DNA of 64,000 bases, taken from assembly GCF_017355915.2 (NCBI RefSeq), contig NZ_JAFEUV020000013.1:62001-126000 (forward strand), read 5' to 3'. Each line of letters begins with the position of its first letter. Position 1 is the first letter of the stretch. Shown piece after piece: positions 1 through 64,000 of this stretch. The notes below the pieces were generated by a model. The model worked only from the letters and a program-made list of their open reading frames with translations, was not told the origin of the DNA and made no database searches. The position numbers and the translations under genes are program-made. This DNA comes from Telluribacter roseus. Lineage in GTDB: Bacteria; Bacteroidota; Bacteroidia; Cytophagales; Spirosomataceae.

Positions 1-757
1 CGAAGTGCTCGTTGATCTCGACGTAGCAGCGTCCCTGTGACTTCAGGTGGTGGCTGCCAAAATCAGCAATGGCCTTGTAGAACAGCAGCGGGTCATTGTC
101 CTCTACAAACAGGGCCTCGTGCGGCTCAAAACGCAGTACGTTGGGGCGCATCTGGTCTGCTTCGGAATAGGTAACATAGGGTGGATTGCTGACAATACAG
201 TCAAACTGCTCGGGGGCATCGGGAAGCGGAAAGCTCACATTAAGCATATCCTGCAGGGCAAAGTGTACATCAGCCATGAGCTGACGGGCATTTTCGCGCG
301 CTACACTGAGGGCCTCCTCGGATACATCCCAGGCGTGTACATTGGCGTGGGGTAAGAAACGCGCCAGCACGATGGCTATACAGCCACTACCGGTACCAAT
401 GTCCAGGATGGACGGCTTCTCGTCCGGCTCGGCGTAGTCACGCGTGACGAGCTGTACCAGTTCCTCGGTTTCGGGTCGGGGAATCAATACCGACGACGAT
501 ACCCGGAAGGAGAGGCCGCAGAACTCCGTAGAACCGATGATATGCTGCACGGGTTCGTTCTGATTAAGACGCTCTACGATATTATCCCAATCGGGCTGTA
601 CCTGCGAATCTGGAATAGGCCTGTCTACCAGAACATCTACATTGCGCAGGCGCAGGTAGTGCTCAAGGAGCATAAAGACGATTGCCTGGGTCTCTTTGGG
701 CGGATATACAGTAATCCGACTCGTTAATTGTTGATATAGCTGACGCGCCGAAGCCAT
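1..757 (-). CDS. prmC: PrmC/HemK release-factor glutamine N5-methyltransferase (3' end cut by window edge)
   Basis: Read on the minus strand from ATG at 757, this gives an open frame of 252 codons that runs off the window start. The translation begins MASARQLYQQLTSRI. It carries an N-terminal helical domain ending in the family-typical LIPRPETEELV, then the SAM-binding DIGTGSGCIAIVLA and the catalytic NPPY motif in IVSNPPYV. PrmC methylates the glutamine of the GGQ motif of release factors RF1 and RF2 using S-adenosylmethionine. The last roughly 30 residues are missing only because the window ends. A TAAATTTG box on the minus strand (796-803) is a possible -7 element, but no well-spaced -33 box is seen. 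Confidence 0.93.
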   Translation of the reverse strand, partial: MASARQLYQQLTSRITVYPPKETQAIVFMLLEHYLRLRNVDVLVDRPIPDSQVQPDWDNIVERLNQNEPVQHIIGSTEFCGLSFRVSSSVLIPRPETEELVQLVTRDYAEPDEKPSILDIGTGSGCIAIVLARFLPHANVHAWDVSEEALSVARENARQLMADVHFALQDMLNVSFPLPDAPEQFDCIVSNPPYVTYSEADQMRPNVLRFEPHEALFVEDNDPLLFYKAIADFGSHHLKSQGRCYVEINEHF

Positions 758-1037
758 TCGTAACTCTAGTTTCGTTTCTTAGGCGGGAAAGTTAACAAAT
801 TTATAAGAACTGCGAATAACAATAGCTGGCTAAAAAGGGAACGGCACCGGGTAGTACAGCTCGGGGAGTCTACCTTTCCATGACTAGTATAGGCCAGGTA
901 CTGTGGTTGATTATCAGGTGATAAAGCAAGGAGAGAGGCGGAAAAAGACAGTAGAAACGCTATTTGTAAGGCATATTATTTACTTTCATAGCCTAATTCT
1001 GAATAGTAGTAAATAGTAAAATTTGATTGACCGGACG
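758..1037. other. Divergent intergenic region prmC/ribD
   Basis: 280 bases between divergent starts. It holds the CAAATTTA (TAAATTTG on the minus strand) box at 796-803 for prmC. A loose AT-rich stretch lies at 970-1000 in front of ribD. No repeat, RNA gene or FMN-riboswitch-like structure was recognised. Confidence 0.4.
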
Positions 1038-2111
1038 ATGAACAACGATCAGCTTTACATGCGCAGAGCCCTTCAACTGGCCGGGTACGGGCGTGGCTAT
1101 GTGAGTCCTAATCCGATGGTGGGAAGTGTGATCGTGTACAACGGCCGGATTATCGGGGAGGGCTGGCACCGGCGCTACGGAGGTCCCCACGCCGAAGTGG
1201 AGGCGGTGCGCGATGCGGAGGTACGGGGGAATGAATCACTATTGGCGGAGGCTACGGTATACGTAACGCTGGAGCCCTGCTCACACTACGGCAAGACGCC
1301 CCCTTGCGCCGACTTACTGGTAGAAAAGCGGGTGAAGCGGGTGGTAGTATGTAACGATGATCCTAATCCGCTGGTAGCCGGACGGGGCCTGCAGCGCCTA
1401 CGGGGGGCCGGTATCGAAGTAGAAAGCGGACTACTGGCTGAGGAGGGAAGGGAGCTGAACCGTCGGTTCTTTACCTACTTCGAACAGAAACGTCCTTACG
1501 TAATCCTGAAATGGGCCGAAACAGCCGATGGTTTTATGGCTGGAGCCGACCGAAAGCCGGTAGCCATCAGCGGTGAGTACTCGGGCGTGCGGGTACACCG
1601 CTGGCGCTCCGAGGAGGATGCTATACTGGTAGGAGCTACTACGGCCCAGTCGGATAATCCAAGATTGAATGTACGCCACTGGGTGGGGCTGGACCCCGTA
1701 CGGGTGGTATTGGATCGGCAGCTGCGCCTACCGGATAGCCTGCATCTCTTTGACCAGTCCCAGCCTACTATTGTGTACAATCACCTGCGTTCTACTCCGG
1801 TTGAAGGCTTTCCCATGCGGTACATGACCGAGGCAGCTGATAAGATAGCCTACTCGCAGTGCCTGCCCGACGGGGATGAGATGCACCAGCTCCTGACTGA
1901 CCTCTACCACCGCAAGATACAGTCGGTATTTGTCGAAGGGGGAGCGGCCGTACTATCGGCCCTGCTGGTGAGTGGACTGTGGGATGAAATACGCCGCTGC
2001 CAGAGCCAGGTACGTCTGGGTGAGGGCGTAAAGGCCCCTGCGCCACATGGGGTACTTATAGCTTCCGAAAAAGTACAGGAAGACCTCTGGACCTACTACC
2101 GCAACGCCTGA
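1038..2111 (+). CDS. ribD: RibD bifunctional riboflavin biosynthesis deaminase/reductase
   Basis: 357 residues from ATG 1038; a TTG at 1023 would add five residues with no homology value. The N-terminal cytidine-deaminase-like domain has the zinc motif HAE at residues 51-53 and the PCSHYGKTPPC segment with Cys81 and Cys90, which deaminates the pyrimidine intermediate from GTP cyclohydrolase II. The C-terminal half (from about residue 150, KWAETADGFMAG onward) is the DHFR-like NADPH reductase domain, including FVEGGAAVLSALL. Length fits full-length RibD. The 3' end overlaps the convergent nagA stop by 16 bases. No other riboflavin gene is nearby, so the pathway is dispersed in this genome. Confidence 0.95.
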   Translation: MNNDQLYMRRALQLAGYGRGYVSPNPMVGSVIVYNGRIIGEGWHRRYGGPHAEVEAVRDAEVRGNESLLAEATVYVTLEPCSHYGKTPPCADLLVEKRVKRVVVCNDDPNPLVAGRGLQRLRGAGIEVESGLLAEEGRELNRRFFTYFEQKRPYVILKWAETADGFMAGADRKPVAISGEYSGVRVHRWRSEEDAILVGATTAQSDNPRLNVRHWVGLDPVRVVLDRQLRLPDSLHLFDQSQPTIVYNHLRSTPVEGFPMRYMTEAADKIAYSQCLPDGDEMHQLLTDLYHRKIQSVFVEGGAAVLSALLVSGLWDEIRRCQSQVRLGEGVKAPAPHGVLIASEKVQEDLWTYYRNA

Positions 2112-3244
2112 CGCATGCCTCCCACCCATACATCCTGCACCTGGATATCGGCCGTGAGGGCCAGCAAGTTGGCCCGGTAGCCGGGTCGGATGTAGCCAAT
2201 GTGGTCATCCATCTTCAATTGTCGGGCCGGGTAGGCGGTAGCCATACGGATGGCTTCGGCGGGTTCGATACCTACATGCCGTATACAATTACGAACGGCA
2301 TCCAGTAGCGTAATGGCTGATCCAGCCAGTTTGCCTTCGTCGTTGAGGAAGCGCTGACCGTCGTAGGTGATGTTGAAGCCTTCAAATTCGAGCCGGCTGC
2401 CTTCGTACCTGGTGAAGGTAGCATCCGAGATCAGGAACAGCCGTTCGCCCAGGAGCTTCTTGGCGATACGAACAGCGGCATAGTCGCAGTGGTACCCATC
2501 GACGATGATGCTGGTATGTACATCCGTACGATCAAAGATAGTACCTACGGCACCCGGTTCGCGGCTCTCCAGCGGGCGCATGGCGTTGTAGAGGTGCGTG
2601 GCGAGGGAGAAGCCTTTGTCAAAAAAGTGGTTTAGTTCTGCATAGGTAGCGTGGGTATGTCCGGCGGCGATGGCCCAGCCGCTGCTTCTGAGTAGTTCGA
2701 GCAGGTGGTCATCGAAGCATTCCGGCGCTATGGTAATGACCTTTACTACCCGCTGCCCCTTTTGGATCAGTTCCCGAAGTTCTTCCTCCGAAGGTGGCCG
2801 TACCATGGCCTCACTATGCGCTCCCCGTTTGATGGGATTAATAAAGGGACCCTCTACGTGTAGTCCCGCTACGCCCGGTAGTTCCTGCTCCCAGTATTCT
2901 TCTACTACCTCCATGGCTCTTAGTATTCTGTCGCGGGTGGTGGAGAATAGGGTAGGAACTATGGTAGTGGTACCTTCGCGCAGGTGCGTCAGGTATATAT
3001 TGGTCAGAGCCTCCACCGACAGGTCACGCGTCAGATAGGCAGTACTCCCTCCGTACAGCTGGAAGTCCACCAGACCCGGCACCAGCCACGCGCCAGCCAG
3101 GTCATGGGTAGTAAGGTGGGCCGGAAGCTGATCAGGATGCGAAATGGCCCGAATGGTACCCTCTTCTATCCATACCGCTACACCTTCCAGTACTTCATCG
3201 CCCGTAAATACCGTGGCATTGAGCAAGACTACTGAACTGCTCAT
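2096..3244 (-). CDS. nagA: N-acetylglucosamine-6-phosphate deacetylase
   Basis: 382 residues, the usual NagA length. Seen: the amidohydrolase metal motif HVEGPFINPIKRGAH, the AAGHTHATY and ATHLYNAMRPL histidine segments, and the catalytic-Asp region LISDATFTRYEGS. NagA removes acetate from GlcNAc-6-P to give glucosamine-6-P, linking cell-wall and chitin sugar recycling to glycolysis or to UDP-GlcNAc synthesis (GlmS is encoded at 52557-54395). Its ATG overlaps the aroE stop by four bases (3241-3244), so the two genes are translationally coupled although their pathways are unrelated. The 3' end overlaps the convergent ribD. Confidence 0.94.
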   Translation of the reverse strand: MSSSVVLLNATVFTGDEVLEGVAVWIEEGTIRAISHPDQLPAHLTTHDLAGAWLVPGLVDFQLYGGSTAYLTRDLSVEALTNIYLTHLREGTTTIVPTLFSTTRDRILRAMEVVEEYWEQELPGVAGLHVEGPFINPIKRGAHSEAMVRPPSEEELRELIQKGQRVVKVITIAPECFDDHLLELLRSSGWAIAAGHTHATYAELNHFFDKGFSLATHLYNAMRPLESREPGAVGTIFDRTDVHTSIIVDGYHCDYAAVRIAKKLLGERLFLISDATFTRYEGSRLEFEGFNITYDGQRFLNDEGKLAGSAITLLDAVRNCIRHVGIEPAEAIRMATAYPARQLKMDDHIGYIRPGYRANLLALTADIQVQDVWVGGMRQALR

Positions 3245-4005
3245 CTTTCATCCTCCTGGTTCCAGATCTCCCAGGCCTTCTCCGCCTGCAGATGTAGCAT
3301 CTTCATTCCATTATGGGTAGCGGCCCCTTTTTCCATGCCTCTCTTCAGGAATAGTGTCTCTACCGGATTGTACACCAGGTCGTACAGCAGGTGGTGGCGC
3401 GTAAGCAGGTCGTAGGGGATGGGTGGGGCCACATCTACCTTGGGGTACATTCCCAGCGGAGTGGTATTGATGATGAGCCGGTAGTCGCGCATGACGGCAT
3501 CGGTGAGGTCATCGTACGACAGAGCCCCCTCAGTAGCCTGGCGTGACACCAGCTTATACGTTGCTTTCAGATCTTCTAATGCAGCCATCACCGCTTTGGC
3601 AGCTCCTCCGTTACCGAGTACCAGGGCCTGTACGTCTGAGCAGGCCTCTCCCCGGTGGTCCATCCACTCGGCCAGCGACTCCATAAAGCCATAGTAGTCG
3701 GTGTTGAAGCCCTTGGTAGAGCCGTCAGGGTAGACTCGAATGGTATTTACAGCTCCGATACGCCCGGCCGATGCCTCGTCCAGATCGCCCAGCAGGGGTA
3801 CTACCGCCTGCTTATGCGGAATGGTCACATTAAGGCCGCGGATGTTAGGGGTGGTTCTGAGCAGGGCAGGTAAGGCCTCAACGGACTCCATCTCGAACAA
3901 GTCATAACGACAATCGCTGATACCTTCTTTTTCGAATTTGGAAGTAAAGTAGCTTTTGGAAAAGGAGTGGGTAAGGGGGTAACCAATGAGACCGTATCGC
4001 TTCAT
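3241..4005 (-). CDS. aroE: Shikimate dehydrogenase
   Basis: 254 residues. The N-terminal substrate domain shows GLIGYPLTHSFSKSYF (shikimate-binding Ser pair) and LNVTIPHKQAV with the catalytic Lys. The NADP domain shows the Gly-rich LGNGGAAKAVMAAL, and INTTPLGMYP is the family signature. It reduces 3-dehydroshikimate to shikimate in aromatic amino-acid synthesis in the cytoplasm. It is first in a two-gene unit with nagA (4-base overlap). A TATATTTC sequence about 45 bases upstream on the minus strand resembles a -7 box with one mismatch. Confidence 0.95.
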   Translation of the reverse strand: MKRYGLIGYPLTHSFSKSYFTSKFEKEGISDCRYDLFEMESVEALPALLRTTPNIRGLNVTIPHKQAVVPLLGDLDEASAGRIGAVNTIRVYPDGSTKGFNTDYYGFMESLAEWMDHRGEACSDVQALVLGNGGAAKAVMAALEDLKATYKLVSRQATEGALSYDDLTDAVMRDYRLIINTTPLGMYPKVDVAPPIPYDLLTRHHLLYDLVYNPVETLFLKRGMEKGAATHNGMKMLHLQAEKAWEIWNQEDER

Positions 4006-4144
4006 GTTAGTTGGGGATTGACTCAGGAGAGCTAAATGATAAAACGTGCTTCAGGCCTGAAATATACAAAAAACATAAACCCCGCCGAGTGGGCAGGGTC
4101 TGGTAATAGGAATATTTGTGAATGGACTACGGGAGTACATCAAG

Positions 4145-4942
4145 CTACTTATTGGTAGCTATCTTCCACTTCTGACGGGTCTTGTTATTCAGGAAGTGAG
4201 AGAAGGTATCTCCCCGGAGGCCCAACCGGATGGTTTCCAGAGGGATGATCTCGTGTGGAGCGATATTACCCAGATTGACATTGGCTCCCAATAGCTTCAC
4301 AAACCACACCTGCTGTTCTTTCTGGGGAGCTTCCCACAGGATTTTCTCAAAGGGAATCTGCGTCAGAATTTCTTCTACCAGTCCCTGGCGTACTTCACCA
4401 CTAGACCGGAACAGGCCTACATTACCGGACTCACGGGCCTCGCCGATTACCTTCCAGGCACCGGCTTCCAGTTCGGCCCGCATGAGCTGAATCCACTTGT
4501 AAGGCGGGATGATTTTTTCTTCGTCCTTTGAGCCTACCTCCGATAGTACAGTCACCTGTTTGGCCAGAGTACTGATATATTCACACTTTACATCGGCAGG
4601 CATCTCCAGTGATCCATCCGAAACCTCGGCGTGCTGCAGGCCGTATTTGTCGAGCAGACGGCGGTAATCATCAAACTGATTGCGGACAATAAACGCCTCA
4701 AACAGGGTACCACCAAAGTAGACAGGTACATTGGCTGACCGGTACACGGCCAGCTTGTCGGTTAGGTTAGGCGTCACAAATGAGGTAGCCCAACCTAGCT
4801 TAACTATATCAATATAAGTGCTGGATACTGACAACATATCTTCGACCTCGCGGATGCTAAGGCCTTTGTCCATAACCATAGTGATACCTTTCTCGCGGGG
4901 TTTAGTGGAGCGGTCAGGTACTTGTGATAGTGTAAAATTCAT
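4145..4942 (-). CDS. ComA-family phosphosulfolactate synthase
   Basis: 265 residues from ATG 4942; the frame continues to a TTG at 4957 but the ATG is preferred. Motifs of the ComA (beta/alpha)8 family are visible: REKGITMVMDKGL, IDIVKLGWATSF, VPVYFGGTLFEAF, EVSDGSLEMP, VLSEVGSKDE and the C-terminal GLRGDTF. In methanogens ComA adds sulfite to phosphoenolpyruvate to make phosphosulfolactate for coenzyme M. Bacteroidota do not make coenzyme M, so a role in a sulfonate precursor (for example for sulfonolipids) is only inference. A TACCTTTG box and a 17-base palindrome lie 36-54 bases upstream, shared with the divergent thioesterase gene. Confidence 0.85.
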   Translation of the reverse strand: MNFTLSQVPDRSTKPREKGITMVMDKGLSIREVEDMLSVSSTYIDIVKLGWATSFVTPNLTDKLAVYRSANVPVYFGGTLFEAFIVRNQFDDYRRLLDKYGLQHAEVSDGSLEMPADVKCEYISTLAKQVTVLSEVGSKDEEKIIPPYKWIQLMRAELEAGAWKVIGEARESGNVGLFRSSGEVRQGLVEEILTQIPFEKILWEAPQKEQQVWFVKLLGANVNLGNIAPHEIIPLETIRLGLRGDTFSHFLNNKTRQKWKIATNK

Positions 4943-4977
4943 ATATTGGGTCGACAAAAAAGAGTGTCAAAACGGTT

Positions 4978-4996
4978 CAAAGGTAATGATTACCTT
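4978..4996 (-). promoter_or_regulatory. comA-family gene -7 box overlapping a perfect palindrome
   Basis: On the minus strand 4985-4978 reads TACCTTTG, an exact match to the Bacteroidota -7 consensus TAnnTTTG. A TTG lies 21 bases upstream (5009-5007), slightly longer than the usual spacing. Bases 4980-4996 form the perfect palindrome AAGGTAATGATTACCTT (8-1-8), covering most of the -7 box. This is the position expected of an operator; the regulator is unknown. Confidence 0.5.
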
Positions 4997-5107
4997 GAAT
5001 ACGTAGCAATAAAATACAGGAAATCCAAAGCGTATGTCTGTGAATTCTACGTTTATTCCTATTTTACTTCAAAGAATCTTATTCATACTCCCAAACCTAT
5101 ACACCCT

Positions 5108-5563
5108 ATGAGTGATGTAGCCGAAATGAACCCCCGCCTCGAGTTTTTGCGTACGCAGATCGGTAATGATATGAGCAAAAGTATGTCACCCATTGGGCGC
5201 TGGCTCAGCGGAGTTCTCCGTGAGGTCAGATATGGCGCCATGAGTGTTGAGTTCACCATCCGGGAAGATATGACCAATCCCATGGGTATCCTGCACGGAG
5301 GGGCTGCCTCGGCCATCATGGATGATGTGATAGGTACTATGGTGTATGCGCTGGGCCGCGAATTTGCCTATACCTCCGTCAATCTCAACTGCGACTTCCT
5401 CAACCCGGCCCGCCTCGGCGAAACCATCACCGCCCATGCCAAAGTAATTCGGGCGGGTAAGAATGTCGTCCACTGCGAATGTGAGATAGTCAATACTGAA
5501 GGCCGTATCATAGCCAAGAGTACTTCCAATCTTATACAGACGGGATTACGGCTGCCGGTTTAG
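5108..5563 (+). CDS. PaaI-family hotdog-fold thioesterase
   Basis: 151 residues from ATG 5108. The open frame extends upstream to 4946, but that part overlaps the divergent promoter region and has no homology value. The hotdog domain is recognised by MGILHGGAASAIMDDVIGTMVY, with the HGG turn and following catalytic Asp typical of PaaI/YdiI acyl-CoA thioesterases, and the strand pattern VNLNCDFLNPARLGETITAHAKVIRAG. It probably hydrolyses an aryl- or acyl-CoA. Substrate cannot be read from sequence; DHNA-CoA is possible since menB is in this genome. Divergent from the ComA-family gene. Confidence 0.85.
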   Translation: MSDVAEMNPRLEFLRTQIGNDMSKSMSPIGRWLSGVLREVRYGAMSVEFTIREDMTNPMGILHGGAASAIMDDVIGTMVYALGREFAYTSVNLNCDFLNPARLGETITAHAKVIRAGKNVVHCECEIVNTEGRIIAKSTSNLIQTGLRLPV

Positions 5564-5568
5564 TTTTT

Positions 5569-5595
5569 CAGTGACCAGTTACCAGTGACCAATGA
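5569..5595. repeat. Low-complexity CAGTGACC/CAGTTACC repeat
   Basis: Directly after the thioesterase stop, the words CAGTGACCAGTTACCAGTGACC read as back-to-back copies of CAGT(G/T)ACC. This short tandem pattern does not code and has no terminator-like U tract. Confidence 0.5.
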
Positions 5596-5711
5596 AGGCT
5601 GTATAGTGGGCTTTCTGACTGCTGTCGACGCTTTCTTTAGGTAAAACATTCTGGTACAGGTCCATTGATGGTGGGTGAATGACCGTTCATCACAAAAAGT
5701 CGGTAAAGTAC

Positions 5712-5741
5712 TTGTTTGGTAAACACTGTTTAGTACATTTG
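5712..5741 (+). promoter_or_regulatory. tetR promoter with embedded operator
   Basis: TTG at 5712-5714, exactly 19 bases, then TACATTTG at 5734-5741: a perfect Bacteroidota promoter. The spacer contains the perfect 6-1-6 inverted repeat TAAACACTGTTTA at 5720-5732. The same 13-mer recurs at 6772-6784 and, with one changed central base, at 7180-7192. Placement between the two promoter boxes predicts autorepression by the TetR protein encoded at 5763. Confidence 0.75.
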
Positions 5742-5762
5742 TGCTGTTCATTAATTGTAACT

Positions 5763-6377
5763 ATGGGTATTGCAGAAAGAAAAGAGCGGGAGAAAGAAGA
5801 AATGCGGGAGTTGATCCTGCGCGCAGCGAGTAAGATATTTCTGGAAGAAGGGTACGAGAAAACTAGTATTCGGAAGATAGCCGATGCTATTGAGTACAGC
5901 CCGGCTACCATATACCTCTACTATAGGGACAAAAATGAGCTACTGCACGGCCTGCACGTGGAAGCCTTCCAGAAAATGATGCAGGAGTTTTCAAAGATAG
6001 CCCCTATCAATGATCCGTTTGCCCGACTGGTCGAGATGGGACACCAGTACATCAAGTTCGGTACGCAGAATCCTGAGCTGTACAACCTGATGTTCCTGAT
6101 GGATGCGCCGATGGAAGCCCTGGCCTGTCGCAACGAAATATGGGATGATGGCCTACGAGCCTTTGATGCCCTTCGGATAGTGGTGGCAGATTGCATTGAA
6201 GCAGGGTACTTTAAGGAGCCTGACGTAGAGACTATCTCAATGACCATCTGGAGCTATATACACGGACTGGTAACCATCTACCTGAAAGGTCGGATGAAGA
6301 TGTTTGACGATGACCGCGAACTCGAGCGGATGCAGCAGTCTTTCGCCTTGTTTATCAAGATGATTAAAGCCATATAA
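5763..6377 (+). CDS. TetR/AcrR-family transcriptional regulator of the efflux operon
   Basis: 204 residues from ATG 5763; the frame is open upstream but the promoter at 5712-5741 excludes an earlier start. The N-terminal TetR HTH is clear: LILRAASKIFLEEGYEKTSIRKIADAIEYSPATIYLYYRDKNELL is the classic helix-turn-helix, with TIYLYYRDK as recognition-helix end. The C-terminal ligand-binding domain is all-helical. Likely a drug- or metabolite-responsive repressor. Context: DUF4260 gene 23 bases downstream, then tolC-MFP-RND genes on the same strand, with identical palindromes in its own promoter and ahead of the efflux genes, so it is the probable local repressor. Confidence 0.92.
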   Translation: MGIAERKEREKEEMRELILRAASKIFLEEGYEKTSIRKIADAIEYSPATIYLYYRDKNELLHGLHVEAFQKMMQEFSKIAPINDPFARLVEMGHQYIKFGTQNPELYNLMFLMDAPMEALACRNEIWDDGLRAFDALRIVVADCIEAGYFKEPDVETISMTIWSYIHGLVTIYLKGRMKMFDDDRELERMQQSFALFIKMIKAI

Positions 6378-6400
6378 TAATACCTCTAAGTCTATTAGCC

Positions 6401-6751
6401 ATGAATCAACTCTTAAAATTCGAAGAAGCTGCCCAATGGGCCTTTTCCATCTTTCTGTTCAGTCAGTTACCCTATGCCTGGTGGTGGTACCCGGCGCTGA
6501 TTTTGCTCCCTGATCTTAGTATGATTGGCTATGCCTCTAATACCCGCGTAGGCGCCGCTATGTACAACTTATTTCATCATAAAGCGCTAGGAGTGGCGCT
6601 GGGAGTACTTGGTTCGAGTGTAGGTAGTCCTGCACTTATGCTGGCGGGTGTCATACTCTTTGGTCATTCGGCCATGGATCGTATGCTGGGCTATGGCTTG
6701 AAGTACAATGACAGTTTCAAGCATACGCATTTAGGTATGATTGGGAAGTGA
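6401..6751 (+). CDS. DUF4260 family membrane protein
   Basis: 116 residues. The DUF4260 signature is visible: LLPDLSMIGYASNTRVGAAMYNLFHHKAL in the middle and FGHSAMDRMLGYGLKYNDSFKHTHLG at the C-terminus. Three to four hydrophobic segments predict an inner-membrane protein; function is unknown in the family. It starts 23 bases after tetR stop and is probably co-transcribed with it, so it is likely under the same repressor. Conserved polar residues (His, Asp, Lys) in the C-terminal motif could be functional, but no reaction is known. Confidence 0.88.
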   Translation: MNQLLKFEEAAQWAFSIFLFSQLPYAWWWYPALILLPDLSMIGYASNTRVGAAMYNLFHHKALGVALGVLGSSVGSPALMLAGVILFGHSAMDRMLGYGLKYNDSFKHTHLGMIGK

Positions 6752-6771
6752 CTATTTTTTTGCCTACTGAC

Positions 6772-6784
6772 TAAACACTGTTTA
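6772..6784. promoter_or_regulatory. Efflux operator copy 2 (TAAACACTGTTTA)
   Basis: The 13-mer is identical to the tetR promoter operator and is a perfect 6-1-6 inverted repeat. It lies 20 bases after the DUF4260 stop and overlaps a possible promoter (TTG at 6760, TACTATG at 6783), so a second regulated transcript may begin here. Confidence 0.65.
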
Positions 6785-7179
6785 CTATGTATACTACGGT
6801 TATAAAATTGCAGTATCTCATTCAATAGGCTGTCAGCCGGATCTGTGGTGGTTTCATCGGCTAAAAAGTAAGCTTCTTGCCCTAATTAAGCCGCTTCGGT
6901 ACATCTGATTAGCGATCACTACAGCAGCAATATAAATTTGAATCAATAAAGATTGAAACAGTAACTAGTCCATTATGTAGTACCTGTTTATATCAGCAGC
7001 CATGAAAACATCACTATCTACTTCTTATGCCTCCTTTGCTCTAACTAGCCGCCTGATCAACTCAAAACAAGCAATTTCTGGATCCACTAAAAGTCCAGCT
7101 TTCACAACCTGATCACCCTGATTAAGCCATAATTACTTGCCCGTCTACGAAAGTACTTCAGCTACTTGTAGCCTTTTGA

Positions 7180-7192
7180 TAAACAATGTTTA
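7180..7192. promoter_or_regulatory. Efflux operator copy 3 (TAAACAATGTTTA)
   Basis: Perfect 6-1-6 inverted repeat with the same arms as the other two copies and only the central base changed. It sits 17 bases upstream of the tolC ATG, where a bound repressor would block transcription initiation or elongation into the efflux operon. Confidence 0.7.
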
Positions 7193-7209
7193 TTTTATTA
7201 TAACTGGTT

Positions 7210-8565
7210 ATGTATCGATTATACCTCATCCTGCTCTGTCTACTTCCGGGAGGAATGGTCAGTGCCCAGAATTCACCCATTCTTGAAGCTTATATTCAGG
7301 AGGGTTTGCAGAATAACCTGTCGTTGCGGCAGGAGTCGCTTGAAATAGCGAAGGCTACGGAAAACATCCGACAGGCCAAAGCCCTGTTTTACCCGCGTAT
7401 TACCTTCGCGCCCACCTATTCCCTGGCGGCCGGTGGACGCAGGCTCCAGTTCCCGGTGGGCGACATGCTGAACCCGGTATATGCTACGCTCAATGCTCTT
7501 ACGGAAAGCAACAAGTTTCCCCAGATCGAAAACGTAGACGAGCAACTGGCGCCCAACAACTTTCATGATACCAAAGTAGCGGTACAGTATTCTATTTATA
7601 ATCCGGAGATACAGTACAACTACCTCATCCAGCAGAATCTTCTTACGGCTCAGGAGGCAAGGCGGAAAGTGGTGGAGAATGAACTGCGCTACGCCATTGA
7701 AGGGGCCTACTACCAGTACCTGCAAACGCTGGACGCTCTGCGCATTTTTGAGAACAGCCGCTCGGTACTAGGTGAGCTGGTACGGCTGAATCAGAAGCTG
7801 GTCAGTAATAATGTACAGACCAAGGACGCCATATTTGCAGCGGAGTACGAGGTAAGCAAGCTGGAACAGCAACGCGCCGAAGCCCGTAGAAACCACGAGG
7901 TAGCCAAAGCATACTTCAACTTCCTGTTGAATAAAGACCTGAAGTCGGACATACAGGTGGATGAAACCCTGACCGGGAAGGAACTACTCGTGACCGAATC
8001 ACTGAATCAACTATCGGAGCAGGCCGTGACCCGGCGGCAGGAACTGAAGCAGATCACCAGCTCCATCGAAGCCTCTCAAAATGCCGTACGACTCAATGAA
8101 AACGCTGCTCTGCGACCATCGGTATTTGTGGGTGGTAACGCTGGGTTCCAGGGCTTTGGGTACGAGTTTAAGGGACAAGGCTACGCGCTGGGGCAGGTAG
8201 GACTGCAGTGGGACCTCTTCAAAGGCTACGAGCGGAAGTCAAAGATACAGCAGGCCCGCATCCAGACTGACCTGCTCCGCACGAAGAAGCAGGAGGTAGA
8301 AAACCAGATTGAGCTGCAGGTGACGCAGGCCTACTATGACCTGAACACCACCGGCGAGAGCCTGCGCGCCGCTACCAGTGCCCGCAATAGCGCCGAACAG
8401 TACTTCAGACTCATCGACAGCCGCTACCGTAACGGCAACGTGCTGCTCATCGAATACGTAAAAGCCCAGAATGATGTACTGACGGCTCAACTTCAGCAGT
8501 CGCTGGCAAAGTACGACCTGCTCATCAAAAAGGCCATGCTGGGCAAAGTAACGGCCATGCCTTAG
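7210..8565 (+). CDS. TolC-family outer-membrane efflux channel
   Basis: 451 residues with an N-terminal signal peptide (MYRLYLILLCLLPGGMVSAQ). Two OEP repeats typical of TolC: long heptad-rich helices (for example LRQESLEIAKATENIRQAKA and NQIELQVTQAYYDLNTTGESLRAA) and amphipathic strands for the outer-membrane barrel. It forms the exit duct for a tripartite pump and docks to the adaptor encoded next (8636) and the RND pump at 10171. First gene of the operon, 17 bases after an operator palindrome. The start is the only ATG matching the signal peptide. Confidence 0.92.
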   Translation: MYRLYLILLCLLPGGMVSAQNSPILEAYIQEGLQNNLSLRQESLEIAKATENIRQAKALFYPRITFAPTYSLAAGGRRLQFPVGDMLNPVYATLNALTESNKFPQIENVDEQLAPNNFHDTKVAVQYSIYNPEIQYNYLIQQNLLTAQEARRKVVENELRYAIEGAYYQYLQTLDALRIFENSRSVLGELVRLNQKLVSNNVQTKDAIFAAEYEVSKLEQQRAEARRNHEVAKAYFNFLLNKDLKSDIQVDETLTGKELLVTESLNQLSEQAVTRRQELKQITSSIEASQNAVRLNENAALRPSVFVGGNAGFQGFGYEFKGQGYALGQVGLQWDLFKGYERKSKIQQARIQTDLLRTKKQEVENQIELQVTQAYYDLNTTGESLRAATSARNSAEQYFRLIDSRYRNGNVLLIEYVKAQNDVLTAQLQQSLAKYDLLIKKAMLGKVTAMP

Positions 8566-8635
8566 TCATACCCAGCACAGGAATAAACATACACACTAAG
8601 CTAATTACTAACACCTACCAACTAACAGCTAAACC

Positions 8636-9688
8636 ATGAAAACGACCATACAAGTATCCCTGCTGGCACTCGTGCTGCTGAGTACCAGCTGCGGTAAAGA
8701 AGAAGCCACCAAAGAATCTGCCCTGCCCGAAGAGGGGACTATCCCTGTACAACTAGCGGCTGTCGAAACAGCTGTCCGTACCGAGCCTATCCATGTATCG
8801 GGTACTGTCGCTTCAGAAGAGGAAGCCCGCCTCTCCTTCAAGATCGGAGGTATCGTGAGCCGTATCTACGTAAAAGAAGGGCAGCCCGTGCGCAAAGGCC
8901 AGTTGCTAGCCGTACTGGACCTGACCGAGATCAACGCGCAGGTAAGCCAGGCACAGTACGCCACCGAAAAAGCCGAACGTGACATGAAGCGCGTCCAGAA
9001 CATGCTGCGCGATACGGCCGCTACGCTCGAGCAGATGCAGAACGCAACTACGGGGCACGACCTGGCGCAGCAAAATTTAAAGATAGCCCGCTTCAACCAG
9101 GCCTACGCCCAGATCACTTCGCCCATTGACGGTACCGTTACCCGCAAGCTCATGAACGAGGGCGAACTGGCCTCTCCTGGTGCTCCGGCATTGCTGGTTT
9201 CATCAAATCGTAGTAATGACTGGGTGGTACGGGTAGGCGTGTCGGATAAAGACTGGGCACGGCTGAAAGTGGGAGACCGGGCTACTGTCCACCTGGACGC
9301 CTATCCTGACGATACTTTTAAGGCTACCGTGACCAAACTCGCTCAGGCCGCCGATCCGATGAACAAGCTCTACGAAATAGAAGTACGTATAGATCCTGCC
9401 GGTAAGCGCTTTGCCACCGGTCTCTTCGCCAAAGTAGACCTCACTCCCTCCCAGAGCCGCAGCTACACGGTAGTACCCGTCGAAGCCCTGGTGGAAGGCA
9501 ATGGCCGCGAAGGCTTTGTGTATGTCAATAACAGCGGTAAGGCCAAGCGGGTACCCGTTACCATTGGCTATCTGGATGGTGATAAAGTACTTGTTACGAA
9601 TGGGCTGGATGGTGTAAAGGAAGTGGTTACCGCTGGCAGTGCTTTCCTTACTGCTAATAGTTCTATTTTAGTGAAAAACGAAAAGTGA
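8636..9688 (+). CDS. RND efflux periplasmic adaptor (membrane fusion lipoprotein)
   Basis: 350 residues. Lipoprotein signal with lipobox LSTSC near residue 19. Then the biotinyl-lipoyl half-motif (FKIGGIVSRIYVKEGQPVRKGQLLAVLD), a coiled-coil hairpin (TEKAERDMKRVQNMLRDTAATLEQ), the second lipoyl half (YAQITSPIDGTVTRKLMNEGE) and a beta-barrel domain. This is the HlyD/AcrA order. It bridges the inner-membrane pump and TolC. The last residues (VKNEK) and stop codon are encoded inside the left arm of the inverted repeat that begins at 9671, suggesting that the 3' end was rebuilt by the insertion of the following element. Confidence 0.92.
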   Translation: MKTTIQVSLLALVLLSTSCGKEEATKESALPEEGTIPVQLAAVETAVRTEPIHVSGTVASEEEARLSFKIGGIVSRIYVKEGQPVRKGQLLAVLDLTEINAQVSQAQYATEKAERDMKRVQNMLRDTAATLEQMQNATTGHDLAQQNLKIARFNQAYAQITSPIDGTVTRKLMNEGELASPGAPALLVSSNRSNDWVVRVGVSDKDWARLKVGDRATVHLDAYPDDTFKATVTKLAQAADPMNKLYEIEVRIDPAGKRFATGLFAKVDLTPSQSRSYTVVPVEALVEGNGREGFVYVNNSGKAKRVPVTIGYLDGDKVLVTNGLDGVKEVVTAGSAFLTANSSILVKNEK

Positions 9689-10166
9689 ATAGTGAAAAAC
9701 GGTATTTGAAAACTACATGAACTATGGGTGAAGAGAAGGAGAGTATTATTCAGACGAAATCCTTTGCGTTTGCTATTCGGATTGTGAAGGTGAGCAAATG
9801 GCTGATTGAAAATCATAAAGCCTATGCGCTGGCTGACCAACTATTGCGGAGTGGGACATCCATTGGTGCTAATGTGGAAGAGGCAGAAGGAGGCTTTACC
9901 AAGAAAGATTTCAGTGCAAGAATTGGGATAGCTTATCGCGAAGCCCGTGAAACTCGATATTGGCTTAAACTGCTCTTCGCCACCGGCTACTTATCAGAGG
10001 AACAATACCAATCGCTCTACAATGATTGCCAGGAGCTAATTAAAATCTTGGCATCCATTCAAAAAACAACAAAGCAGAACTTAAACGACAACCGATGATG
10101 CTGCACAGCCTGCATTTCTATACAACATAAGCGGACGTTTTTCATTCATCATTTTTCACTTTTCAC
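9671..10166. mobile_element. IVS-like element: four-helix-bundle gene bounded by 30-base inverted repeats
   Basis: Left arm 9671-9700 begins GTGAAAAACGAAAAGTGAAT; right arm 10137-10166 ends TTTTTCACTTTTCAC. Aligning one arm with the reverse complement of the other gives 24 of 30 matching bases, with both outer ends conserved. The bounded segment (496 bases) contains only one gene and separates adaptor and pump genes of an otherwise continuous RND operon. This is inferred to be an inserted cassette; no transposase is present. Confidence 0.5.
9724..10098 (+). CDS. Four-helix-bundle protein (23S rRNA intervening-sequence family)
   Basis: 124 residues matching the S23/IVS family: KSFAFAIRIVKVSKWLI at the start, then the diagnostic LADQLLRSGTSIGANVEEA and FSARIGIAYREARETRYWLKLL, all helical. 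The family was first found in sequences inserted in 23S rRNA; homologues form pentameric four-helix bundles and their function is unknown. Here it interrupts an RND efflux operon rather than an rRNA gene, bounded by inverted repeats at 9671-9700 and 10137-10166. It is on the operon strand, so the efflux transcript must read through it. Confidence 0.9.
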   Translation: MGEEKESIIQTKSFAFAIRIVKVSKWLIENHKAYALADQLLRSGTSIGANVEEAEGGFTKKDFSARIGIAYREARETRYWLKLLFATGYLSEEQYQSLYNDCQELIKILASIQKTTKQNLNDNR

Positions 10167-10170
10167 TACA

Positions 10171-13100
10171 ATGCATATTGCTGAATTTTCCGTTAAAAAC
10201 TGGCAGTTCATGCTGGTGATGTTTATAGGGGTAGTGGCCCTGGGGCTCAACTCCCTCTTCAACATGCCCCGGGGCGAGGATCCCGAATTTTTTGCCCCTT
10301 CGTTTGCCGTTGTCTACGTTTATCCCGGTACCGATGCCCTCGATATGGAGGAGCTGGTCGTGGACAAGGTAGAGGAGCGCTTCAGTGCGCTCGACAATGT
10401 AAAAAGCATCAAGACCAGCATCGACGATGGTCTGGCGGTAGTAGTGGTGGAATACGAATACAAGGAAGACTCCGATGAGAAGTACCAGGAGATGGTCCGG
10501 GAGGTAGGAGCCCTGCAAAAGGAACTCCCGCAGGATATCTTCCGGACCGAGATTCGCCGCTTCTCGCCTACGGATGTAAATATTGTACAGGTCGCGCTTA
10601 TTTCAGAAACCGCTTCCGATAAGGAGATGGGCGACCAGGCGGATCGCCTCAAAAACGAACTGACCAAGGTAAAGAGCCTGAAGAACGTGGAGGACTGGGG
10701 CTATCCAGCCAATCAGGTGCGGGTGTCGCTCAATATCGAGAAGATGGCGCAGGAGGGCATACCGGTCAATCGGGTACTGGGGGCTCTGCAGGCTGAAAAT
10801 ACTACTATCCCCGGCGGGAGTATCCAGGCCGGAGCCCGCAAGTTCAACGTAAAAACTGCGAGCGACTACCGCTCACTGGATGAAATCCGTAACACCATCG
10901 TAGGTAGCAATGGGCAGAAGTCTATCTACCTACGCGATGTGGCTGAAGTAGACTACAATTACGAAGAACCTACCCACATCACCCGGCTGAACGGCCACCG
11001 CTCGGTACTGGTCACGGCGGCCCAGAAAGAAGGACAGAACATAGAGCAGGTAGGAGAAGCACTCAATCCGGTAATAGATCAATTTGCCAAAACGCTACCC
11101 GCCAACATCAAGCTCGTCAAGAATTTTGACCAGTCGGTAAGTGTGAGTAAGCGGCTGGGGCGCTTTGCCAAAGACTTTGCCATTGCGATTTTCCTGGTGG
11201 CGCTCACGCTGTTGCCGCTGGGCTTCCGGGCGGCAGTAGTAGTGATGATTTCCATTCCGCTGTCGCTGGCCATTGGTCTGGCTGCGATTGACTACCTGGG
11301 CTTTAGCATCAACCAGCTTAGTATTGTGGGGCTTATTGTAGCGCTGGGTATACTGGTGGATGACTCCATCGTGGTGGTGGAAAATATTGAGCGATGGATG
11401 CGCGATGGTACTCCCCGCCGGGAGGCCGCTGTGAAGGCTACCAAGCAGATTACGCTGGCCGTGATAGGCTGTACTGTTACGCTTATCCTGGCGTTCCTTC
11501 CGCTCAACTTCCTGCCCGAAGCCTCCGGTGATTTTATCCGCAGCCTGCCCATGGCCGTGACCATGACCATCCTGGCTTCAATGCTGGTGTCGCTGACCAT
11601 AGTACCCTTCCTGAGCAGCCGTCTGCTCAAAGCCGATCATAATCCCGAAGGGAACCTGTTCCTGCGCGCTCTGAAGAAGGTGATCAGTGGCTCGTACAGC
11701 CGCCTGCTGCACTGGTCGCTTCGGCACCCGATACCGACCTTACTGGTAGCGCTTGTCCTGTTTGTGGCTTCGCTGGGGCTAACCAAAGTGATTGGCTTTG
11801 GCCTGTTCCCTAAGTCCGAAAAGCCGATGTTTATGATTACGGTAGAGACACCGGACGGTACCGCCCTGACCGAAACCGACCGCATCGCCCGGTCTATTGA
11901 GGCCGAGCTCAAAAAAGTACCCGAAGTAAAATATGCCACTACTAACGTGGGCAAAGGTAACCCCCGCATCTACTACAACGTGATCCAGCGGTCCGAAGCA
12001 TCCAACTTCGCGGAGTTCTTTGTACAGCTGCACGAGGTGAGTCCAGCCGAAAAAGGGGAGGTGATAGACCAATTGCGGGAACGCTTTGCGGAGGTACCCA
12101 ATGCCAAAGTGGAGGTCAAAGACTTTGAGCAGGGGCCCGATACCGAAGCGCCCGTGGCCATCCGGATATTTGGCGAAGACCTCGAGAAGATGCGTGCCGT
12201 GGCAGCCGACGTGGAAGCTACCCTGCGCAGCACGCCCGGTACTATTTACGTCAAGAATCCGTTGGCCAACCGCAAGACCGATCTTCGTGTGACGGTCAAC
12301 AAGGAGAAGGCCGGTATGTTGGGTATACCTAGTGCCGATATCAACCGTACCATTCGTCTGGCGGTAGCGGGCCTAAACGTAGGTACCTTTACCGATACCA
12401 ATGGCGACGACTATGCCATTAACGTGACGCTACCCAAGGGCAAAGTAGCCGACCAAAACGCGCTGAACAAACTCTATGTCAACACCCTGACCGGTGCCTC
12501 CGTACCTCTGCGCCAGATTGCCGATGTACAGTTTGAGAGTGCTACCAACCAGATCCGTCACTACGACAAAGACCGCTACGTAACCGTGACTGCCTTCGTC
12601 AAAAATGGCCACTTGGTGGATAATGTATACGGTGAAGTACTCAAGAAACTGGATGAGTACAAGTTCCCCGAAGGATTCAGCTACGTAGCGGCTGGAGAGA
12701 TCGAAGCCCGTTCCAAGTCATTCGGTGGTCTGGGTACCATTATCCTGATTACGGCCTTTGGCTTTCTGGGGGTACTGGTCCTGGAATTTGGTACCTTCAA
12801 GAGCTCCCTTATAGTACTCTCCGTCATTCCGCTGGGTATGATCGGGGCACTGTCCGCCTTGTACCTGGTGGGGTACCCACTCTCATTCGTAGCCATCATC
12901 GGTCTGATTGCCCTGATCGGGATCGAAGTCAAGAACTCGATCCTGCTAGTGGATTTTACCAACCAGCTCAGGGCCGAGGGTGTACCGCTGATTGAGGCCA
13001 TCCAGCAGGCGGGTGAGATCAGATTTGTACCCATAGTACTTACCTCGCTAACCGCCATTGGAGGTTTGATTCCTCTGGCTGTTGAGGGTAACCCGCTCTA

Positions 13101-13254
13101 CTCACCCCTGGCGTGGGTACTGATCGGGGGATTGATCAGCTCCACGGTACTATCCCGCATCGTGACGCCGGTGCTCTACAAGCTACTCCCCCCGCAGGTA
13201 GAAAGCAAAGCCGAAGAAGTACCTCCGGTAGAGGAAGTACTGGAAATGGCGTAG
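10171..13254 (+). CDS. RND-family efflux pump permease (AcrB/HAE-like)
   Basis: 1027 residues, the usual RND length. N-terminal TM helix, large periplasmic loop, then the TM bundle with GILVDDSIVVVENIERW, which holds the proton-relay Asp pair in TM4, a second periplasmic loop and a second bundle ending ALIGIEVKNSILLVDFTN. It uses proton motive force to export substrates through the adaptor and TolC. The ATG is only four bases after the right inverted repeat of the inserted element. Hydrophobe versus metal specificity cannot be fixed. A terminator follows at 13266. Confidence 0.95.
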   Translation: MHIAEFSVKNWQFMLVMFIGVVALGLNSLFNMPRGEDPEFFAPSFAVVYVYPGTDALDMEELVVDKVEERFSALDNVKSIKTSIDDGLAVVVVEYEYKEDSDEKYQEMVREVGALQKELPQDIFRTEIRRFSPTDVNIVQVALISETASDKEMGDQADRLKNELTKVKSLKNVEDWGYPANQVRVSLNIEKMAQEGIPVNRVLGALQAENTTIPGGSIQAGARKFNVKTASDYRSLDEIRNTIVGSNGQKSIYLRDVAEVDYNYEEPTHITRLNGHRSVLVTAAQKEGQNIEQVGEALNPVIDQFAKTLPANIKLVKNFDQSVSVSKRLGRFAKDFAIAIFLVALTLLPLGFRAAVVVMISIPLSLAIGLAAIDYLGFSINQLSIVGLIVALGILVDDSIVVVENIERWMRDGTPRREAAVKATKQITLAVIGCTVTLILAFLPLNFLPEASGDFIRSLPMAVTMTILASMLVSLTIVPFLSSRLLKADHNPEGNLFLRALKKVISGSYSRLLHWSLRHPIPTLLVALVLFVASLGLTKVIGFGLFPKSEKPMFMITVETPDGTALTETDRIARSIEAELKKVPEVKYATTNVGKGNPRIYYNVIQRSEASNFAEFFVQLHEVSPAEKGEVIDQLRERFAEVPNAKVEVKDFEQGPDTEAPVAIRIFGEDLEKMRAVAADVEATLRSTPGTIYVKNPLANRKTDLRVTVNKEKAGMLGIPSADINRTIRLAVAGLNVGTFTDTNGDDYAINVTLPKGKVADQNALNKLYVNTLTGASVPLRQIADVQFESATNQIRHYDKDRYVTVTAFVKNGHLVDNVYGEVLKKLDEYKFPEGFSYVAAGEIEARSKSFGGLGTIILITAFGFLGVLVLEFGTFKSSLIVLSVIPLGMIGALSALYLVGYPLSFVAIIGLIALIGIEVKNSILLVDFTNQLRAEGVPLIEAIQQAGEIRFVPIVLTSLTAIGGLIPLAVEGNPLYSPLAWVLIGGLISSTVLSRIVTPVLYKLLPPQVESKAEEVPPVEEVLEMA

Positions 13255-13265
13255 ATTAATAATGA

Positions 13266-13291
13266 ACAGGCCCGGCTCCCGCCGGGCCTGT
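13266..13291. terminator. Terminator after the efflux operon
   Basis: An 11-bp perfect stem ACAGGCCCGGC with loop TCCC, followed by CTGTTTCC. It lies 11 bases after the RND stop, between convergent genes. The U tract is weak on the plus strand. Confidence 0.6.
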
Positions 13292-13343
13292 CTGTTTCCA
13301 AATAGTTAATAACTAGCGCTTAACAGCTAATCCCTAACACCTC

Positions 13344-14105
13344 CTATTCGTATATATCCTTTGTATCCGCCTGGGCCAGCTCTACCAGAAAGCCTCCAAT
13401 CTTCTGCGTTACGTCTTCAAAGTACCTCTTACCCTTTTCGGCGGTAGCTTTGCTGGGGTCACCTACGCCGGTATCGGCCGTTACCTGTGACCACTTCCGC
13501 TCAGCCCAAGCCCAGCCCTCGCGTAGCGCTTTTACCTTGAATTTCCGGGCACTGCCGTCACCGGCTTCTTCCAGGGGAAGTACCAGATCGGGGCGCAGGT
13601 GGAGCAGCAGGCTGGTTTCCATCTCGTCGGCGTGGTCGCCACTTTCTTCAAAGTACTGCTTCTTGTCCAGCACCTGAAACCACGAGCAGGTACAGATAAA
13701 CATATCGGGATATCGAACACCCAGCTCCCTGATCATGGTCTTGAAGTCGTTGCCGCCGTGGCTGTTCAGTAGGAGCAGCTTGTGGATGCCCTGCCGATCC
13801 AATACCTCTACGATATCTTTCAAGATGGCCAGCTGGGTACTGGGGTGCAGGTTCATGTCGAGCAGGATGTCCGTCTGGCCGGTATTAACGCCAAAGGGGA
13901 TCGTGGGCAGTACCATTACCTTGGCCCCCTGCTCCCAGGCTACCCGCGCCGCCTCGGCCGCTATGTGGTCGGCTTCGATGACGTCCGTGGCGTAGGGCAT
14001 GTGGTAGTTATGGGCTTCGGTAGCTCCCCAGGGCAGAATGGCTACTTCAATGGTGGTATCTTTTAGATCTTTCCAGTTGCTTTCGGCGAGTATGTATGGA
14101 CGCAT
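13344..14105 (-). CDS. Creatininase-family amidohydrolase
   Basis: 253 residues. Metal-ligand motifs of the creatininase fold are visible: LPWGATEAHNYHMPYATD near the N-terminus, LLLNSHGGND in the centre and SGDHADEMETSLLL later. The family includes creatinine amidohydrolase and enzymes acting on cyclic amides or formamides (MftE, ArfB). Here the substrate is unknown; creatinine is only one option. It is a single gene, convergent with the efflux operon and divergent from the ceramidase-like gene. Confidence 0.88.
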   Translation of the reverse strand: MRPYILAESNWKDLKDTTIEVAILPWGATEAHNYHMPYATDVIEADHIAAEAARVAWEQGAKVMVLPTIPFGVNTGQTDILLDMNLHPSTQLAILKDIVEVLDRQGIHKLLLLNSHGGNDFKTMIRELGVRYPDMFICTCSWFQVLDKKQYFEESGDHADEMETSLLLHLRPDLVLPLEEAGDGSARKFKVKALREGWAWAERKWSQVTADTGVGDPSKATAEKGKRYFEDVTQKIGGFLVELAQADTKDIYE

Positions 14106-14295
14106 TAGTATATAGTTTTACAGTAGAAAGCAGATCAGAGCCTAATTTTAATAGTCTGTACCGGAGGTAATCGGGTACAGCGAATGGGGTAAGTATACTT
14201 TATTTTAGGTAAACTACTCCTATATTTAAGCCCTAATGCGTAGAAACCATAGGTTTACGCGCCCAAGTAAGAGACTATTTATCTAACCCTACCAC

Positions 14296-15651
14296 ATGAA
14301 GTTTTTTAGATTCCTTCTTAGAGTTCTGGGAGCTTTAGGAATCGTATTGCTGATCATTATTCTTTTCATGGTTACTGTTGTTGACCGGTCACATTATAAA
14401 GAAGAGCCTTACTATCGGGAGTGGAAGCAGATCATAGCGCAGGCAAAAGTAGACACAGTGGCCCCGACCGGTCCCCTGCAGGTAGGCTGGGCTAAGGTCA
14501 ATATCACACCGGATCGGCCTACACCCATGGCGGGCTACGGCAACCGGCGTGGTAAGTCTTACGAATCTGTTCATGACTCGGTATACGTGCGGGCTATGGT
14601 ACTGGACAATGGCAGCACCCGGGCGGCTATGGTAGCGACCGATCTGCTGATTGTACCCCCGACGGTGGTGGAGCGGCTGAAAGCCAAGCTGGCGGCTACC
14701 GATATTTCCTTCGAACAAGTGTACCTGGGTGCCACGCATAGCCACAACAGCATCGGAGGGTGGGGAGATACTATTACCGGCGAGCTGTTTGCGGGAGAGT
14801 ATAACCCCCAAGTAGTAGAACGCATCGCTCAGGCTATATTTCAGGCTATATTACAGGCTCGTGATGCCATGAAGCCGGCTCAGATGACCTACCTGGAAAC
14901 CGTTGATACCCTGAACATCAGGAACCGGCTGGTAGGAAAGGAGGGTGGAGTAGACCCGGAGGTGCGTTCCATTCAGTTTACCACCCAGGAGGGGCAGAAG
15001 GCGATCCTGACCTCGTACGGCGCGCATTCAACGCTACTGGGCTCCGGTGTTATGGCTCTTTCGCGCGACTATCCGGGGGTACTGGTCGACTCCCTCGAGC
15101 GCGGCACGGCTAATTTTGCCATGTATATGGCCGGGGCGGTAGGCAGTATGGGACCGGTAGAGCGCGGAAAAGATGACTTTGAAGAAATGGTCAATCAGGC
15201 GGCCGGTGTACGTGCAGCCATTGCTTCGCCCGAGGCTGTGAAGGAGCCACAATCCAGCGCCATTATCCAGACCCTGACGCTGCCCCTGCCTTTGCGTGAG
15301 CCGTCTCCGCGTCTTACCAATATTTTCGTCCTGCGTCCGTGGGTGTTCAAGTGGGCCTTTGGTGACTATCCGGTATTTGTCAAAGCGCTGCGTATCGGCA
15401 ATGTACTGATGGTTGGAATGCCCTGTGACTTCTCGGGTGAACTGGTGGCCGAACTGGACGCCTACGCCAGGCAGAAGGGCCTGAATCTAATGGTCACTAG
15501 CTTTAACGGGGGCTATATCGGGTACATCACGCATGATAAGTACTTCAACCGGGATACCTATGAAACCGTGACCATGAGCTGGTACGGCCCCTATAACGGA
15601 GCGTACCTGCAGGAAGTAACCCGGGACATCGTGGATAAGGTGAAGAAGTAG
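14296..15651 (+). CDS. Neutral/alkaline ceramidase-like N-terminal domain hydrolase
   Basis: 451 residues. One N-terminal TM or uncleaved signal segment (LLRVLGALGIVLLIIILFMVTVV) places the enzyme in the periplasm. The ceramidase N-terminal domain is indicated by VGWAKVNITPDRPTPMAGYGNR, the metal-binding GATHSHNSIGGWGD, and SYGAHSTLLG further on. Full ceramidases are longer and have a C-terminal immunoglobulin-like domain; this protein is the short form, so amide hydrolysis of a sphingolipid-like substrate is plausible but unproven. Bacteroidota make sphingolipids, which supports the idea. A Gfo/Idh gene follows 45 bases downstream on the same strand. Confidence 0.82.
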   Translation: MKFFRFLLRVLGALGIVLLIIILFMVTVVDRSHYKEEPYYREWKQIIAQAKVDTVAPTGPLQVGWAKVNITPDRPTPMAGYGNRRGKSYESVHDSVYVRAMVLDNGSTRAAMVATDLLIVPPTVVERLKAKLAATDISFEQVYLGATHSHNSIGGWGDTITGELFAGEYNPQVVERIAQAIFQAILQARDAMKPAQMTYLETVDTLNIRNRLVGKEGGVDPEVRSIQFTTQEGQKAILTSYGAHSTLLGSGVMALSRDYPGVLVDSLERGTANFAMYMAGAVGSMGPVERGKDDFEEMVNQAAGVRAAIASPEAVKEPQSSAIIQTLTLPLPLREPSPRLTNIFVLRPWVFKWAFGDYPVFVKALRIGNVLMVGMPCDFSGELVAELDAYARQKGLNLMVTSFNGGYIGYITHDKYFNRDTYETVTMSWYGPYNGAYLQEVTRDIVDKVKK

Positions 15652-15696
15652 TAGTAAAGGCGGCGCGGTGTGCTTTTAGTTAAAAATCCTAAAACT

Positions 15697-16809
15697 ATGA
15701 GCACTTGTTTCAGCTTCTCTGTGAGAAGATTCTTTCTTCTGATCCTACTACTTGGTACACTTATGCCGGATACTTTTGCCCAACAGGCCGTACGGGTAGC
15801 CGTAGCGGGAATTAGCCACGGCCACGTCGGCTGGATATTCAACCGAAAGGAGAAAAAAGACATCCAGATCGTTGGTATCTACGAGACTAACAAGGCGCTG
15901 GTTGATAAGTTCGTCAAGCGGTACGGGCTGGACAGGAAGCTGTTTTACGATAACTTGGACCAGATGCTCACGGCTACTAAGCCCGAGGCCGTCACGGCCT
16001 TTGGCCCCATCAATGAGCACGTGCAGGTGGTTAGGGCGGCGGCTCCGCGCAAGGTACACGTCATGGTAGAGAAGCCCCTGGCTACTACGGTGGCCGATGC
16101 CCGCGAAATAGCCTCACTGGCCCGTCAGCACGGCATCAAGGTACTTACCAACTACGAGACCTCCTGGTACTCCAGCAATCAGCACGTGTATAAGCTGGCT
16201 CAGGAGGGAAAGCTGGGGCAGATCCGTAAGGTGATGGTCAACGACGGGCACCAGGGACCGCGCGAGATAGGCGTAAGCGATGAGTTTTTTAGTTGGCTTA
16301 CTGATCCGGTACAGAACGGCGGTGGCGCTCTGATTGACTTTGGGTGCTACGGAGCCAACCTCATGACCTGGCTCATGCAGGGCGAGCGCCCGCAGTCGGT
16401 AATGGCCGTTACCCACCAGAACAAACCCCACATCTATCCCAAAGTAGACGACGAGGCTACCATTATACTACAGTACCCCACCGCGCAGTGTATCATACAG
16501 GGATCGTGGAACTGGACCTTTGCCCGTAAGGACATGGAGGTATACGGTACCCAAGGCTACGCCGTAGCCATTGACCGTACCAACGTACGGCAGCGCCTTC
16601 AGGAGAAAGCACCCGAAGAAAAGCTGGCACTCTCACCGCGCCCTGCTCCTTTTGAAGATCCTTTCTCGGTGCTGGCCGAGGTAGTACGGGGGCGCCTGGT
16701 AATGGAAGCCAATGACCTGTACGAACTACCCATCAATGTGACCGTGGTGGAGATCCTGGATGCGGCCCGGGAGTCGGCCAAATCCGGTAAAGTGGTTACT
16801 CTAAAGTAG
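15697..16809 (+). CDS. Exported Gfo/Idh/MocA-family oxidoreductase
   Basis: 370 residues from ATG 15697; a GTG at 15670 extends the frame by nine residues but spoils the signal peptide. The leader (FFLLILLLGTLMPDTFAQQ) is Sec-type. The Rossmann N-terminus reads VRVAVAGISHGHVGWIF and the catalytic-Lys motif HVMVEKPLATT is present. The C-terminal alpha/beta domain includes GGGALIDFGCYGANL. Export of a nicotinamide-cofactor enzyme suggests a tightly bound cofactor, as in known periplasmic members. Substrate unknown. Probably co-transcribed with the ceramidase-like gene. Confidence 0.85.
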   Translation: MSTCFSFSVRRFFLLILLLGTLMPDTFAQQAVRVAVAGISHGHVGWIFNRKEKKDIQIVGIYETNKALVDKFVKRYGLDRKLFYDNLDQMLTATKPEAVTAFGPINEHVQVVRAAAPRKVHVMVEKPLATTVADAREIASLARQHGIKVLTNYETSWYSSNQHVYKLAQEGKLGQIRKVMVNDGHQGPREIGVSDEFFSWLTDPVQNGGGALIDFGCYGANLMTWLMQGERPQSVMAVTHQNKPHIYPKVDDEATIILQYPTAQCIIQGSWNWTFARKDMEVYGTQGYAVAIDRTNVRQRLQEKAPEEKLALSPRPAPFEDPFSVLAEVVRGRLVMEANDLYELPINVTVVEILDAARESAKSGKVVTLK

Positions 16810-17090
16810 CTACGTATATTCCTATCGAAGCATTGACTTCTATCGCCTCAGGCTGACTTCCAGTCGTAGGGTACTTGCCTTCTTGTGCCATACCAGGAGC
16901 CAGATGTGGATTAGAAGTAACACCTAAAAGTGCTGGTACGTTAATAAAAATCAACTGTCCGAGAGATTTACACGCATACTGTGGAATGTTTTCTACGGTT
17001 GTTCAGGAGGCATTACAGGGGGAGCGGGTGGCATAATTTTCATAAAGTATTCAAAAGTTGTTTACTCTTTTAATCTACAAATAATCCCTT
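16810..17090. other. Intergenic region before the lipoprotein gene
   Basis: 281 bases. No gene, hairpin or repeat could be supported. The last 50 bases are AT-rich, as expected for a promoter, but no exact TAnnTTTG box was found. Confidence 0.3.
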
Positions 17091-17720
17091 ATGAAAAAAT
17101 CCATTACCTTATGCCTTCTGGGAGCTACACTGATGCTCGGAGGCTGCGCCCGTCAGTACCCCGTGTTCAACCAAATGCCTACTAACGCGTATATTCCTCA
17201 GGCAGAAAAAGCCAAACGGGTAGAAGCTCCGGTACAAGCTCAGGAAGTAGCTGTCGTTGTTAACGAGACACCTTCTCAGGTTACTGTTCAGCAAGCAGAA
17301 GCTCCCAGTGTAAGTGAAAATCTGCAGGTATCCGCTGTACTTGAGAAGAATACTCCTAAGCAGATCGACCAGCAGCTTGACAAAGCACTGGCTTCGGCCG
17401 CCGGACAAAAGCTGATGGCTAACCCTGCCATGGCTGAGCGTATCCAGAAAGTACGTACTATGCTGGCCCAGCCTGAAGTACAGAACATGCAGCCTAACCA
17501 GGCTGAGATCAGTAAAGCTCAGAAACTGGCCGACAAAACCATCAAGAAGCACATGAGCCCCAGCGCCGCTAAAGCGCTCAATCGTAACCTGACCCTGGGT
17601 CTTGTTCTGATTGGTGCCGCGGTTATTCTGGCGCTGATCCCTGGACTTGGTCTGGTATCTACCATTGTGGGGGTAATCGGTCTGGTGTTCCTGATCTTGG
17701 GTCTGATCAACATGGCTTGA
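17091..17720 (+). CDS. Lipoprotein with C-terminal hydrophobic hairpin, function unknown
   Basis: 209 residues. Lipoprotein signal MKKSITLCLLGATLMLGGC with acylated Cys at about residue 19. A Gln/Val/Glu-rich, probably disordered linker (residues 40-100) follows, then a helical segment rich in Ala, Gln and Lys (100-160). The end is a Gly-rich double hydrophobic hairpin (LTLGLVLIGAAVILALIPGLG and VSTIVGVIGLVFLILGLINMA). A protein lipid-anchored at one end and membrane-inserted at the other could bridge the envelope. Family not recognised. A strong terminator follows. Confidence 0.7.
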   Translation: MKKSITLCLLGATLMLGGCARQYPVFNQMPTNAYIPQAEKAKRVEAPVQAQEVAVVVNETPSQVTVQQAEAPSVSENLQVSAVLEKNTPKQIDQQLDKALASAAGQKLMANPAMAERIQKVRTMLAQPEVQNMQPNQAEISKAQKLADKTIKKHMSPSAAKALNRNLTLGLVLIGAAVILALIPGLGLVSTIVGVIGLVFLILGLINMA

Positions 17721-17757
17721 CAGGAGCGTACAGCTGATAACAAAAAATTAAACATTG

Positions 17758-17795
17758 ACGCCGGTTTGGACTTTTATGTCTAAACCGGCGTTTTT
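17758..17795 (+). terminator. Rho-independent terminator after the lipoprotein gene
   Basis: Stem ACGCCGGTTTGGAC paired with GTCTAAACCGGCGT (14 pairs including one G-T), loop TTTTAT, then TTTTT. Located 37 bases after the stop. Confidence 0.85.
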
Positions 17796-17821
17796 AGTAT
17801 CACATCCTCCACAGGTACCTT

Positions 17822-18241
17822 ATGAACTTACTAGTACTGTTTTTATTTCTAAAATACATTGGACTGGCGCCTGCTTCTATGTCTACACTAACTGTTGAAA
17901 TTACGAATGTGAAGCGATCCGGCGGAAAGCTGCGCCTGGCGGTGTTCAGGCCGACGGATAAATTTGGTAGCGGTAAGCCTTACCTGTACAAGATTGTATC
18001 TATCGAAAAGCCTGAGGTTCAGCGGGTTGATTTTGAGCTGGCGCCGGGGCAGTACGCCGTGGCGGTGTATCACGATGTAAACAGTAACGATAAGCTGGAT
18101 AAGAACCTGGTGGGCTACCCCAGCGAGCCGTTTGGATTTAGTAATAACTACCGCCCGGTTGTATCAGCGCCTAAATTCAAAGACTGCAGCTTTGAGGTAG
18201 GTACTGCTACGAAGCAGATATCCATCCGGCTACTCGACTAG
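17822..18241 (+). CDS. DUF2141 domain protein, exported
   Basis: 139 residues. A hydrophobic leader (LLVLFLFLKYIGLAPASM) precedes a DUF2141 beta-sandwich: LTVEITNVKRSGGKLRLAVF, then FELAPGQYAVAVYHDVNSNDKLDKN with the Ca-binding-like DVNSNDKLD loop, and GYPSEPFGFSNNYRP, the family signature. Function of the family is not established; members are periplasmic or outer-membrane associated. It stands alone between a terminator and the ABC exporter gene. Confidence 0.88.
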   Translation: MNLLVLFLFLKYIGLAPASMSTLTVEITNVKRSGGKLRLAVFRPTDKFGSGKPYLYKIVSIEKPEVQRVDFELAPGQYAVAVYHDVNSNDKLDKNLVGYPSEPFGFSNNYRPVVSAPKFKDCSFEVGTATKQISIRLLD

Positions 18242-18323
18242 TCCTGTTCTGAAATTGTAAAAATTGTACTAATCATAGAGCCCGAAGCTTGAGGGCTTCG
18301 GTATAGAGATCAAAGTTTTCACG

Positions 18324-18331
18324 TACCTTTG
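18324..18331 (+). promoter_or_regulatory. -7 box of the ABC exporter gene, probably leaderless
   Basis: TACCTTTG, an exact TAnnTTTG match, ends five bases before the ATG at 18336 (TACCTTTGCGGCATG). Transcription starting about seven bases downstream would produce a leaderless or nearly leaderless mRNA. No clear TTG at 19-20 bases upstream. Confidence 0.55.
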
Positions 18332-18335
18332 CGGC

Positions 18336-20171
18336 ATGAAAACTTATTGGCGACTACTTTCCTACGCTCGTCCGCTGCGGCAGTTTATTGTTCCTTTTTT
18401 TGTTACCTCACTGCTGGCGAGTGTATTTGGGATTTTGAATTTTACGCTGCTCATTCCCCTCTTGAATATTTTGTTTAATCAGGTGAGTGCTGCCGAAGCG
18501 GAGCAGATGACGCGGCTACCCGAGCCTTCGGCCAGTCTGGACTACCTGATCGATGTCTTCAACTACTACTTCGGGATGATCATGCAGCAGTACGGGCGCA
18601 TTGGGGCGCTGCAGTTTGTGTGTGCTATTATCATTGCTTCAGTACTGATGTCCAATGTATTCAGGTACCTGTCGGCCCGGTTGCTGGAGAGCTTCAAGGT
18701 CAACATGGTAGCGCGGTTGCGGCAGGCCGTGTTTGATAACGCGGTGGATCTGCACCTGGGCTTCTTTTCCAATGAGCGCAAGGGGAACCTTATCTCCCGG
18801 GTACTGACCGATGTGCAGGAAGTAGAAAACTCCATAGCCAATACCTTCTCGGCAGCTTTCAAAGAGTTCTTTACCCTGACGGTGTACCTCTTTGCGCTGT
18901 TCAAGATATCAACGAGCCTCACGCTGTTTGCGTTTCTGATCATACCCGTTACAGGTACCTTTATTGCCTTTATTGTCAAGCAGATGCGCAAGGAGGCCCG
19001 CGAGGGTCAGAACCGCCTGAGTGGCCTCATCAGTCTGATGGATGAAGCCTTTGGCGGAATGCGGGTAGTTAAGGGTTTCAACGCCGAAGCTTTTATCAAA
19101 GGCAAGTTCCTGGCGGAGAATAATGCCTATAAAAGGGCCATCCGCTCTATGGCTAACAAGCGTGAAATGTCGGCTCCTTTCTCGGAGTTTATGGGGGTGA
19201 CGGTAGTGGCTATAATTCTGCTATACGGAGGTACTCTGGTACTTACCAATGCTTCAGATCTGACCGCCTCACAATTTATTTTTTACATTGCTACCTTCTC
19301 GCAGGTGATGCGTCCGGCTAAGGAAATTTCAAACGCTTTCAGCAATACCCAGCGGGGTATCGCTTCGGGTGAGCGGGTACTGGAGCTGGTGGATACCCGC
19401 AATGCAATCGCTGACCGACTCAATGCCAGGCCTCTGAATGAATTCAAAGACAAGATTGAAGTGCGCAATGTATCTTTTGAGTACGAGTCGGGCGTACCGG
19501 TGCTCAATGGCGTAAGCTTCACCATGCACAAAGGCCGGACCATCGCGCTGGTAGGTTCGTCGGGAGGAGGTAAGTCCACCATTGCTGATCTGGTACCGCG
19601 CTTCTACGACCCCACGCAGGGACAAATCCTGATCGACGGGCACGACCTGCGCGATATCACTACCGCTTCGCTGCGGGATAAAATGGGTATCGTAACGCAG
19701 GAGTCTATTCTTTTTAACGATACCATTTTCAATAACATAGCCTTTGGAGCAGAGGCCAGTGAGGAGGAGGTAATTGCAGCGGCTAAGATTGCCAATGCGC
19801 ACCAGTTTATCACGGAGCAGCCTGAGGGGTACCAGACCGTAATTGGTGACCGGGGTACCAAGCTATCCGGCGGCCAGCGCCAGCGGATCAGCATCGCGCG
19901 CGCTATTCTCAAAAATCCCCCTATCCTGATCCTCGACGAAGCTACCTCGGCCCTTGATACCGAGTCGGAGAAACTGGTACAGGAAGCACTTACGCACCTG
20001 ATGCAGAACCGTACGGTACTGGTCATCGCGCACCGCCTGAGTACCATCCAGCACGCCGACGAGATACTGGTAGTACACCAGGGGCGCATTATCGAGCGTG
20101 GTACCCACGACGAACTGCTGGAATACAACGAAGGATTCTACCGCAAGCTGACCCTGATGCAGGGCATGTAA
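18336..20171 (+). CDS. MsbA-like ABC exporter (fused permease and ATPase)
   Basis: 611 residues. The N-terminal six-helix ABC transmembrane domain spans about residues 15-330. The nucleotide-binding domain has Walker A VGSSGGGKST, Q-loop region MGIVTQESILFND, signature LSGGQRQRIS, Walker B ILILDEATSALD and H-loop VIAHRLST. All catalytic motifs are intact. A homodimeric exporter; lipid A or lipid flipping (MsbA) is the usual assignment in this phylum, but drug or peptide export cannot be excluded. Monocistronic, with a probable leaderless promoter and a strong terminator. Confidence 0.92.
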   Translation: MKTYWRLLSYARPLRQFIVPFFVTSLLASVFGILNFTLLIPLLNILFNQVSAAEAEQMTRLPEPSASLDYLIDVFNYYFGMIMQQYGRIGALQFVCAIIIASVLMSNVFRYLSARLLESFKVNMVARLRQAVFDNAVDLHLGFFSNERKGNLISRVLTDVQEVENSIANTFSAAFKEFFTLTVYLFALFKISTSLTLFAFLIIPVTGTFIAFIVKQMRKEAREGQNRLSGLISLMDEAFGGMRVVKGFNAEAFIKGKFLAENNAYKRAIRSMANKREMSAPFSEFMGVTVVAIILLYGGTLVLTNASDLTASQFIFYIATFSQVMRPAKEISNAFSNTQRGIASGERVLELVDTRNAIADRLNARPLNEFKDKIEVRNVSFEYESGVPVLNGVSFTMHKGRTIALVGSSGGGKSTIADLVPRFYDPTQGQILIDGHDLRDITTASLRDKMGIVTQESILFNDTIFNNIAFGAEASEEEVIAAAKIANAHQFITEQPEGYQTVIGDRGTKLSGGQRQRISIARAILKNPPILILDEATSALDTESEKLVQEALTHLMQNRTVLVIAHRLSTIQHADEILVVHQGRIIERGTHDELLEYNEGFYRKLTLMQGM

Positions 20172-20190
20172 TAGCAGAAGAGAACAAAAG

Positions 20191-20233
20191 AATCGGCAGG
20201 TACCAGGAAGCCCCTGATACCTGCCGATTTTGA
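20191..20233. terminator. Terminator between the ABC exporter and the cupin gene
   Basis: A 12-bp stem AATCGGCAGGTA with TACCTGCCGATT, whose loop contains a further CAGG/CCTG pairing, followed by TTGATTTT on the plus strand. It serves the ABC gene, and with A-rich upstream bases may also act for the convergent cupin gene. Confidence 0.75.
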
Positions 20234-20250
20234 TTTTAATGGATCAGGTA

Positions 20251-21039
20251 CTACCTAAAGTACTTCTCCAGTACTTTGTCTTCCCCTCTCCACTGAGCTA
20301 TTTTGGCCATACCTTTGATGAGTGGCTCCTGAATGATCGGAGGTACAACCGGGAAGTAGCTCTCGCTATATCCCAGGAGTAGCGCCATGTGCCAGGGATT
20401 ATTGGGAATACCATTGGCATCAATCTGACCACTATTGGAAAGGCCGTAGCCAATCCGGATGGTTTTTTCGAGGCCACGGGCGGGTATTGTCTTTACTATC
20501 AATACTGTTTTGTTAGAAGAAAGATTCCTGAAGAAGTGCATTTTGGTTTTGGGGGCGGTAGCGGTCTGTCCTTTGGTCAGCAGGAGCTCCTTATCTTCCA
20601 GACCAATGGTTATTTCTCCCTCGGCTACTGTAAATTGCTCATCAAAGGTCTTGTGGTAATGCCAGCCGTTGCCTCCCTGAGGTTCCAGCTCTACGCGTAT
20701 CAGCTCGTAGGCTCCCCCGGTTTCCCGTCCGGTTTTCAGGAAGGTAGTAGCATAGCCACCCACCTTGTTGATCACCGTGCGGTCTGTTCGGTTGCCCATA
20801 CTCATATCCAGTTCGGGTAGGAAAAGAGCGAATACTACTATACTCAGGTAGACAGATCCCAGCAGGAACAGGGGCAGGCCCAGCAGGGTGTAAAGCAGCC
20901 GTGCCCAGAGTGGGTAACGGTTCGCCCACAGGCGGTATACGCCGGTAGGGTAGAAAAGCAGTGAAAGAGTGGCTAATAAGGTGGATTTTTTTGGGGTAGC
21001 AGTGGATACCGCCGCGGGTGCTTTTTCTAAAGTTTCCAT
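20251..21039 (-). CDS. Membrane-anchored cupin-domain protein
   Basis: 262 residues from ATG 21039; the frame runs to 21123 but that end overlaps the AraC gene and adds nothing recognisable. Two hydrophobic segments (LLATLSLLFYPTGVYRLW and LLYTLLGLPLFLLGSVYLSIVVFALFL) are followed by a cupin barrel: GGNGWHYHKTFDEQFTVAEGEITIGL holds the metal-type HxH and Glu pattern, and the second cupin half reads GQTATAPKTKMHFFRN. Function unknown. Divergent from an AraC regulator whose start lies 96 bases away, a typical regulator-target arrangement. Confidence 0.75.
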   Translation of the reverse strand: METLEKAPAAVSTATPKKSTLLATLSLLFYPTGVYRLWANRYPLWARLLYTLLGLPLFLLGSVYLSIVVFALFLPELDMSMGNRTDRTVINKVGGYATTFLKTGRETGGAYELIRVELEPQGGNGWHYHKTFDEQFTVAEGEITIGLEDKELLLTKGQTATAPKTKMHFFRNLSSNKTVLIVKTIPARGLEKTIRIGYGLSNSGQIDANGIPNNPWHMALLLGYSESYFPVVPPIIQEPLIKGMAKIAQWRGEDKVLEKYFR

Positions 21040-21135
21040 ATATTTACTGGCTAATAGAGTGATATAATTACACTGCAAAGGTGTAGTGGTAGCGGTAGAT
21101 TTTGTTTGGGTAAAACGGAGCATGATTTAGGCAAA

Positions 21136-22116
21136 ATGGATAAAGTCATTGCGGGAGAAGACTGGGCCAAAGCTTTTAGCCAGGTGGAACACCGACTCGT
21201 CCACCACAGTGCCCGCTATCAGGAGGTAGTCAGCAGCCTGGCCGAGCCCGGTCTGGCGGCGGGTGAATTTTCCATGATCAGTACCTCCGGAATGGAAATG
21301 CGGCAGATCCATCTTCATACGCACGAGCCCCTAATCCTGCAGGATGCCGACGATCGCGAAGGCATAGAGTCCATGTTCCTGCTGCAGGGGGGGATCGAGT
21401 CCCGTTTCCAGAGCATAGGTAAGCCCCTGAGCTTCGAGACGCAGAGGCACGGCTTTCAGTACAACCCTACCATGCTGGCCGACCACATCATCAAGCCGGG
21501 GCCCTTCCAGGTACTGCAAGTGTCTTATCGGTTGGATTACTTCAAAGAATTGGCTAATTCGGCCGGAACGGGTCCGCTCGATAAGGTGTATAACAGCCTT
21601 GAGCGCAAGGAATCGTTTATACTGGCTGGCCGCCAGCTAGTGGTACAGCCCCGCATGGCCGATATTATTCGTTCTGTGCAGCAGTGTTGCTTTCAGGGCT
21701 TAACAAAGTACCTGTTTATCGAGGCAAAATTGCTGGAGCTCTTTGCCCTTCAGCTGGACCAACTGGCTACCGTGGGGCAGTCGGCCTCCAGGGAGGAGTG
21801 GAGCAGGGCCGATCAGGAAAAGCTGAAGGCCGTTCGTGATTTTATTGAAGCCAACTACTTAGCCCCACTGACCCTGACGCAACTCACCCACGACTTTGGC
21901 CTCAATGAGTACAAGCTCAAAAAAGGCTACAAGCACCTGTTCAATACTACTGTATTCGGACATATTCATCACCTGCGCATGCAGAAGGCGCAGCAACTCC
22001 TGATTTCAAAGCAGATGAATGTTTCTGAAACCGCCTTCTACATCGGCTATAACAACATCGGCAGCTTCTCAGCCGAATTCAAGAAGCGCTTTGGGTACTC
22101 GCCCAGCCGGGTATAG
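21136..22116 (+). CDS. AraC-family transcriptional regulator (PchR-like)
   Basis: 326 residues from ATG 21136 (a TTG at 21106 would extend it). The N-terminal sensing domain has no recognised ligand motif. The C-terminal double HTH is clear: LTLTQLTHDFGLNEYKLKKGYKHLF and VSETAFYIGYNNIGSFSAEFKKRFGYSPS. Layout resembles PchR-type regulators that respond to small ligands. Divergently transcribed from the cupin membrane protein, which it probably controls. Confidence 0.85.
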   Translation: MDKVIAGEDWAKAFSQVEHRLVHHSARYQEVVSSLAEPGLAAGEFSMISTSGMEMRQIHLHTHEPLILQDADDREGIESMFLLQGGIESRFQSIGKPLSFETQRHGFQYNPTMLADHIIKPGPFQVLQVSYRLDYFKELANSAGTGPLDKVYNSLERKESFILAGRQLVVQPRMADIIRSVQQCCFQGLTKYLFIEAKLLELFALQLDQLATVGQSASREEWSRADQEKLKAVRDFIEANYLAPLTLTQLTHDFGLNEYKLKKGYKHLFNTTVFGHIHHLRMQKAQQLLISKQMNVSETAFYIGYNNIGSFSAEFKKRFGYSPSRV

Positions 22117-22357
22117 CGGATAGATGCCAATAGGTATTCCTGCTGATTCTGATTTGCAAATAGGGAGAGAGGCTACCGTTAAATAACATTTTTTGCCTTC
22201 TACCATAAGCTGACGTATCTTGTTAGTAGTAAAGCGTGTTAGTCTTTTATGCCGCTATTCCCGTAATACCCCGACCTCCTTCTGCTCCATACTTTACCTA
22301 TTGTTTTACGTCCACCCTTTTCTTTCTGTAAGGATAGAGGGGCCAAACTATTTAAGC

Positions 22358-23215
22358 ATGAAGAGGTCGCTTCAAATACTACTCTTATCGCTACTCTGTG
22401 CAGCTGCTTTGAAGCAGCCCGTTGTAGCTTTCACTCCAAACGTCCTGAACAGTGAAATATCTTTGGATATTGAGCCTACTCCCGCACCCATTGCAGAACC
22501 AGCTGTAGCCGAAGTCGTGGAAGATAGCTCAAAGCGGGGAAAACATAGCAAATGGACACTGATAAAAAGCGATACCCTTTTTTGGGTTATTTCTTCACTG
22601 GCAACCTTAGACGACATCAACAATATCAGAAATGATATATTGGGATATGAGGCTGAAATGAATTTTAACAGCCTTCAATACGATCCACTGAATCTCTTTC
22701 TTACAAATATTATTGTAAATATTAAGCTGCCAACAAAAGGAGGACAAGGTAAGAGTGAAGGAAGTACTTATACTCCAGCAAAAGGGTTTTCAGGCTATAT
22801 CACTAAGCAAGGAAGTCTTGGAATGGGTCAGCTCCCCCCTGAGCCTTTACTGACGGCCATGAAACAAGACTATGAAACAGCTCTAAAACTGAAAGAGGAA
22901 CACTTTCCGGAATATGTGGAGGACAGTCTGAATAAAAATATTTTTAAGAACGAAGGAAGTTTAGCAACTCAAACCTACCTAAAACAATCTATGGAAGGAG
23001 AGAATGGGCAAAAGGTCCTGAGTAATACAGGCATCGGAAAGTCCTCTTGGGGGACCTTACTGATTAAAGAGAAGTACAAAGACATCCAGTTTTATCTAAA
23101 CGGCAATCCATCAGGTTTTGCTGAAGTAAATAGTGTGCCCTTCGAAAAGCTGCATAAGGTCAGTATCAAGAGTGTGAGGAATAGTGATAAGTATGTGTTG
23201 GTATTTACAAAATAG
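22358..23215 (+). CDS. Unrecognised secreted protein, AT-rich gene
   Basis: 285 residues from ATG 22358; the open frame begins at 22220 but the signal peptide MKRSLQILLLSLLCAAALKQ fixes the start. After a Pro/Glu/Val-rich spacer (residues 35-65) comes a Lys- and Asn-rich globular part. The C-terminus reads FYLNGNPSGFAEVNSVPF then KVSIKSVRNSDKYVLVFTK; this loosely recalls the short NG-x-(E/D)-ending repeats of TonB/BlaR-associated periplasmic domains, but no family can be assigned. Codon use (AAA, AAT, ATT) is much more AT-rich than in flanking genes, suggesting recent acquisition. Single gene. Confidence 0.7.
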   Translation: MKRSLQILLLSLLCAAALKQPVVAFTPNVLNSEISLDIEPTPAPIAEPAVAEVVEDSSKRGKHSKWTLIKSDTLFWVISSLATLDDINNIRNDILGYEAEMNFNSLQYDPLNLFLTNIIVNIKLPTKGGQGKSEGSTYTPAKGFSGYITKQGSLGMGQLPPEPLLTAMKQDYETALKLKEEHFPEYVEDSLNKNIFKNEGSLATQTYLKQSMEGENGQKVLSNTGIGKSSWGTLLIKEKYKDIQFYLNGNPSGFAEVNSVPFEKLHKVSIKSVRNSDKYVLVFTK

Positions 23216-23367
23216 GCCGTGAGGAGCTTCACAAAACGATAAGTAAGAAAAGCGATAAGAGTACTTCTGGTATCAGGATTCATTTACTTTTTTCGTCTTC
23301 CTTACCATAAGCAGAGAGCTTTTAGTATATATCGAAGTACAAGCCAGCTCCTGCTATTTACTACCTA

Positions 23368-24294
23368 ATGAAAAAGCTACTACTGCTATTTGTTCTCCTT
23401 TCCTTCTCGGCCTCTGCTCAGAAACAAAAGGTGTGGCTTGATGCCGACACGGGCAACGAAATGGACGATGTGTACGCCATTGTCCGGTTACTGTGGGCGG
23501 GGGACCGGCTGGATATCACCGGCCTGAGTTCGGCCCACTTTAATAACGCCGACCTGCTGGCCTTTGACAAATGGAACCAGTATAATACCTCGGGTATATC
23601 GCCCATCCGGATCAGTCAGGAGCTGAACGAGGAAATCCTGACTACGATGGGCCTGCAGCAGATCCCACACCCGCTGGGAGCAGACCGGCAGATGGGCCGC
23701 GCCTGGGGCGGGTATGAGCCCCGTTCCTCGGCGGCCACCGACGGTATGATCAAGGTAATAAAAGCCCTACAACCCAACGAGAAGCTGGATATCCTTACGT
23801 TGGGAGCACTGACCAATGTGGCTTCGCTGATCGCGCTGGATCCTACGGTAAAGTCCCGCATCCGGGTCTATTCGTTGGGCGGCGGCTATGACTTTGCCCG
23901 AAAAGCCTGGAACAAGAACGAGTTCAACGTACGCTGCGACCTGAATGCCTACGACTTCATGATGAACCAGGCCAATCTGGACTGGACCGTCATGCCCATC
24001 CACTCGGTGATGCACTATAAATTTGACCGGGAGGTGGTGTATGAAAATTTCGCTGATAATAATCCGGTAGAGCAACTGATGGAGAAGCGCTGGCGCGAAA
24101 CCAACCCCCAGGACAAAACCCGTACCCTCTGGGACCTCGGCCTGGTGCAGGCCTACCTTCTCCCCAAACTGGCCCCCGTAGCTACAGTACCTGCCCCGCC
24201 CGAAAATACCCAGCCTACGGTTAAGATTTTTACTAAACTGGATGCCAAAGGCATGGATGCTGACTTCTGGGAACAGGTAAAGAAGCACCGGTAG
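23368..24294 (+). CDS. Exported nucleoside hydrolase-like protein
   Basis: 308 residues with signal peptide MKKLLLLFVLLSFSASAQ. The nucleoside-hydrolase calcium motif appears as VWLDADTGNEMDDVYAI (family DxDxxxDD), followed by LDILTLGALTNVASLI and the late MPIHSVMHYKFDREVV. Classical members hydrolyse ribonucleosides to base and ribose in the cytoplasm. Export and divergence from the canonical sequence here suggest an extracytoplasmic glycoside or nucleoside substrate. An array of palindromes follows before the convergent menB. Confidence 0.82.
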   Translation: MKKLLLLFVLLSFSASAQKQKVWLDADTGNEMDDVYAIVRLLWAGDRLDITGLSSAHFNNADLLAFDKWNQYNTSGISPIRISQELNEEILTTMGLQQIPHPLGADRQMGRAWGGYEPRSSAATDGMIKVIKALQPNEKLDILTLGALTNVASLIALDPTVKSRIRVYSLGGGYDFARKAWNKNEFNVRCDLNAYDFMMNQANLDWTVMPIHSVMHYKFDREVVYENFADNNPVEQLMEKRWRETNPQDKTRTLWDLGLVQAYLLPKLAPVATVPAPPENTQPTVKIFTKLDAKGMDADFWEQVKKHR

Positions 24295-24340
24295 AAGCAT
24301 ATCGCTGCTACTGCCAATTTTTGTCCTCGCCTAGGCTAAC

Positions 24341-24464
24341 CCCGATTTGCAATCGGGACGGTCCCCCGCTGGGGTATAATCAAACAGCGTTTCAAACGCA
24401 AATAGATGGCGCCCTGATTTCAAATCAGGGCGAGCGAAGTGGCACCGTTTTCAACAGTGCCACT
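24341..24464. repeat. Array of five palindromic hairpins between convergent genes
   Basis: Five inverted repeats in 124 bases. 24341-24357 is CCCGATTTGCAATCGGG. 24364-24374 is CCCCGCTGGGG. 24387-24399 is GCGTTTCAAACGC. 24410-24432 is a perfect 11-1-11 palindrome around GATTTCAAATC. 24438-24464 has arms AGTGGCAC/GTGCCACT with an inner GTT/AAC pair. Four share a TTT(G)CAA core while the arms differ. No U tract; not coding. Confidence 0.7.
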
Positions 24465-24481
24465 GCTCCCGCTCATACACT

Positions 24482-25324
24482 TTACGAGTACTTCTCAAAC
24501 TTATCAAAGTCCGGCTTGCGCTTTTCGAGGAAGGCATCGCGGCCTTCGCGGGCCTCTTCGGTCATATACCCCAGGCGGGTGGCCTCACCCGCAAAGATCT
24601 GCTGCCCTACCAGTCCGTCATCAATGAGGTTGAAAGCAAATTTGAGCATGCGAATAGCCATCGGACTCTTTTCCAAGATCTCCTGCGCCCACTGGTAAGC
24701 GGTATCTTCCAGTTCATCGTGGGGTACTACGGCATTGACCATGCCCATTTCGTAAGCCTCCTGAGCGGAGTAGCTACGACCGAGGAAGAAGATCTCGCGG
24801 GCCCGCTTCTGACCCACCTGCCGCGCCAGATACGCGGAGCCGTAGCCTGCGTCGTAGCTGGCCACGTTAGCGTCGGTTTGTTTGAAAATCGCATGCTCCT
24901 TACTGGCCAGCGTCAGGTCACACACCACGTGCAGGCTGTGCCCGCCACCGACGGCCCAGCCTGGTACTACGGCTATCACAGGCTTGGTCATAAACCGGAT
25001 CTGGCGCTGTACTTCCAGAATATTGAGCCGGGCTACGCCGTCTTCTCCCTTGTATCCTCCGGTATCACGGGCGTTCTGGTCGCCCCCGGAGCAGAAGGCA
25101 TACACGCCATCCTTGGGCGAAGGTCCTTCGCCCGACAAGAGTACTACTCCGATAGAGCCGTCGTTGCGGGCATCTTCAAAGGCATCGTACAGCTCAAATA
25201 CCGTTTTGGGCCGAAAGGCATTGCGTACTTCGGGACGGTTGAAGGCAATACGGGCTACCCCGTTCAGTTTCTTATAAGTAATATCTACGTATTCTTTGGC
25301 AGTTTTCCACTCTAGTGCTGACAT
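24482..25324 (-). CDS. menB: 1,4-dihydroxy-2-naphthoyl-CoA synthase
   Basis: 280 residues, standard MenB length. Crotonase-fold signatures: RIAFNRPEVRNAFRPKTV, the oxyanion-hole segments YAFCSGGDQNARD and AVGGGHSLHVVCDLTLAS, then TDANVASYDAGYGSAYLARQVG and the C-terminal KRKPDFDKF typical of MenB. It cyclises o-succinylbenzoyl-CoA to DHNA-CoA in menaquinone synthesis, consistent with the Bacteroidota quinone. Monocistronic here; other men genes are not in the window. Confidence 0.95.
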   Translation of the reverse strand: MSALEWKTAKEYVDITYKKLNGVARIAFNRPEVRNAFRPKTVFELYDAFEDARNDGSIGVVLLSGEGPSPKDGVYAFCSGGDQNARDTGGYKGEDGVARLNILEVQRQIRFMTKPVIAVVPGWAVGGGHSLHVVCDLTLASKEHAIFKQTDANVASYDAGYGSAYLARQVGQKRAREIFFLGRSYSAQEAYEMGMVNAVVPHDELEDTAYQWAQEILEKSPMAIRMLKFAFNLIDDGLVGQQIFAGEATRLGYMTEEAREGRDAFLEKRKPDFDKFEKYS

Positions 25325-25567
25325 CTCTATATAGTTTGTTTCACAAGAGCAAACTGACCAAATTTTGGTGAGGATTCAAACTCTTTTATGAGGAAATATG
25401 AGCAAGCCCTTCAGGGGTGGTCTGTAAGCGTCAGCCAATATATGGGGTATAAACGGGGCTGATCTTGATCAGTATTGATCTTTACCTCTTGGTACAATTT
25501 TAGTTTCTGTGAACGATGGCCTAACTTAGGCGCTCGGTATTTGTAATGGATTAAAACCAAAACCACT

Positions 25568-26539
25568 ATGGCTACAAAGGCAATAAAACCCATTGTAACG
25601 CTCACAATTAACCCGGCAGTAGACAAAAGTACTACCGTAGGACGTCTGGTTCCGGACGAAAAGCTCCGCTGTGACCAACCCAATTTTGAGGCAGGAGGCG
25701 GTGGTATTAATGTGGCGAAGGCTATCCATCGGTTAGGAGGCAAGCCCCTGGCGGTACTGACTTCCGGAGGTCCGACCGGGCAGCGTCTGCAGGCATTGGT
25801 GAAAGCAGAAGGAGTGGACATTGAGGTGATAGAAACCAAGGAATGGACCCGCGAGAACCTGAACGTAGTCGAATCGGCGACAGGCCTTCAGTACCGGTTT
25901 AGTATGCCGGGGTCCAGGCTGATGCCTACTGAGGTGGAGGCGATACTGGATACGCTGCGGGAGGTAGATACGCCTTCATTCATTGTAGCCAGTGGTAGTC
26001 TTTCGCCGGGCGTACCGGTGGATTTCTACGGCCAGGTAGCCAGGATCGCCCGTGAGCGGGGGGCCAGGTTTGTAGCAGATACCTCCGGTGAAGCCCTCCG
26101 GTTGGCCAGCGAATCAGGCGTATTCCTCCTCAAGCCCAATATCACGGAGTTATGCCAGCTGGTAGGTACCGACAAACTGGAAATGGACGAGGTAGATGAT
26201 GCGGCCCGGGCCCTTATCATAAGAGGCCACTGTGAAGTGGTAGTAGTATCCATGGGTCCCATGGGAGCTATGCTGGTTACGGAAGACCAGGTAGAGCATA
26301 TACCGGCTCCTCCCGTCAAAAAGAAAAGTACCGTAGGGGCAGGCGATAGTATGGTGGCGGGTATGGTATATACCTTATCGCAGGGCAAATCTATCCGTGA
26401 AGCGGTACGTATGGGAGTGGCCTGCGGATCGGCGGCTACCATGAATCCCGGTAGCGAGCTGTTTAAGATGCCTGACGTAAGCCGCCTGCTCGACTGGCTC
26501 AACCGCTACGGCAAGCGTTATGCCATACAGGTGAATTAG
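25568..26539 (+). CDS. PfkB-family sugar-phosphate kinase (1-PFK/6-PFK-II type)
   Basis: 323 residues. N-terminal TLTINPAVDKST and GGGGINVAKAIHRLGG are the PfkB sugar-binding signature of the FruK/PfkB/LacC branch. KPNITEL is present, and the ATP/anion-hole motif is STVGAGDSMVAGMVY with the catalytic Asp. It phosphorylates a sugar phosphate (fructose-1-P, fructose-6-P or tagatose-6-P); the exact substrate cannot be told. Located 149 bases upstream of araB on the same strand, so it may belong to the arabinose unit, feeding pentose-derived hexose phosphates to glycolysis. Confidence 0.88.
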   Translation: MATKAIKPIVTLTINPAVDKSTTVGRLVPDEKLRCDQPNFEAGGGGINVAKAIHRLGGKPLAVLTSGGPTGQRLQALVKAEGVDIEVIETKEWTRENLNVVESATGLQYRFSMPGSRLMPTEVEAILDTLREVDTPSFIVASGSLSPGVPVDFYGQVARIARERGARFVADTSGEALRLASESGVFLLKPNITELCQLVGTDKLEMDEVDDAARALIIRGHCEVVVVSMGPMGAMLVTEDQVEHIPAPPVKKKSTVGAGDSMVAGMVYTLSQGKSIREAVRMGVACGSAATMNPGSELFKMPDVSRLLDWLNRYGKRYAIQVN

Positions 26540-26688
26540 GTACATAAGCGTTAGATAGTAGCTGCCAGCTTCTTTTTCTGGAGAAGTGACCAGGTACCTC
26601 TATGCATGATTACTGGAGCATGGGTACTAATTTGGGTAGCTATCCTGATTTTCTTAAACCTAAAACTCTAACTGCTAATAACTTCTCT

Positions 26689-28338
26689 ATGCCTGATCCC
26701 CACGTAATAGGTATTGATTTTGGCACTGATTCGGTGCGGGCCCTGGTGGTAAATGCCCTGACGGGTCAAGAAGTAAGTACTTATGTACAAGAATACAGCC
26801 GCTGGAAAGTCGGCAAGTACTGTCTACCCCAGGCTTCGCAGTTTCGGCAGCACCCGCTCGACTACCTCGAAGGACTCGAAGCCTCGGTGAAGGGGGCGCT
26901 GGATAAAGTACCGGCTGAGGTCAGAGAAAGTGTAAGGGGGATTGCCATTGACACTACGGGTTCTACGCCCTGTGCCGTGGATGAGCAGGGTACCCCGCTG
27001 GCCCTGTTACCCGAATTTGCTGAGAACCCCAACGGGATGTTTATCCTCTGGAAAGACCATACGGCCAATGCCGAGGCCGAAGAGATCAACGCCCTGGCCC
27101 GCCGGTGGAAGGTGGACTTTACCAAGTACGTAGGCGGTATCTACTCCTCCGAATGGTTCTGGGCCAAGATACTGCACACGCTCCGCATGGATGAGCAGGT
27201 ACGCCAGCGGGCTTACTCCTGGGTAGAGCACTGCGACTGGATGTCGGCCGTACTAACGGGCGATACCGACCCACGTACCATGCGCCGCAGCCGCACGGCC
27301 GCCGGGCACAAAGCCATGTGGAATGCCGAATTTGACGGTTTGCCTTCCGAAGAATTTCTGACTACGCTTGACCCCCTACTGGCGGGCCTGCGCGACCGCC
27401 TCTTCCAGGATACCTATACCTCCGACCAACCCATGGGTAAGCTATCCGCCGAATGGGCGCAGCGGCTGGGGCTATCAGAAGAGGTAGTGGTAGGGGTAGG
27501 AGCCTTTGACGCGCACATGGGCGCCGTAGGAGCACATATAGAGCCCTATACGTTTGTACGGGTTATGGGTACCTCTACCTGTGATATGCTCACCGCGCCT
27601 AACGAAGATATGACCGGTAAACTGGTACCCGGTATCTGTGGACAGGTGGATGGATCGGTGCTACCCGGTATGCTGGGCATGGAAGCCGGTCAATCGGCCT
27701 TTGGTGATGTATATGCCTGGTTCAGGAATCTGCTGGCTTACCCGATCCGCGAGCTACTGGCGCAGGAGGTAGGTGAGGAGGTGGTTAATAAGGTCATAGA
27801 CGGTATTATACCCTCTCTGTCCAAAGCGGCCGAAGCACTACCCGTTACCGAACACGATATTATAGCCCTAGACTGGCTCAATGGCCGCCGTACTCCCGAT
27901 GCCAATCATGGGTTGAAAGGAGCCATATTCAATCTAAACCTTGGTAGTGATGCACCGCGGGTATTCAAAGCCTTGGTAGAAGCTACTGCCTTTGGGTCAA
28001 AGGCTATTGTCGACCGCTTTCTGCAGGAGGGAGTACCCATCCGGCAGGTAATCGCGATTGGGGGAGTAGCCAAGAAGTCACCCTTTGTGATGCAGACCTT
28101 GGCTAATGTCCTGAATGTACCTATCAAGGTAGTGGTATCGGAGCAGGCCTGTGCCCTGGGAGCTGCCATGTTTGCCTCGGTAGCGGCTGAGATTCACCCT
28201 TCGGTAGAAGCAGCCCAACAGGCCATGTCATCAGGCTTTGACGCTGAGTACCAGCCCCAGCCCGACCGGGTGGAGGTATATAAGAAGTTGTATCAGAAGT
28301 ACCTGAAAGCGGGACAACTGGTAGAGGAGGGGTTCTGA
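26689..28338 (+). CDS. araB: Ribulokinase
   Basis: 549 residues from ATG 26689 (MPDPHVIGIDFGTDSVRALVV); the in-frame ATG at 26602 adds an unconserved leader. FGGY kinase features: N-terminal phosphate-binding IDFGTDSVR, SWVEHCDWMSAVLTG, the catalytic-base region VGVGAFDAHMGAVGAH, and LDWLNGRRTPDANHGLKGAI, which is diagnostic for ribulokinase. It phosphorylates L-ribulose with ATP. First of araB-araA-araD. The 77-base gap to araA holds repeats of the CTCATTCACT family. Confidence 0.95.
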   Translation: MPDPHVIGIDFGTDSVRALVVNALTGQEVSTYVQEYSRWKVGKYCLPQASQFRQHPLDYLEGLEASVKGALDKVPAEVRESVRGIAIDTTGSTPCAVDEQGTPLALLPEFAENPNGMFILWKDHTANAEAEEINALARRWKVDFTKYVGGIYSSEWFWAKILHTLRMDEQVRQRAYSWVEHCDWMSAVLTGDTDPRTMRRSRTAAGHKAMWNAEFDGLPSEEFLTTLDPLLAGLRDRLFQDTYTSDQPMGKLSAEWAQRLGLSEEVVVGVGAFDAHMGAVGAHIEPYTFVRVMGTSTCDMLTAPNEDMTGKLVPGICGQVDGSVLPGMLGMEAGQSAFGDVYAWFRNLLAYPIRELLAQEVGEEVVNKVIDGIIPSLSKAAEALPVTEHDIIALDWLNGRRTPDANHGLKGAIFNLNLGSDAPRVFKALVEATAFGSKAIVDRFLQEGVPIRQVIAIGGVAKKSPFVMQTLANVLNVPIKVVVSEQACALGAAMFASVAAEIHPSVEAAQQAMSSGFDAEYQPQPDRVEVYKKLYQKYLKAGQLVEEGF

Positions 28339-28340
28339 GG

Positions 28341-28415
28341 GAGTGAGAAGCCTACCACTCAATCACTCATTCACCATTCACTCAATACTATATTCACTCA
28401 TAAACTCATAAACTC
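28341..28415. repeat. CTCATTCACT-family low-complexity repeat between araB and araA
   Basis: The araB-araA gap is made of near-repeats of CACTCA, CATTCAC and ACTCATAAACTC. The same words recur at 36453-36486, 44127-44197 and 62682-62800. No promoter box was seen, so the operon probably reads through. Confidence 0.55.
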
Positions 28416-29939
28416 TTGACTCATACACTTAAAAAATACGAAGTCTGGTTCGTCACCGGGAGCCAGCATCTGTACGGCGAAGAAACGCTGAAGCAGGTAG
28501 CGGAGCACTCGCAGGCCATTGCTTCAGGACTAGACCAGCATGAGAAAGTACCGGTGCGGATCGTGTTCAAACCCGTAGTCACTACCCCCGACGAAATATA
28601 TAAAGTATGTCAGGAGGCCAACGTAGCCCCTGATTGCATCGGCATCATAGCCTGGATGCATACCTTCTCGCCGGCCAAGATGTGGATAGGCGGATTGAAG
28701 GTACTGCAGAAGCCCCTGCTGCACCTGCACACGCAGTACAACCGGGATATACCCTGGGCTACCATAGATATGGATTTCATGAACCTGAACCAGTCTGCCC
28801 ACGGCGACCGGGAGTTTGGATTTATGATGTCACGGATGCGTCTGAACCGCAAGGTAGTGGTAGGTCACTGGCAGCAGGAGGATGTGATCAATAGCCTGAA
28901 CATCTGGACACGCGCCGCCGCCGCTCGTTATGATCTGCAGGGCGCGCGTTTTGTACGCTTCGGCGATAACATGCGCCAGGTAGCCGTCACGGAGGGGGAT
29001 AAGGTAGCCGCCGAGATGCAGTTTGGCTACTCAGTCAATGGCTACGGAGTAGGTAGTCTGGTGCAGGTGATCAATCAGATCAGCGATGCCGCCATTGATC
29101 AGCTGTGCGCGGAGTATGCAAATACCTACACCCTGGCCAGTACTCTCCTGAAAGGAGCAGAACAGCACAATGCGTTGCGTGAAGCCGCCCGAATCGAATT
29201 AGGTATCAGGACTTTCCTGGAAGAGGGGGGCTTCAAAGGCTACACCAACACCTTCGAAGACCTGCACGGGATGGTGCAGCTACCCGGTATTGCTTCGCAG
29301 CGTCTGATGGCGGCGGGCTACGGCTTTGGCGCCGAAGGCGACTGGAAAACCGCCGCGATGCTACGGGCCATGAAAGTAATGGCAACCGGACTGCCCGGCG
29401 GTAATTCATTCATGGAAGACTATACCTACCACTTCGCCGATCCGGCCAATCCTGCGGATAGTAAGCTGGTACTGGGCGCGCACATGCTCGAAATATGTGA
29501 ATCTATCGCCGATGGCAAGCCTGCCTGTGAGGTACATCCGCTGGGCATTGGCGGCAAGGCCGACCCGGTACGCCTGGTATTTAACGTAGCCGGTGGTCCG
29601 GCGCTGAATGTGTCGGTGATTGATATAGGTAATCGTTTCCGGATTCTGGCCAACGAAGTGGAAGCCGTAGCTCCACCGCACGACCTCCCCAAACTTCCCG
29701 TGGCCCGGGTACTCTGGAAGCCCCAGCCCGATATGCAGACCGGCTGCGCCGCCTGGATCCTGGCCGGGGGAGCACATCATACCGTATACAGCCAAAACCT
29801 GTCAGTAGAGTACATCGAAGACTTCGCGGAGATGGTAGGCGTGGAGCTTGTTACTATTGACCAGGACACCCGCCTGCGCCAGTTCAAAAATGAGCTGCGC
29901 TGGAATGAGGTATACTACCAGATGAACCGGGGATTCTAG
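28416..29939 (+). CDS. araA: L-arabinose isomerase
   Basis: 507 residues. The start must be TTG 28416: an in-frame TAA lies at 28401-28403 and no ATG occurs before the conserved [18 protein letters not shown]. Other AraA signatures: [59 protein letters not shown] and FMEDYTYHF, which bring the Mn-binding Glu/His residues. It converts L-arabinose to L-ribulose, the step before AraB. araD starts only two bases after the stop, so the two are translationally linked. Confidence 0.96.
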
Positions 29940-29941
29940 CT

Positions 29942-30646
29942 ATGTCAGCCTATAAGTACTTAAAAGAAGAAGTATACGAAGCCAACATGGAGCTGCCGCG
30001 GAAGGGGCTCGTGCTGTATACCTTCGGTAACGTGAGCGGGATTGATCGTCAGGCGGGTGTAGTAGCCATTAAGCCCAGCGGGGTACCCTACGAAGAGCTA
30101 CGGGTGGAAAATATCGTGGTGGTAGACTTGGACAATCAACTGGTGGAAGGTACCATGCGTCCTTCCTCCGATACCAAAACCCACACGCTGCTGTACCGTC
30201 ATTTTGATACCGTAGGAGGTATTTGCCATACCCACTCTACCTACGCAGTAGCCTGGGCGCAGGCGATGCGGCCCATCCCTAACCTAGGTACTACCCACGC
30301 CGACCACTTGGTAGCGTCGGTCCCGGTGACGGATGTCATGTCCGACGAAGCCATTAAAGGGGATTATGAGCACGAAACGGGTCTGCAGATCCTCGATAAG
30401 TTCAGGGAGCTGAGTCTGTCGCCCGAAGAGGTGGAGATGGTACTGGTAGCCTGCCATGGACCCTTTACCTGGGGCAAGACTCCGGCCAAGGCGGTCTATA
30501 ACTCGGCAGTATTGGAAGAGCTGGCTCGCATGGCCTACCTCACCCTCACCATCAATCCCGCTACTCCCCCCATCAAACAGTCGCTGGTAGATAAGCACTA
30601 CTTCCGTAAGCACGGCAAAGATGCCTACTACGGCCAGGGCTGCTAG
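29942..30646 (+). CDS. araD: L-ribulose-5-phosphate 4-epimerase
   Basis: 234 residues, standard for AraD (class II aldolase fold). LVLYTFGNVSGIDRQAG and IKPSGVPYEEL form the phosphate-binding part, and GGICHTHSTYAVAWAQ supplies the zinc histidines. A third His is in VACHGPFTWGKTP. It converts L-ribulose-5-P to D-xylulose-5-P, which enters the pentose phosphate pathway. Last gene of the ara unit; a strong terminator begins 29 bases later. No arabinose transporter or AraR-type regulator is adjacent. Confidence 0.96.
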   Translation: MSAYKYLKEEVYEANMELPRKGLVLYTFGNVSGIDRQAGVVAIKPSGVPYEELRVENIVVVDLDNQLVEGTMRPSSDTKTHTLLYRHFDTVGGICHTHSTYAVAWAQAMRPIPNLGTTHADHLVASVPVTDVMSDEAIKGDYEHETGLQILDKFRELSLSPEEVEMVLVACHGPFTWGKTPAKAVYNSAVLEELARMAYLTLTINPATPPIKQSLVDKHYFRKHGKDAYYGQGC

Positions 30647-30674
30647 TAGTGGTATAAGCTATCTCGCAAATTTA

Positions 30675-30715
30675 TTCCGCCACAAGTTGTTAGTAGCAGC
30701 TTGTGGCGGAAGTGT
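30675..30715 (+). terminator. araD operon terminator
   Basis: A 12-bp perfect stem TTCCGCCACAAG/CTTGTGGCGGAA with a 13-base loop, followed by GTGTTTTA. It lies 29 bases after the araD stop. Confidence 0.8.
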
Positions 30716-30788
30716 TTTATAGGTACCTGACTTATGGCTGCAATTAATTTATATAATTATTATAAATTTGTAAGGATATAGTTGGACT

Positions 30789-30881
30789 TTATTCGTCTTG
30801 TTTTAAAGCCTCAACCAGTGTTTGATCAAAAGCCCTCCATTTACCGATCAACGATGGGATGTCTTTGGAAGTAACCGGAGG
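30789..30881 (-). pseudogene. Possible C-terminal gene remnant
   Basis: A minus-strand frame between two TAA stops reads PPVTSKDIPSLIGKW and continues RAFDQTLVEALKQDE. The amphipathic pattern looks like a real protein end, but it has no start codon and no recognisable family. It could be a fossil of a displaced gene, or chance. Confidence 0.2.
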
Positions 30882-30957
30882 TTATTATATTGGTTATAAA
30901 AGTAGAAACAAGAAGGAGTACGGTTTATAGTATCATATACCTAGCTATTACCTTATT

Positions 30958-33243
30958 ATGCGGCTGAGTTACATTGTTGCCCTTTTAACAATTGTCATTT
31001 TGACACTGAGCGCCTGGCAGTGGTGGGGAGGAAATAAAGTAGACTTTAACACCCAAATTAGGCCTATCCTGAACGCCAACTGCACCGGCTGCCATGGAGG
31101 CGTAAAGCAGCAGGGTAATATCAGCTTGCTTTATCGTGAAAAAGCACTGAGTAAGGGCAAGTCAGGTAAGCCCTGTATAGTACCCGGTCGTCCCAAAGAG
31201 AGTGAACTCATAGCCCGTCTTAAATCCACTGATCCTGACGATCGGATGCCGCTCAAAGCTCCGCCGCTCAGCGAGGAGCAGATCAGCCTGCTGGAGCGCT
31301 GGATTGAGGAGGGGGCCGAGTGGGAAACGCACTGGTCCTACATAGCTCCCGAACCCCAGAAGCCACCACTGGTGCTTTCTTTCTGGCCCGAGAATGACAT
31401 TGATAAATTTGTTTACAAGAAACTTAAAGAAGAAGGACTTTCTCCCGCCGAAGAGGCGAATAAAGCTGTACTGCTCCGTCGTGTTACGCTGGATCTGACA
31501 GGGCTGGCTCCTACACCTCAGGAGTATGATGCCTTTCTGAATGACAAATCAGAAAACGCTTACGAAAAAGTAGTGGATCGCCTGCTGTCTTCGCCGCATT
31601 ATGGTGAGCGCTGGGCAGCTATGTGGCTGGACCTGGCCCGCTACGGCGACTCGCAGGGTTATCAGAAGGACCGCCACCGCGAGATATGGCAGTACCGCGA
31701 CTGGGTCATCGACGCCTTTAATAAGGATATGCCCTTTGATCAGTTTACGGTGGAGCAACTGGCGGGCGATCTGCTGCCCAATCCGACCGTGGATCAGCGC
31801 ATTGCCACCGCCTTTCACCGCAATACCAATACCAACGACGAAGGCGGTACCGACGACGAGGAGTTCAGGGTAGTGGCCGTAATTGATCGGGTCAATACTA
31901 CCATGGAGGTGTGGCAGGGTACTACCATGGCCTGTGTGCAGTGTCACAGCCACCCGTACGACCCTTTTCCGCACAAGGATTACTATCAGCTGATGGCTTT
32001 CTTTAATACCTCGGCTGATGCCGACCGCACCAGCGACGTACCGCTGCTATCGGAACTATCGGGTATACAGAAGCGGCAGATGGCTGAACTGACCCGATTT
32101 CTGCATGCACAGAAAGACACAGCGGATCAAAAGTATATAGAAGCCCACCGCAGACTGGAGAAGATAAAGCCTTCGCGTACACCTGTCATGGAGGAGCTAC
32201 CTGCGGATAGTAGCCGTAAGACGTACGTGTTTGAGAGAGGAAACTGGATGGTGCACGGGGAAGAGGTACGCCCACAAACACCTAAGACGCTCACGCAACT
32301 CGCCAAAGACCATCCGGCCTCTCGTATGGGGTTAGCTAAGTGGCTGGTAAGTCCGCAAAACCCACTGACGGCCCGGGTAATGGTGAATCGCTACTGGGAG
32401 CAACTCTTTGGCCGGGGACTGGTCGAGACGCTGGAAGACTTTGGGACGCAGGGCGCCAAACCCGTGCATCCCGAGCTGCTGGACTGGCTGGCGCTCCGCT
32501 TTATGAATGAAGACCAGTGGAGCGTCAAGAAGCTCCTGCGTGAGATCGTGCTGTCGGCAACCTACCGCCAGAGCTCGGAGGTGAGTGAAGAGGCGCTGGA
32601 GAAAGACCCCTACAATACCTTACTGTCGCGCGGGCCGCGGGTACGGCTTACGGCCGAGCAGGTACGTGACCAGGCCCTGGCGGCTTCGGGCCTGCTTTCT
32701 CCCAAGCTGTTTGGCCCCAGTGTGATGCCTCCGCAGCCCGATGGGGTATGGCAGGTAATCCGGAATGTCATGCGCTGGCGTACCGCCGAAGACGAAGACC
32801 GTCACCGCCGGGCCCTGTACACCTACTGGCGCAAGTCCAGCCCCTATCCCTCATTTACTACATTCGATGCACCAAGCCGGGAGTTGTGTCTGTCGCGGCG
32901 CGTACGTACCAATACGCCCCTGCAGGCCCTCGTGACACTCAATGATCCGGTGTATCTGGAAGCCTCACAGGGGCTGGCCTGGCAGATGAAGCAGGCTACC
33001 GGCTATAATCCCGTTGAAAACATTAAGATGGGCTACAAGCGACTAACTGGCCATATGCCTTCCGAAGAGCGCTTGCGGTTACTGCTCAATTACTACCAGC
33101 TGTCGATTCAGCACTACCGGACCAACTCGCATGATGTTCTGAAGTTCCTGACGATGGACTACCCGAAGACGCCACATCTGGCGGCGCTTTCGGCTACCGC
33201 CAACGTCATGCTGAACCTGGATGAGGTGATCACGAAGCAGTAG
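30958..33243 (+). CDS. c-type cytochrome DUF1549/DUF1553 (PSCyt) protein
   Basis: 761 residues. One N-terminal membrane or signal segment is followed by a cytochrome-c-like PSCyt1 domain with CTGCH at about residues 42-46 and a methionine-rich ligand region ([12 protein letters not shown]). Then DUF1549 ([39 protein letters not shown]), a second CVQCHSH haem motif, and the C-terminal DUF1553 ([40 protein letters not shown]). The family is best known from Planctomycetes and is thought to act in envelope sugar or sulfate-ester metabolism, but no activity is proven. A DUF1501 gene follows 163 bases later, the usual partner. Confidence 0.9.
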
Positions 33244-33406
33244 TTCAAAGGAGGAAGGGAATAGTGGAGGAAAGAAGGAAAGTCGGCTGCCGCAGGGTGA
33301 GAAGGGAGAATTTGAAATAAAAAGTGAAAGGTAGGTAAGTAGAGGAGGTAAATAAAAGCCAATTTGACATTCTGAAGTCGCCATTCGACAATTAATATAA
33401 GTACTG

Positions 33407-34879
33407 ATGGAAAAGCTACTGAAAGAACTGGAACAGACTGATCGGGAGGTAACCACCCGCCGCTACTTCCTGCAGCAGAGTATAGGGCACCTGGGAGCCA
33501 TGGCCCTGGGGGGTATGATGATGGGATGTGATATGTTCAAAGGTACTAATACGGCTTCTTCCAAAGATAGCTTTCGCCTGAGTCATTTTGCTCCCAAGGC
33601 CAAGCGGGTTATTTTCCTGCATATGTCGGGAGCACCCTCCCAACTTGAACTTTTTGAGAATAAGCCCCTCCTGCGTGACCTGGACGGAAAAGACTGTCCG
33701 CCGTCGCTGCTGGAAGGAAAGCGGTTTGCTTTCATAGTAGGTACTCCCAAGATGCTCGGCCCCTACGCCGAGTTCAACCAGTATGGACAGACGGGTAGCT
33801 GGGTATCTCACCACATGCCTTACTTTCAGAAGGCCGTGGATGAGGTGACATTCCTGCGGGCTATGCATACCGATGAGTTCAACCATGCTCCGGCGCAACT
33901 CTTCATGCATACGGGCGGTCCGCGTACCGGGCGCCCCAGCTTTGGCTCCTGGGTGACCTATGGCCTGGGCTCCGAAAACGAAAACTTGCCGGGCTTTATC
34001 GTACTGGCCTCCGGCGATGCCATACCTAGTGCTGGTAAGAGTATCTGGGGGAGCGGCTTCCTGCCGTCGCAGTACCAGGGCGTGCAGTGCCGCTCCGAAG
34101 GGGACCCGGTCCTGTACATCTCTGATCCCGATGGGATGCCCCGCGACTTGCGTAAGGCGGCTATCAAAACCATCAGCGACATCAACCGGGTACAGCACGA
34201 GGAGATGGGAGACCCCGAGATCCTGGCGCGTATCGAGCAGTACGAGCTGGCTTTCCGCATGCAAACCACGGTACCCGAGGCTATGGATATTACCCGTGAA
34301 CCCGACTACATTCACCAGCTCTATGGTACTACCCCCGGCCAGAACTCCTACGCCAACAACTGCCTCCTGGCCCGCCGCCTGGCCGAACGGGGCGTACGCT
34401 TTATCCAGCTCTACCACGCCGACTGGGATACCCACGGCAGCAACTCCAACGAAGCCCTCGAGATAGGTTTTGTAAACCGTTGTAAAGAAACGGATCAGGC
34501 TACTACGGCTCTACTTACGGACCTGAAACAACGGGGAATGCTGGATGATACACTGGTGGTATGGGGTGGTGAGTTTGGTCGTACGCCCATGGCCGAAAAC
34601 CGGGGTGGCAAGAAGGCCCCCTTCAAGGGCCGTGACCACCACAAGGAAGCCTTCACGATGTGGATGGCCGGTGCAGGGGTGAAGCAGGGTTTCAGCTTTG
34701 GCGAAACCGACGAGATCGGGTACTATGGTACCAAGGATCGCGTACATGTGCATGACCTACAGGCTACCATTCTGCACCTGATGGGGCTTGACCACGAAAA
34801 ACTGACGTATCCCTTCCAGGGGCGCAACTTCCGGCTTACCGATGTACACGGCAAGGTGGTGCATCAGATTTTGGCATAG
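33407..34879 (+). CDS. DUF1501 family protein (sulfatase-like fold)
   Basis: 490 residues. A TRRYFLQQS Tat-type signal at residues 17-25 and GGMMMGC suggest export, possibly with lipidation. The DUF1501 body shows FLHMSGAPSQLELFENKP, MHTDEFNHAPAQLFMHTGG, QLYHADWDTHGSNSNEA and VVWGGEFGRTP, which resemble metal-binding positions of alkaline-phosphatase/sulfatase-fold enzymes. It almost always pairs with DUF1549/DUF1553 proteins, as here. Substrate unknown. Confidence 0.88.
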   Translation: MEKLLKELEQTDREVTTRRYFLQQSIGHLGAMALGGMMMGCDMFKGTNTASSKDSFRLSHFAPKAKRVIFLHMSGAPSQLELFENKPLLRDLDGKDCPPSLLEGKRFAFIVGTPKMLGPYAEFNQYGQTGSWVSHHMPYFQKAVDEVTFLRAMHTDEFNHAPAQLFMHTGGPRTGRPSFGSWVTYGLGSENENLPGFIVLASGDAIPSAGKSIWGSGFLPSQYQGVQCRSEGDPVLYISDPDGMPRDLRKAAIKTISDINRVQHEEMGDPEILARIEQYELAFRMQTTVPEAMDITREPDYIHQLYGTTPGQNSYANNCLLARRLAERGVRFIQLYHADWDTHGSNSNEALEIGFVNRCKETDQATTALLTDLKQRGMLDDTLVVWGGEFGRTPMAENRGGKKAPFKGRDHHKEAFTMWMAGAGVKQGFSFGETDEIGYYGTKDRVHVHDLQATILHLMGLDHEKLTYPFQGRNFRLTDVHGKVVHQILA

Positions 34880-34991
34880 AAATAGCTTGAGAATGCTTAC
34901 TGGCAACAATTATTGGGCTGATATAGCAAAGAGAGATCTTTGTGCTATATTTCGCCCGGAATGCTTTTGCTAGTCCATTTGGCCTACTACT

Positions 34992-35291
34992 ATGAAACCA
35001 GCTAAAATAGCTCTCTATCTCGTTCAACTCCTCAGCCTCCTTACGCTTATCCCATGGTACGATGCCGCCCAGACATCGTTTCAGGCACTTGATACTGTCG
35101 ATCCAGCCAAGAAGATGGGCGCGTACCTTTTTATTGGGATGATCCTCTCATTCCCGCTCATCGTTTTTATCTGTATCTGGATGTCGTGGAAGTGGTGGCG
35201 AAAAGGGAATAAGAAGTCGCCTTTTGTACCATCAGCCCTACCCATCCTGATCGCCATCATGGCCTTCGTATTTGTCAATATGGTAAGGTAG
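34992..35291 (+). CDS. Small three-TM membrane protein, unknown
   Basis: 99 residues with three hydrophobic helices: LYLVQLLSLLTLIPWYDAA, MGAYLFIGMILSFPLIVFICIWMSW and ALPILIAIMAFVFVNMVR. A basic loop (WRKGNKK) sits between helices two and three, which places that loop in the cytoplasm. No family recognised. It stands 112 bases after the DUF1501 gene and 83 before the propeller gene; co-transcription is possible. Confidence 0.65.
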   Translation: MKPAKIALYLVQLLSLLTLIPWYDAAQTSFQALDTVDPAKKMGAYLFIGMILSFPLIVFICIWMSWKWWRKGNKKSPFVPSALPILIAIMAFVFVNMVR

Positions 35292-35335
35292 GTACTACTA
35301 CCGAAGATATTACGAGTGAAAGGATTATAAATGCC

Positions 35336-35372
35336 TCTCAGGTGGCTTTCCTATAAAAAAAGCCACCTGAGA
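35336..35372 (+). promoter_or_regulatory. Perfect 14-bp hairpin ending two bases before a start codon
   Basis: TCTCAGGTGGCTTT (35336-35349) pairs perfectly with AAAGCCACCTGAGA (35359-35372) around a nine-base loop; the ATG of the propeller gene is at 35375. There is no U tract after the stem, so it is unlikely to be a simple terminator. In the mRNA it would lie inside the ribosome footprint. Confidence 0.6.
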
Positions 35373-35374
35373 TC

Positions 35375-36433
35375 ATGGAAAAACCTTCCCGCCGCCAATT
35401 TGCCAAGGCCGCCGCTGTTACTACGGCAGCTCTGGCTTTTAAGCCATTTTATATCCTACAGGCCCGCCCCAAGCTGGATGGCGAAGTAATCGGCCACGGG
35501 TCGAACCGCTACCGGTTGCAGCAGGGGTGGGGGAATCTGGATGCTTCTAAGTTCCCCGTCAAGAACTGCCACGAAATGGTGCAGGACAAGCAGGGACGGC
35601 TTATTATGATCGGGGATGAAACTAAAAACAATATCCTCATCTACGACCGGTCGGGCAAGTTGCTCGATAGCTGGGGGCACGACTTCCCCGGCGGGCACGG
35701 CCTTACTCTCTGGAATGCCAACGGTGAGGAGTTTCTGTTCATCACTGATCCGGGCATGGGTAAGGTGTTCAAGACCGACATGAAAGGGAAAGTACTGCTT
35801 ACCATTGAGCATCCGTCCAAGGTAGGAGCCTATAAGGAAGATGCCGCTTTCCGTCCCACCGAAACGGCCATTGGCCCCGATGGTACCATCTACATAGCCG
35901 ATGGCTACGGGTCGCAGTGGGTGCTGCGCTACACCGCCACGGGTGAGTATATAGATAAGTTTGGTGGACCTGGTGACGAAGATCATCAGTTTGCTACGGC
36001 CCACGGCGTAGCCATTGATACCCGTGATAAGGCCAATCCGACGGTACTTGTTACTTCCCGCATCCATAACTCCTTCAAGCGCTTTACGCTGGATGGCAAG
36101 TACCTGTCCAGCATCTTCCTGCCCGGTGCCTATGTATGTCGTCCGGTTGTAAAGGGGGATAATCTGTATGCCGGCGTATGCTGGTCGCGGTTAAAGTACC
36201 TCAACCAGACACCTAACTCTGGCTTTGTGACTATTCTGGATAAGAACAACAAGGTCATTTCTAATCCGGGAGGTACCAAGCCCGAGTACAAGAATGGCCA
36301 GCTCCAGCTGATGGTGCAGGAAAAACCCCTGTTTATGCACTGCCACGATGTATGTATCGATGAGGATGAGAACATCTACATATGCCAGTGGAATGCCAAG
36401 CAAACGTATCCGGTGAAGCTGGTGCGGGTGTAG
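35375..36433 (+). CDS. Tat-exported six-bladed beta-propeller (NHL-like) protein
   Basis: 352 residues. Twin-arginine signal SRRQFAKAAAVTTAALAF at residues 5-22. The body consists of NHL/SMP30-like blades: GRLIMIGDETKNNILIYD, LFITDPGMGKVFKTD, GTIYIADGYGSQWVLRY, YIDKFGGPGDEDHQF and ENIYICQWNAKQTYPVKLV. Probably a periplasmic binding protein or lactonase-like hydrolase; no catalytic set can be fixed. The ATG is the only start compatible with the Tat signal, though a strong hairpin ends two bases before it. Tat export implies folding (maybe with a metal) before transport. Confidence 0.85.
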   Translation: MEKPSRRQFAKAAAVTTAALAFKPFYILQARPKLDGEVIGHGSNRYRLQQGWGNLDASKFPVKNCHEMVQDKQGRLIMIGDETKNNILIYDRSGKLLDSWGHDFPGGHGLTLWNANGEEFLFITDPGMGKVFKTDMKGKVLLTIEHPSKVGAYKEDAAFRPTETAIGPDGTIYIADGYGSQWVLRYTATGEYIDKFGGPGDEDHQFATAHGVAIDTRDKANPTVLVTSRIHNSFKRFTLDGKYLSSIFLPGAYVCRPVVKGDNLYAGVCWSRLKYLNQTPNSGFVTILDKNNKVISNPGGTKPEYKNGQLQLMVQEKPLFMHCHDVCIDEDENIYICQWNAKQTYPVKLVRV

Positions 36434-36525
36434 TCGGGCCGGAGGCCCAGCGAATGAGAGGCCGTCACGCGGTGAATGAGCGATTGTGGGGCTAGAATAG
36501 TGAACCCATAGTACTTAACGTATAG

Positions 36526-36550
36526 GCCCGGAGGTGTTCCGGGCTTTTTT
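36526..36550 (+). terminator. Rho-independent terminator after the propeller gene
   Basis: Stem GCCCGGA, loop GGTGT, stem TCCGGGC, then TTTTTT. A canonical terminator 93 bases after the stop. Confidence 0.9.
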
Positions 36551-36629
36551 GTAAAAAAGAAATTGGGATAGGTCTCCTTGATAAAATGTCGGATTACTGT
36601 AAATTAGCAAAGCACCAACCATTACCATT

Positions 36630-37649
36630 TTGAAAACCCTTAGTCTTAACGAACCCGGACAATTTGAATTCATAGATACTCCTTTTGACACTACCCTGCA
36701 GGAAGGAGAAACCCTGGTAAAAGTACTGCGGGTAGGTATATGCGGCACCGACCTGCACGCCTACCGTGGTAAGCAGCCTTTCTTTGAGTACCCACGGGTA
36801 CTGGGGCACGAGCTGGCCGTGGAGGTAGTCGAAATCAACGGCGATACGTACGGTCTTAAGATAGGTGACCGCTGTGCTGTAGAGCCCTACCTGGACTGCG
36901 GCGAGTGCCAGGCCTGCCGGCGCGGCCTGACCAACTGCTGTGAGAACCTGCGGGTACTGGGTGTACATATGGATGGAGGCATGACTGAGTACCTCAAAGT
37001 ACCTACCGGAAAGCTACACCCCTCCAACCGTCTGAAAGATGATCAGCTGGCTATTATAGAGACGCTGGCGATCGGCGGACACGCCGTGGAGCGGGCGGAT
37101 CTGGGGCCGGAAGATATCGTCATGGTGATCGGCGCCGGGCCCATTGGCTTATCGGTTATTGAATTTGTGAAAATGGCCGGTGCTACGCTGGTGGTAGCCG
37201 ACCGGGAAGAGCATCGCCTCAGATTCTGTGAGGAGAAGATGGGGGTAAAGCATACGCTGCTGGCCGATGAGTGGTTCCACGAGCGGCTTCTTCAGCTCTT
37301 TGACGGACACCTGCCCACGGTGGTCTTTGACGCTACGGGTAATCCGGCCTCGATGATGAAAACCTTTGAATACTGCGCCCATGGTGGCAAGATCGTGTTT
37401 GTAGGGCTGTTTCAGGGGGAGGTTACGTTTCATGACCCGTCGTTCCACCGCAAGGAGCTCACCCTGCTGGCCAGTCGTAACGCTACGCACCACACGTTCC
37501 GTACTATCATCAATCACATCGAAAACGGCCGGATGGGCCCTACGCCCTGGATTACCCACCATTTCTCATTTGATGAGCTGCCCGATCAGTTTCCTACGTT
37601 GTATGACCCGGCCAGCCGAGTGATCAAAGCGGTGGTAAGCCTGCATTAG
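36630..37649 (+). CDS. Zinc-dependent medium-chain alcohol/polyol dehydrogenase
   Basis: 339 residues. TTG 36630 is the only start consistent with the N-terminus; no in-frame ATG precedes the conserved part. Catalytic zinc site: Cys38 (GICGTD) and His60-Glu61 (GHE). Structural zinc: Cys90, Cys93, Cys96 and Cys104 in the canonical spacing. Rossmann motif VIGAGPIGLSVIE. It resembles the L-threonine/sorbitol/L-galactonate dehydrogenase branch, so oxidation of a sugar alcohol or sugar acid is likely. The stop codon directly abuts that of the convergent membrane protein. Confidence 0.88.
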   Translation: MKTLSLNEPGQFEFIDTPFDTTLQEGETLVKVLRVGICGTDLHAYRGKQPFFEYPRVLGHELAVEVVEINGDTYGLKIGDRCAVEPYLDCGECQACRRGLTNCCENLRVLGVHMDGGMTEYLKVPTGKLHPSNRLKDDQLAIIETLAIGGHAVERADLGPEDIVMVIGAGPIGLSVIEFVKMAGATLVVADREEHRLRFCEEKMGVKHTLLADEWFHERLLQLFDGHLPTVVFDATGNPASMMKTFEYCAHGGKIVFVGLFQGEVTFHDPSFHRKELTLLASRNATHHTFRTIINHIENGRMGPTPWITHHFSFDELPDQFPTLYDPASRVIKAVVSLH

Positions 37650-38408
37650 TTACCGGATCAGGCGAAGCGTAAAGGCATTTAATACCATGGTACCTATCAT
37701 AAGCAGGACATACGCCCACCCGATGGGCATGAGAGGTACCAGGTAAAATACCCCCACCAGAAAGGTAGTAAAACCATAACCGGCCAACATCAAGCCATAC
37801 AGGATGCGGGAGGTGGCGTCGCTGCCCTGTTGGGAGTGGGTAAATACGGCCAGCGTAGAGGTCATGATCGGAAAGGGAGTAAGTATGCCGCTCCACTCAG
37901 GCCCCAGTAGCTCAGCAGCCTGCGTGAGGCCCACTACAAATAGTGTAGCCACCAGCATACGCAGGGGAATGTCGTACCGGGGCTGACGGAGGATAGGCGG
38001 GATGTTCTTGGGCTTGGGAAAGAAGTAAAGCGTCAGCGACAGAACTACTACATTCAGAATGGTGGCGACCGCCAGCGTAGGGGTATGGTCCAGTGAAATA
38101 AAGGCGATGACAAAGAAGACGGCGTAGCTGAGCAGCAACGTCGGTAGCCACGACAGGCGGTACGACAGTCCCGCGTAGGTAAACGCAAACAGTATAGTAC
38201 CCGCCGAGCCCATGAGAGCCGAAGGGATAGTAGCCGCTACAAAATCAGCCCCCTGCTCCCAGGCCATAAAGAACGAGATAGGGCCGGCCACCCACGGAAA
38301 GCCGCCGATCCAGCCACCCAGGCCGGCTCCCCAACGCCGCACGGCCAGTGTCACGCCCGCGATCAGAGCCGGTACAAGTACTATTTTGAGGAGTAGTATG
38401 TAGTTCAC
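37650..38408 (-). CDS. Integral membrane protein with internal duplication, unknown
   Basis: 252 residues from GTG 38408. The frame is open to 38480, but a TACCTTTG promoter box lies inside that stretch (38441-38448), so the later GTG is chosen. About eight TM helices. Two similar segments are seen: GGWIGGFPWVAGPISFFMAW then EQGADF in the first half, and SGILTPFPIMTSTLAVFTHS then QQGSDA in the second, arguing for an ancient four-helix duplication. No family recognised. Divergent from the AraC regulator at 38555. Confidence 0.7.
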   Translation of the reverse strand: MNYILLLKIVLVPALIAGVTLAVRRWGAGLGGWIGGFPWVAGPISFFMAWEQGADFVAATIPSALMGSAGTILFAFTYAGLSYRLSWLPTLLLSYAVFFVIAFISLDHTPTLAVATILNVVVLSLTLYFFPKPKNIPPILRQPRYDIPLRMLVATLFVVGLTQAAELLGPEWSGILTPFPIMTSTLAVFTHSQQGSDATSRILYGLMLAGYGFTTFLVGVFYLVPLMPIGWAYVLLMIGTMVLNAFTLRLIR

Positions 38409-38440
38409 TGCTAGTAGTTCAGCATCTGGTAAAACAGCCG

Positions 38441-38448
38441 CAAAGGTA
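38441..38448 (-). promoter_or_regulatory. -7 box of the membrane protein gene
   Basis: The minus strand reads TACCTTTGCGGC, identical to the box in front of the ABC exporter. It lies 33 bases before the GTG at 38408. No TTG at the expected -33 distance. Confidence 0.5.
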
Positions 38449-38491
38449 CGGGCTTTTTTAATCGTGTCGTTTAGCCTCACTCGTTTTAATC

Positions 38492-38499
38492 TATATTTG
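38492..38499 (+). promoter_or_regulatory. -7 box of the AraC regulator gene
   Basis: TATATTTG matches TAnnTTTG exactly. A TTTAG starting 22 bases upstream may serve as -33. The leader would be about 50 bases before ATG 38555. Confidence 0.5.
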
Positions 38500-38554
38500 T
38501 AAAGAGCTGTCTGAGCCGCAGCCCGACGGACTATAATTACGAACTACACAGGCC

Positions 38555-39703
38555 ATGTCTCCCGGACTGAACTACTTCCGTTTTGACTTATATACAGCTA
38601 TTCTGTTGGTGGGAGCGGTGCAGGGCTTTTTTCTGACGCTCCTGTTTCTGCTCAGGAGGCCCCACCGGCAGCCCTACCACCATCTGCTGCTGGCCGGATT
38701 TGTAGGTACACTCGCCTGTATCGTACTGGAGATATTCCTTTGCTATTCGGGATTGATGTTTCAGATGCTGCCGCTGGTGGACTTCTCGGAGCCGCTCAAT
38801 TATGCCGTCGGTCCGCTCACGTACCTGCTTTTCAGGAGCCTGGGAGGAAGGGACTGGACGCCCAGGCAATGGTTGCATCTGCTACCTTTCCTGTTTTACT
38901 TTCTGTATCACCTGCTGTTTATGGTGCAACCGGAGGCGGTAAAGTATAATGCCTATCTGGGCGCCTACTTTCCGGATGCCGCACGCATACCTGCCCGCCT
39001 TCTGGTAGACCCGGACCCGCTTTACCTGTCGGGCTATGACGACTGGCTCACGCTGGTACATATTACCTCCTACATTATCGCATGCTTCTGGCTGATCAGG
39101 CAGCCGTCAGGTACACAGGTAGCCAATGCCTACTTTTATTCCTGGACCCGGGTTCTGCTCTACTTCTACGCCGCCATGCTGCTGCTGTTCCTGTTTGTAA
39201 GTTTTACCTTCCGGGAAGATCTCGGCGATCACTTCCTGGCGGCACTCCTGGTCGTGCAGCTTTTCTTCATCAGCTACAAGTTGTTTACCGGTTCAGCCTT
39301 TTTTCAGCCGGTAGTACAGGTCAAGTACGAAAAGTCGGCACTGAGCGATAGCGCCAAACAGGATCTGCTGCATAAGCTCAAGCTGGCCGAGGAGGAGCGG
39401 TTCTACACTCAGCCTTCGGCCTCGCTACCTGCCCTGGCCCGACAGCTCAGTACCTCGCCGCACTACCTCTCGCAGAGCCTCAACGAGTGCCTGGGCAAGA
39501 GCTTTTTTGAGTACCTGGCCGAGCTGCGTATTCAGGAGGCCAAAGCCATCCTTTCAGACCCGGCACGTCAGCACCTCAAGATCGAGGAAGTAGCCGAGCA
39601 GACGGGCTACCTCTCCAAGTCGGCATTCAGCGCGGCCTTCAAAAAGCAGACGGGACAGACACCGGGGCAGTACCGCAACAAGGCCATTACCGGAGTGCTT
39701 TGA
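38555..39703 (+). CDS. Membrane-anchored AraC-family regulator
   Basis: 382 residues. The N-terminal 240 residues contain seven hydrophobic helices (from YTAILLVGAVQGFFLTLLFLL to LLVVQLFFISYKLF). The C-terminal AraC HTH pair reads SLPALARQLSTSPHYLSQSLNE and KIEEVAEQTGYLSKSAFSAAFKKQTG. This 7TM-AraC layout is common in Bacteroidota and suggests ligand sensing at the membrane coupled to DNA binding. It precedes an acyltransferase by 87 bases on the same strand, a likely target. Confidence 0.88.
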   Translation: MSPGLNYFRFDLYTAILLVGAVQGFFLTLLFLLRRPHRQPYHHLLLAGFVGTLACIVLEIFLCYSGLMFQMLPLVDFSEPLNYAVGPLTYLLFRSLGGRDWTPRQWLHLLPFLFYFLYHLLFMVQPEAVKYNAYLGAYFPDAARIPARLLVDPDPLYLSGYDDWLTLVHITSYIIACFWLIRQPSGTQVANAYFYSWTRVLLYFYAAMLLLFLFVSFTFREDLGDHFLAALLVVQLFFISYKLFTGSAFFQPVVQVKYEKSALSDSAKQDLLHKLKLAEEERFYTQPSASLPALARQLSTSPHYLSQSLNECLGKSFFEYLAELRIQEAKAILSDPARQHLKIEEVAEQTGYLSKSAFSAAFKKQTGQTPGQYRNKAITGVL

Positions 39704-39790
39704 GTACTTCCCTATAAGGTAGCACCTCATCCTTACCGGCAGATTCCGCCTTTACGGGCTTCCATAGCGACTTTTGCTTAAAAATTTGCT

Positions 39791-40948
39791 ATGGAAAATC
39801 AAACCAAAATCAGACGCTACGAATTTGACTGGCTGCGCGTGCTGGCCTTCTCTCTCCTTATTTTTTACCATACCGGTATGTACTTTGTCGGCTGGGACTG
39901 GCACATCAAGAACCCAGAGCTGAGCGAAGCTATAGAGTGGCCCATGCTATACCTGAGCCAGTGGCGTATGTCGCTGATCTTTCTGGTATCGGGGGCGGGC
40001 GTGTACTTTGCACTGGGGTACCGGAGCGGTGGTACCTTTGCCAAAGACCGCATGAAGCGCATTCTGCTACCCCTGGTGGCGGGTATGCTGCTGGTCGTAC
40101 CCCCGCAGGTATACGCCGAGCGGGTAGTGCAAGGGTATGTGGGTAGCTATTTCAGCTTTTACCCTTCTATCTTTGAGCTGGAGCCGTACCCCAGGGGCAA
40201 CTTCAGCTGGCACCACCTATGGTACCTGGCCTATATCTTTACGTATAGCCTGGTGCTGCTACCTCTCCTGCTATTTCTTCGTCGTGCTACCATTCAGGAG
40301 AAAAGCATAAGTACCTGGGCCGTTCTGCTCGGGCCGGCCCTGTGGCTAAGTGCAGGAGGGGTACTGCTGAATGAACGCTTTCCGGCCACCAACGCGCTGG
40401 TGGATGATTGGGCCAATCATTTTCTGTACGTGACGGTATTTGTACTAGGCTTTGTGCTGATGAAGCTCCCGGAGGTGCAGGCCAGGGTTCGCCGGATACG
40501 CTGGTATAGCCTGGCTGCCGCCCTGCTGACTGTCACTATTCTATGCGTGAAGTACTGGATGGCTGATGACGAAGATCTGGCAGGAGCCCAACTGGACCTG
40601 TACTTTATCATCAAGCAGAGCAACCGCTGGTTCTGGCTGATGACCATTCTTGGCTTTGCGATGCAGCACCTCAACATCCGGAGCAAGTACCTGGCTACGG
40701 CCAACGAAATGGTGTACCCATTCTACATCCTGCACCAGATGGTGATCGTCGGGCTGGGCTTCTATGTACGTGATCTTGACTGGAGCATAGGCAGTAAGTT
40801 CGCCTTCATGTCGTTGGGTACTTTCCTTATCTGCTTCGTGCTCATACAGTACATGATCATGCCTGTCAACTGGTTGCGCCCCATCTTTGGCCTGAAGCCA
40901 GTACCCGGGCCATCGCCTTCAAACATTTTGAGTTCAGTTCCGTCTTAA
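39791..40948 (+). CDS. Acyltransferase-3 family membrane protein (MdoC/OpgC-like)
   Basis: 385 residues, about ten TM helices. The N-terminal signature RRYEFDWLRVLAFSLLIFYH with catalytic-type His, followed by FLVSGAGVYFALGYRSGG and RMKRILLPLVAG, is typical of the acyltransferase-3/OpgC family. HHLWYLAYIFTYSLVLLPL is a further family motif. Such proteins move acyl groups such as succinyl or acetyl from the cytoplasm onto envelope glycans. Substrate unknown. Likely regulated by the AraC protein just upstream. Confidence 0.88.
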   Translation: MENQTKIRRYEFDWLRVLAFSLLIFYHTGMYFVGWDWHIKNPELSEAIEWPMLYLSQWRMSLIFLVSGAGVYFALGYRSGGTFAKDRMKRILLPLVAGMLLVVPPQVYAERVVQGYVGSYFSFYPSIFELEPYPRGNFSWHHLWYLAYIFTYSLVLLPLLLFLRRATIQEKSISTWAVLLGPALWLSAGGVLLNERFPATNALVDDWANHFLYVTVFVLGFVLMKLPEVQARVRRIRWYSLAAALLTVTILCVKYWMADDEDLAGAQLDLYFIIKQSNRWFWLMTILGFAMQHLNIRSKYLATANEMVYPFYILHQMVIVGLGFYVRDLDWSIGSKFAFMSLGTFLICFVLIQYMIMPVNWLRPIFGLKPVPGPSPSNILSSVPS

Positions 40949-41062
40949 GAAAGGATTATAACTCAACTGCCACTTCTACTTTAATTCAGGTGAAAGTACC
41001 CATATAGGTACACTATTTTAACGCTATCTGAGTGGAGCGCTGGAAAGTTGTTGTTATAATAT

Positions 41063-41106
41063 TTGCAACGAGGTTGCATAAAATATACTTTTGCAACGTT
41101 GTAGCA
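41063..41106 (+). promoter_or_regulatory. TonB-receptor promoter overlapped by two Zur-type palindromes
   Basis: TTG at 41063-41065, 20 bases, TACTTTTG at 41086-41093. Site A, TGCAACGAGGTTGCA (41064-41078), is a perfect 6-3-6 repeat covering the -33 box. Site B, TGCAACGTTGTAGCA (41092-41106), matches with one change and touches the -7 box. The same arms occur at 44755-44769. This is the placement expected for a metal-responsive repressor. Confidence 0.75.
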
Positions 41107-41110
41107 AAAT

Positions 41111-43474
41111 ATGATGGCGATTACCCACGATAGATATAAAATAGAGAAAAGAATTTGGGCGGTAGCGTGCTACCTGCTACTGGTATTTTTTGTTCCGGCC
41201 GCATATGCTCAGAGGCAAGGGTGTGACTGCTTTGTGAAGGGAGTCGTGCGTGATAAGCATACCGGACAGCCTATTCCGGGAGCTACGATAGCCGTGCTGG
41301 GAGAAAATAAAGGTGTCTCTACGGATATGAACGGTCGCTATCAGATAGAGCGGCTGTGCCCCGGTCAGTACGAGCTGGAGTGCCGGATCATAGGCTACCA
41401 GCCTTATACCGAGACCATTGACCTTATAGCAGGTCATGAGGAAAACTTTGCGCTGGCCGAAGACGAGATCCACCTCAAGGACGTGGAGATTACGGCTCAT
41501 CGTACCGACGCTCCCATCTCACAGCCGATAACTACCCTTACCGGTAGCGAACTGGCCCAGACGCGCGGTCAGTCACTGGCAGAGAGTCTGAAAGGTATTA
41601 CGGGCGTAACTACCCTCCAGACCGGATCAAACATTGCCAAGCCCGTTATTCATGGCCTCCATAGCAACCGCGTGCTGATCATGAACAACGGCGTACGGCA
41701 GGAAGGGCAGCAGTGGGGGTCGGAGCACGCTCCGGAGATAGACCCCTTCATAGCTACCCGCGTAACCGTAGTCAAAGGGGCCGCTGGTGTTCGCTATGGT
41801 TCTGACGCTATCGGGGGAGTGATCCTGGTGGAACCCGAGGAGCTCCCCATTGGGAAGCCCCTCAGCGGAGAGCTCAATACCGTAGGCTACTCCAATGGTC
41901 GCCAGGGCGTAGTATCCGGTACCCTACAGGGAGGCGTCAAGGGAATAGAGGAGCTAGGCTGGCGGGCACAGGGTACCTTTAAGCGGGGCGGTAATATCCA
42001 TACGCCTAACTACTTCCTGTCCAATACCGGCATCCGTGAGCGGAACTTCTCCGTTGCCGCCGGCTATCGTAAGAAAGGGTTTGGCGCCGAAATATTCTAT
42101 AGTCATTTTGCCACCGAGCTGGGGATCTTTTCGGGTGCGCACATCGGAAGCGTTACGGATCTGCTTCAGGTAATCAAAAACAGGGAGCCACTGGTTAAGT
42201 CAGGATTCACCTACACAATTGGGCGGCCCTACCAGGATGTAGCCCATAATCTGGTAAAGGGGGAAGCCCACTACCACTTTGCCGATGGCCACCGTATCCA
42301 GTGGGTGTCGGCCTGGCAGCACAACGATCGCTCCGAATACGACCTGCACCGCCCGCGCAATGACTCGTTGGCGGGGCTCAACCGCCCCGAGCTGACGTTC
42401 CGCCTGACCACCTTCACCAACGACATTGTGTGGGATCATAAGCCCATAGCCAACAAACTGGCCGGTCAGGTAGGGATAAGTACCCTGTACCAGTACAACC
42501 TCATGAACGGTCGCCCGCTGATCCCCAACTTCGACCAGTGGAACGTAGGTGCCTTCCTGATCGAGCGCCTGGTGCAGAACGGTTGGGAGTGGGAGGCCGG
42601 TATCCGCTACGACTACCGCTACCTGACTACCTACCGCCTGGTCAACCGCGTCACACAGAGGGACGAGTTCCGCTTCAGTAGTGCCTCAGGTACTTTGGGC
42701 GTTACCCGCTCTATCAGTGAAAAGCTTTCGACCCGCCTCAATGTAGGTACTGCCTGGCGTGCGCCTAATGTGAGCGAACTATTCAGCGCCGGGGTACACC
42801 ACGGAGCCGCCTCGTACGAAGAGGGTGACCCGACACTCCGGCCCGAGCAGGCTATCAATACCGTGGCGAGCGTCGTGTATGACAATGACAAGTTTAACTG
42901 GGAGATCGGCGCCTACCACAACTACATAGCCCGCTACATCTACCTTAAGCCGCAGCCGGAGCCGATTCTTACGGTACGGGGGGCATTTCCCTACTTTCGC
43001 TACACCCAGACCGACGCCACCTTTACCGGTATAGATGCCTCACTGGGCTGGAAAATGACCGATCGCTGGTCGTGGAAGAGCAAGGCTTCGTACCTGCGTG
43101 TATATGATCAGAAGAATGACCAGTACCTGGTGATGATACCGCCCAACCGCTGGGACAACCAGCTCAGCTTCAACATTGGAGAAGCAGGGAAATGGCAGAA
43201 GCTTTTTGTTTCGGCAGGTAACCTGTGGGTAGGGGAGCAGCGACGCGTACCCGCTAACAGTGATTTTGCCCCGCCGCCACCTGCCTACTCCTTGTGGAAC
43301 TTAACGGCAGGGGGGACTCTTTTTATCACCCAAAAACAACAGGTGGAAGTAGGACTAACGGTACATAACCTGCTGGATACCGCCTACCGTGACTACCTGA
43401 ACCGCTTCCGCTACTATGCCGATGAAATGGGACGTAATATCTCGCTGAGGCTGAAATGGAGGTTTGGAGCCTGA
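41111..43474 (+). CDS. TonB-dependent outer-membrane receptor, probably for zinc
   Basis: 787 residues. Signal peptide (LLLVFFVPAAYAQ), then a carboxypeptidase-regulatory-like domain (VVRDKHTGQPIPGATIAVLG), a plug domain (SLAESLKGITGVTTLQTG; YGSDAIGGVILVEPEE) and a 22-strand barrel ending in MGRNISLRLKWRFGA. The plug HAPEIDPFIATRVTVVKGA is reminiscent of ZnuD-type zinc receptors. Two Zur-type palindromes cover its promoter, and a Fur-family gene and a MerC gene lie downstream, so uptake of zinc (or a zinc complex) is inferred. Energy would come from TonB/ExbBD encoded elsewhere. Confidence 0.87.
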   Translation: MMAITHDRYKIEKRIWAVACYLLLVFFVPAAYAQRQGCDCFVKGVVRDKHTGQPIPGATIAVLGENKGVSTDMNGRYQIERLCPGQYELECRIIGYQPYTETIDLIAGHEENFALAEDEIHLKDVEITAHRTDAPISQPITTLTGSELAQTRGQSLAESLKGITGVTTLQTGSNIAKPVIHGLHSNRVLIMNNGVRQEGQQWGSEHAPEIDPFIATRVTVVKGAAGVRYGSDAIGGVILVEPEELPIGKPLSGELNTVGYSNGRQGVVSGTLQGGVKGIEELGWRAQGTFKRGGNIHTPNYFLSNTGIRERNFSVAAGYRKKGFGAEIFYSHFATELGIFSGAHIGSVTDLLQVIKNREPLVKSGFTYTIGRPYQDVAHNLVKGEAHYHFADGHRIQWVSAWQHNDRSEYDLHRPRNDSLAGLNRPELTFRLTTFTNDIVWDHKPIANKLAGQVGISTLYQYNLMNGRPLIPNFDQWNVGAFLIERLVQNGWEWEAGIRYDYRYLTTYRLVNRVTQRDEFRFSSASGTLGVTRSISEKLSTRLNVGTAWRAPNVSELFSAGVHHGAASYEEGDPTLRPEQAINTVASVVYDNDKFNWEIGAYHNYIARYIYLKPQPEPILTVRGAFPYFRYTQTDATFTGIDASLGWKMTDRWSWKSKASYLRVYDQKNDQYLVMIPPNRWDNQLSFNIGEAGKWQKLFVSAGNLWVGEQRRVPANSDFAPPPPAYSLWNLTAGGTLFITQKQQVEVGLTVHNLLDTAYRDYLNRFRYYADEMGRNISLRLKWRFGA

Positions 43475-43540
43475 ACAAGACTACTTGTTATACATACAAC
43501 ACATCATCCTAAATCAATTTGTAATCTTAATTAACACAAC

Positions 43541-44116
43541 ATGCTTATGAAAGTAGATCGCAGAATGCTAGGCTGGGGATTATTGATGAGTGCAGCCCTG
43601 TTATTGACGGACTGCCGCAGAGCGGATGAGGTGGATCCACAGGACGAGAATGAACTCATTACAACGGTGCGTCTGAACTTCACAGAGCAGGGTACTACTA
43701 CTGCCACTACGTTTGAATTCAGAGATCCCGATGGCGAAGGAGGAAATCCTCCAACCCGTTTTGACCAGATCAAGCTTAAGCCTAATACTTCCTATAACGT
43801 GACGGTGGAGCTACTTGATGAGAGCAAGACTCCGGTGGTTGATTTGACAGATGAGATCGCTGAAAAAGCCGACGAACACCTGATGGTGTATACGGCTACT
43901 CCTGCTACGCTCCTTACGTACACCTACGGCGACAAGGACAGCCGCAACTTCCCCATTGGACTCACCGGAACAGCCCAGACGGGTACTGCCGGTAGGGGTC
44001 AGTTGAAAGTGCAGCTACGTCATCAGCCACCGGTTAATGGTACGGCCGTGAAGAACGGTATGGCTGCTCCCGGTAGCGACGATGTGAATCTGGACTTTGA
44101 ATTGATCGTAGAGTAA
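43541..44116 (+). CDS. Lipoprotein co-encoded with the metal receptor
   Basis: 191 residues. The signal ends in LLLTDC, giving a lipidated Cys at about residue 25. The rest is beta-rich with acidic patches (RRADEVDPQDENELITTV, FEFRDPDGEGGNPP) and His residues near the end. It resembles small lipoproteins found after TonB receptors in Bacteroidota and sometimes labelled periplasmic-binding-fold, but that label is uncertain. It starts 66 bases after the receptor, likely in one transcript, and may hand over or capture the receptor's ligand at the cell surface. Confidence 0.75.
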   Translation: MLMKVDRRMLGWGLLMSAALLLTDCRRADEVDPQDENELITTVRLNFTEQGTTTATTFEFRDPDGEGGNPPTRFDQIKLKPNTSYNVTVELLDESKTPVVDLTDEIAEKADEHLMVYTATPATLLTYTYGDKDSRNFPIGLTGTAQTGTAGRGQLKVQLRHQPPVNGTAVKNGMAAPGSDDVNLDFELIVE

Positions 44117-44126
44117 GCTTATTAGT

Positions 44127-44197
44127 TAGTGAATGAGAGATTGTGTGAATTGGTGAGTTATTTTCTATTCACTCATTCACCACTCACTCATTCACTA
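44127..44197. repeat. CTCATTCACT-family hairpin after the lipoprotein gene
   Basis: TAGTGAATGAG (44127-44137) pairs with CTCATTCACTA (44187-44197), 11 bp. The loop region repeats CACTCATTCACCACTCA. Located between convergent genes; may act as a terminator but lacks a U tract. Confidence 0.55.
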
Positions 44198-44611
44198 TTA
44201 AGTACAAGCCGGGCATCGGCCCTGGATCAGGAGATTGACCTCGTTGGCAAAGTAGCCATCCGGGAGCTGCACCGCTGGTATATGCACATTGGCAAGGCAG
44301 TTGGTCTGGCCGCACTCCGTGCATTTGAAGTGAATATGATCGTGGTGGTGGTCTTTTTCGGAGCAGTGGTCTTTACAAAGGGCATAGCGTACACCTTCAT
44401 CGTCCAGTACCTTATGAATAAGGCCCTTCTCGAGGAATGTCTTGAGGGTACGATAGATCGTAACGCGGTCGAAGCGCTCACCCAGGGAGTCTTCAATATC
44501 ACCATGTGAGAGGGCCACTCCCTTGTTCAGAAAAGTACCCAGGATATCCTCCCGGCAGGAAGTACTCCGCAGGTTATAGTCTTTAAGGGTTTCTCTGATC
44601 GTCTGCTCCAT
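44198..44611 (-). CDS. Fur-family metalloregulator, probably Zur
   Basis: 137 residues. A winged HTH at about residues 15-75 (SHGDIEDSLGERFDRVTIYRTLKTFLEKGLIHKV) is followed by the metal segment CKDHCSEKDHHHDHIHF. Structural-zinc Cys pairs are Cys97/Cys100 (CTEC) and Cys133/Cys136 (CPAC). Fur-family proteins repress uptake genes when loaded with metal. Context (ZnuD-like receptor, MerC protein, shared palindromes) favours zinc (Zur) over iron or peroxide sensing. Divergent from the MerC gene, whose promoter overlaps a palindrome 144-158 bases from this start. Confidence 0.88.
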   Translation of the reverse strand: MEQTIRETLKDYNLRSTSCREDILGTFLNKGVALSHGDIEDSLGERFDRVTIYRTLKTFLEKGLIHKVLDDEGVRYALCKDHCSEKDHHHDHIHFKCTECGQTNCLANVHIPAVQLPDGYFANEVNLLIQGRCPACT

Positions 44612-44754
44612 GCTACACAGGCTTTGATTGGTACGTTAATGGGGATGTTAGCTTATAAGATATACAACAGCTAAATCATCAGGTAAATTTACACTCTTCC
44701 TTTTATTTATTCTAAAATATTGGAAAATGAACGGTACGACAGAACATTTATTGA

Positions 44755-44795
44755 TGCAACAGCGTTGCAAGAGATAAAGTTTCCCATTACCTTTG
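44755..44795 (+). promoter_or_regulatory. MerC-gene promoter with Zur-type palindrome
   Basis: The perfect repeat TGCAACAGCGTTGCA (44755-44769) contains the -33 TTG (44765-44767). After 20 bases comes TACCTTTG (44788-44795). The ATG is only seven bases further, so the message is nearly leaderless. The arms are the same as at 41064-41078. Confidence 0.75.
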
Positions 44796-44802
44796 TGCTG
44801 TT

Positions 44803-45195
44803 ATGAAACCATCACCGATCCATACACACGGACGCGCTGACTACGTAGGGATAGCAGGATCGTTACTTTGTATCGTACATTGCCTGCTGACGCCTGTATT
44901 GGCAGTAGGTAGTTCTCTTACCGTCGACGACCATACCATTGCAGGTTTTCTGCACCTTGACTATCTCTTCGTACTGGTCAACGGGCTGGCTGTATACTAT
45001 GCTACGCGTGGGCATAAGTTCCCGTTGGTGAAGCTGATCCTCTGGCTGGCTTTCGGGCTATTTGCCGTTTCGATTCTGCTGGAAGGTACCGCTACGGTAT
45101 TTGTGTGGCTGGGGTATATCGGCTCAGGCGTGCTGATAGCCGGGCATGCTGTTAACCTGCTGCTATGCCGGCCCTGGATGATGGCGCACAAGTAG
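44803..45195 (+). CDS. MerC-domain membrane protein
   Basis: 130 residues, four TM helices. MerC features: GIAGSLLCIVHCLLTPVLAVGS with the Cys-x3-His-Cys metal-type motif in the first helix, and a final membrane hairpin ending LLCRPWM. MerC was named for mercury transport, but MerC-domain proteins in Bacteroidota lie next to Fur-family regulators and may move zinc or other soft metals. Its promoter carries the Zur-type palindrome. The stop lies ten bases before the convergent serine hydrolase stop. Confidence 0.85.
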   Translation: MKPSPIHTHGRADYVGIAGSLLCIVHCLLTPVLAVGSSLTVDDHTIAGFLHLDYLFVLVNGLAVYYATRGHKFPLVKLILWLAFGLFAVSILLEGTATVFVWLGYIGSGVLIAGHAVNLLLCRPWMMAHK

Positions 45196-45205
45196 GGGAG
45201 TAGCT

Positions 45206-46528
45206 CTACTTGTCATATTCTACTTCGTAGCGGCTCAGGTCGGGGCGTCCCCGGCGCTTTCGCTGCACTTCATATTCAAATATCGTCTTGCCCAGATCCG
45301 CCATAAACGGAAGCCCTACGCTCTCGTATTCGTAGTGGTCGTCGTTGAGGATCTGATCTTCATTACAGTAGATCACCGCCGTCAGCAGGAATTCTATACC
45401 CCGTTCAAAATCGACAATGTACGCGTTATCGAGCAGGTACCCGTAGGCATCGCCCACCTTATTGAAGCTGCGAATGTGGCGGGGCGCACGGCGCTTGCTG
45501 GCACCAAAGAGCAGAAACTTGCCGTAGCTGTCGTGGTAGTCTTCGGAATAATGTTCGGGATAGCTGGTCTCTATAGGGAGCTGCGACATGTACCGGTACA
45601 TAAACTCGTAGTCATCCTCCTTCAGGTTAAAGCGCCGCCTGGGCTCCACGCTCTCCGGAAACATGATCGCTTTCATTAGCTCGTGCTGATCTTCCAGCGC
45701 AAAAAAGTTTTTCTCCCGGAAGTCAAACGGCTCGTTTACCAGTGTCTCGCCCCGCATATATCCCTTCCCTCTCAGGATGGGCTCAGTAGCTACATAGGTC
45801 TTGCTGCTCTGCATCATGGGCTGCTCATAAAGTACTTCCCCGTCTTTTACAAACCTTACCGGATTAGTATAGCGGTTGTTCTCAGTACTCATCGGGAGCT
45901 GCAGGCGATGCGTAATGCGGGTATTGGTATAGCCTTTTGCCTGCATCGAATCATTAAAAGCCTGCTGTCCTATAAATTCGTACAGGCGGTTAAAGGCATC
46001 ATTGTCACTAACGAGCAGGATCTTGCGCGCGTAGTGGGCCACCGAGGGCAGGCCATTTTCGGCCGTTGTATCTTCCAGGGCAGCCGTCTGCTCAGGGCGG
46101 GCGGCTTCGGTGAGCATGGGCGCATATTTGTCCAGCCCCGGTACATTCAGCTTATTCAGCTTTTCCAGCGCCAGCAGTACGGCCGGTAGCTTTACAGTAC
46201 TGGCCGGATAGAAATAGCGGCTGGGATCTACATGGTAGCGGTAGGTTGTGAAGCTGGGCTCGTTTTTCTTGTTGCGGTCTATTTTGGTATATAGTATCTG
46301 TACGTCATACCTGACCGGGTCGGCGAGTATCTTATCAAAGCGCTCGGGGTACTTTCGTAGTAGTTTTTCAAGAAAGGCGTCGGTCTGGGGCTGTGCTGCC
46401 GCCGGGGTAGATGTCATGTACACGAAGAAAGACAGGAGAAAAGCCCAAAGGTACAGCGTGGGGTAGGTCTGCTTTGGGGAGGTTGCCATCACGTGGCCGT
46501 GATAGGGGGATATCAGCTTCGAAGACAT
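45206..46528 (-). CDS. Exported serine hydrolase, class A beta-lactamase-like fold
   Basis: 440 residues from ATG 46528; ATG 46489 is an alternative that gives a cleaner signal peptide (LWAFLLSFFVYMTSTPAAA). Active-site motifs: Ser110-x-x-Lys113 (PASTVKLP), SDN (LLVSDNDAFN) and a KxG-type triad (NKVGDAYG). These match the PBP/class A fold, but the KTG triad is altered to KVG and a long insert (TNPVRFVKDGE to NFFALEDQ) separates the motifs. It may act on peptidoglycan or small esters; beta-lactamase activity is uncertain. Confidence 0.8.
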   Translation of the reverse strand: MSSKLISPYHGHVMATSPKQTYPTLYLWAFLLSFFVYMTSTPAAAQPQTDAFLEKLLRKYPERFDKILADPVRYDVQILYTKIDRNKKNEPSFTTYRYHVDPSRYFYPASTVKLPAVLLALEKLNKLNVPGLDKYAPMLTEAARPEQTAALEDTTAENGLPSVAHYARKILLVSDNDAFNRLYEFIGQQAFNDSMQAKGYTNTRITHRLQLPMSTENNRYTNPVRFVKDGEVLYEQPMMQSSKTYVATEPILRGKGYMRGETLVNEPFDFREKNFFALEDQHELMKAIMFPESVEPRRRFNLKEDDYEFMYRYMSQLPIETSYPEHYSEDYHDSYGKFLLFGASKRRAPRHIRSFNKVGDAYGYLLDNAYIVDFERGIEFLLTAVIYCNEDQILNDDHYEYESVGLPFMADLGKTIFEYEVQRKRRGRPDLSRYEVEYDK

Positions 46529-46835
46529 GTTACAAACGCTTTCGGGAGTTCTTCTACAAAGTAGGTTCTTATCGGGTACTACTTGATAAAGCAGCCACTA
46601 CTTTGTATAAATCAATATATTGCGTAGTAGTTTAATCCGAAAGTAGGAGAAATGTTTGGCGGATTCTATTTTTTGAAAAATAAATAAGAATTTTAGTGGG
46701 CTGTATATCGGCTGACGTATAGTGTAAATTTGCGAAGGACCTGGTTTAAACCAGCATTGGTCGGTTAAAACCGGTTAACCTTTGTCTTTACTAGTACATA
46801 CTGCAGTCAATCAATCTTATATTAATCGAATACTA
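46529..46835. other. Divergent control region before the dehydratase gene
   Basis: 307 bases. CTACAAAGTAG (46554-46564) and an inverted partner CTACTTTGTA (46598-46607) lie on the serine-hydrolase side. TAAATTTG at 46725-46732 and the operator set 46741-46780 lie on the dehydratase side. No gene is supported. Confidence 0.45.
46725..46780 (+). promoter_or_regulatory. Dehydratase promoter -7 box and GGTTnAAACC operators
   Basis: TAAATTTG (46725-46732) is an exact -7 box. Just after the expected start point, CTGGTTTAAACCAG (46741-46754) is a perfect 14-base palindrome. CGGTTAAAACCG (46762-46773) repeats its core 20 bases (two helical turns) further on, and GGTTAACC (46773-46780) adds a third palindrome. 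LacI- or GntR-type binding is likely; no such regulator is in the window. Confidence 0.65.
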
Positions 46836-48554
46836 ATGGATAAAAAAGAACTACGTAGCCGTGGCTGGTTCGGCAAGACAGGAAAAGATGGCTTTATCTA
46901 CCGCGCCTGGATGAAAAACCAGGGCTTCCCTGCCGATGAGTTTGAAGGCCGTCCGGTCATAGGTATCTGTAATACTTTTTCAGAGTTAACCCCTTGTAAT
47001 GCCCATTTTCGTGAGCTGGCCGAGTCGGTAAAGCGGGGCGTTTGGGAAGCCGGCGGGTTTCCGCTGGAATTTCCGGTGATGTCTCTGGGTGAAACCCTCA
47101 TGAAACCTACCGCCATGCTGTACCGCAACCTGGCCAGTATGGACGTGGAGGAATCCATCAGGGCCAATCCGGTGGATGGAGTAGTGCTGCTCTGTGGTTG
47201 TGACAAGACTACCCCTTCGCTGGTAATGGGAGCCTGTAGTGTAGATATCCCTACCATCGTGGTATCGGGTGGACCTATGCTAACCGGACGCTACCGGGGC
47301 AAGAGCATCGGTACCAGCGACGTATGGCGCTTCAGCGAGGCCTACCGTCAGGGACAGATCACGCAGGAAGAGTTCACTACAGCCGAAGCCTGTATGTGCC
47401 GTAGCCAAGGCCACTGTGCCGTAATGGGTACCGCCTCTACTATGGCCTGTATGGTGGAATCACTGGGGCTTACCCTCCCCGAAAACGCGGCCATACCCGC
47501 GGCGGACTCACGTCGAAAGGTAGCCGCTCACCTGTCGGGGCGCCGCATTGTGGACATGGTAAAAGAAGACCTGCGCCTGTCGCAGATCCTGACCCGCGAG
47601 GCATTTGAGAATGCCATTCGGGTCAATGCCGCCATTGGTGGTTCTACCAACTTTGTGGTACACCTGCTGGCCATTGCGGGTCGTATAGGTGTGGAACTTA
47701 ACTTGGATGACTTTGATGCACTGTCGAGAGAGATACCTCTGCTGGTGAATCTGCAGCCGTCGGGAGGGTACTTCATGGAGGATTTCTACTACGCAGGAGG
47801 CCTGCCGGTGGTAATTAAAGAAATGCTGTCCAAACTGCACGGAGATATCATTACGGTCACCGGAAAAACCCTGGCCGAAAATTGCGCCAATGCTGAGTGC
47901 TTTGATCCGGAAGTAATTGCTACGCTGGAGAAACCGGTAAAAAATCTGACCGGACTGGCCGTAGTAAAGGGCAACCTGGCCGAGAACGGAGCCGTCCTGA
48001 AGCCTTCGGCCTCACTGAACCCTGACCTGATGAAGCACCGGGGCCGGGCGCTGGTATTTGAAGACATTGACCACTATAAGTCACGCCTGGACGACCCTAC
48101 GCTGGACATCGACGAAAATACCGTACTGGTCCTGAAAAACGTAGGTCCTAAAGGCTACCCCGGTATGCCCGAAGTAGGTAACATGGGTATCCCCAAGCGA
48201 CTGCTCGAGAAAGGGGTAATGGATATGGTACGTATCTCAGACGGACGCATGAGCGGTACGGGCTTTGGTACCGTGGTACTGCACGTATCGCCGGAGGCGG
48301 CCGTAGGAGGTATGCTGGCACTAGTACAGGATGGTGACTACATAGAACTGGACGTGGATGCACGACGCCTGCACCTGGATGTATCGGATGAAGAGCTGGA
48401 GCGTCGCCGGGCTGCCTATAAGCCGCTGGAGCTGGGCTACGACCGTGGCTACGTCAACCTGTACATCAACCACGTCACTCAGGCCCACGAAGGAGCCGAT
48501 CTGGATTTCCTCAGAGGCTGTTCGGGTGATAAGGTGACACGCGATTCTCATTAA
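46836..48554 (+). CDS. IlvD/Edd-family sugar-acid dehydratase, L-arabinonate-type
   Basis: 572 residues from ATG 46836; the upstream frame reaches 46782 but overlaps the operator. From the N-terminal RSRGWFGKTGKDGF to the C-terminal GADLDFLRGCSGD it matches the pentonate dehydratase branch rather than IlvD proper. Probable Fe-S ligands are Cys54 (TPCNAH), Cys122 (CGCDKTTPS) and Cys194 (SQGHC). These enzymes remove water from L-arabinonate or related sugar acids to give 2-keto-3-deoxy acids. A terminator follows, then an SDR gene, making a short sugar-acid module. Branched-chain amino-acid IlvD is less likely given these features. Confidence 0.85.
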   Translation: MDKKELRSRGWFGKTGKDGFIYRAWMKNQGFPADEFEGRPVIGICNTFSELTPCNAHFRELAESVKRGVWEAGGFPLEFPVMSLGETLMKPTAMLYRNLASMDVEESIRANPVDGVVLLCGCDKTTPSLVMGACSVDIPTIVVSGGPMLTGRYRGKSIGTSDVWRFSEAYRQGQITQEEFTTAEACMCRSQGHCAVMGTASTMACMVESLGLTLPENAAIPAADSRRKVAAHLSGRRIVDMVKEDLRLSQILTREAFENAIRVNAAIGGSTNFVVHLLAIAGRIGVELNLDDFDALSREIPLLVNLQPSGGYFMEDFYYAGGLPVVIKEMLSKLHGDIITVTGKTLAENCANAECFDPEVIATLEKPVKNLTGLAVVKGNLAENGAVLKPSASLNPDLMKHRGRALVFEDIDHYKSRLDDPTLDIDENTVLVLKNVGPKGYPGMPEVGNMGIPKRLLEKGVMDMVRISDGRMSGTGFGTVVLHVSPEAAVGGMLALVQDGDYIELDVDARRLHLDVSDEELERRRAAYKPLELGYDRGYVNLYINHVTQAHEGADLDFLRGCSGDKVTRDSH

Positions 48555-48583
48555 GCATCCGAGTAAGCCTGTATCATAGCAGG

Positions 48584-48633
48584 AAAGGTCGTTTTCACAG
48601 GTTCTGCCAGGAATCCGTGAAAACGACCTTTTT
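48584..48633 (+). terminator. Terminator after the dehydratase
   Basis: A 15-bp perfect stem AAAGGTCGTTTTCAC/GTGAAAACGACCTTT with an 18-base loop; the 3' arm merges into TTTTT. Located 30 bases after the stop. It may attenuate rather than fully separate the downstream SDR gene. Confidence 0.85.
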
Positions 48634-48768
48634 CGAAAGATGTGGCCCGCGGCCTAACAATACAGGCCGCAGGCTGTATATAATAGAAAATTGGTATCTG
48701 AAATATAAGCTTACCAGCATGGGCTTTTGGCGCAACTGGCGAGCTTTACTGATAAAGATCATTTATCC

Positions 48769-49569
48769 ATGACAGATAAAGTTTTTAAAGATCAGGTAGC
48801 CATAGTTACCGGCGCCGGACAGGGCATAGGTTTTGAAATATCACGCCAGTTGGCTGCGCAGGGAGCCTGTGTGGTACTGAATGATCTGGATGCCAGCCTG
48901 GCCGAGCGGGCTGCCGCTGATATCCGTGAAGAAGGCGGACAATGTGTAGCCGTACCGGGCGATTCGGCGGATGAGGCCATTATCGACGATATGGTGCAGG
49001 TGGCGGTGGATACCTACGGCAAGCTTACGATAGCCGTTGCCAACGCCGGTATTACCTTGTTTGGCGATTTTTTCGAATACAAGGCTGAGGACCTGCGCCG
49101 CGTACTGGAAGTGAACATCATGGGAACTTTCCTGCTTACCCAGGCGGCAGCCCGCCAGATGCGGAAGCAGAAAAGTGGTGGACGTATTTTGCTGATGTCG
49201 TCGGTGGTGGGGCATCAGGCGCACCAGTACCTGGCCGCTTACGCCATGACCAAGGCGGGCATCGAAATGCTGGCTAAAAACCTGGTGCTGGAGCTATCTC
49301 CCTATGGAATAACGATCAACACCGTGGCTCCCGGTGCTACGCTTACCGAACGTACCCTACATGAGGACCCCGAGTACCCCAAAGTATGGTCAGCCATAAC
49401 GCCCATGGGCCGTCCGGCCATTCGGGAAGACATCGCACATGCGGCCCTGTTTATGCTATCACCCTTGTCAGGACATGTTACGGGGCAAAGTCTGGTGGTA
49501 GATGGTGGCTGGACTGCCGTAAGCCCCCTGCCGGACCTTAGTAATATGAAGGTAGCTAAGGATCAGTAG
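48769..49569 (+). CDS. SDR-family oxidoreductase (sugar-type)
   Basis: 266 residues from ATG 48769; the in-frame TTG at 48727 is unlikely. Cofactor motif AIVTGAGQGIGFEI (TGxxxGIG), NAG motif VANAGITLFG, catalytic Ser in MSSVVGHQAHQ, YxxxK in YAMTKAG, and the C-terminal GHVTGQSLVVDGGW. A classical NAD(P)-dependent SDR close to glucose/galactose dehydrogenases. Placement after a sugar-acid dehydratase suggests oxidation of an aldose or of a 2-keto-3-deoxy acid. The 3' end is five bases from a convergent gene. Confidence 0.88.
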   Translation: MTDKVFKDQVAIVTGAGQGIGFEISRQLAAQGACVVLNDLDASLAERAAADIREEGGQCVAVPGDSADEAIIDDMVQVAVDTYGKLTIAVANAGITLFGDFFEYKAEDLRRVLEVNIMGTFLLTQAAARQMRKQKSGGRILLMSSVVGHQAHQYLAAYAMTKAGIEMLAKNLVLELSPYGITINTVAPGATLTERTLHEDPEYPKVWSAITPMGRPAIREDIAHAALFMLSPLSGHVTGQSLVVDGGWTAVSPLPDLSNMKVAKDQ

Positions 49570-49573
49570 CTTC

Positions 49574-50293
49574 TTAGAAATCCGTATCCTCTTCGCCGAA
49601 CAGCTGTGATTCCAGATCTTCGACGCTACCTTCCTTGGCTACGTACAGTTCGCGGGGCTTGGCGGAGCGTTTGGGTTTGATGGTAATGAAGTTTTGGTAC
49701 TGCTCTTCGGTGATAATCTGAAGGTCCAGAGCGCGCTTGAGCACGATCGGAAAGGGTACCCTGAAGAAATCAGCAATATCCGCCGCCAGGAAAGGAGGGA
49801 TTTTGGAAATCCCTTCGCGGAAAAAGCTGCTGACGTCAGAGGCTGGTAGTAACTTGTCAACTATCAGTTGTTCCGTACGGGCTACCAGCGTAGCCGGATC
49901 AGTATAAGCGGTGTAGAGCCCCAGTGAGGCCGTAAGCAAACAGGCGTGGTAGTGACGGTCATTAGCATCGGCGTGAGCATTGACGAATACCCAGCCCTTC
50001 TGGTGGTAAATGGCCGAGAAGCCGATAAAGTTGTCATCTACCTGATGCAGGTGAGCAATTTTAATGGTTTCGGGATAGGGAAGCCGATGCCCGATCAGTT
50101 GTATTATCTCCTGCGCCGAGGATATATCGGCACCTTCACCAGCCGGTTCTACCCTCCATTCACCATGTACCAATCCTTCAAAAAGCTGGTCTGCTTGCTG
50201 CTGACTTTCTGCCTGCCCCCAATGCAGCACGATCCTGTCTCCCCGGACCGAGAAGTCGAGTGGTAGCTGATTTTTGGGTTGCCTCTTAGCCAT
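49574..50293 (-). CDS. Unrecognised protein with ImmA/IrrE-like architecture, active site lost
   Basis: 239 residues, no signal peptide. Central NDRHYHACLLTASLGLYT occupies the place where ImmA/IrrE peptidases have R-F-T-x-A-HELGH. After it, VARTEQLIVDKLLPASDVSSF and IADFFRVPFPIVLKRALDL followed by IITEEQYQNF match the family pattern of a helix with LLMP, then the S/P-x-x-V-x-x-R-A-L segment. The zinc-binding HExxH is absent, so if related this is a pseudo-peptidase. The C-terminus is acidic (GSVEDLESQLFGEEDTDF). Assignment is tentative; function unknown. Confidence 0.6.
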   Translation of the reverse strand: MAKRQPKNQLPLDFSVRGDRIVLHWGQAESQQQADQLFEGLVHGEWRVEPAGEGADISSAQEIIQLIGHRLPYPETIKIAHLHQVDDNFIGFSAIYHQKGWVFVNAHADANDRHYHACLLTASLGLYTAYTDPATLVARTEQLIVDKLLPASDVSSFFREGISKIPPFLAADIADFFRVPFPIVLKRALDLQIITEEQYQNFITIKPKRSAKPRELYVAKEGSVEDLESQLFGEEDTDF

Positions 50294-50369
50294 ATGCCTG
50301 ATAACTAGGTAAGTGTTTGTAAGTCAAATATACATGCTTAGGCAGTTCGTGCCAATAGCGGCTGTATAT

Positions 50370-50972
50370 TTATTGCCAATGTAACGTATTGAGCATCCGC
50401 ATTACATCCTGCTGGATATAGTCAATAACTGGTGCCAGCGAGTCATTTTTGGTAGCCGTCGGGAAATAAATCGCTCCCCGCAGAAAATGTTTCGTAGTAT
50501 CGGTAGTATAAAACTGAAAAGGTGAGGGTACATCTCCCTCCAGACGGAACAACGTAGCTGTACGTCCGCTGCGGGTCTGTACGGTCTGCTCCTGAATGGC
50601 CGAAGCCCGGATCTGGTGCTTACCGGCCAGCTTATACGCATCGTCGATAAAGTCTTTCAGCCGCCTGGGGTCATTCTTTATCTGCTTGTACGTCAGCTGT
50701 ACGTTGGCATTGAGCTTGGGGTAATGCACAAATATCCAATGAGGCTCCGCATCCGCAAAGGTATCGGGCAGTATGGTAGCGTACTGCGAGTACATAAAGC
50801 TGTACGGATGCTGCTCGTCCAGTTTCTGGTAACTATGAGGAGGTAAATAGATTCGGTTATATCCCTTAGGCTTGGGTACGTACGTCTGATCGTCGGATGA
50901 GTTACAGGCTCCCAGCAGGAGTAGTAAAGAAACTATACCAGCCAGGGTAAGGGTACTAAACAATGAACGCAT
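50370..50972 (-). CDS. gldD: Gliding motility lipoprotein GldD
   Basis: 200 residues from ATG 50972; the longer frame to 51074 would place the signal peptide internally. Lipobox LLLGAC at about residue 22. GldD family features: YVPKPKGYNRIYLPPHSYQKL, FMYSQYATILPD, HYPKLNANVQLTYKQI, AYKLAGKHQIRASAI and FLRGAIYFPTATKNDSLAPV. GldD is one of the lipoproteins required for gliding and type IX secretion in Bacteroidota. No other gld gene lies in the window. A TAGTTTTG -7 box on the minus strand (51027-51034) lies 55 bases upstream. Confidence 0.9.
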   Translation of the reverse strand: MRSLFSTLTLAGIVSLLLLLGACNSSDDQTYVPKPKGYNRIYLPPHSYQKLDEQHPYSFMYSQYATILPDTFADAEPHWIFVHYPKLNANVQLTYKQIKNDPRRLKDFIDDAYKLAGKHQIRASAIQEQTVQTRSGRTATLFRLEGDVPSPFQFYTTDTTKHFLRGAIYFPTATKNDSLAPVIDYIQQDVMRMLNTLHWQ

Positions 50973-51294
50973 GGAAGTATGGGCCAAATAGCGTGAGCCG
51001 GATGTACTATCAGTTTTAAACATCAGCAAAACTAACGAAATAGGGTAAAGATTAGTATGAACCTTTATTTCCAAACAAAAAGCAGCCAGGAATAACTCCC
51101 ATCTGTTCGTAAAGCACAGCTTAATTATCAGGCTCCAGTACTGGTGAACAGTCAGCGAAGCTACCCACTAATGGTGATAAGTACTTATAAGGGTAGCAGG
51201 TACTGGTCGGTTCCCTCGTACAGCCTGTTTGGCAAGTAGTACCTAAGCGCTTATTTTTGACTTATCTACCCTATACCTGTCCAGGCTCTTTTGT
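50973..51294. other. Divergent intergenic region gldD/sialidase
   Basis: 322 bases. It contains the gldD -7 candidate CAAAACTA (TAGTTTTG on the minus strand) at 51027-51034. Beyond it nothing recognisable was seen: no repeat, hairpin or RNA, and no exact promoter box for the sialidase gene. Confidence 0.4.
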
Positions 51295-52473
51295 ATGATT
51301 ACTACCGTAGTTCTATCCATCCTGCTGCTGATTAGTACTGGGCTGCACCAGCCTGCTACTCCCGCATCGCAGACTAACTTTGAAAGTACTGTATTCCGGA
51401 ATGGCGAAAATGGCTATCGCTGTTACCGCATACCGGCCATTGTACGGACACCTACCAACGACCTGCTGGCTTTTGCGGAGGGACGGCGTACGGATTGCGG
51501 TGACTTTGGGGATGTAGATCTGGTACTGCGGGTAAGCCACGATAACGGTACTACCTGGGGGCCTTTGCAGGTAGTAGTAGACTATGGAGCGGCGCAGGCG
51601 GGTAATCCGGCTCCTGTTTTTGACCTGGCCGATCCGACTTATCCCAGGGGACGACTGTTTCTCTATTATAATACCGGAGTAGCTTCCGAACATGACGTCC
51701 GGGAAGGGAAGGCCATCAGGGAGGTATGGTATAAAACCAGTACCGATGCGGGACGAAGCTGGTCGGAGCCGGTCAATATCACTACGCAGGTATCACGCCC
51801 TAACAAGCCCGAGGTTAATCCTGCCTATGCATTCAAAGAAGACTGGCGCTCCTATGCCAATACCCCCGGTCATGCTATTCAGATTGCTAAGGGTCGGAAC
51901 CGTGGGCGCCTATTTGTCGCGGCCAACCATTCGGCAGGCCCTCCGCAGGCGGACTTTCGGGATTACCGGGCTCACGGCTTCTATACCGACGACCACGGCA
52001 AGACCTTCAAACTAGCTCCAACGGTAGACTATCCCGGTGGCAACGAAAGTATTGCGGCCGAGCTACCTGATGGTGGATTGCTGATGAACATCCGGAATCA
52101 GTCGGGAGAGCCTCGTTTACGTATACTTGCTTACTCGTCTGATGCGGGTACAGGTTGGAATAAAGTAGAAGTGGCTCGTTCGTTACCCGATCCGGTATGT
52201 CAGGGGAGTATGATCAGCTACCGCGAACCGGGTGGACGATCAATACTTATTTTCTCCAATCTGAACAGCCAGACCCAACGGGAGAAGCTAACGGTGCGCG
52301 TCAGTAAAGACAATGGCCAGTCCTGGTCAGCCGGTAAGGAAATATACGCCGGAGCAGCCGCTTACTCAGACCTGGTGGAGCAGGGGGACGGGCAGCTAGG
52401 GGTACTGTACGAGAAGGACGGCTACCAGCGCATTGTCTACACCCGCTTTGCGTACGACTGGCTGATGGAGTAG
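51295..52473 (+). CDS. Exo-alpha-sialidase (BNR repeat) family
   Basis: 392 residues with a Sec signal peptide (MITTVVLSILLLISTGLHQ). The sialidase RIP motif YRIPAIV has Arg45 of the catalytic triad. Asp boxes are SHDNGTTW (81-88), STDAGRSW and SKDNGQSW, and an EGRRTDCGDFGDVDLVLR block follows the RIP motif. A six-bladed propeller acting in the periplasm or outside to release sialic acids (or related ulosonic acids) from glycans. No sialic-acid catabolic genes are adjacent except the distant nagA. Monocistronic. Confidence 0.88.
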   Translation: MITTVVLSILLLISTGLHQPATPASQTNFESTVFRNGENGYRCYRIPAIVRTPTNDLLAFAEGRRTDCGDFGDVDLVLRVSHDNGTTWGPLQVVVDYGAAQAGNPAPVFDLADPTYPRGRLFLYYNTGVASEHDVREGKAIREVWYKTSTDAGRSWSEPVNITTQVSRPNKPEVNPAYAFKEDWRSYANTPGHAIQIAKGRNRGRLFVAANHSAGPPQADFRDYRAHGFYTDDHGKTFKLAPTVDYPGGNESIAAELPDGGLLMNIRNQSGEPRLRILAYSSDAGTGWNKVEVARSLPDPVCQGSMISYREPGGRSILIFSNLNSQTQREKLTVRVSKDNGQSWSAGKEIYAGAAAYSDLVEQGDGQLGVLYEKDGYQRIVYTRFAYDWLME

Positions 52474-52556
52474 GGGCGTTCTGTAGCAAAAGAGCTGCTG
52501 GCGCAGGTATGCCAGCAGCACTTTTGCTTATTTATCAAACTTGTAGCTTTCCGGTA

Positions 52557-54395
52557 CTACTCCACGGTCACTGACTTGGCTAGGTTACGGGGCTGGTCTA
52601 CATTACGGCCGCGTAGCACGGCTACGTAGTACGAAAGCAGCTGTAGCGGTATAACGGACAGCAGAGGTACCAGTACATCGTGCGTACGGGGAATCTCGAT
52701 CACAAAATCCACCATGCCCGGTATCAGGATGTCGCCTTCTGTGACAATGGCAATTACGCGTCCCTTGCGGGCCTTTACCTCCTGAATGTTAGATACAATC
52801 TTGTCGTAGGAGCTATCCTTAGTAGCCAGGAAGACGACCGGCATATCCTCATCGATAAGCGCGATGGGGCCGTGCTTCATCTCGGCAGCGGGGTAGCCTT
52901 CGGCGTGGATATAGGAGATTTCTTTCAGCTTCAGAGCTCCTTCCAGCGCCACGGGGAAGTTGAGGCCCCGACCCAGGTAGATAAAGTTGCGGGAGTAGGT
53001 AAAGATGGACGATATCTCTTTGATCTTGTCCGCGCTCTCCAGAACCTTTTCTACTTTGTCTGGAATAGTTTCCAGCTCAATGAGCAACTGACGATACACC
53101 TCCTCGGATATGGTACCTTTGCGCTTTGCGGCAGCAACAGCCATGAGCGTAAGTACTGTTACCTGCGCTGTAAAAGCCTTGGTACTGGCTACGCCTATCT
53201 CCGGGCCGGCGTGGGTATAGGCGCCGGCATGGGTAGCGCGGGCGATGGATGAGCCTACCACGTTACACACACCAAATATGGTAGCGCCTTTGGACTTGGC
53301 CAGTTCAATAGCCGCCAATGTATCGGCCGTTTCACCCGACTGGGAGATAGCTATAACAATGTCATTTTCGCTGATTACCGGGTTGCGGTACCGGAACTCC
53401 GAGGCGTATTCTACCTCTACATTGATGCGCGCCAACTCCTCGAACAGGTATTCGGCAACGAGCCCGGCGTGCCAGGAGGTACCACAGCCCACGATCACGA
53501 TCCGGTTGGCCGAGGCCAGCTTGTCAATGTAGTTGCGGAGCCCTCCCAGCTGCAGGTGTCCCTCATCAGCCCGCACCCGGCCCCGCATGCTATCGCAGAT
53601 GGAGCGGGGCTGCTCGAAGATTTCCTTCAGCATGAAGTGGTCGTAGCCGCCTTTCTCAATGGCTTCCAGTTCCAGCTCCAGCGTTTGGATATAGGGTGTT
53701 TTCTGGGTGTTGTCAGAGCTCAGTATGTTGAGCTGGTTGTCGCGTACTACCGCTATCTCGTAGTCGTCCAGGTATACTACATCTTTAGTGTACTCAATGA
53801 TAGGCGTAGCGTCTGAGGCAAAGAAGAATTCATTCTCACCAATGCCTATTACCAGCGGACTACCCTTGCGAGCGGCAATGAGCTGCGTAGGATTGTCTTC
53901 TTCCATCACCACGATGGCGTAGGCGCCTACTACTTCCTGCAGGGCCAGCCGCACGGCTTCTTCCAGCGGCTTTTCGGTTTCCTTCCGGATGTCTTCGATG
54001 AAGTGGATCAGTACCTCCGAGTCGGTCTGGCTTTTAAAAATATGCCCTTTCTGCTGGAGCTTCTGCTTAATGGTGCTGTAGTTCTCTATGATACCATTGT
54101 GAATGATAGCCAACCTACCGTCATCGGAGTAGTGTGGGTGAGCATTAACGTCGTTAGGTTCGCCGTGGGTAGCCCAGCGGGTATGGCCCATACCTATTTT
54201 GGCCGTGAGTTCTTTACCGGCCAGCTCGGCCTTAAGATCGGAGACTTTACCTTTCTTCTTGTAAACGTTCAATCCGTGGCCGTTTAGTAAAGCCACGCCG
54301 GCGCTGTCGTACCCTCTATATTCGAGCCGCTGCAATCCTTTGATAACTAATGGATAGGCTTCTCTGTATCCTACATACGCTACAATTCCACACAT
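52557..54395 (-). CDS. glmS: Glutamine-fructose-6-phosphate aminotransferase
   Basis: 612 residues. N-terminal nucleophile Cys2 in MCGIVAYVGYREAYPLVIKG and the glutaminase signature MGHTRWATHGEPNDVNAHPH. Then two SIS domains with VGCGTSWHAGLVAEYLFEEL, AISQSGETADTLAAI, EIGVASTKAFTAQV and the C-terminal LAKSVTVE. It makes glucosamine-6-P from fructose-6-P and glutamine, the first step to UDP-GlcNAc. Upstream a TTG-N20-TTTATTTG promoter lies on the minus strand. No glmS ribozyme-like leader is recognisable in the short 5' region. Confidence 0.97.
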   Translation of the reverse strand: MCGIVAYVGYREAYPLVIKGLQRLEYRGYDSAGVALLNGHGLNVYKKKGKVSDLKAELAGKELTAKIGMGHTRWATHGEPNDVNAHPHYSDDGRLAIIHNGIIENYSTIKQKLQQKGHIFKSQTDSEVLIHFIEDIRKETEKPLEEAVRLALQEVVGAYAIVVMEEDNPTQLIAARKGSPLVIGIGENEFFFASDATPIIEYTKDVVYLDDYEIAVVRDNQLNILSSDNTQKTPYIQTLELELEAIEKGGYDHFMLKEIFEQPRSICDSMRGRVRADEGHLQLGGLRNYIDKLASANRIVIVGCGTSWHAGLVAEYLFEELARINVEVEYASEFRYRNPVISENDIVIAISQSGETADTLAAIELAKSKGATIFGVCNVVGSSIARATHAGAYTHAGPEIGVASTKAFTAQVTVLTLMAVAAAKRKGTISEEVYRQLLIELETIPDKVEKVLESADKIKEISSIFTYSRNFIYLGRGLNFPVALEGALKLKEISYIHAEGYPAAEMKHGPIALIDEDMPVVFLATKDSSYDKIVSNIQEVKARKGRVIAIVTEGDILIPGMVDFVIEIPRTHDVLVPLLSVIPLQLLSYYVAVLRGRNVDQPRNLAKSVTVE

Positions 54396-54436
54396 ATAAT
54401 TATTAAATTAATTTAAAAATGGAACTTGGTTAAGTG

Positions 54437-54467
54437 CAAATAAAGGAAATGAATACGGGTGCGACAA
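54437..54467 (-). promoter_or_regulatory. glmS promoter candidate
   Basis: On the minus strand: TTG at 54467-54465, 20 bases, then TTTATTTG at 54444-54437 (one mismatch to TAnnTTTG). It lies 41 bases before the glmS ATG and just after the DUF4270 terminator. Confidence 0.5.
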
Positions 54468-54472
54468 ACCTA

Positions 54473-54509
54473 TAAATAAAAAAACCGGCAATGTTAACAT
54501 TGCCGGTTT
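54473..54509 (-). terminator. Terminator of the DUF4270 gene
   Basis: Perfect palindrome AAACCGGCAATG-TTAA-CATTGCCGGTTT (54482-54509). On the minus strand the stem is followed by a run of T with one short interruption (TTTTTTTATTTAT). It lies 22 bases after the DUF4270 stop. Confidence 0.85.
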
Positions 54510-54531
54510 CAAAAAGAATATTCTGACAGAG

Positions 54532-55965
54532 CTATTCTTTCGCAACGGTATAGAAAACAATCAGTTTCAGATCACCCGGCTTAGTACCAACTACCAAACG
54601 GTTCACACGGTTATTCAACTGAGACTCAAATCGTGTTCCTGTCTGCCCCAATGTATTGGTATAAATAGGTGTCAGCAGAAAGCTGTTATTTGTTTTACGA
54701 CCCGACAGAATAGCCTGCAGCTGGGTAGTCAGGAAGAAAGTATAGTCTTTAGTAAGCGGATTGTAAGGTTGTACCTGAGGATCAATAGGAGTGTTACTAT
54801 GTCCTGAAACATCCGAATTCACAATCAGTTCGTAACCGGCATTACGCTTGATCAGATTAGTAGAGTCGGTTTCGAGCAGCACCAGGAAAGGAGGTATTGT
54901 TATACCTGGCTGGTTAAAGCTCAGATCTGGTCTGATGGTGAGTTGAGCCCGGTTAATGGCCGCAGGCCCGTTAGCCCTAAGCCTGTTCAGATAGGGAATT
55001 TCAATTCTGGTCATAACGCCCAGGGCATCCTGTACATAGGTGTAGCCATTGGTAGCCGAGGCAGGTATAGGCTGCAGAGGCTTGATATCTTCCAGGGGCG
55101 TGCCGGTACGATCGGCTATCACGCGGTTGAAGCCTGCCCGGTAAGGCCCTGTGTTCAGGTTCAGGTGAGCGCCCAGCGAGTAGGCTTTGGTTACCGTATC
55201 AGTGGGTGAGGAGCGGTAGTAGAGCTGCAGCAAAACTCCGTTTGATCCCGGTATACCTATGATAGCCGTGTTGTCTTCGCCAGGTACCAGCGCCAGTCCT
55301 TTCAGCACGCTATGTATTTTATCATTTGTCTGATTAGCCGGAGTTGATAGCAGCGTGAACAGTTCACTACCCAGGTTATCCGACAGGCGCACCCGCATGG
55401 TACCTGTTGTGCTCGGACGGGCCAGGAATGTCTTCTCTCCGAGTGGAGTAGCCGCATAAGCTACCTTACTGGTGTTATAGTAGGTAGTGGTGCGCGAAAG
55501 GTCTTCGGTGATGCGGTGTACCGCCAGCTTCTGAGTGGGGATGGTATCACCATAGGTATAGCTATAGCCCATCAGCAGCACCAGCGAGTCATAGCGGGCG
55601 GTAGTACCGAATTCCACGGCGGTAGTCGCAGGGGTATTCACCCAGAAGTGGCTCGAAGCAGTAATTTCACCAAAAAGAGGGTCTTTGTACTTACCCATCA
55701 GTAGTATATCCGGGTTGCTGGTACGTACCGAGTCGGCCAGTACGGTAGAAGTGCGGACGGTGAGGGTGTCGGTGTAGAATGTACCTACGGGAGTAAGAGG
55801 CGTGAGACTAATGTCCCGGGGAGGATCGCAGGCCATTAAAAGGGTGGTCAGTAAGACCACCCCTATGGCAAAGCTTTTAGTTAACCAGGTCGTTATACAA
55901 GTTGTAGTACGCTTCTGAAAAATTGCTGTCTTCTTCGACAAGATCGACACGTTTTGGTGAGTCAT
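54532..55965 (-). CDS. DUF4270 family outer-membrane lipoprotein
   Basis: 477 residues as read from ATG 55965. The signal peptide (WLTKSFAIGVVLLTTLLMAC) sits at residues 28-47, leaving an unusually long N-terminus; GTG at codon 6 or TTG at codon 9 are alternatives, and all overlap the preceding gene. The DUF4270 body begins TPVGTFYTDTLTVRTSTVL and has GKYKDPLFGEITASSHFWV and repeated beta segments. Function unknown; members are exported and common beside glmS and glycogen-synthase-like genes in Bacteroidota, as here. Confidence 0.85.
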   Translation of the reverse strand: MTHQNVSILSKKTAIFQKRTTTCITTWLTKSFAIGVVLLTTLLMACDPPRDISLTPLTPVGTFYTDTLTVRTSTVLADSVRTSNPDILLMGKYKDPLFGEITASSHFWVNTPATTAVEFGTTARYDSLVLLMGYSYTYGDTIPTQKLAVHRITEDLSRTTTYYNTSKVAYAATPLGEKTFLARPSTTGTMRVRLSDNLGSELFTLLSTPANQTNDKIHSVLKGLALVPGEDNTAIIGIPGSNGVLLQLYYRSSPTDTVTKAYSLGAHLNLNTGPYRAGFNRVIADRTGTPLEDIKPLQPIPASATNGYTYVQDALGVMTRIEIPYLNRLRANGPAAINRAQLTIRPDLSFNQPGITIPPFLVLLETDSTNLIKRNAGYELIVNSDVSGHSNTPIDPQVQPYNPLTKDYTFFLTTQLQAILSGRKTNNSFLLTPIYTNTLGQTGTRFESQLNNRVNRLVVGTKPGDLKLIVFYTVAKE

Positions 55966-56683
55966 TAAAAATTTGGTTTAAGCTTCCGCTGATTTTTTCG
56001 TCGGCTTTCAAAACAGCATCAGCGTAGGCGCATCCGAGCTTTACAAAACCTTCAAAATCTGCTGAGTTAAGGTGAGCCAGGGCTTCGTCACTTACGTCCA
56101 TAGCTTTAGCCTTGCTCAGCAAATCCGCATCAAATTTATAATTGAAAGCGTTATTATGCACAGTAAATACGCTTTTTGTATCCTTAAACATGGGGTCATT
56201 CCGGTAGGTAGTCTTCAGATACATAGGTATCAGGGACGTCATCCAGTCGTTACAATGTACGATATCAGGAGCCCAGCCTAGTTTTTTGACGGTTTCCAGT
56301 ACGCCCTTGCAGAAGAAGATCGCACGCTCATCATTATCGTCAAAAAAGTTATTCTCTTTGTCAAAGAAAACGGATTTGCGGTGGAAATAGTCTTCGTTAT
56401 CTATGAAATATACCTGTAATTTGGCATTGGGGATAGATGCTACCTTTATAATGAGAGGCTTTTCATCGTCGCCTACAGTAATATTAATGCCTGAAAGACG
56501 AACTACCTCATGAAGCCGATTCTTACGTTCGTTGATGAGGCCAAAGCGGGGGACTAGAATTCTGATTTCAGCACCTCGTTCTTGCATTGCCTGGGGAAGC
56601 CTTCTTACATAGTCGGCAACGTCAGTAGTTTTGAGGAAGGGGTTGATTTCACTGGCGACATACAAAATTCTTAGTTTGTCCAT
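55877..56683 (-). CDS. Half-length glycogen/starch synthase-like protein (GT5 N-terminal domain only)
   Basis: 268 residues from ATG 56683; the upstream part of the frame is excluded by the promoter. MDKLRILYVASEINPFLKTTDVADYV aligns with the GT5 start, but the ADP-glucose-binding KxGGLADV is replaced by Lys18-Thr-Thr-Asp-Val-Ala-Asp. DIVHCNDWMTSLIPMYLK and SVFTVHNNAFNYKF match the conserved N-terminal Rossmann domain. The second catalytic Rossmann domain (about 230 residues) is absent and there is no frameshift tail. Possibly a regulatory or sugar-binding protein. Its end overlaps the DUF4270 start by 89 bases. Confidence 0.82.
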   Translation of the reverse strand: MDKLRILYVASEINPFLKTTDVADYVRRLPQAMQERGAEIRILVPRFGLINERKNRLHEVVRLSGINITVGDDEKPLIIKVASIPNAKLQVYFIDNEDYFHRKSVFFDKENNFFDDNDERAIFFCKGVLETVKKLGWAPDIVHCNDWMTSLIPMYLKTTYRNDPMFKDTKSVFTVHNNAFNYKFDADLLSKAKAMDVSDEALAHLNSADFEGFVKLGCAYADAVLKADEKISGSLNQIFNDSPKRVDLVEEDSNFSEAYYNLYNDLVN

Positions 56684-56718
56684 AGACTTTTTAAGCTGTT
56701 TGTGTAGAAAAAGATTTG

Positions 56719-56749
56719 CAAAATTATACAAAAAAAATCCGACTTTCAA
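56719..56749 (-). promoter_or_regulatory. Promoter of the GT5-like gene
   Basis: On the minus strand: TTG at 56749-56747, 20 bases, TAATTTTG at 56726-56719, an exact -7 match. It lies 35 bases before the ATG at 56683 and excludes the longer upstream frame. Confidence 0.65.
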
Positions 56750-56917
56750 TAAAATATGCTGACTAATTGTAATATTGCACACAGTTTGGCCTATACTGCG
56801 CTTTTATTTAACCATATCCAGTAAACACGGGTCTCTTATGCGTCCCTCTCCTCTTGGGATAATGCAACTAACAAACTGGCTGGCTCACGTTCAAAGCGGC
56901 TACAAAATCCTTTTTAA

Positions 56918-57760
56918 ATGCAAGTTTTTTATACTATAACCGAGCTGCGTGCCTACCTGGCGGCTCAGCGTAGCGAAAAGAAATCCATAGGTCTGGTGCC
57001 TACTATGGGTGCTCTGCATCAGGGACATATGTCTCTCATTGAGGCTTCCCGACAGGCCAATGACGTGACGGTATGCAGCATCTTCGTCAATCCAATCCAG
57101 TTTACCAATCAGGACGACCTTAGCAGGTACCCCCGTACCCTCGAGCAGGACTATCTCCTGCTGGAAGAGGCAGGCTGCGATTTTGTGTTTGCTCCCTCCG
57201 CTGACGAGATGTACAACACAGCTCCCTCGCTGGTGCTGGACTTTGGAACACTGGAGACAGTGATGGAAGGAGCCTTTCGTCCAGGACATTTTAACGGAGT
57301 AGGCATTGTCGTAGCCCGACTGTTCAATATAGTACATCCCGATCGGGTGTACTTTGGGCAGAAGGATCTGCAGCAGCTGGCGGTAATCCGGCGCCTGGTG
57401 GAGGATCTGGCCTTTCAGATAGAGGTTGTGCCCTGTCCTACGGTACGCGAAGCTGATGGCCTGGCCATGTCTTCGAGAAACCGCCGTCTGAGCCCTGAGG
57501 AGCGTGCTATCGCCCCGCACCTGTACAGGGCCCTGTCTGAGGCGCAGGAACGACTACTCAACGGAGAACGGGTGGCTGATGTGATACAGGTCGTGCAGGA
57601 CTACATAGCCACCGTACCAGCTTTTAGTCTTGAATACTTTGAAGTAGTGGATGCTCGTACCATGCAACCCGTGGATGAAGTACAGTCCGAAGGCCACACG
57701 GCCCTGTGTGTAGCGGCTCACCTGGGGCCGGTACGGCTGATCGATAATGTAGTGTTCTAA
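56918..57760 (+). CDS. panC: Pantothenate synthetase
   Basis: 280 residues, the normal length. The ATP-binding HxGH is at His34-His37 (PTMGALHQGHMSLI); FVNPIQF, RPGHFNGV, YFGQKDLQQL and SSRNRRLSPEE are all present. It condenses pantoate and beta-alanine with ATP to pantothenate, the coenzyme A precursor. Divergent from the GT5-like gene. panD, which makes the beta-alanine, is 2.1 kb downstream on the same strand, separated by an opposite-strand Gfo/Idh gene. Confidence 0.96.
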   Translation: MQVFYTITELRAYLAAQRSEKKSIGLVPTMGALHQGHMSLIEASRQANDVTVCSIFVNPIQFTNQDDLSRYPRTLEQDYLLLEEAGCDFVFAPSADEMYNTAPSLVLDFGTLETVMEGAFRPGHFNGVGIVVARLFNIVHPDRVYFGQKDLQQLAVIRRLVEDLAFQIEVVPCPTVREADGLAMSSRNRRLSPEERAIAPHLYRALSEAQERLLNGERVADVIQVVQDYIATVPAFSLEYFEVVDARTMQPVDEVQSEGHTALCVAAHLGPVRLIDNVVF

Positions 57761-57861
57761 GGGTGAAAGAACGAAATGAGCGAAAGAGTGATTTGAGTTC
57801 AGGAGTTATAGTCTATAAGTGTATGAGATTGTAGAGGGGGATTTATAGTCTTTAGTAGGTG

Positions 57862-57928
57862 GGCTCCGGAGGAGCCATACTTCAGTAGTAGTGATGGAAT
57901 TCTGGTCCAGCACTAGCTCCGTAGGAGC
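57862..57928. repeat. Two GCTCCGnAGGAGC palindromes
   Basis: GGCTCCGGAGGAGCC (57862-57876) and GCTCCGTAGGAGC (57916-57928) share the arms GCTCC/GGAGC with a three-base centre and are followed by similar words (CATAC, GACAC). This looks like two copies of a short dispersed intergenic repeat. Confidence 0.6.
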
Positions 57929-57952
57929 GACACTTTTCTCCCCCTTCTAAAG

Positions 57953-57992
57953 ACAAAGAGCCCCCTGGTCAGCTGACCAGGGGGCTCTTTGT
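57953..57992. terminator. Bidirectional terminator, 40-base perfect palindrome
   Basis: Every base from 57953 to 57992 pairs with its mirror partner, with core CTGGTCAGCTGACCAG, flanked by ACAAAGAG and CTCTTTGT. It stands between panC and the convergent Gfo/Idh gene and can terminate both. Confidence 0.85.
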
Positions 57993-58007
57993 TTAGGTAT
58001 TTTATGC

Positions 58008-59480
58008 TTATACAAGCTTCCAGTTGCCGCGGTACTCGCGTTTTACGAACTGGTTGGCATCGTCGAAGTTTGTAATCTTCATGCTCTTGCCATCCCATAG
58101 CATCTTCTTACGGCCAGGGTAGGTGAAGCCTTTACCATCGGCATTGGCGGTACGCAGGTTGTAGCTGCGGATAGCCAGGTTACCCATCAGTACAGTCTCA
58201 GTCAGCGGACCAGCGTAGTCAAATGACGACGTCAGCTCTTTGTGCTCTTTGCTGTTAAAGCCGGCTTTGCAGGCATCCGTCCAGGCTACGTGGTGACCAA
58301 ACTCCGGCATCGTCGTATACTTGTTCTGGAAGCTGCCCTTAGGCATTTCCATCTTGGTACCATTCTTCAGGTAAATCTTAGGATCAAGACCGTACGTAGC
58401 ACAGGTCATAACGCCCTTATCACCGATCAGCATAGCACCGTTGCTGCTGTCTGGCTCGCCCAGTGGCTCGTTGGCCGGTATCCACTCGGGGTGGAACGGA
58501 CGCAGACCACCGTCGTGCCATACCATCGTTACTTCCGACTTGTTCTTAGCCGTAGCCGGGAACTTGAGCTGTACGCGTGATGACGGCGGGCAACCTTCGG
58601 GAATGTACTCAGGAGTCCAGTCCTTGAGGAATACCTGTCCTACGCTGGCTTCTACCTCAGTTGGGTAGCCCAGACCCAGTACGCGGAACGGAGGGTCGAT
58701 CAGGTGACAACCCATATCACCGAGTGCACCGGTACCGAAGTTCCACCAGCCACGCCATTTGAAGGGGTGCCAGGCCGGGCTGTAATCAACCCAGTCGGCA
58801 GTACCTACCCACAGGTCCCAGTCGATATCCTGAGGTACATCAGCCTTGGAGGTAGGCACGGGTATACCCTGTGGCCATACAGGACGGTTGGTCCATATCT
58901 GTACTTCTTTGACGTTACCGATCAGGCCTTTGTTAAACCAGTCTACCATCTGACGCTGTCCGGGGTTTGATGCCCCCTGGTTACCCATCTGCGTTACCAC
59001 CTTGTACTTACGAGCGGCTTCGGTCAGCATACGGGCCTCGTAGATATCGTGTGTAAGGGGCTTCTGTACGTACACGTGCTTGCCCAGCTGCATGGCAGCC
59101 ATGGCTATAACGGCATGCTGGTGGTCAGCGGTAGATACCGTAACGGCATCAATGCTTTTACCCATTTCGTCGAACATGCGGCGGAAGTCTTTGTACTTCT
59201 TGGCGTTCGGGTGCTTTTCAAAATTTCTCTTTCCCTGGATCCAGTCTACGTCGCAAAGGGCTACCATGTTTTCAGCGCCATTGTTCCAGGCGTTGTTGGT
59301 GTCCGAAAATCCTTTGCCTCCTATACCGATACCAGCTATATTCAGCTTATCACTGGGAGCGCGGTAGCCTTTGCCCAACACATGGCGGGGTACTATGAAG
59401 AAGCTTCCTACTGCGGCGGCGGCGCTTTTCTGAAGGAAGTCACGGCGTGATACACCGCTGTTTTCAACTTTCTTACTCAT
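58008..59480 (-). CDS. Tat-exported Gfo/Idh/MocA-family oxidoreductase
   Basis: 490 residues. Tat signal SRRDFLQKSAAAAVGSFF at residues 11-28. Rossmann N-terminus LNIAGIGIGGKGF, AVTVSTADHQHAVIAM, catalytic-Lys motif KHVYVQKPLTHDIYEARML, and GALGDMGCHLIDPPF in the C-terminal domain. The long form (about 450-490 residues) is abundant in Bacteroidota and Planctomycetes and acts on sugars or glycosides in the periplasm; substrate unknown. It lies on the opposite strand between panC and panD, with its own terminator, and looks inserted into that cluster. Confidence 0.87.
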   Translation of the reverse strand: MSKKVENSGVSRRDFLQKSAAAAVGSFFIVPRHVLGKGYRAPSDKLNIAGIGIGGKGFSDTNNAWNNGAENMVALCDVDWIQGKRNFEKHPNAKKYKDFRRMFDEMGKSIDAVTVSTADHQHAVIAMAAMQLGKHVYVQKPLTHDIYEARMLTEAARKYKVVTQMGNQGASNPGQRQMVDWFNKGLIGNVKEVQIWTNRPVWPQGIPVPTSKADVPQDIDWDLWVGTADWVDYSPAWHPFKWRGWWNFGTGALGDMGCHLIDPPFRVLGLGYPTEVEASVGQVFLKDWTPEYIPEGCPPSSRVQLKFPATAKNKSEVTMVWHDGGLRPFHPEWIPANEPLGEPDSSNGAMLIGDKGVMTCATYGLDPKIYLKNGTKMEMPKGSFQNKYTTMPEFGHHVAWTDACKAGFNSKEHKELTSSFDYAGPLTETVLMGNLAIRSYNLRTANADGKGFTYPGRKKMLWDGKSMKITNFDDANQFVKREYRGNWKLV

Positions 59481-59866
59481 TTTGATTGTATTAAGTACGT
59501 AAAGGGTCGAGAATATTACCAGTTGTAAAAGTACATCGGATTCTCAAAATACTTGAAGCCTTTGGATAATATTGTACAAAATGAGTAGAAAGTAGGCCTT
59601 ATCTACTTGATGCCTCTTTTGTATTTCTGGGACGGTCGGGGTAGGTGTGGGTACAGGCGGCAATCAAAAGTGCCTTGAATCTATGTACAGTCAAGGAAAT
59701 AGTAAAGAGCAGGCTAATATAGGATTATGACTGTTCAGGAGCCTGGAACCGGGAGGAGCGCAACCGTGTTTTGATGGGTGAGTACAAATCCCCTAACTTT
59801 GCACGCGTAAGGGAGCAATACCTAACCAAGTAGTCCCTCCTGAAAGCTCTTTAACTTATTTGATTG
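59481..59866. other. Divergent intergenic region Gfo/Idh-panD
   Basis: 386 bases. The panD promoter is at 59771-59801. The remainder has no supported gene, repeat or RNA, and no exact promoter box was seen for the Gfo/Idh gene (TACTTTTA on the minus strand near 59530 is the nearest match). Confidence 0.4.
59771..59801 (+). promoter_or_regulatory. panD promoter
   Basis: TTG at 59771-59773, 20 bases, TAACTTTG at 59794-59801, an exact -7 box. The 5' leader would be about 58 bases. Confidence 0.65.
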
Positions 59867-60217
59867 ATGCAAATTACATTGATGAAATCGAAGATCCACC
59901 GGGTCAAGGTAACGCAGGCCGAGCTTAACTACGTCGGAAGCATTACGATAGATGAGGATCTGATGGATGCAGCAGGTATATTCGAACACGAGCAGGTCCA
60001 TATTGTTAACAATAACAACGGAGAGCGGCTGGTGACCTACGTGATCAAAGGCGCCCGTGGCTCAGGAGTGATTTGTCTGAATGGCGCGGCAGCCCGTAAA
60101 GCCCAGGTAGGTGACATTATTATTATCATTACGTACGCCAGCATGAGTCCGGAGGAAGCTAAGGACTTTAAGCCCAGGGTCGTATTCCCTGATGATTCCA
60201 ACCGGCTGGTAGATTAA
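59867..60217 (+). CDS. panD: Aspartate 1-decarboxylase proenzyme
   Basis: 116 residues from ATG 59867. This start places the self-cleavage site Gly24-Ser25 (NYVGSITID) exactly where it is in E. coli PanD, supporting the choice over TTG 59864. [20 protein letters not shown], the central [22 protein letters not shown] and IIITYASM are family signatures. The pyruvoyl enzyme makes beta-alanine from aspartate for pantothenate. It is followed by a strong terminator. Confidence 0.95.
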
Positions 60218-60241
60218 TCATAACGTATACGAAATTTGTGT

Positions 60242-60290
60242 AGCAGACAGCGACAATAGTTAGGAATTTGTTCGCTGTCTGCTTTTTTTT
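60242..60290 (+). terminator. panD terminator
   Basis: Stem AGCAGACAGCGA/TCGCTGTCTGCT (12 bp) with an 18-base loop, then TTTTTTT. It sits 25 bases after panD and 30 before the next ATG. Confidence 0.88.
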
Positions 60291-60319
60291 GCCTTATATA
60301 TTCACTATTACTCTACTTC

Positions 60320-61351
60320 ATGAAGAATCTTCTCCGATACGCCATCTCCCTGGGACTGGCAGGTGGCTTGCTCTGGTTTGTGTTCAAAGACATTGATCTG
60401 GGGGCTATGCTGGACCGTCTTCAGCAGGCCGACTGGCGCTGGATAGTGGTATCCTGTCTTATATTGCTGGCGGCGCATATTACCCGGGCCTGGCGCTGGC
60501 AGATGCTTATGGAGCCCCTGGGGTATAAGCCCAATCTGTTTGATGCTTCGATCGCGGTATTTACGGGCTATTTTGCCAACTACATAGTACCCCGCATGGG
60601 TGAGGTTACCCGCTGTGGTACCTTGTACCGGCTGGAGCGTGTACCGGTCAACCTCAGCTTTGGTACCGTAGTGGCCGAGCGTATATTCGACGTTGTTACG
60701 CTGGTGGTTCTGATCGGGCTGAACTTTGTGCTGGAGTTTGATCGTCTGAGCGGCTTTTTTGCCGAGCTGTTTGGTAGTAAGGTAGGCGGGGGCGAGGGCA
60801 GTGGTGCCACCAACTGGCTGCTGATAATAGTACTTATAGGAGTTGCAGCCGTAGTAGTGTTAGGATACCTGTTCTTTAAGAATAAAGCCTTACGGGAAAA
60901 GGTACTGGCTAACGGTCTCGTGCAGAAGGCTGTAAGCTTTTCGAGAGGTATGCTGGAAGGTCTGCTCAGTATTCGTAAGCTCAGCAGCCCCGGCCTCTTT
61001 ATAGCCAGTTCATTGCTGATCTGGGTATTTTACTACCTGAGCTCGTACGTGCTGTTTTACTGTATCCCCGAAACATCCGACCTGGGCCCACTGGCCGGCC
61101 TCACGGTACTGGTCATAGGGGCTATCGGCATGGCTGCCCCTACGCAGGGAGGTATAGGAGCTTATCACCTGCTGGTAGGTAACGTGATGCTACTGTATGG
61201 CCTGACCCAGAAAGACGGGATCACACTGGCTACGTTTATACACGGTACCCAGATGCTCCTGATGCTGGTGGTAGGTGCGCTGGCTTTCCTGGTGGTACTA
61301 TTCATGAATAAATCGCGTAAGGAAGCGGTAGAAGAGGTACAACAGGTCTGA
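60320..61351 (+). CDS. Lysylphosphatidylglycerol-synthase-type flippase domain protein (UPF0104)
   Basis: 343 residues, about eight TM helices. RYAISLGLAGGLLWFVFKDIDLGAM, the polar RWIVVSCLILLAAHITRAWRW and YIVPRMGEVTRCGTLYRLE, plus the late AAPTQGGIGAYHLLVGNVM, are typical of the AglD/MprF-flippase-like family. Only the membrane domain is present; the aminoacyl-transferase domain of MprF is missing. It probably translocates a lipid. Position between panD and rfaE2 is typical in Bacteroidota. Confidence 0.88.
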   Translation: MKNLLRYAISLGLAGGLLWFVFKDIDLGAMLDRLQQADWRWIVVSCLILLAAHITRAWRWQMLMEPLGYKPNLFDASIAVFTGYFANYIVPRMGEVTRCGTLYRLERVPVNLSFGTVVAERIFDVVTLVVLIGLNFVLEFDRLSGFFAELFGSKVGGGEGSGATNWLLIIVLIGVAAVVVLGYLFFKNKALREKVLANGLVQKAVSFSRGMLEGLLSIRKLSSPGLFIASSLLIWVFYYLSSYVLFYCIPETSDLGPLAGLTVLVIGAIGMAAPTQGGIGAYHLLVGNVMLLYGLTQKDGITLATFIHGTQMLLMLVVGALAFLVVLFMNKSRKEAVEEVQQV

Positions 61352-61403
61352 GGAGTTTCCTGATGGGTTTTATGTTTCAGTGATTATCCTAAACCTTTAT
61401 ACT

Positions 61404-61889
61404 ATGATTCTTACCGAAAATAAAATTATGCGCCTGGACGAGGCCGTCACGCAGGTGCAGGATTGGCAACGGGCCGGACAGAAGATCGTATTTACCAACG
61501 GATGCTTTGATATTGTACATCTGGGGCACATCGACTACCTCGAGAAGGCCCGGGCAACCGGCGACCGGCTGGTACTGGGACTCAATACCGACTCCTCGGT
61601 AAGCCAGCTGAAAGGGCCGCAGCGTCCGGTAGTGAACGAACACGCGCGGGCACGGCTGGTGGCGGCATTATCATTTGTGGATACTGTCATTTTGTTCGAT
61701 GATGCAACGCCAATCCGCCTGATTGAGGCCATAAAACCTGACATTTTGGTAAAAGGTGACGATTATACCGTCGAAACAATCGTTGGCGCAGATTTTGTAC
61801 TGTCTAATGGAGGCGAGGTCAAAACAATACCCCTTGTAAAAGGATATTCCACGACTTCACTGATTGAAAAAATCAAGCAGAGCTACTAA
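61404..61889 (+). CDS. rfaE2: D-glycero-beta-D-manno-heptose 1-phosphate adenylyltransferase
   Basis: 161 residues from ATG 61404 (GTG 61380 would extend it). The nucleotidyltransferase signature TNGCFDIVHLGHIDYL (31-46), GLNTDSSVSQLKGPQRPVV and the C-terminal GYSTTSLIEKI are diagnostic for the C-terminal half of HldE (RfaE2). It adds AMP to heptose-1-P for ADP-heptose in lipopolysaccharide core synthesis. The kinase half (RfaE1) is not here, so the two activities are encoded separately. It follows the flippase-like gene by 52 bases. Confidence 0.93.
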   Translation: MILTENKIMRLDEAVTQVQDWQRAGQKIVFTNGCFDIVHLGHIDYLEKARATGDRLVLGLNTDSSVSQLKGPQRPVVNEHARARLVAALSFVDTVILFDDATPIRLIEAIKPDILVKGDDYTVETIVGADFVLSNGGEVKTIPLVKGYSTTSLIEKIKQSY

Positions 61890-61975
61890 GATAGTGATGC
61901 AGTTTTTGGTAGAAAATACGTTCTACTGGTAATGATTTTAACCCATAGCAGTTCACTTAAAACGATTGTAATACA

Positions 61976-62656
61976 ATGGCAGGTGCATATTTGATTGGTA
62001 TCGTCGTCATGATCGTCAGTCTGTACGTTCAGTGGCGACTCAAAAGTAAATTTAATGAATACTCGCAGGTAGGGCTAAGCATTGGCCTGAGTGGTAAAGA
62101 GATAGCTGAGAAAATGCTGCGTGATAACGGAATTCATGATGTGCGGGTGCTTTCGGTGGAAGGTATGCTTACTGACCACTACAACCCACAGGACAAGACC
62201 GTTAACCTCAGTTCCGACGTATTCTATGGTCGTAGTGTAGCGGCCGCCGCGGTGTCGGCTCACGAGTGTGGACACGCGGTGCAGCATGCTACAGCCTACT
62301 CGTGGCTGAAGTTCCGTTCACAGATGGTACCCTTCCTGAGTGTGGCTTCGCGCTACATGCAGTGGGTTATTCTGGCGGGTATCCTGATGATCAACACGAC
62401 TATTCTACCATTAGCCATCGGGGTAGCTCTTTTCGCAGCAACGACTCTGTTTTCGTTTATTACGCTGCCCGTTGAGTACGATGCCAGTAACCGGGCTCTG
62501 GCCTGGATCCAGCGCAACCGCGTAGTTAATGAGCGTGAGTATGGTATGGCATCTGATGCGCTCAAATGGGCGGCCCGTACGTATCTGGTAGCCGCCATTG
62601 GTTCACTGGCTACCTTGCTCTACTACGTAAGTATACTAATGGGCAGAAGAGAGTAG
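61976..62656 (+). CDS. YugP-family zinc metallopeptidase, membrane
   Basis: 226 residues. An N-terminal TM helix, then the catalytic HExxH at residues 96-100 (SAHECGHAVQH), preceded by VNLSSDVFYGRSVAAAAV. Two more hydrophobic segments (MQWVILAGILMINTTILPL and VALFAATTLFSFITL) are followed by VEYDASNRALAWI, with a likely third zinc ligand Glu, and a final TM. The length and layout fit YugP/DUF2268-type membrane proteases. Substrate unknown. Last of the panD-flippase-rfaE2 block; a long hairpin follows. Confidence 0.9.
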   Translation: MAGAYLIGIVVMIVSLYVQWRLKSKFNEYSQVGLSIGLSGKEIAEKMLRDNGIHDVRVLSVEGMLTDHYNPQDKTVNLSSDVFYGRSVAAAAVSAHECGHAVQHATAYSWLKFRSQMVPFLSVASRYMQWVILAGILMINTTILPLAIGVALFAATTLFSFITLPVEYDASNRALAWIQRNRVVNEREYGMASDALKWAARTYLVAAIGSLATLLYYVSILMGRRE

Positions 62657-62681
62657 TGTTAATTGGAGAATGATAGAATTT

Positions 62682-62778
62682 GAGAATGAGTGAATAGATA
62701 ACAAAATGAGCGATTGAAGGGAAATACCTCAATCGCTCATTTTGTTATTGACAATTTTTTGATCATTCACTCATTCTC
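62682..62778. terminator. Long two-part hairpin between YugP and glutathionylspermidine synthase genes
   Basis: Inner stem: 62701-62717 (ACAAAATGAGCGATTGA) pairs with 62729-62745, 17 bp. Outer stem: GAGAATGAGTGAAT (62682-62695) pairs with ATTCACTCATTCTC (62765-62778), 14 bp. TTTTTT near 62755 lies between the arms. It can terminate both convergent genes and is built from the CTCATTCACT repeat words. Confidence 0.75.
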
Positions 62779-62801
62779 TCAATCACTCATTTACTAATGA
62801 G

Positions 62802-63977
62802 TCACCCCTCCACAATATGTCCCACAAATTGGGCAGTGTTGTCAAGAATGCGGCCTCCGCGTCTGAAGCCCAGAGCACAGGGCTCACCGACGTAAAATAC
62901 ACCCGCCTGGTACGAGTGTCCCTGAGCATCTTTCGGAAACTCCACGTACTCCTGGTAGATGCGCGGCTGGTTGTCGTACTCACCTTCTACTTTTTCCAGC
63001 GCTTCCCCGCCTTTGTCAAGAATGGTCACGTTGGCACCTTCCCGGCCAAACAGTACCTTACTCACCGACCGCTTGTGCGGCAGGGCGTACCGCTCGGTCT
63101 GGAGCAGATGCGGATGGTAAGGGTACAGGTCCCAAAGTACTTTGAGGATGTACTTAGACTGGAACAGCAGTGTATAGGCCGGATTAAGTACCACTACTTT
63201 ACGGTTACGGACCAGCGTGGTCAGGATGTCAGCGAGTTGGGGTTCATCCCAACCGATGTACTCCCAAGGTACCAGCTTAAACCAGAAATCGAACCGTACG
63301 AAGTGTCCATGCTGTGACTCCTGCATGAAGATACCCTCCTCGGCCGAAAACTCTACTTCATCAATAAACGCAAACTCTACCTCGAAACCTGCTTCACGGG
63401 CTGCTTCGCCGAGCAGGGCTACGTTGGCATCGTCCTCGGGATAATCGCGCATCGCTGACAGGAGCAGGCTGGGCGTCAGGTCGCTGTTGGCCTCGCGGAT
63501 ATATCTAAACTGCCCCACCAGCGTCTCGTACAGGTTGTTAAACTGGCGGGTGTCGTCCATGCCATTGGCGCGCAGGTGCGCCCACTGTACCACCGCCGTT
63601 TCGGGCAGGCAGGTAGCGGTATCGGCGTTGAATTCGATCAGCTTAACCGGCTCTCCGTTTATTCCACCGGCCAGATCAAAGCGTCCGTATAGGTGAACCT
63701 GCCGATCGTCCTCCCAGGAAGTTTTGACCAGTTCAACCAGATTGTCAGGAATACCCATATCACGGAACAGGTTGTTATCAATTACGTGCTGGCCCGCCTC
63801 GACGAGCATGTCATAGAGCGAACCTGCCGCTTCGTAATAGGCATTGGCTTCTGTTTCGTCCAGTACGACGGCTTCCTGTACCAGGTAGGGTATGGTATCT
63901 TCTCCCAGCATCCAGTTCCAGCCCAGCGAGCGAAGCGCCTGCTCAGGGTGCTTGGGCAATGATTTTAGCGTAATCAT
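62802..63977 (-). CDS. Glutathionylspermidine synthase family ATP-grasp protein
   Basis: 391 residues, matching the C-terminal synthetase domain only (no CHAP amidase domain). YGRFDLAGGINGEPVKLIEFNADTATCLPE is the family signature; the ATP-grasp core shows SKYILKVLWDLYP, PHKRSVSKVLFGREGANV and QEYVEFPKDAQG, with Arg and Glu magnesium ligands. It probably ligates an amine to a carboxylate using ATP. Bacteroidota do not generally contain glutathionylspermidine, so the substrate may be peptidoglycan- or polyamine-related. Start ATG 63977 fits family length. Convergent with the YugP gene; its neighbour lies outside the window. Confidence 0.85.
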   Translation of the reverse strand: MITLKSLPKHPEQALRSLGWNWMLGEDTIPYLVQEAVVLDETEANAYYEAAGSLYDMLVEAGQHVIDNNLFRDMGIPDNLVELVKTSWEDDRQVHLYGRFDLAGGINGEPVKLIEFNADTATCLPETAVVQWAHLRANGMDDTRQFNNLYETLVGQFRYIREANSDLTPSLLLSAMRDYPEDDANVALLGEAAREAGFEVEFAFIDEVEFSAEEGIFMQESQHGHFVRFDFWFKLVPWEYIGWDEPQLADILTTLVRNRKVVVLNPAYTLLFQSKYILKVLWDLYPYHPHLLQTERYALPHKRSVSKVLFGREGANVTILDKGGEALEKVEGEYDNQPRIYQEYVEFPKDAQGHSYQAGVFYVGEPCALGFRRGGRILDNTAQFVGHIVEG

Positions 63978-64000
63978 AAGGTGCAGTAATAAAATCTATT

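Follow-up and report, generated by a model that had tools for sequence, protein, structure and literature searches.

Conserved membership of MerC in a predicted Zur regulon of Telluribacter roseus and its order

From sequence comparison, we conclude that Telluribacter roseus and many of its relatives carry a probable Zur regulon of which MerC, treated as a mercury transporter in the literature searched, is a conserved member. Within the window, the 64,000-nucleotide stretch analysed here, the genes for a TonB-dependent receptor, a lipoprotein, a Fur-family regulator and MerC most probably constitute an island for zinc shortage under the control of a Zur repressor, a reading to which we assign a probability of roughly 0.85. 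When zinc is plentiful, Zn–Zur dimers would occupy TGCAAC-N3-GTTGCA operators, a position over the promoter boxes of the receptor–lipoprotein operon and of merC that would keep RNA polymerase out. Under zinc shortage, Zur would be released, and derepression would supply a ZnuD-like TonB receptor and the lipoprotein to the outer membrane and MerC to the inner membrane. At other places in the genome, this operator would govern a zinc chaperone lipoprotein resembling AztD and a thioredoxin-reductase-like (TrxR-like) enzyme. We infer Zur binding with zinc as its effector, repression, and a single transcript for receptor and lipoprotein.

Operators on the promoter boxes of the island

The receptor gene (41111-43474, + strand) encodes a carboxypeptidase-regulatory-like domain, a plug and a barrel, and the lipoprotein gene (43541-44116, + strand) encodes 191 aa with an invariant Cys25. 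The 137-aa regulator is encoded on the opposite strand (zur, 44198-44611, − strand), divergently from merC (44803-45195, + strand; 130 aa). Two palindromes in the window match TGCAACnnnGTTGCA exactly and a third matches with a single mismatch. Predicted operator 1 (TGCAACGAGGTTGCA, 41064-41078), an exact match to TGCAACNNNGTTGCA, overlaps the −33 box of the receptor, and predicted operator 2 (TGCAACGTTGTAGCA, 41092-41106), with one mismatch, overlaps its −7 box. The predicted merC operator (TGCAACAGCGTTGCA, 44755-44769), again an exact match, lies in the zur–merC intergenic region and covers the merC −33 region. Both promoters are of the Bacteroidetes type, for which the available text of PMC5682007 gives the consensus TAnnTTTG: that of the receptor (41062-41093, + strand) consists of TTTG at 41062-41065, N20 and TACTTTTG at 41086-41093, and that of merC (44764-44795, + strand) of GTTG at 44764-44767, N20 and TACCTTTG at 44788-44795. 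The merC −33 box, which is GTTG and not TTTG, is thus contained in the operator. An earlier note had described these four genes and had placed palindromes on both receptor boxes and on the merC −33 box; the genes proved to be real and the coordinates of sites and boxes agree with that placement. The TTTG or GTTG element is partly built into the operator sequence itself. For zur, on the opposite strand, a TAnnTTTG box was looked for and none was found.

Alignment of the receptor and merC promoters from 10 genomes revealed that hardly any columns outside the operators and TA--TTTG are fully conserved. The position of operator 1 is kept in Telluribacter, Rhabdobacter and seven Dyadobacter, the left half of operator 2 is largely kept across the 10 aligned promoters, and the exact site upstream of merC is kept in all nine named loci that have receptor, zur and merC together. 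When up to 3 mismatches are allowed, the window shows no enrichment of the motif (13 matches versus 25.6 expected), so the evidence consists of the exact and near-exact copies. The window contains 19 perfect 6-3-6 palindromes, and no arm other than TGCAAC occurs twice among them. Placement of the operator directly on the −7 box is not universal, as TAnnTTTG runs into the operator at 28 of 175 distinct sites with sequence context.

The operator in the genome and across the order

The earlier note had proposed a genome scan for further sites, and this succeeded: the whole genome contains six exact sites (0.37 expected for independent bases; the pattern read backwards has no match), every one upstream of a gene. 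Their targets are the receptor gene, merC, an AztD-like gene (two sites), the TrxR-like gene and a 116-aa open reading frame on contig C7. The AztD-like gene, on contig C16 outside the window, matches the NCBIfam AztD model at E 4e-24 with 85 bits, under the cut-off of 400, and its product matches the solved AztD structure 6cmk at E 2e-11. It is a distant homologue of AztD of Paracoccus denitrificans (available text of PMC5387054), from which it differs in that the Telluribacter genome gave no match to an ABC-3 permease that could be its partner. Two imperfect tandem sites precede an ABC-2/DUF3526 operon, for which no Bacteroidetes-type promoter was found, and a one-mismatch site inside a gene (C11:105084) was dismissed as chance. 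The genome contains a ZIP gene and gave no match to ZigA.

Across 148 genomes of the order we found 254 exact sites, compared with 19 for a control pattern, and the genes behind them encode ZigA, ZIP, AztD, receptors, the lipoprotein and, most widely, MerC. Of 113 MerC matches, 44 or more (36 of 82 genomes, 10 families) follow an exact site by no more than 300 bp, a lower bound because the 212 site places compared come from 60 of the 84 genomes with sites and omit the Telluribacter genome's own place C1:623515; two of the 113 MerC places fall below the Pfam cut-off, one of them among the 44. One MerC match has its sites downstream. We inspected 117 distinct sites from 111 loci, and the genes behind 93 of them fall into eight classes: TonB receptor (counting every protein that matches the window receptor at E 1e-6), lipoprotein, MerC, AztD, ZigA, TrxR-like, zur and ABC-2 permease, with the MerC class inflated because the loci were partly chosen for holding MerC. 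The other 24 have no recognised gene class behind them. ZIP genes start right after exact sites in two genomes (G141 and G017), and in a third (G110, locus L214) a ZigA-like gene with a site adjoins a ZIP gene; the ZigA models were matched at E 1e-167 and 3e-169, just below cut-off. Of the 108 genomes with a Zur relative, 81 have sites, compared with 3 of the 40 without one; any match to the window regulator at E 0.001, paralogues included, was taken as a Zur relative. Our initial expectation that merC would sit beside Zur relatives everywhere was dropped: by a narrow MerC profile it adjoins the closest Zur relative in 4 of 61 loci, namely the window island and three genomes of one group (g5, loci L061-L063), and in 57 of the 60 other loci this profile found none. 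A wider MerC search showed other Fur-family genes adjoining MerC in several families.

This operator may allow the zinc regulons of the order and its relatives to be read from sequence, and it adds members without known function, the 191-aa lipoprotein and the TrxR-like enzyme. The lipoprotein matched no Pfam or NCBIfam family, and a fold search with its structure model gave no match at E ≤0.001; in other genomes the operator stands immediately before the genes of its relatives. Zur regulons of Proteobacteria, Actinobacteria and others, as set out in the available text of a review (PMC6103462), share with the window a Fur-family sensor with His/Cys sensory ligands and a four-Cys site, palindromic operators, and control of a TonB receptor, a COG0523 GTPase and transporters. 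The window differs in its TGCAAC-N3-GTTGCA operator on TTTG/TAnnTTTG boxes and in having MerC and the 191-aa lipoprotein as putative members; the terms Bacteroid and AztD are absent from that text, and no MerC protein occurs in it, the sole 'merc' being the author name Merchant.

A Zur-type regulator and a ZnuD-like receptor

The regulator matches the Fur-family profile PF01475 with 43.1 bits (cut-off 23.1). Its H66 and C79 align with the sensory ligands His77 and Cys88 of E. coli Zur and are present in 61 and 60, respectively, of 61 aligned sequences, the window protein included. The structural four-Cys site (C97, C100, C133 and C136) is complete in all 61; such a site occurs in other Fur-family members too and is therefore not specific to Zur. 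The E. coli-type Zur model NF008646 (NCBIfam) gave 30.6 bits against a cut-off of 167, and its overall similarity to Zur is no greater than to Fur or PerR. Also in keeping with the Zur class is the palindromic operator common to zinc-supply genes.

These similarities leave a small chance, which we regard as improbable, that the regulator is instead Fur, PerR or Mur, responding to iron, peroxide or manganese, that the receptor imports heme or a siderophore and that MerC is a bystander. Its closest solved relative is indeed a Fur (5nbc, 2e-05), by a small margin over FurB (6e-05) and E. coli Zur (2e-04), and among NCBIfam models the receptor scores best with TonB-hemin, a heme receptor family (2.5e-41, below cut-off). 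However, the nearest solved relative of the receptor by sequence is ZnuD (4rdr, E 2.9e-15), the operator is common to the zinc genes ZigA, ZIP and AztD-like, and the genome's second Fur-family protein, whose gene adjoins an adenylosuccinate-synthetase-like one, is without the Zur ligands; the 8 kb read there contains no site. The receptor shares the TonB plug and barrel with ZnuD and differs from it in an extra N-terminal carboxypeptidase-regulatory-like domain; the NCBIfam ZnuD model gave 107.9 bits, under its cut-off of 950. We rejected an iron or heme locus on the ZnuD kinship, the zinc genes behind the operator and the features of the second Fur-family gene. Together, the conserved ligands, the operator before AztD-like, ZigA and ZIP genes and the kinship of the receptor to ZnuD support the assignment of the Fur-family protein as Zur, with zinc as its effector, as the earlier note had supposed.

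MerC as a candidate for zinc entry

MerC matches its family profile PF03203 with 63.1 bits (cut-off 27.6) and carries C23-x2-H26-C27 and H115. Its AlphaFold2 model has four helices (mean pLDDT 74; membrane insertion itself is outside the prediction), and the fold search returned helical bundles with Z of about 9-11, which were not informative. The C-x2-H-C motif is kept in 15 of 15 MerC sequences of the alignment, which, with the translations, is the unbiased basis for its conservation, as a larger MerC set was chosen by the motif itself. MerC of R100/Tn21 belongs to the same family by name and alignment and is likewise a small membrane protein, but it has GCAAC in place of C-x2-H-C and no counterpart of the invariant His115, and it is encoded in a mer operon, whereas the window merC has a Zur-type operator. 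Among the eight neighbouring proteins scanned, no mer gene was found other than merC itself. That merC is a mercury-handling gene located here by chance, as the naming of PF03203 for mercury resistance might suggest, is thus very unlikely: the best MerA match in the genome reaches 325.7 bits against a cut-off of 454.45, and the operator is common to zinc genes and precedes MerC in 10 families. The TrxR-like enzyme behind the same operator does match MerA, weakly (6e-15) and far under the MerA cut-off.

A Zur-type operator before MerC genes in so many relatives suggests that MerC may be an overlooked zinc entry route, and its presence in ten families points to an everyday role other than mercury. 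At the level of regulation, this supports the proposal of the earlier note that MerC works in zinc supply; among the literature matches listed, in a search largely confined to openly available papers and outside regulon databases such as RegPrecise, we found no report linking MerC to zinc uptake regulation. We tentatively propose, at somewhat less than even odds, that MerC is the inner-membrane zinc importer, replacing ZnuABC and largely ZIP in the family of the window. There, ABC-3 permeases are absent from 11 of 11 genomes and a clear ZIP from 10 of 11; across the genomes compared, ABC-3 matches with E >1e-20 (12 genomes) and ZIP matches below cut-off (6 genomes) were scored as absences. These absences and the conserved C-x2-H-C and His led us to consider import; most speculatively, the C-x2-H-C and His site in the membrane would carry Zn(II) from periplasm to cytoplasm. 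MerC would then be a testable candidate for zinc entry in bacteria without ZnuABC and mostly without ZIP, and the mercury MerC of resistance operons could descend from an ancient zinc-supply protein as a branch specialised in soft metals, its C-x2-H-C swapped for mercury-type cysteines. With a ZIP gene in the Telluribacter genome, zinc may have entry routes other than MerC.

A serious competitor, itself short of an even chance, is a Zur regulon in which inner-membrane zinc passes through the ABC-2 (DUF3526) system or ZIP and MerC is otherwise employed. It could, for example, hand zinc over to another protein or curb the entry of toxic Cd or Hg. Imperfect tandem sites precede the ABC-2 operon here, exact sites precede ABC-2/DUF3526 permeases in two genomes (G073 and G127), and ZIP genes lie behind the operator in others. 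The available text on the Caulobacter crescentus Zur regulon (PMC4176598) describes znuK/L/M receptors, the ABC-2 system znuGHI beside a receptor, and zrpW-zrpX, and shares with our case receptors, an ABC-2 system, an uncharacterised membrane protein beside a COG0523 gene, and operators overlapping or lying between promoter elements; its operator is different, zrpW has six predicted helices, and the passages available are silent on MerC, one 'merc' occurrence lying outside them. Counted genome by genome, MerC and ZIP show strong mutual exclusion (odds ratio 0.09, 148 genomes, with P values that ignore relatedness), and likewise when genera (P 2e-5) or families (rho −0.60) are the units. Inside families there is no such trade-off (24 genomes with both versus 23.8 expected), so the exclusion holds only between families and carries the weight of about 22 data points instead of 148. 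MerC and ABC-3 show no association (P 0.5, relatedness ignored). In favour of zinc import by MerC, the operator precedes MerC more often than ABC-2 permeases among the sites inspected. Moreover, merC overlaps the start of a ZigA gene in one genome (G072, locus L219) and sits between zur and a ZigA-like gene in another (G016, locus L313), an adjacency that resembles the ZIP gene beside ZigA in locus L214.

Operators on promoter boxes

The island (window G+C, 51.9%; genome, 6.3 Mb in 43 contigs) comprises, in order, a TonB-dependent receptor gene (41111-43474, + strand), a gene for a 191-aa lipoprotein (43541-44116, +), for which the profile search found no Pfam or NCBIfam family, the Fur-family gene (44198-44611, −), here called zur, and, divergent from it, the MerC gene (44803-45195, +). 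Judged by this locus, the nearest named relative is Telluribacter humicola, whose regulator is 93% identical. Positions 41064 and 44755 carry perfect copies of the putative Zur-type palindrome TGCAACNNNGTTGCA, and 41092 a copy with a single mismatch; these three matches overlap boxes of the receptor and merC promoters, as the earlier note had claimed. The operators in the window are real: although looser matches are not above chance there (13 found, 25.6 expected), the genome holds six exact places against 0.37 expected from independent bases, and the pattern read backwards has no match in the whole genome.

The genome scan for further sites that the note had called for yielded additional candidate targets. 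On contig C16, an exact pair 38 bp apart lies directly before an AztD-like lipoprotein gene (G000:C16:24303-25592; L026:6304-7593), whose promoter overlaps both operators. The site at C1:623515 lies 49 bp before a gene for a 302-aa thioredoxin-reductase (TrxR)-like enzyme with a Pyr_redox_2 match (G000:C1:622558-623466; L304:3059-3967, −), which matches the NCBIfam TrxR model at 2e-27, below its cut-off. The site at C7:232082 lies 145 bp before a 116-aa ORF (with its operator, G000:C7:232082-232592; L025:6083-6593) that matched no known family in the profile search. In genome G127 a site precedes the gene for a 374-aa secreted protein (L229:7780-8904), the start of which resembles the ORF by eye, so the ORF may be a shortened copy of such a longer secreted protein. 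Two operators 17 bp apart, each with one mismatch (C7:174812 and C7:174829), precede ABC-2 transporter genes that include two DUF3526 permeases (locus including both operators, G000:C7:174812-178526; L027:5813-9527), an operon reminiscent of Caulobacter znuGHI.

The six exact sites belong to five promoters, each with a TAnnTTTG box, the Bacteroidetes promoter consensus according to PMC5682007, and TTTG or GTTG 19-20 bases upstream: TTTG-N20-TACTTTTG (receptor), GTTG-N20-TACCTTTG (merC), GTTG-N19-TATATTTG (AztD-like gene), GTTG-N19-TACATTTG (TrxR-like gene) and TTTG-N20-TATGTTTG (C7 ORF). In all five, one or both boxes lie within the operator or overlap it. Such pairs (TTTG with at most one mismatch, 19-21 bases, TAnnTTTG) occur 11 times in the 128 kb of both window strands, or 0.006 per 70 bases; none was found before the C7 ABC-2 operon or, on the other strand, before zur. 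A regulator dimer bound at these boxes should block RNA polymerase.

Conservation and reach of the proposed regulon

Among loci picked by regulator similarity, 9 of 46 contain receptor, zur and merC as judged by profiles (T. humicola, Rhabdobacter roseus and seven Dyadobacter). In all nine, receptor and merC are each preceded by an exact site, and eight of the loci have the lipoprotein. Alignment of 10 receptor and 10 merC promoters left almost only the operators and the TA--TTTG box as fully conserved columns. In Dyadobacter, merC promoters have an additional, imperfect operator over the −7 box; the merC promoter of the window has no counterpart to it. Relatives of the lipoprotein carry their own operators in several genomes; in L300-L303 (two with Saprospiraceae in their titles) their position is upstream of zur, and in two of these loci the receptor lies between.

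Across the order, 84 of 148 genomes contain the exact palindrome (254 sites, versus 19 for the backwards pattern); across the class, 111 of 295 do. Sites occur in 81 of 108 order genomes with a regulator relative versus 3 of 40 without (Fisher P = 3.5e-14; 7e-7 after dropping 21 small genomes), P values that are generous because the correlation is drawn across genomes related to one another.

We assigned 93 of 117 distinct exact sites (111 loci) to one of eight gene classes: TonB receptor (matching the window receptor at E 1e-6), 191-aa lipoprotein, MerC, AztD-like, ZigA, TrxR-like, zur and ABC-2 permease; the other 24 precede none of these, and the MerC class is inflated, since part of the loci were chosen for containing it. 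TrxR-like relatives lie behind 15 of the 117 sites, and one further site is common to a TrxR-like gene and zur. Two COG0523 proteins match the NCBIfam ZigA model at 1e-167 and 3e-169 (558 and 563 bits; cut-off 600). For AztD-like proteins the NCBIfam AztD model gives 4e-24 and 5e-36, short of its curated cut-off; the one in the window's genome finds the solved AztD at 2e-11. In a G073 cluster (L218), five sites lie before genes for a Fur paralogue, the lipoprotein, a weakly MerC-like protein, a ZigA-like protein and the ABC-2 permease; ABC-2/DUF3526 permeases follow exact sites in both G073 and G127. The merC gene behind the operator in G072 (L219) overlaps at its end with the start of zigA, and G016 (L313) has a site followed by zur, merC and a ZigA-like gene. 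Small secreted proteins of 137 and 135 aa (L218:4103-4516 and L232:2983-3390), one of which was scanned and matched no family, are encoded divergently from weakly MerC-like genes, with the operator between in common.

Of 113 MerC matches, at least 44 have an exact site no more than 300 bp upstream; these come from 36 of 82 MerC-bearing genomes and span 10 families. One MerC gene has sites downstream, which precede the next, AztD-like gene. Some operator-bearing MerC genes are far from any regulator gene found (376 kb in G114), which links MerC to the operator and not merely to a neighbourhood. Together, these results point to a Zur regulon that uses an operator of its own, placed on Bacteroidetes promoter boxes, and that counts MerC among its core members. 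Although Zur regulons, ZnuD, AztD and ZigA were already known, searches of an open-access library turned up no paper that places MerC in a zinc regulon or describes this operator. A term search within PMC6103462, PMC5387054, PMC2770081 and PMC11960050 found neither; the 'merc' matches displayed for the first three are the author name Merchant, and the fourth gave none. The passages of PMC4176598 consulted place no MerC in a zinc regulon, and one 'merc' match lies outside them.

The regulator

By overall similarity the regulator is about equally distant from Fur, Zur and PerR, and it fails the cut-off of the NCBIfam model for E. coli-type Zur. In alignment with E. coli Zur, its H66 and C79 fall on His77 and Cys88, the latter presumably the sensory-site Cys. 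PMC6103462 describes that site as His77 together with one further His, one Cys and one Glu. H66, C79, H88, H92, H94, C97, C100, C133 and C136 are each conserved in at least 60 of the 61 sequences aligned. The sole other Fur-family gene in the genome (G000:C3:62202-62729; L305:3703-4230), directly before an adenylosuccinate-synthetase-like gene as judged from the sequence start, has neither of the Zur ligands H66 and C79, and the 8 kb read there contain no exact site. We read the regulator as zinc-responsive because genes that share the operator, ZigA-like, ZIP and AztD-like ones among them, are zinc genes.

MerC and zinc entry

Going by the titles of references 11 and 21 in PMC6416403, MerC of mercury operons sits in the inner membrane and takes part in mercuric-ion uptake, and a MerC fusion raised cadmium accumulation in Arabidopsis; zinc is the group-12 congener of both metals. 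C23, H26, C27, H115 and N118 of MerC are kept in 15 of 15 loci (the window and 14 found by regulator similarity); MerC of R100 reads GCAAC, without the His (H115) of window-type MerC. Zinc could instead enter by ZIP or an ABC-2 system. The window's genome has both; in G141 and G017 a ZIP gene starts about 60 bp or less behind an exact site (G141, site C283:17316 and Zip match from 17365; G017, site C363:5043 and Zip match from 5110, zur adjoining), and in G110 (L214) a ZigA-like gene behind a site has a ZIP gene next to it in the same orientation. Caulobacter Zur controls the ABC-2 system znuGHI (PMC4176598), and MerC and ZIP swap between families (rho = −0.60), though not within them. In favour of MerC, the window's family (11 genomes) yielded no ABC-3 permease (ZnuB family) and ZIP above cut-off only in the window's own genome, with weak matches in three more, and 10 of the 11 have MerC. 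Across the order, MerC is present in 22 of 27 genomes without ABC-3 and ZIP versus 60 of 121 others (P = 0.003). The near-absence of both transporters from the family, the frequency of MerC there, its conserved residues and the mercury and cadmium precedents make import by MerC plausible. The earlier note's placing of MerC in zinc supply is supported as regards the operator, while for zinc import itself we put the probability at about one in two; that such import is the family's main zinc route is a more tentative reading, slightly on the doubtful side of even.
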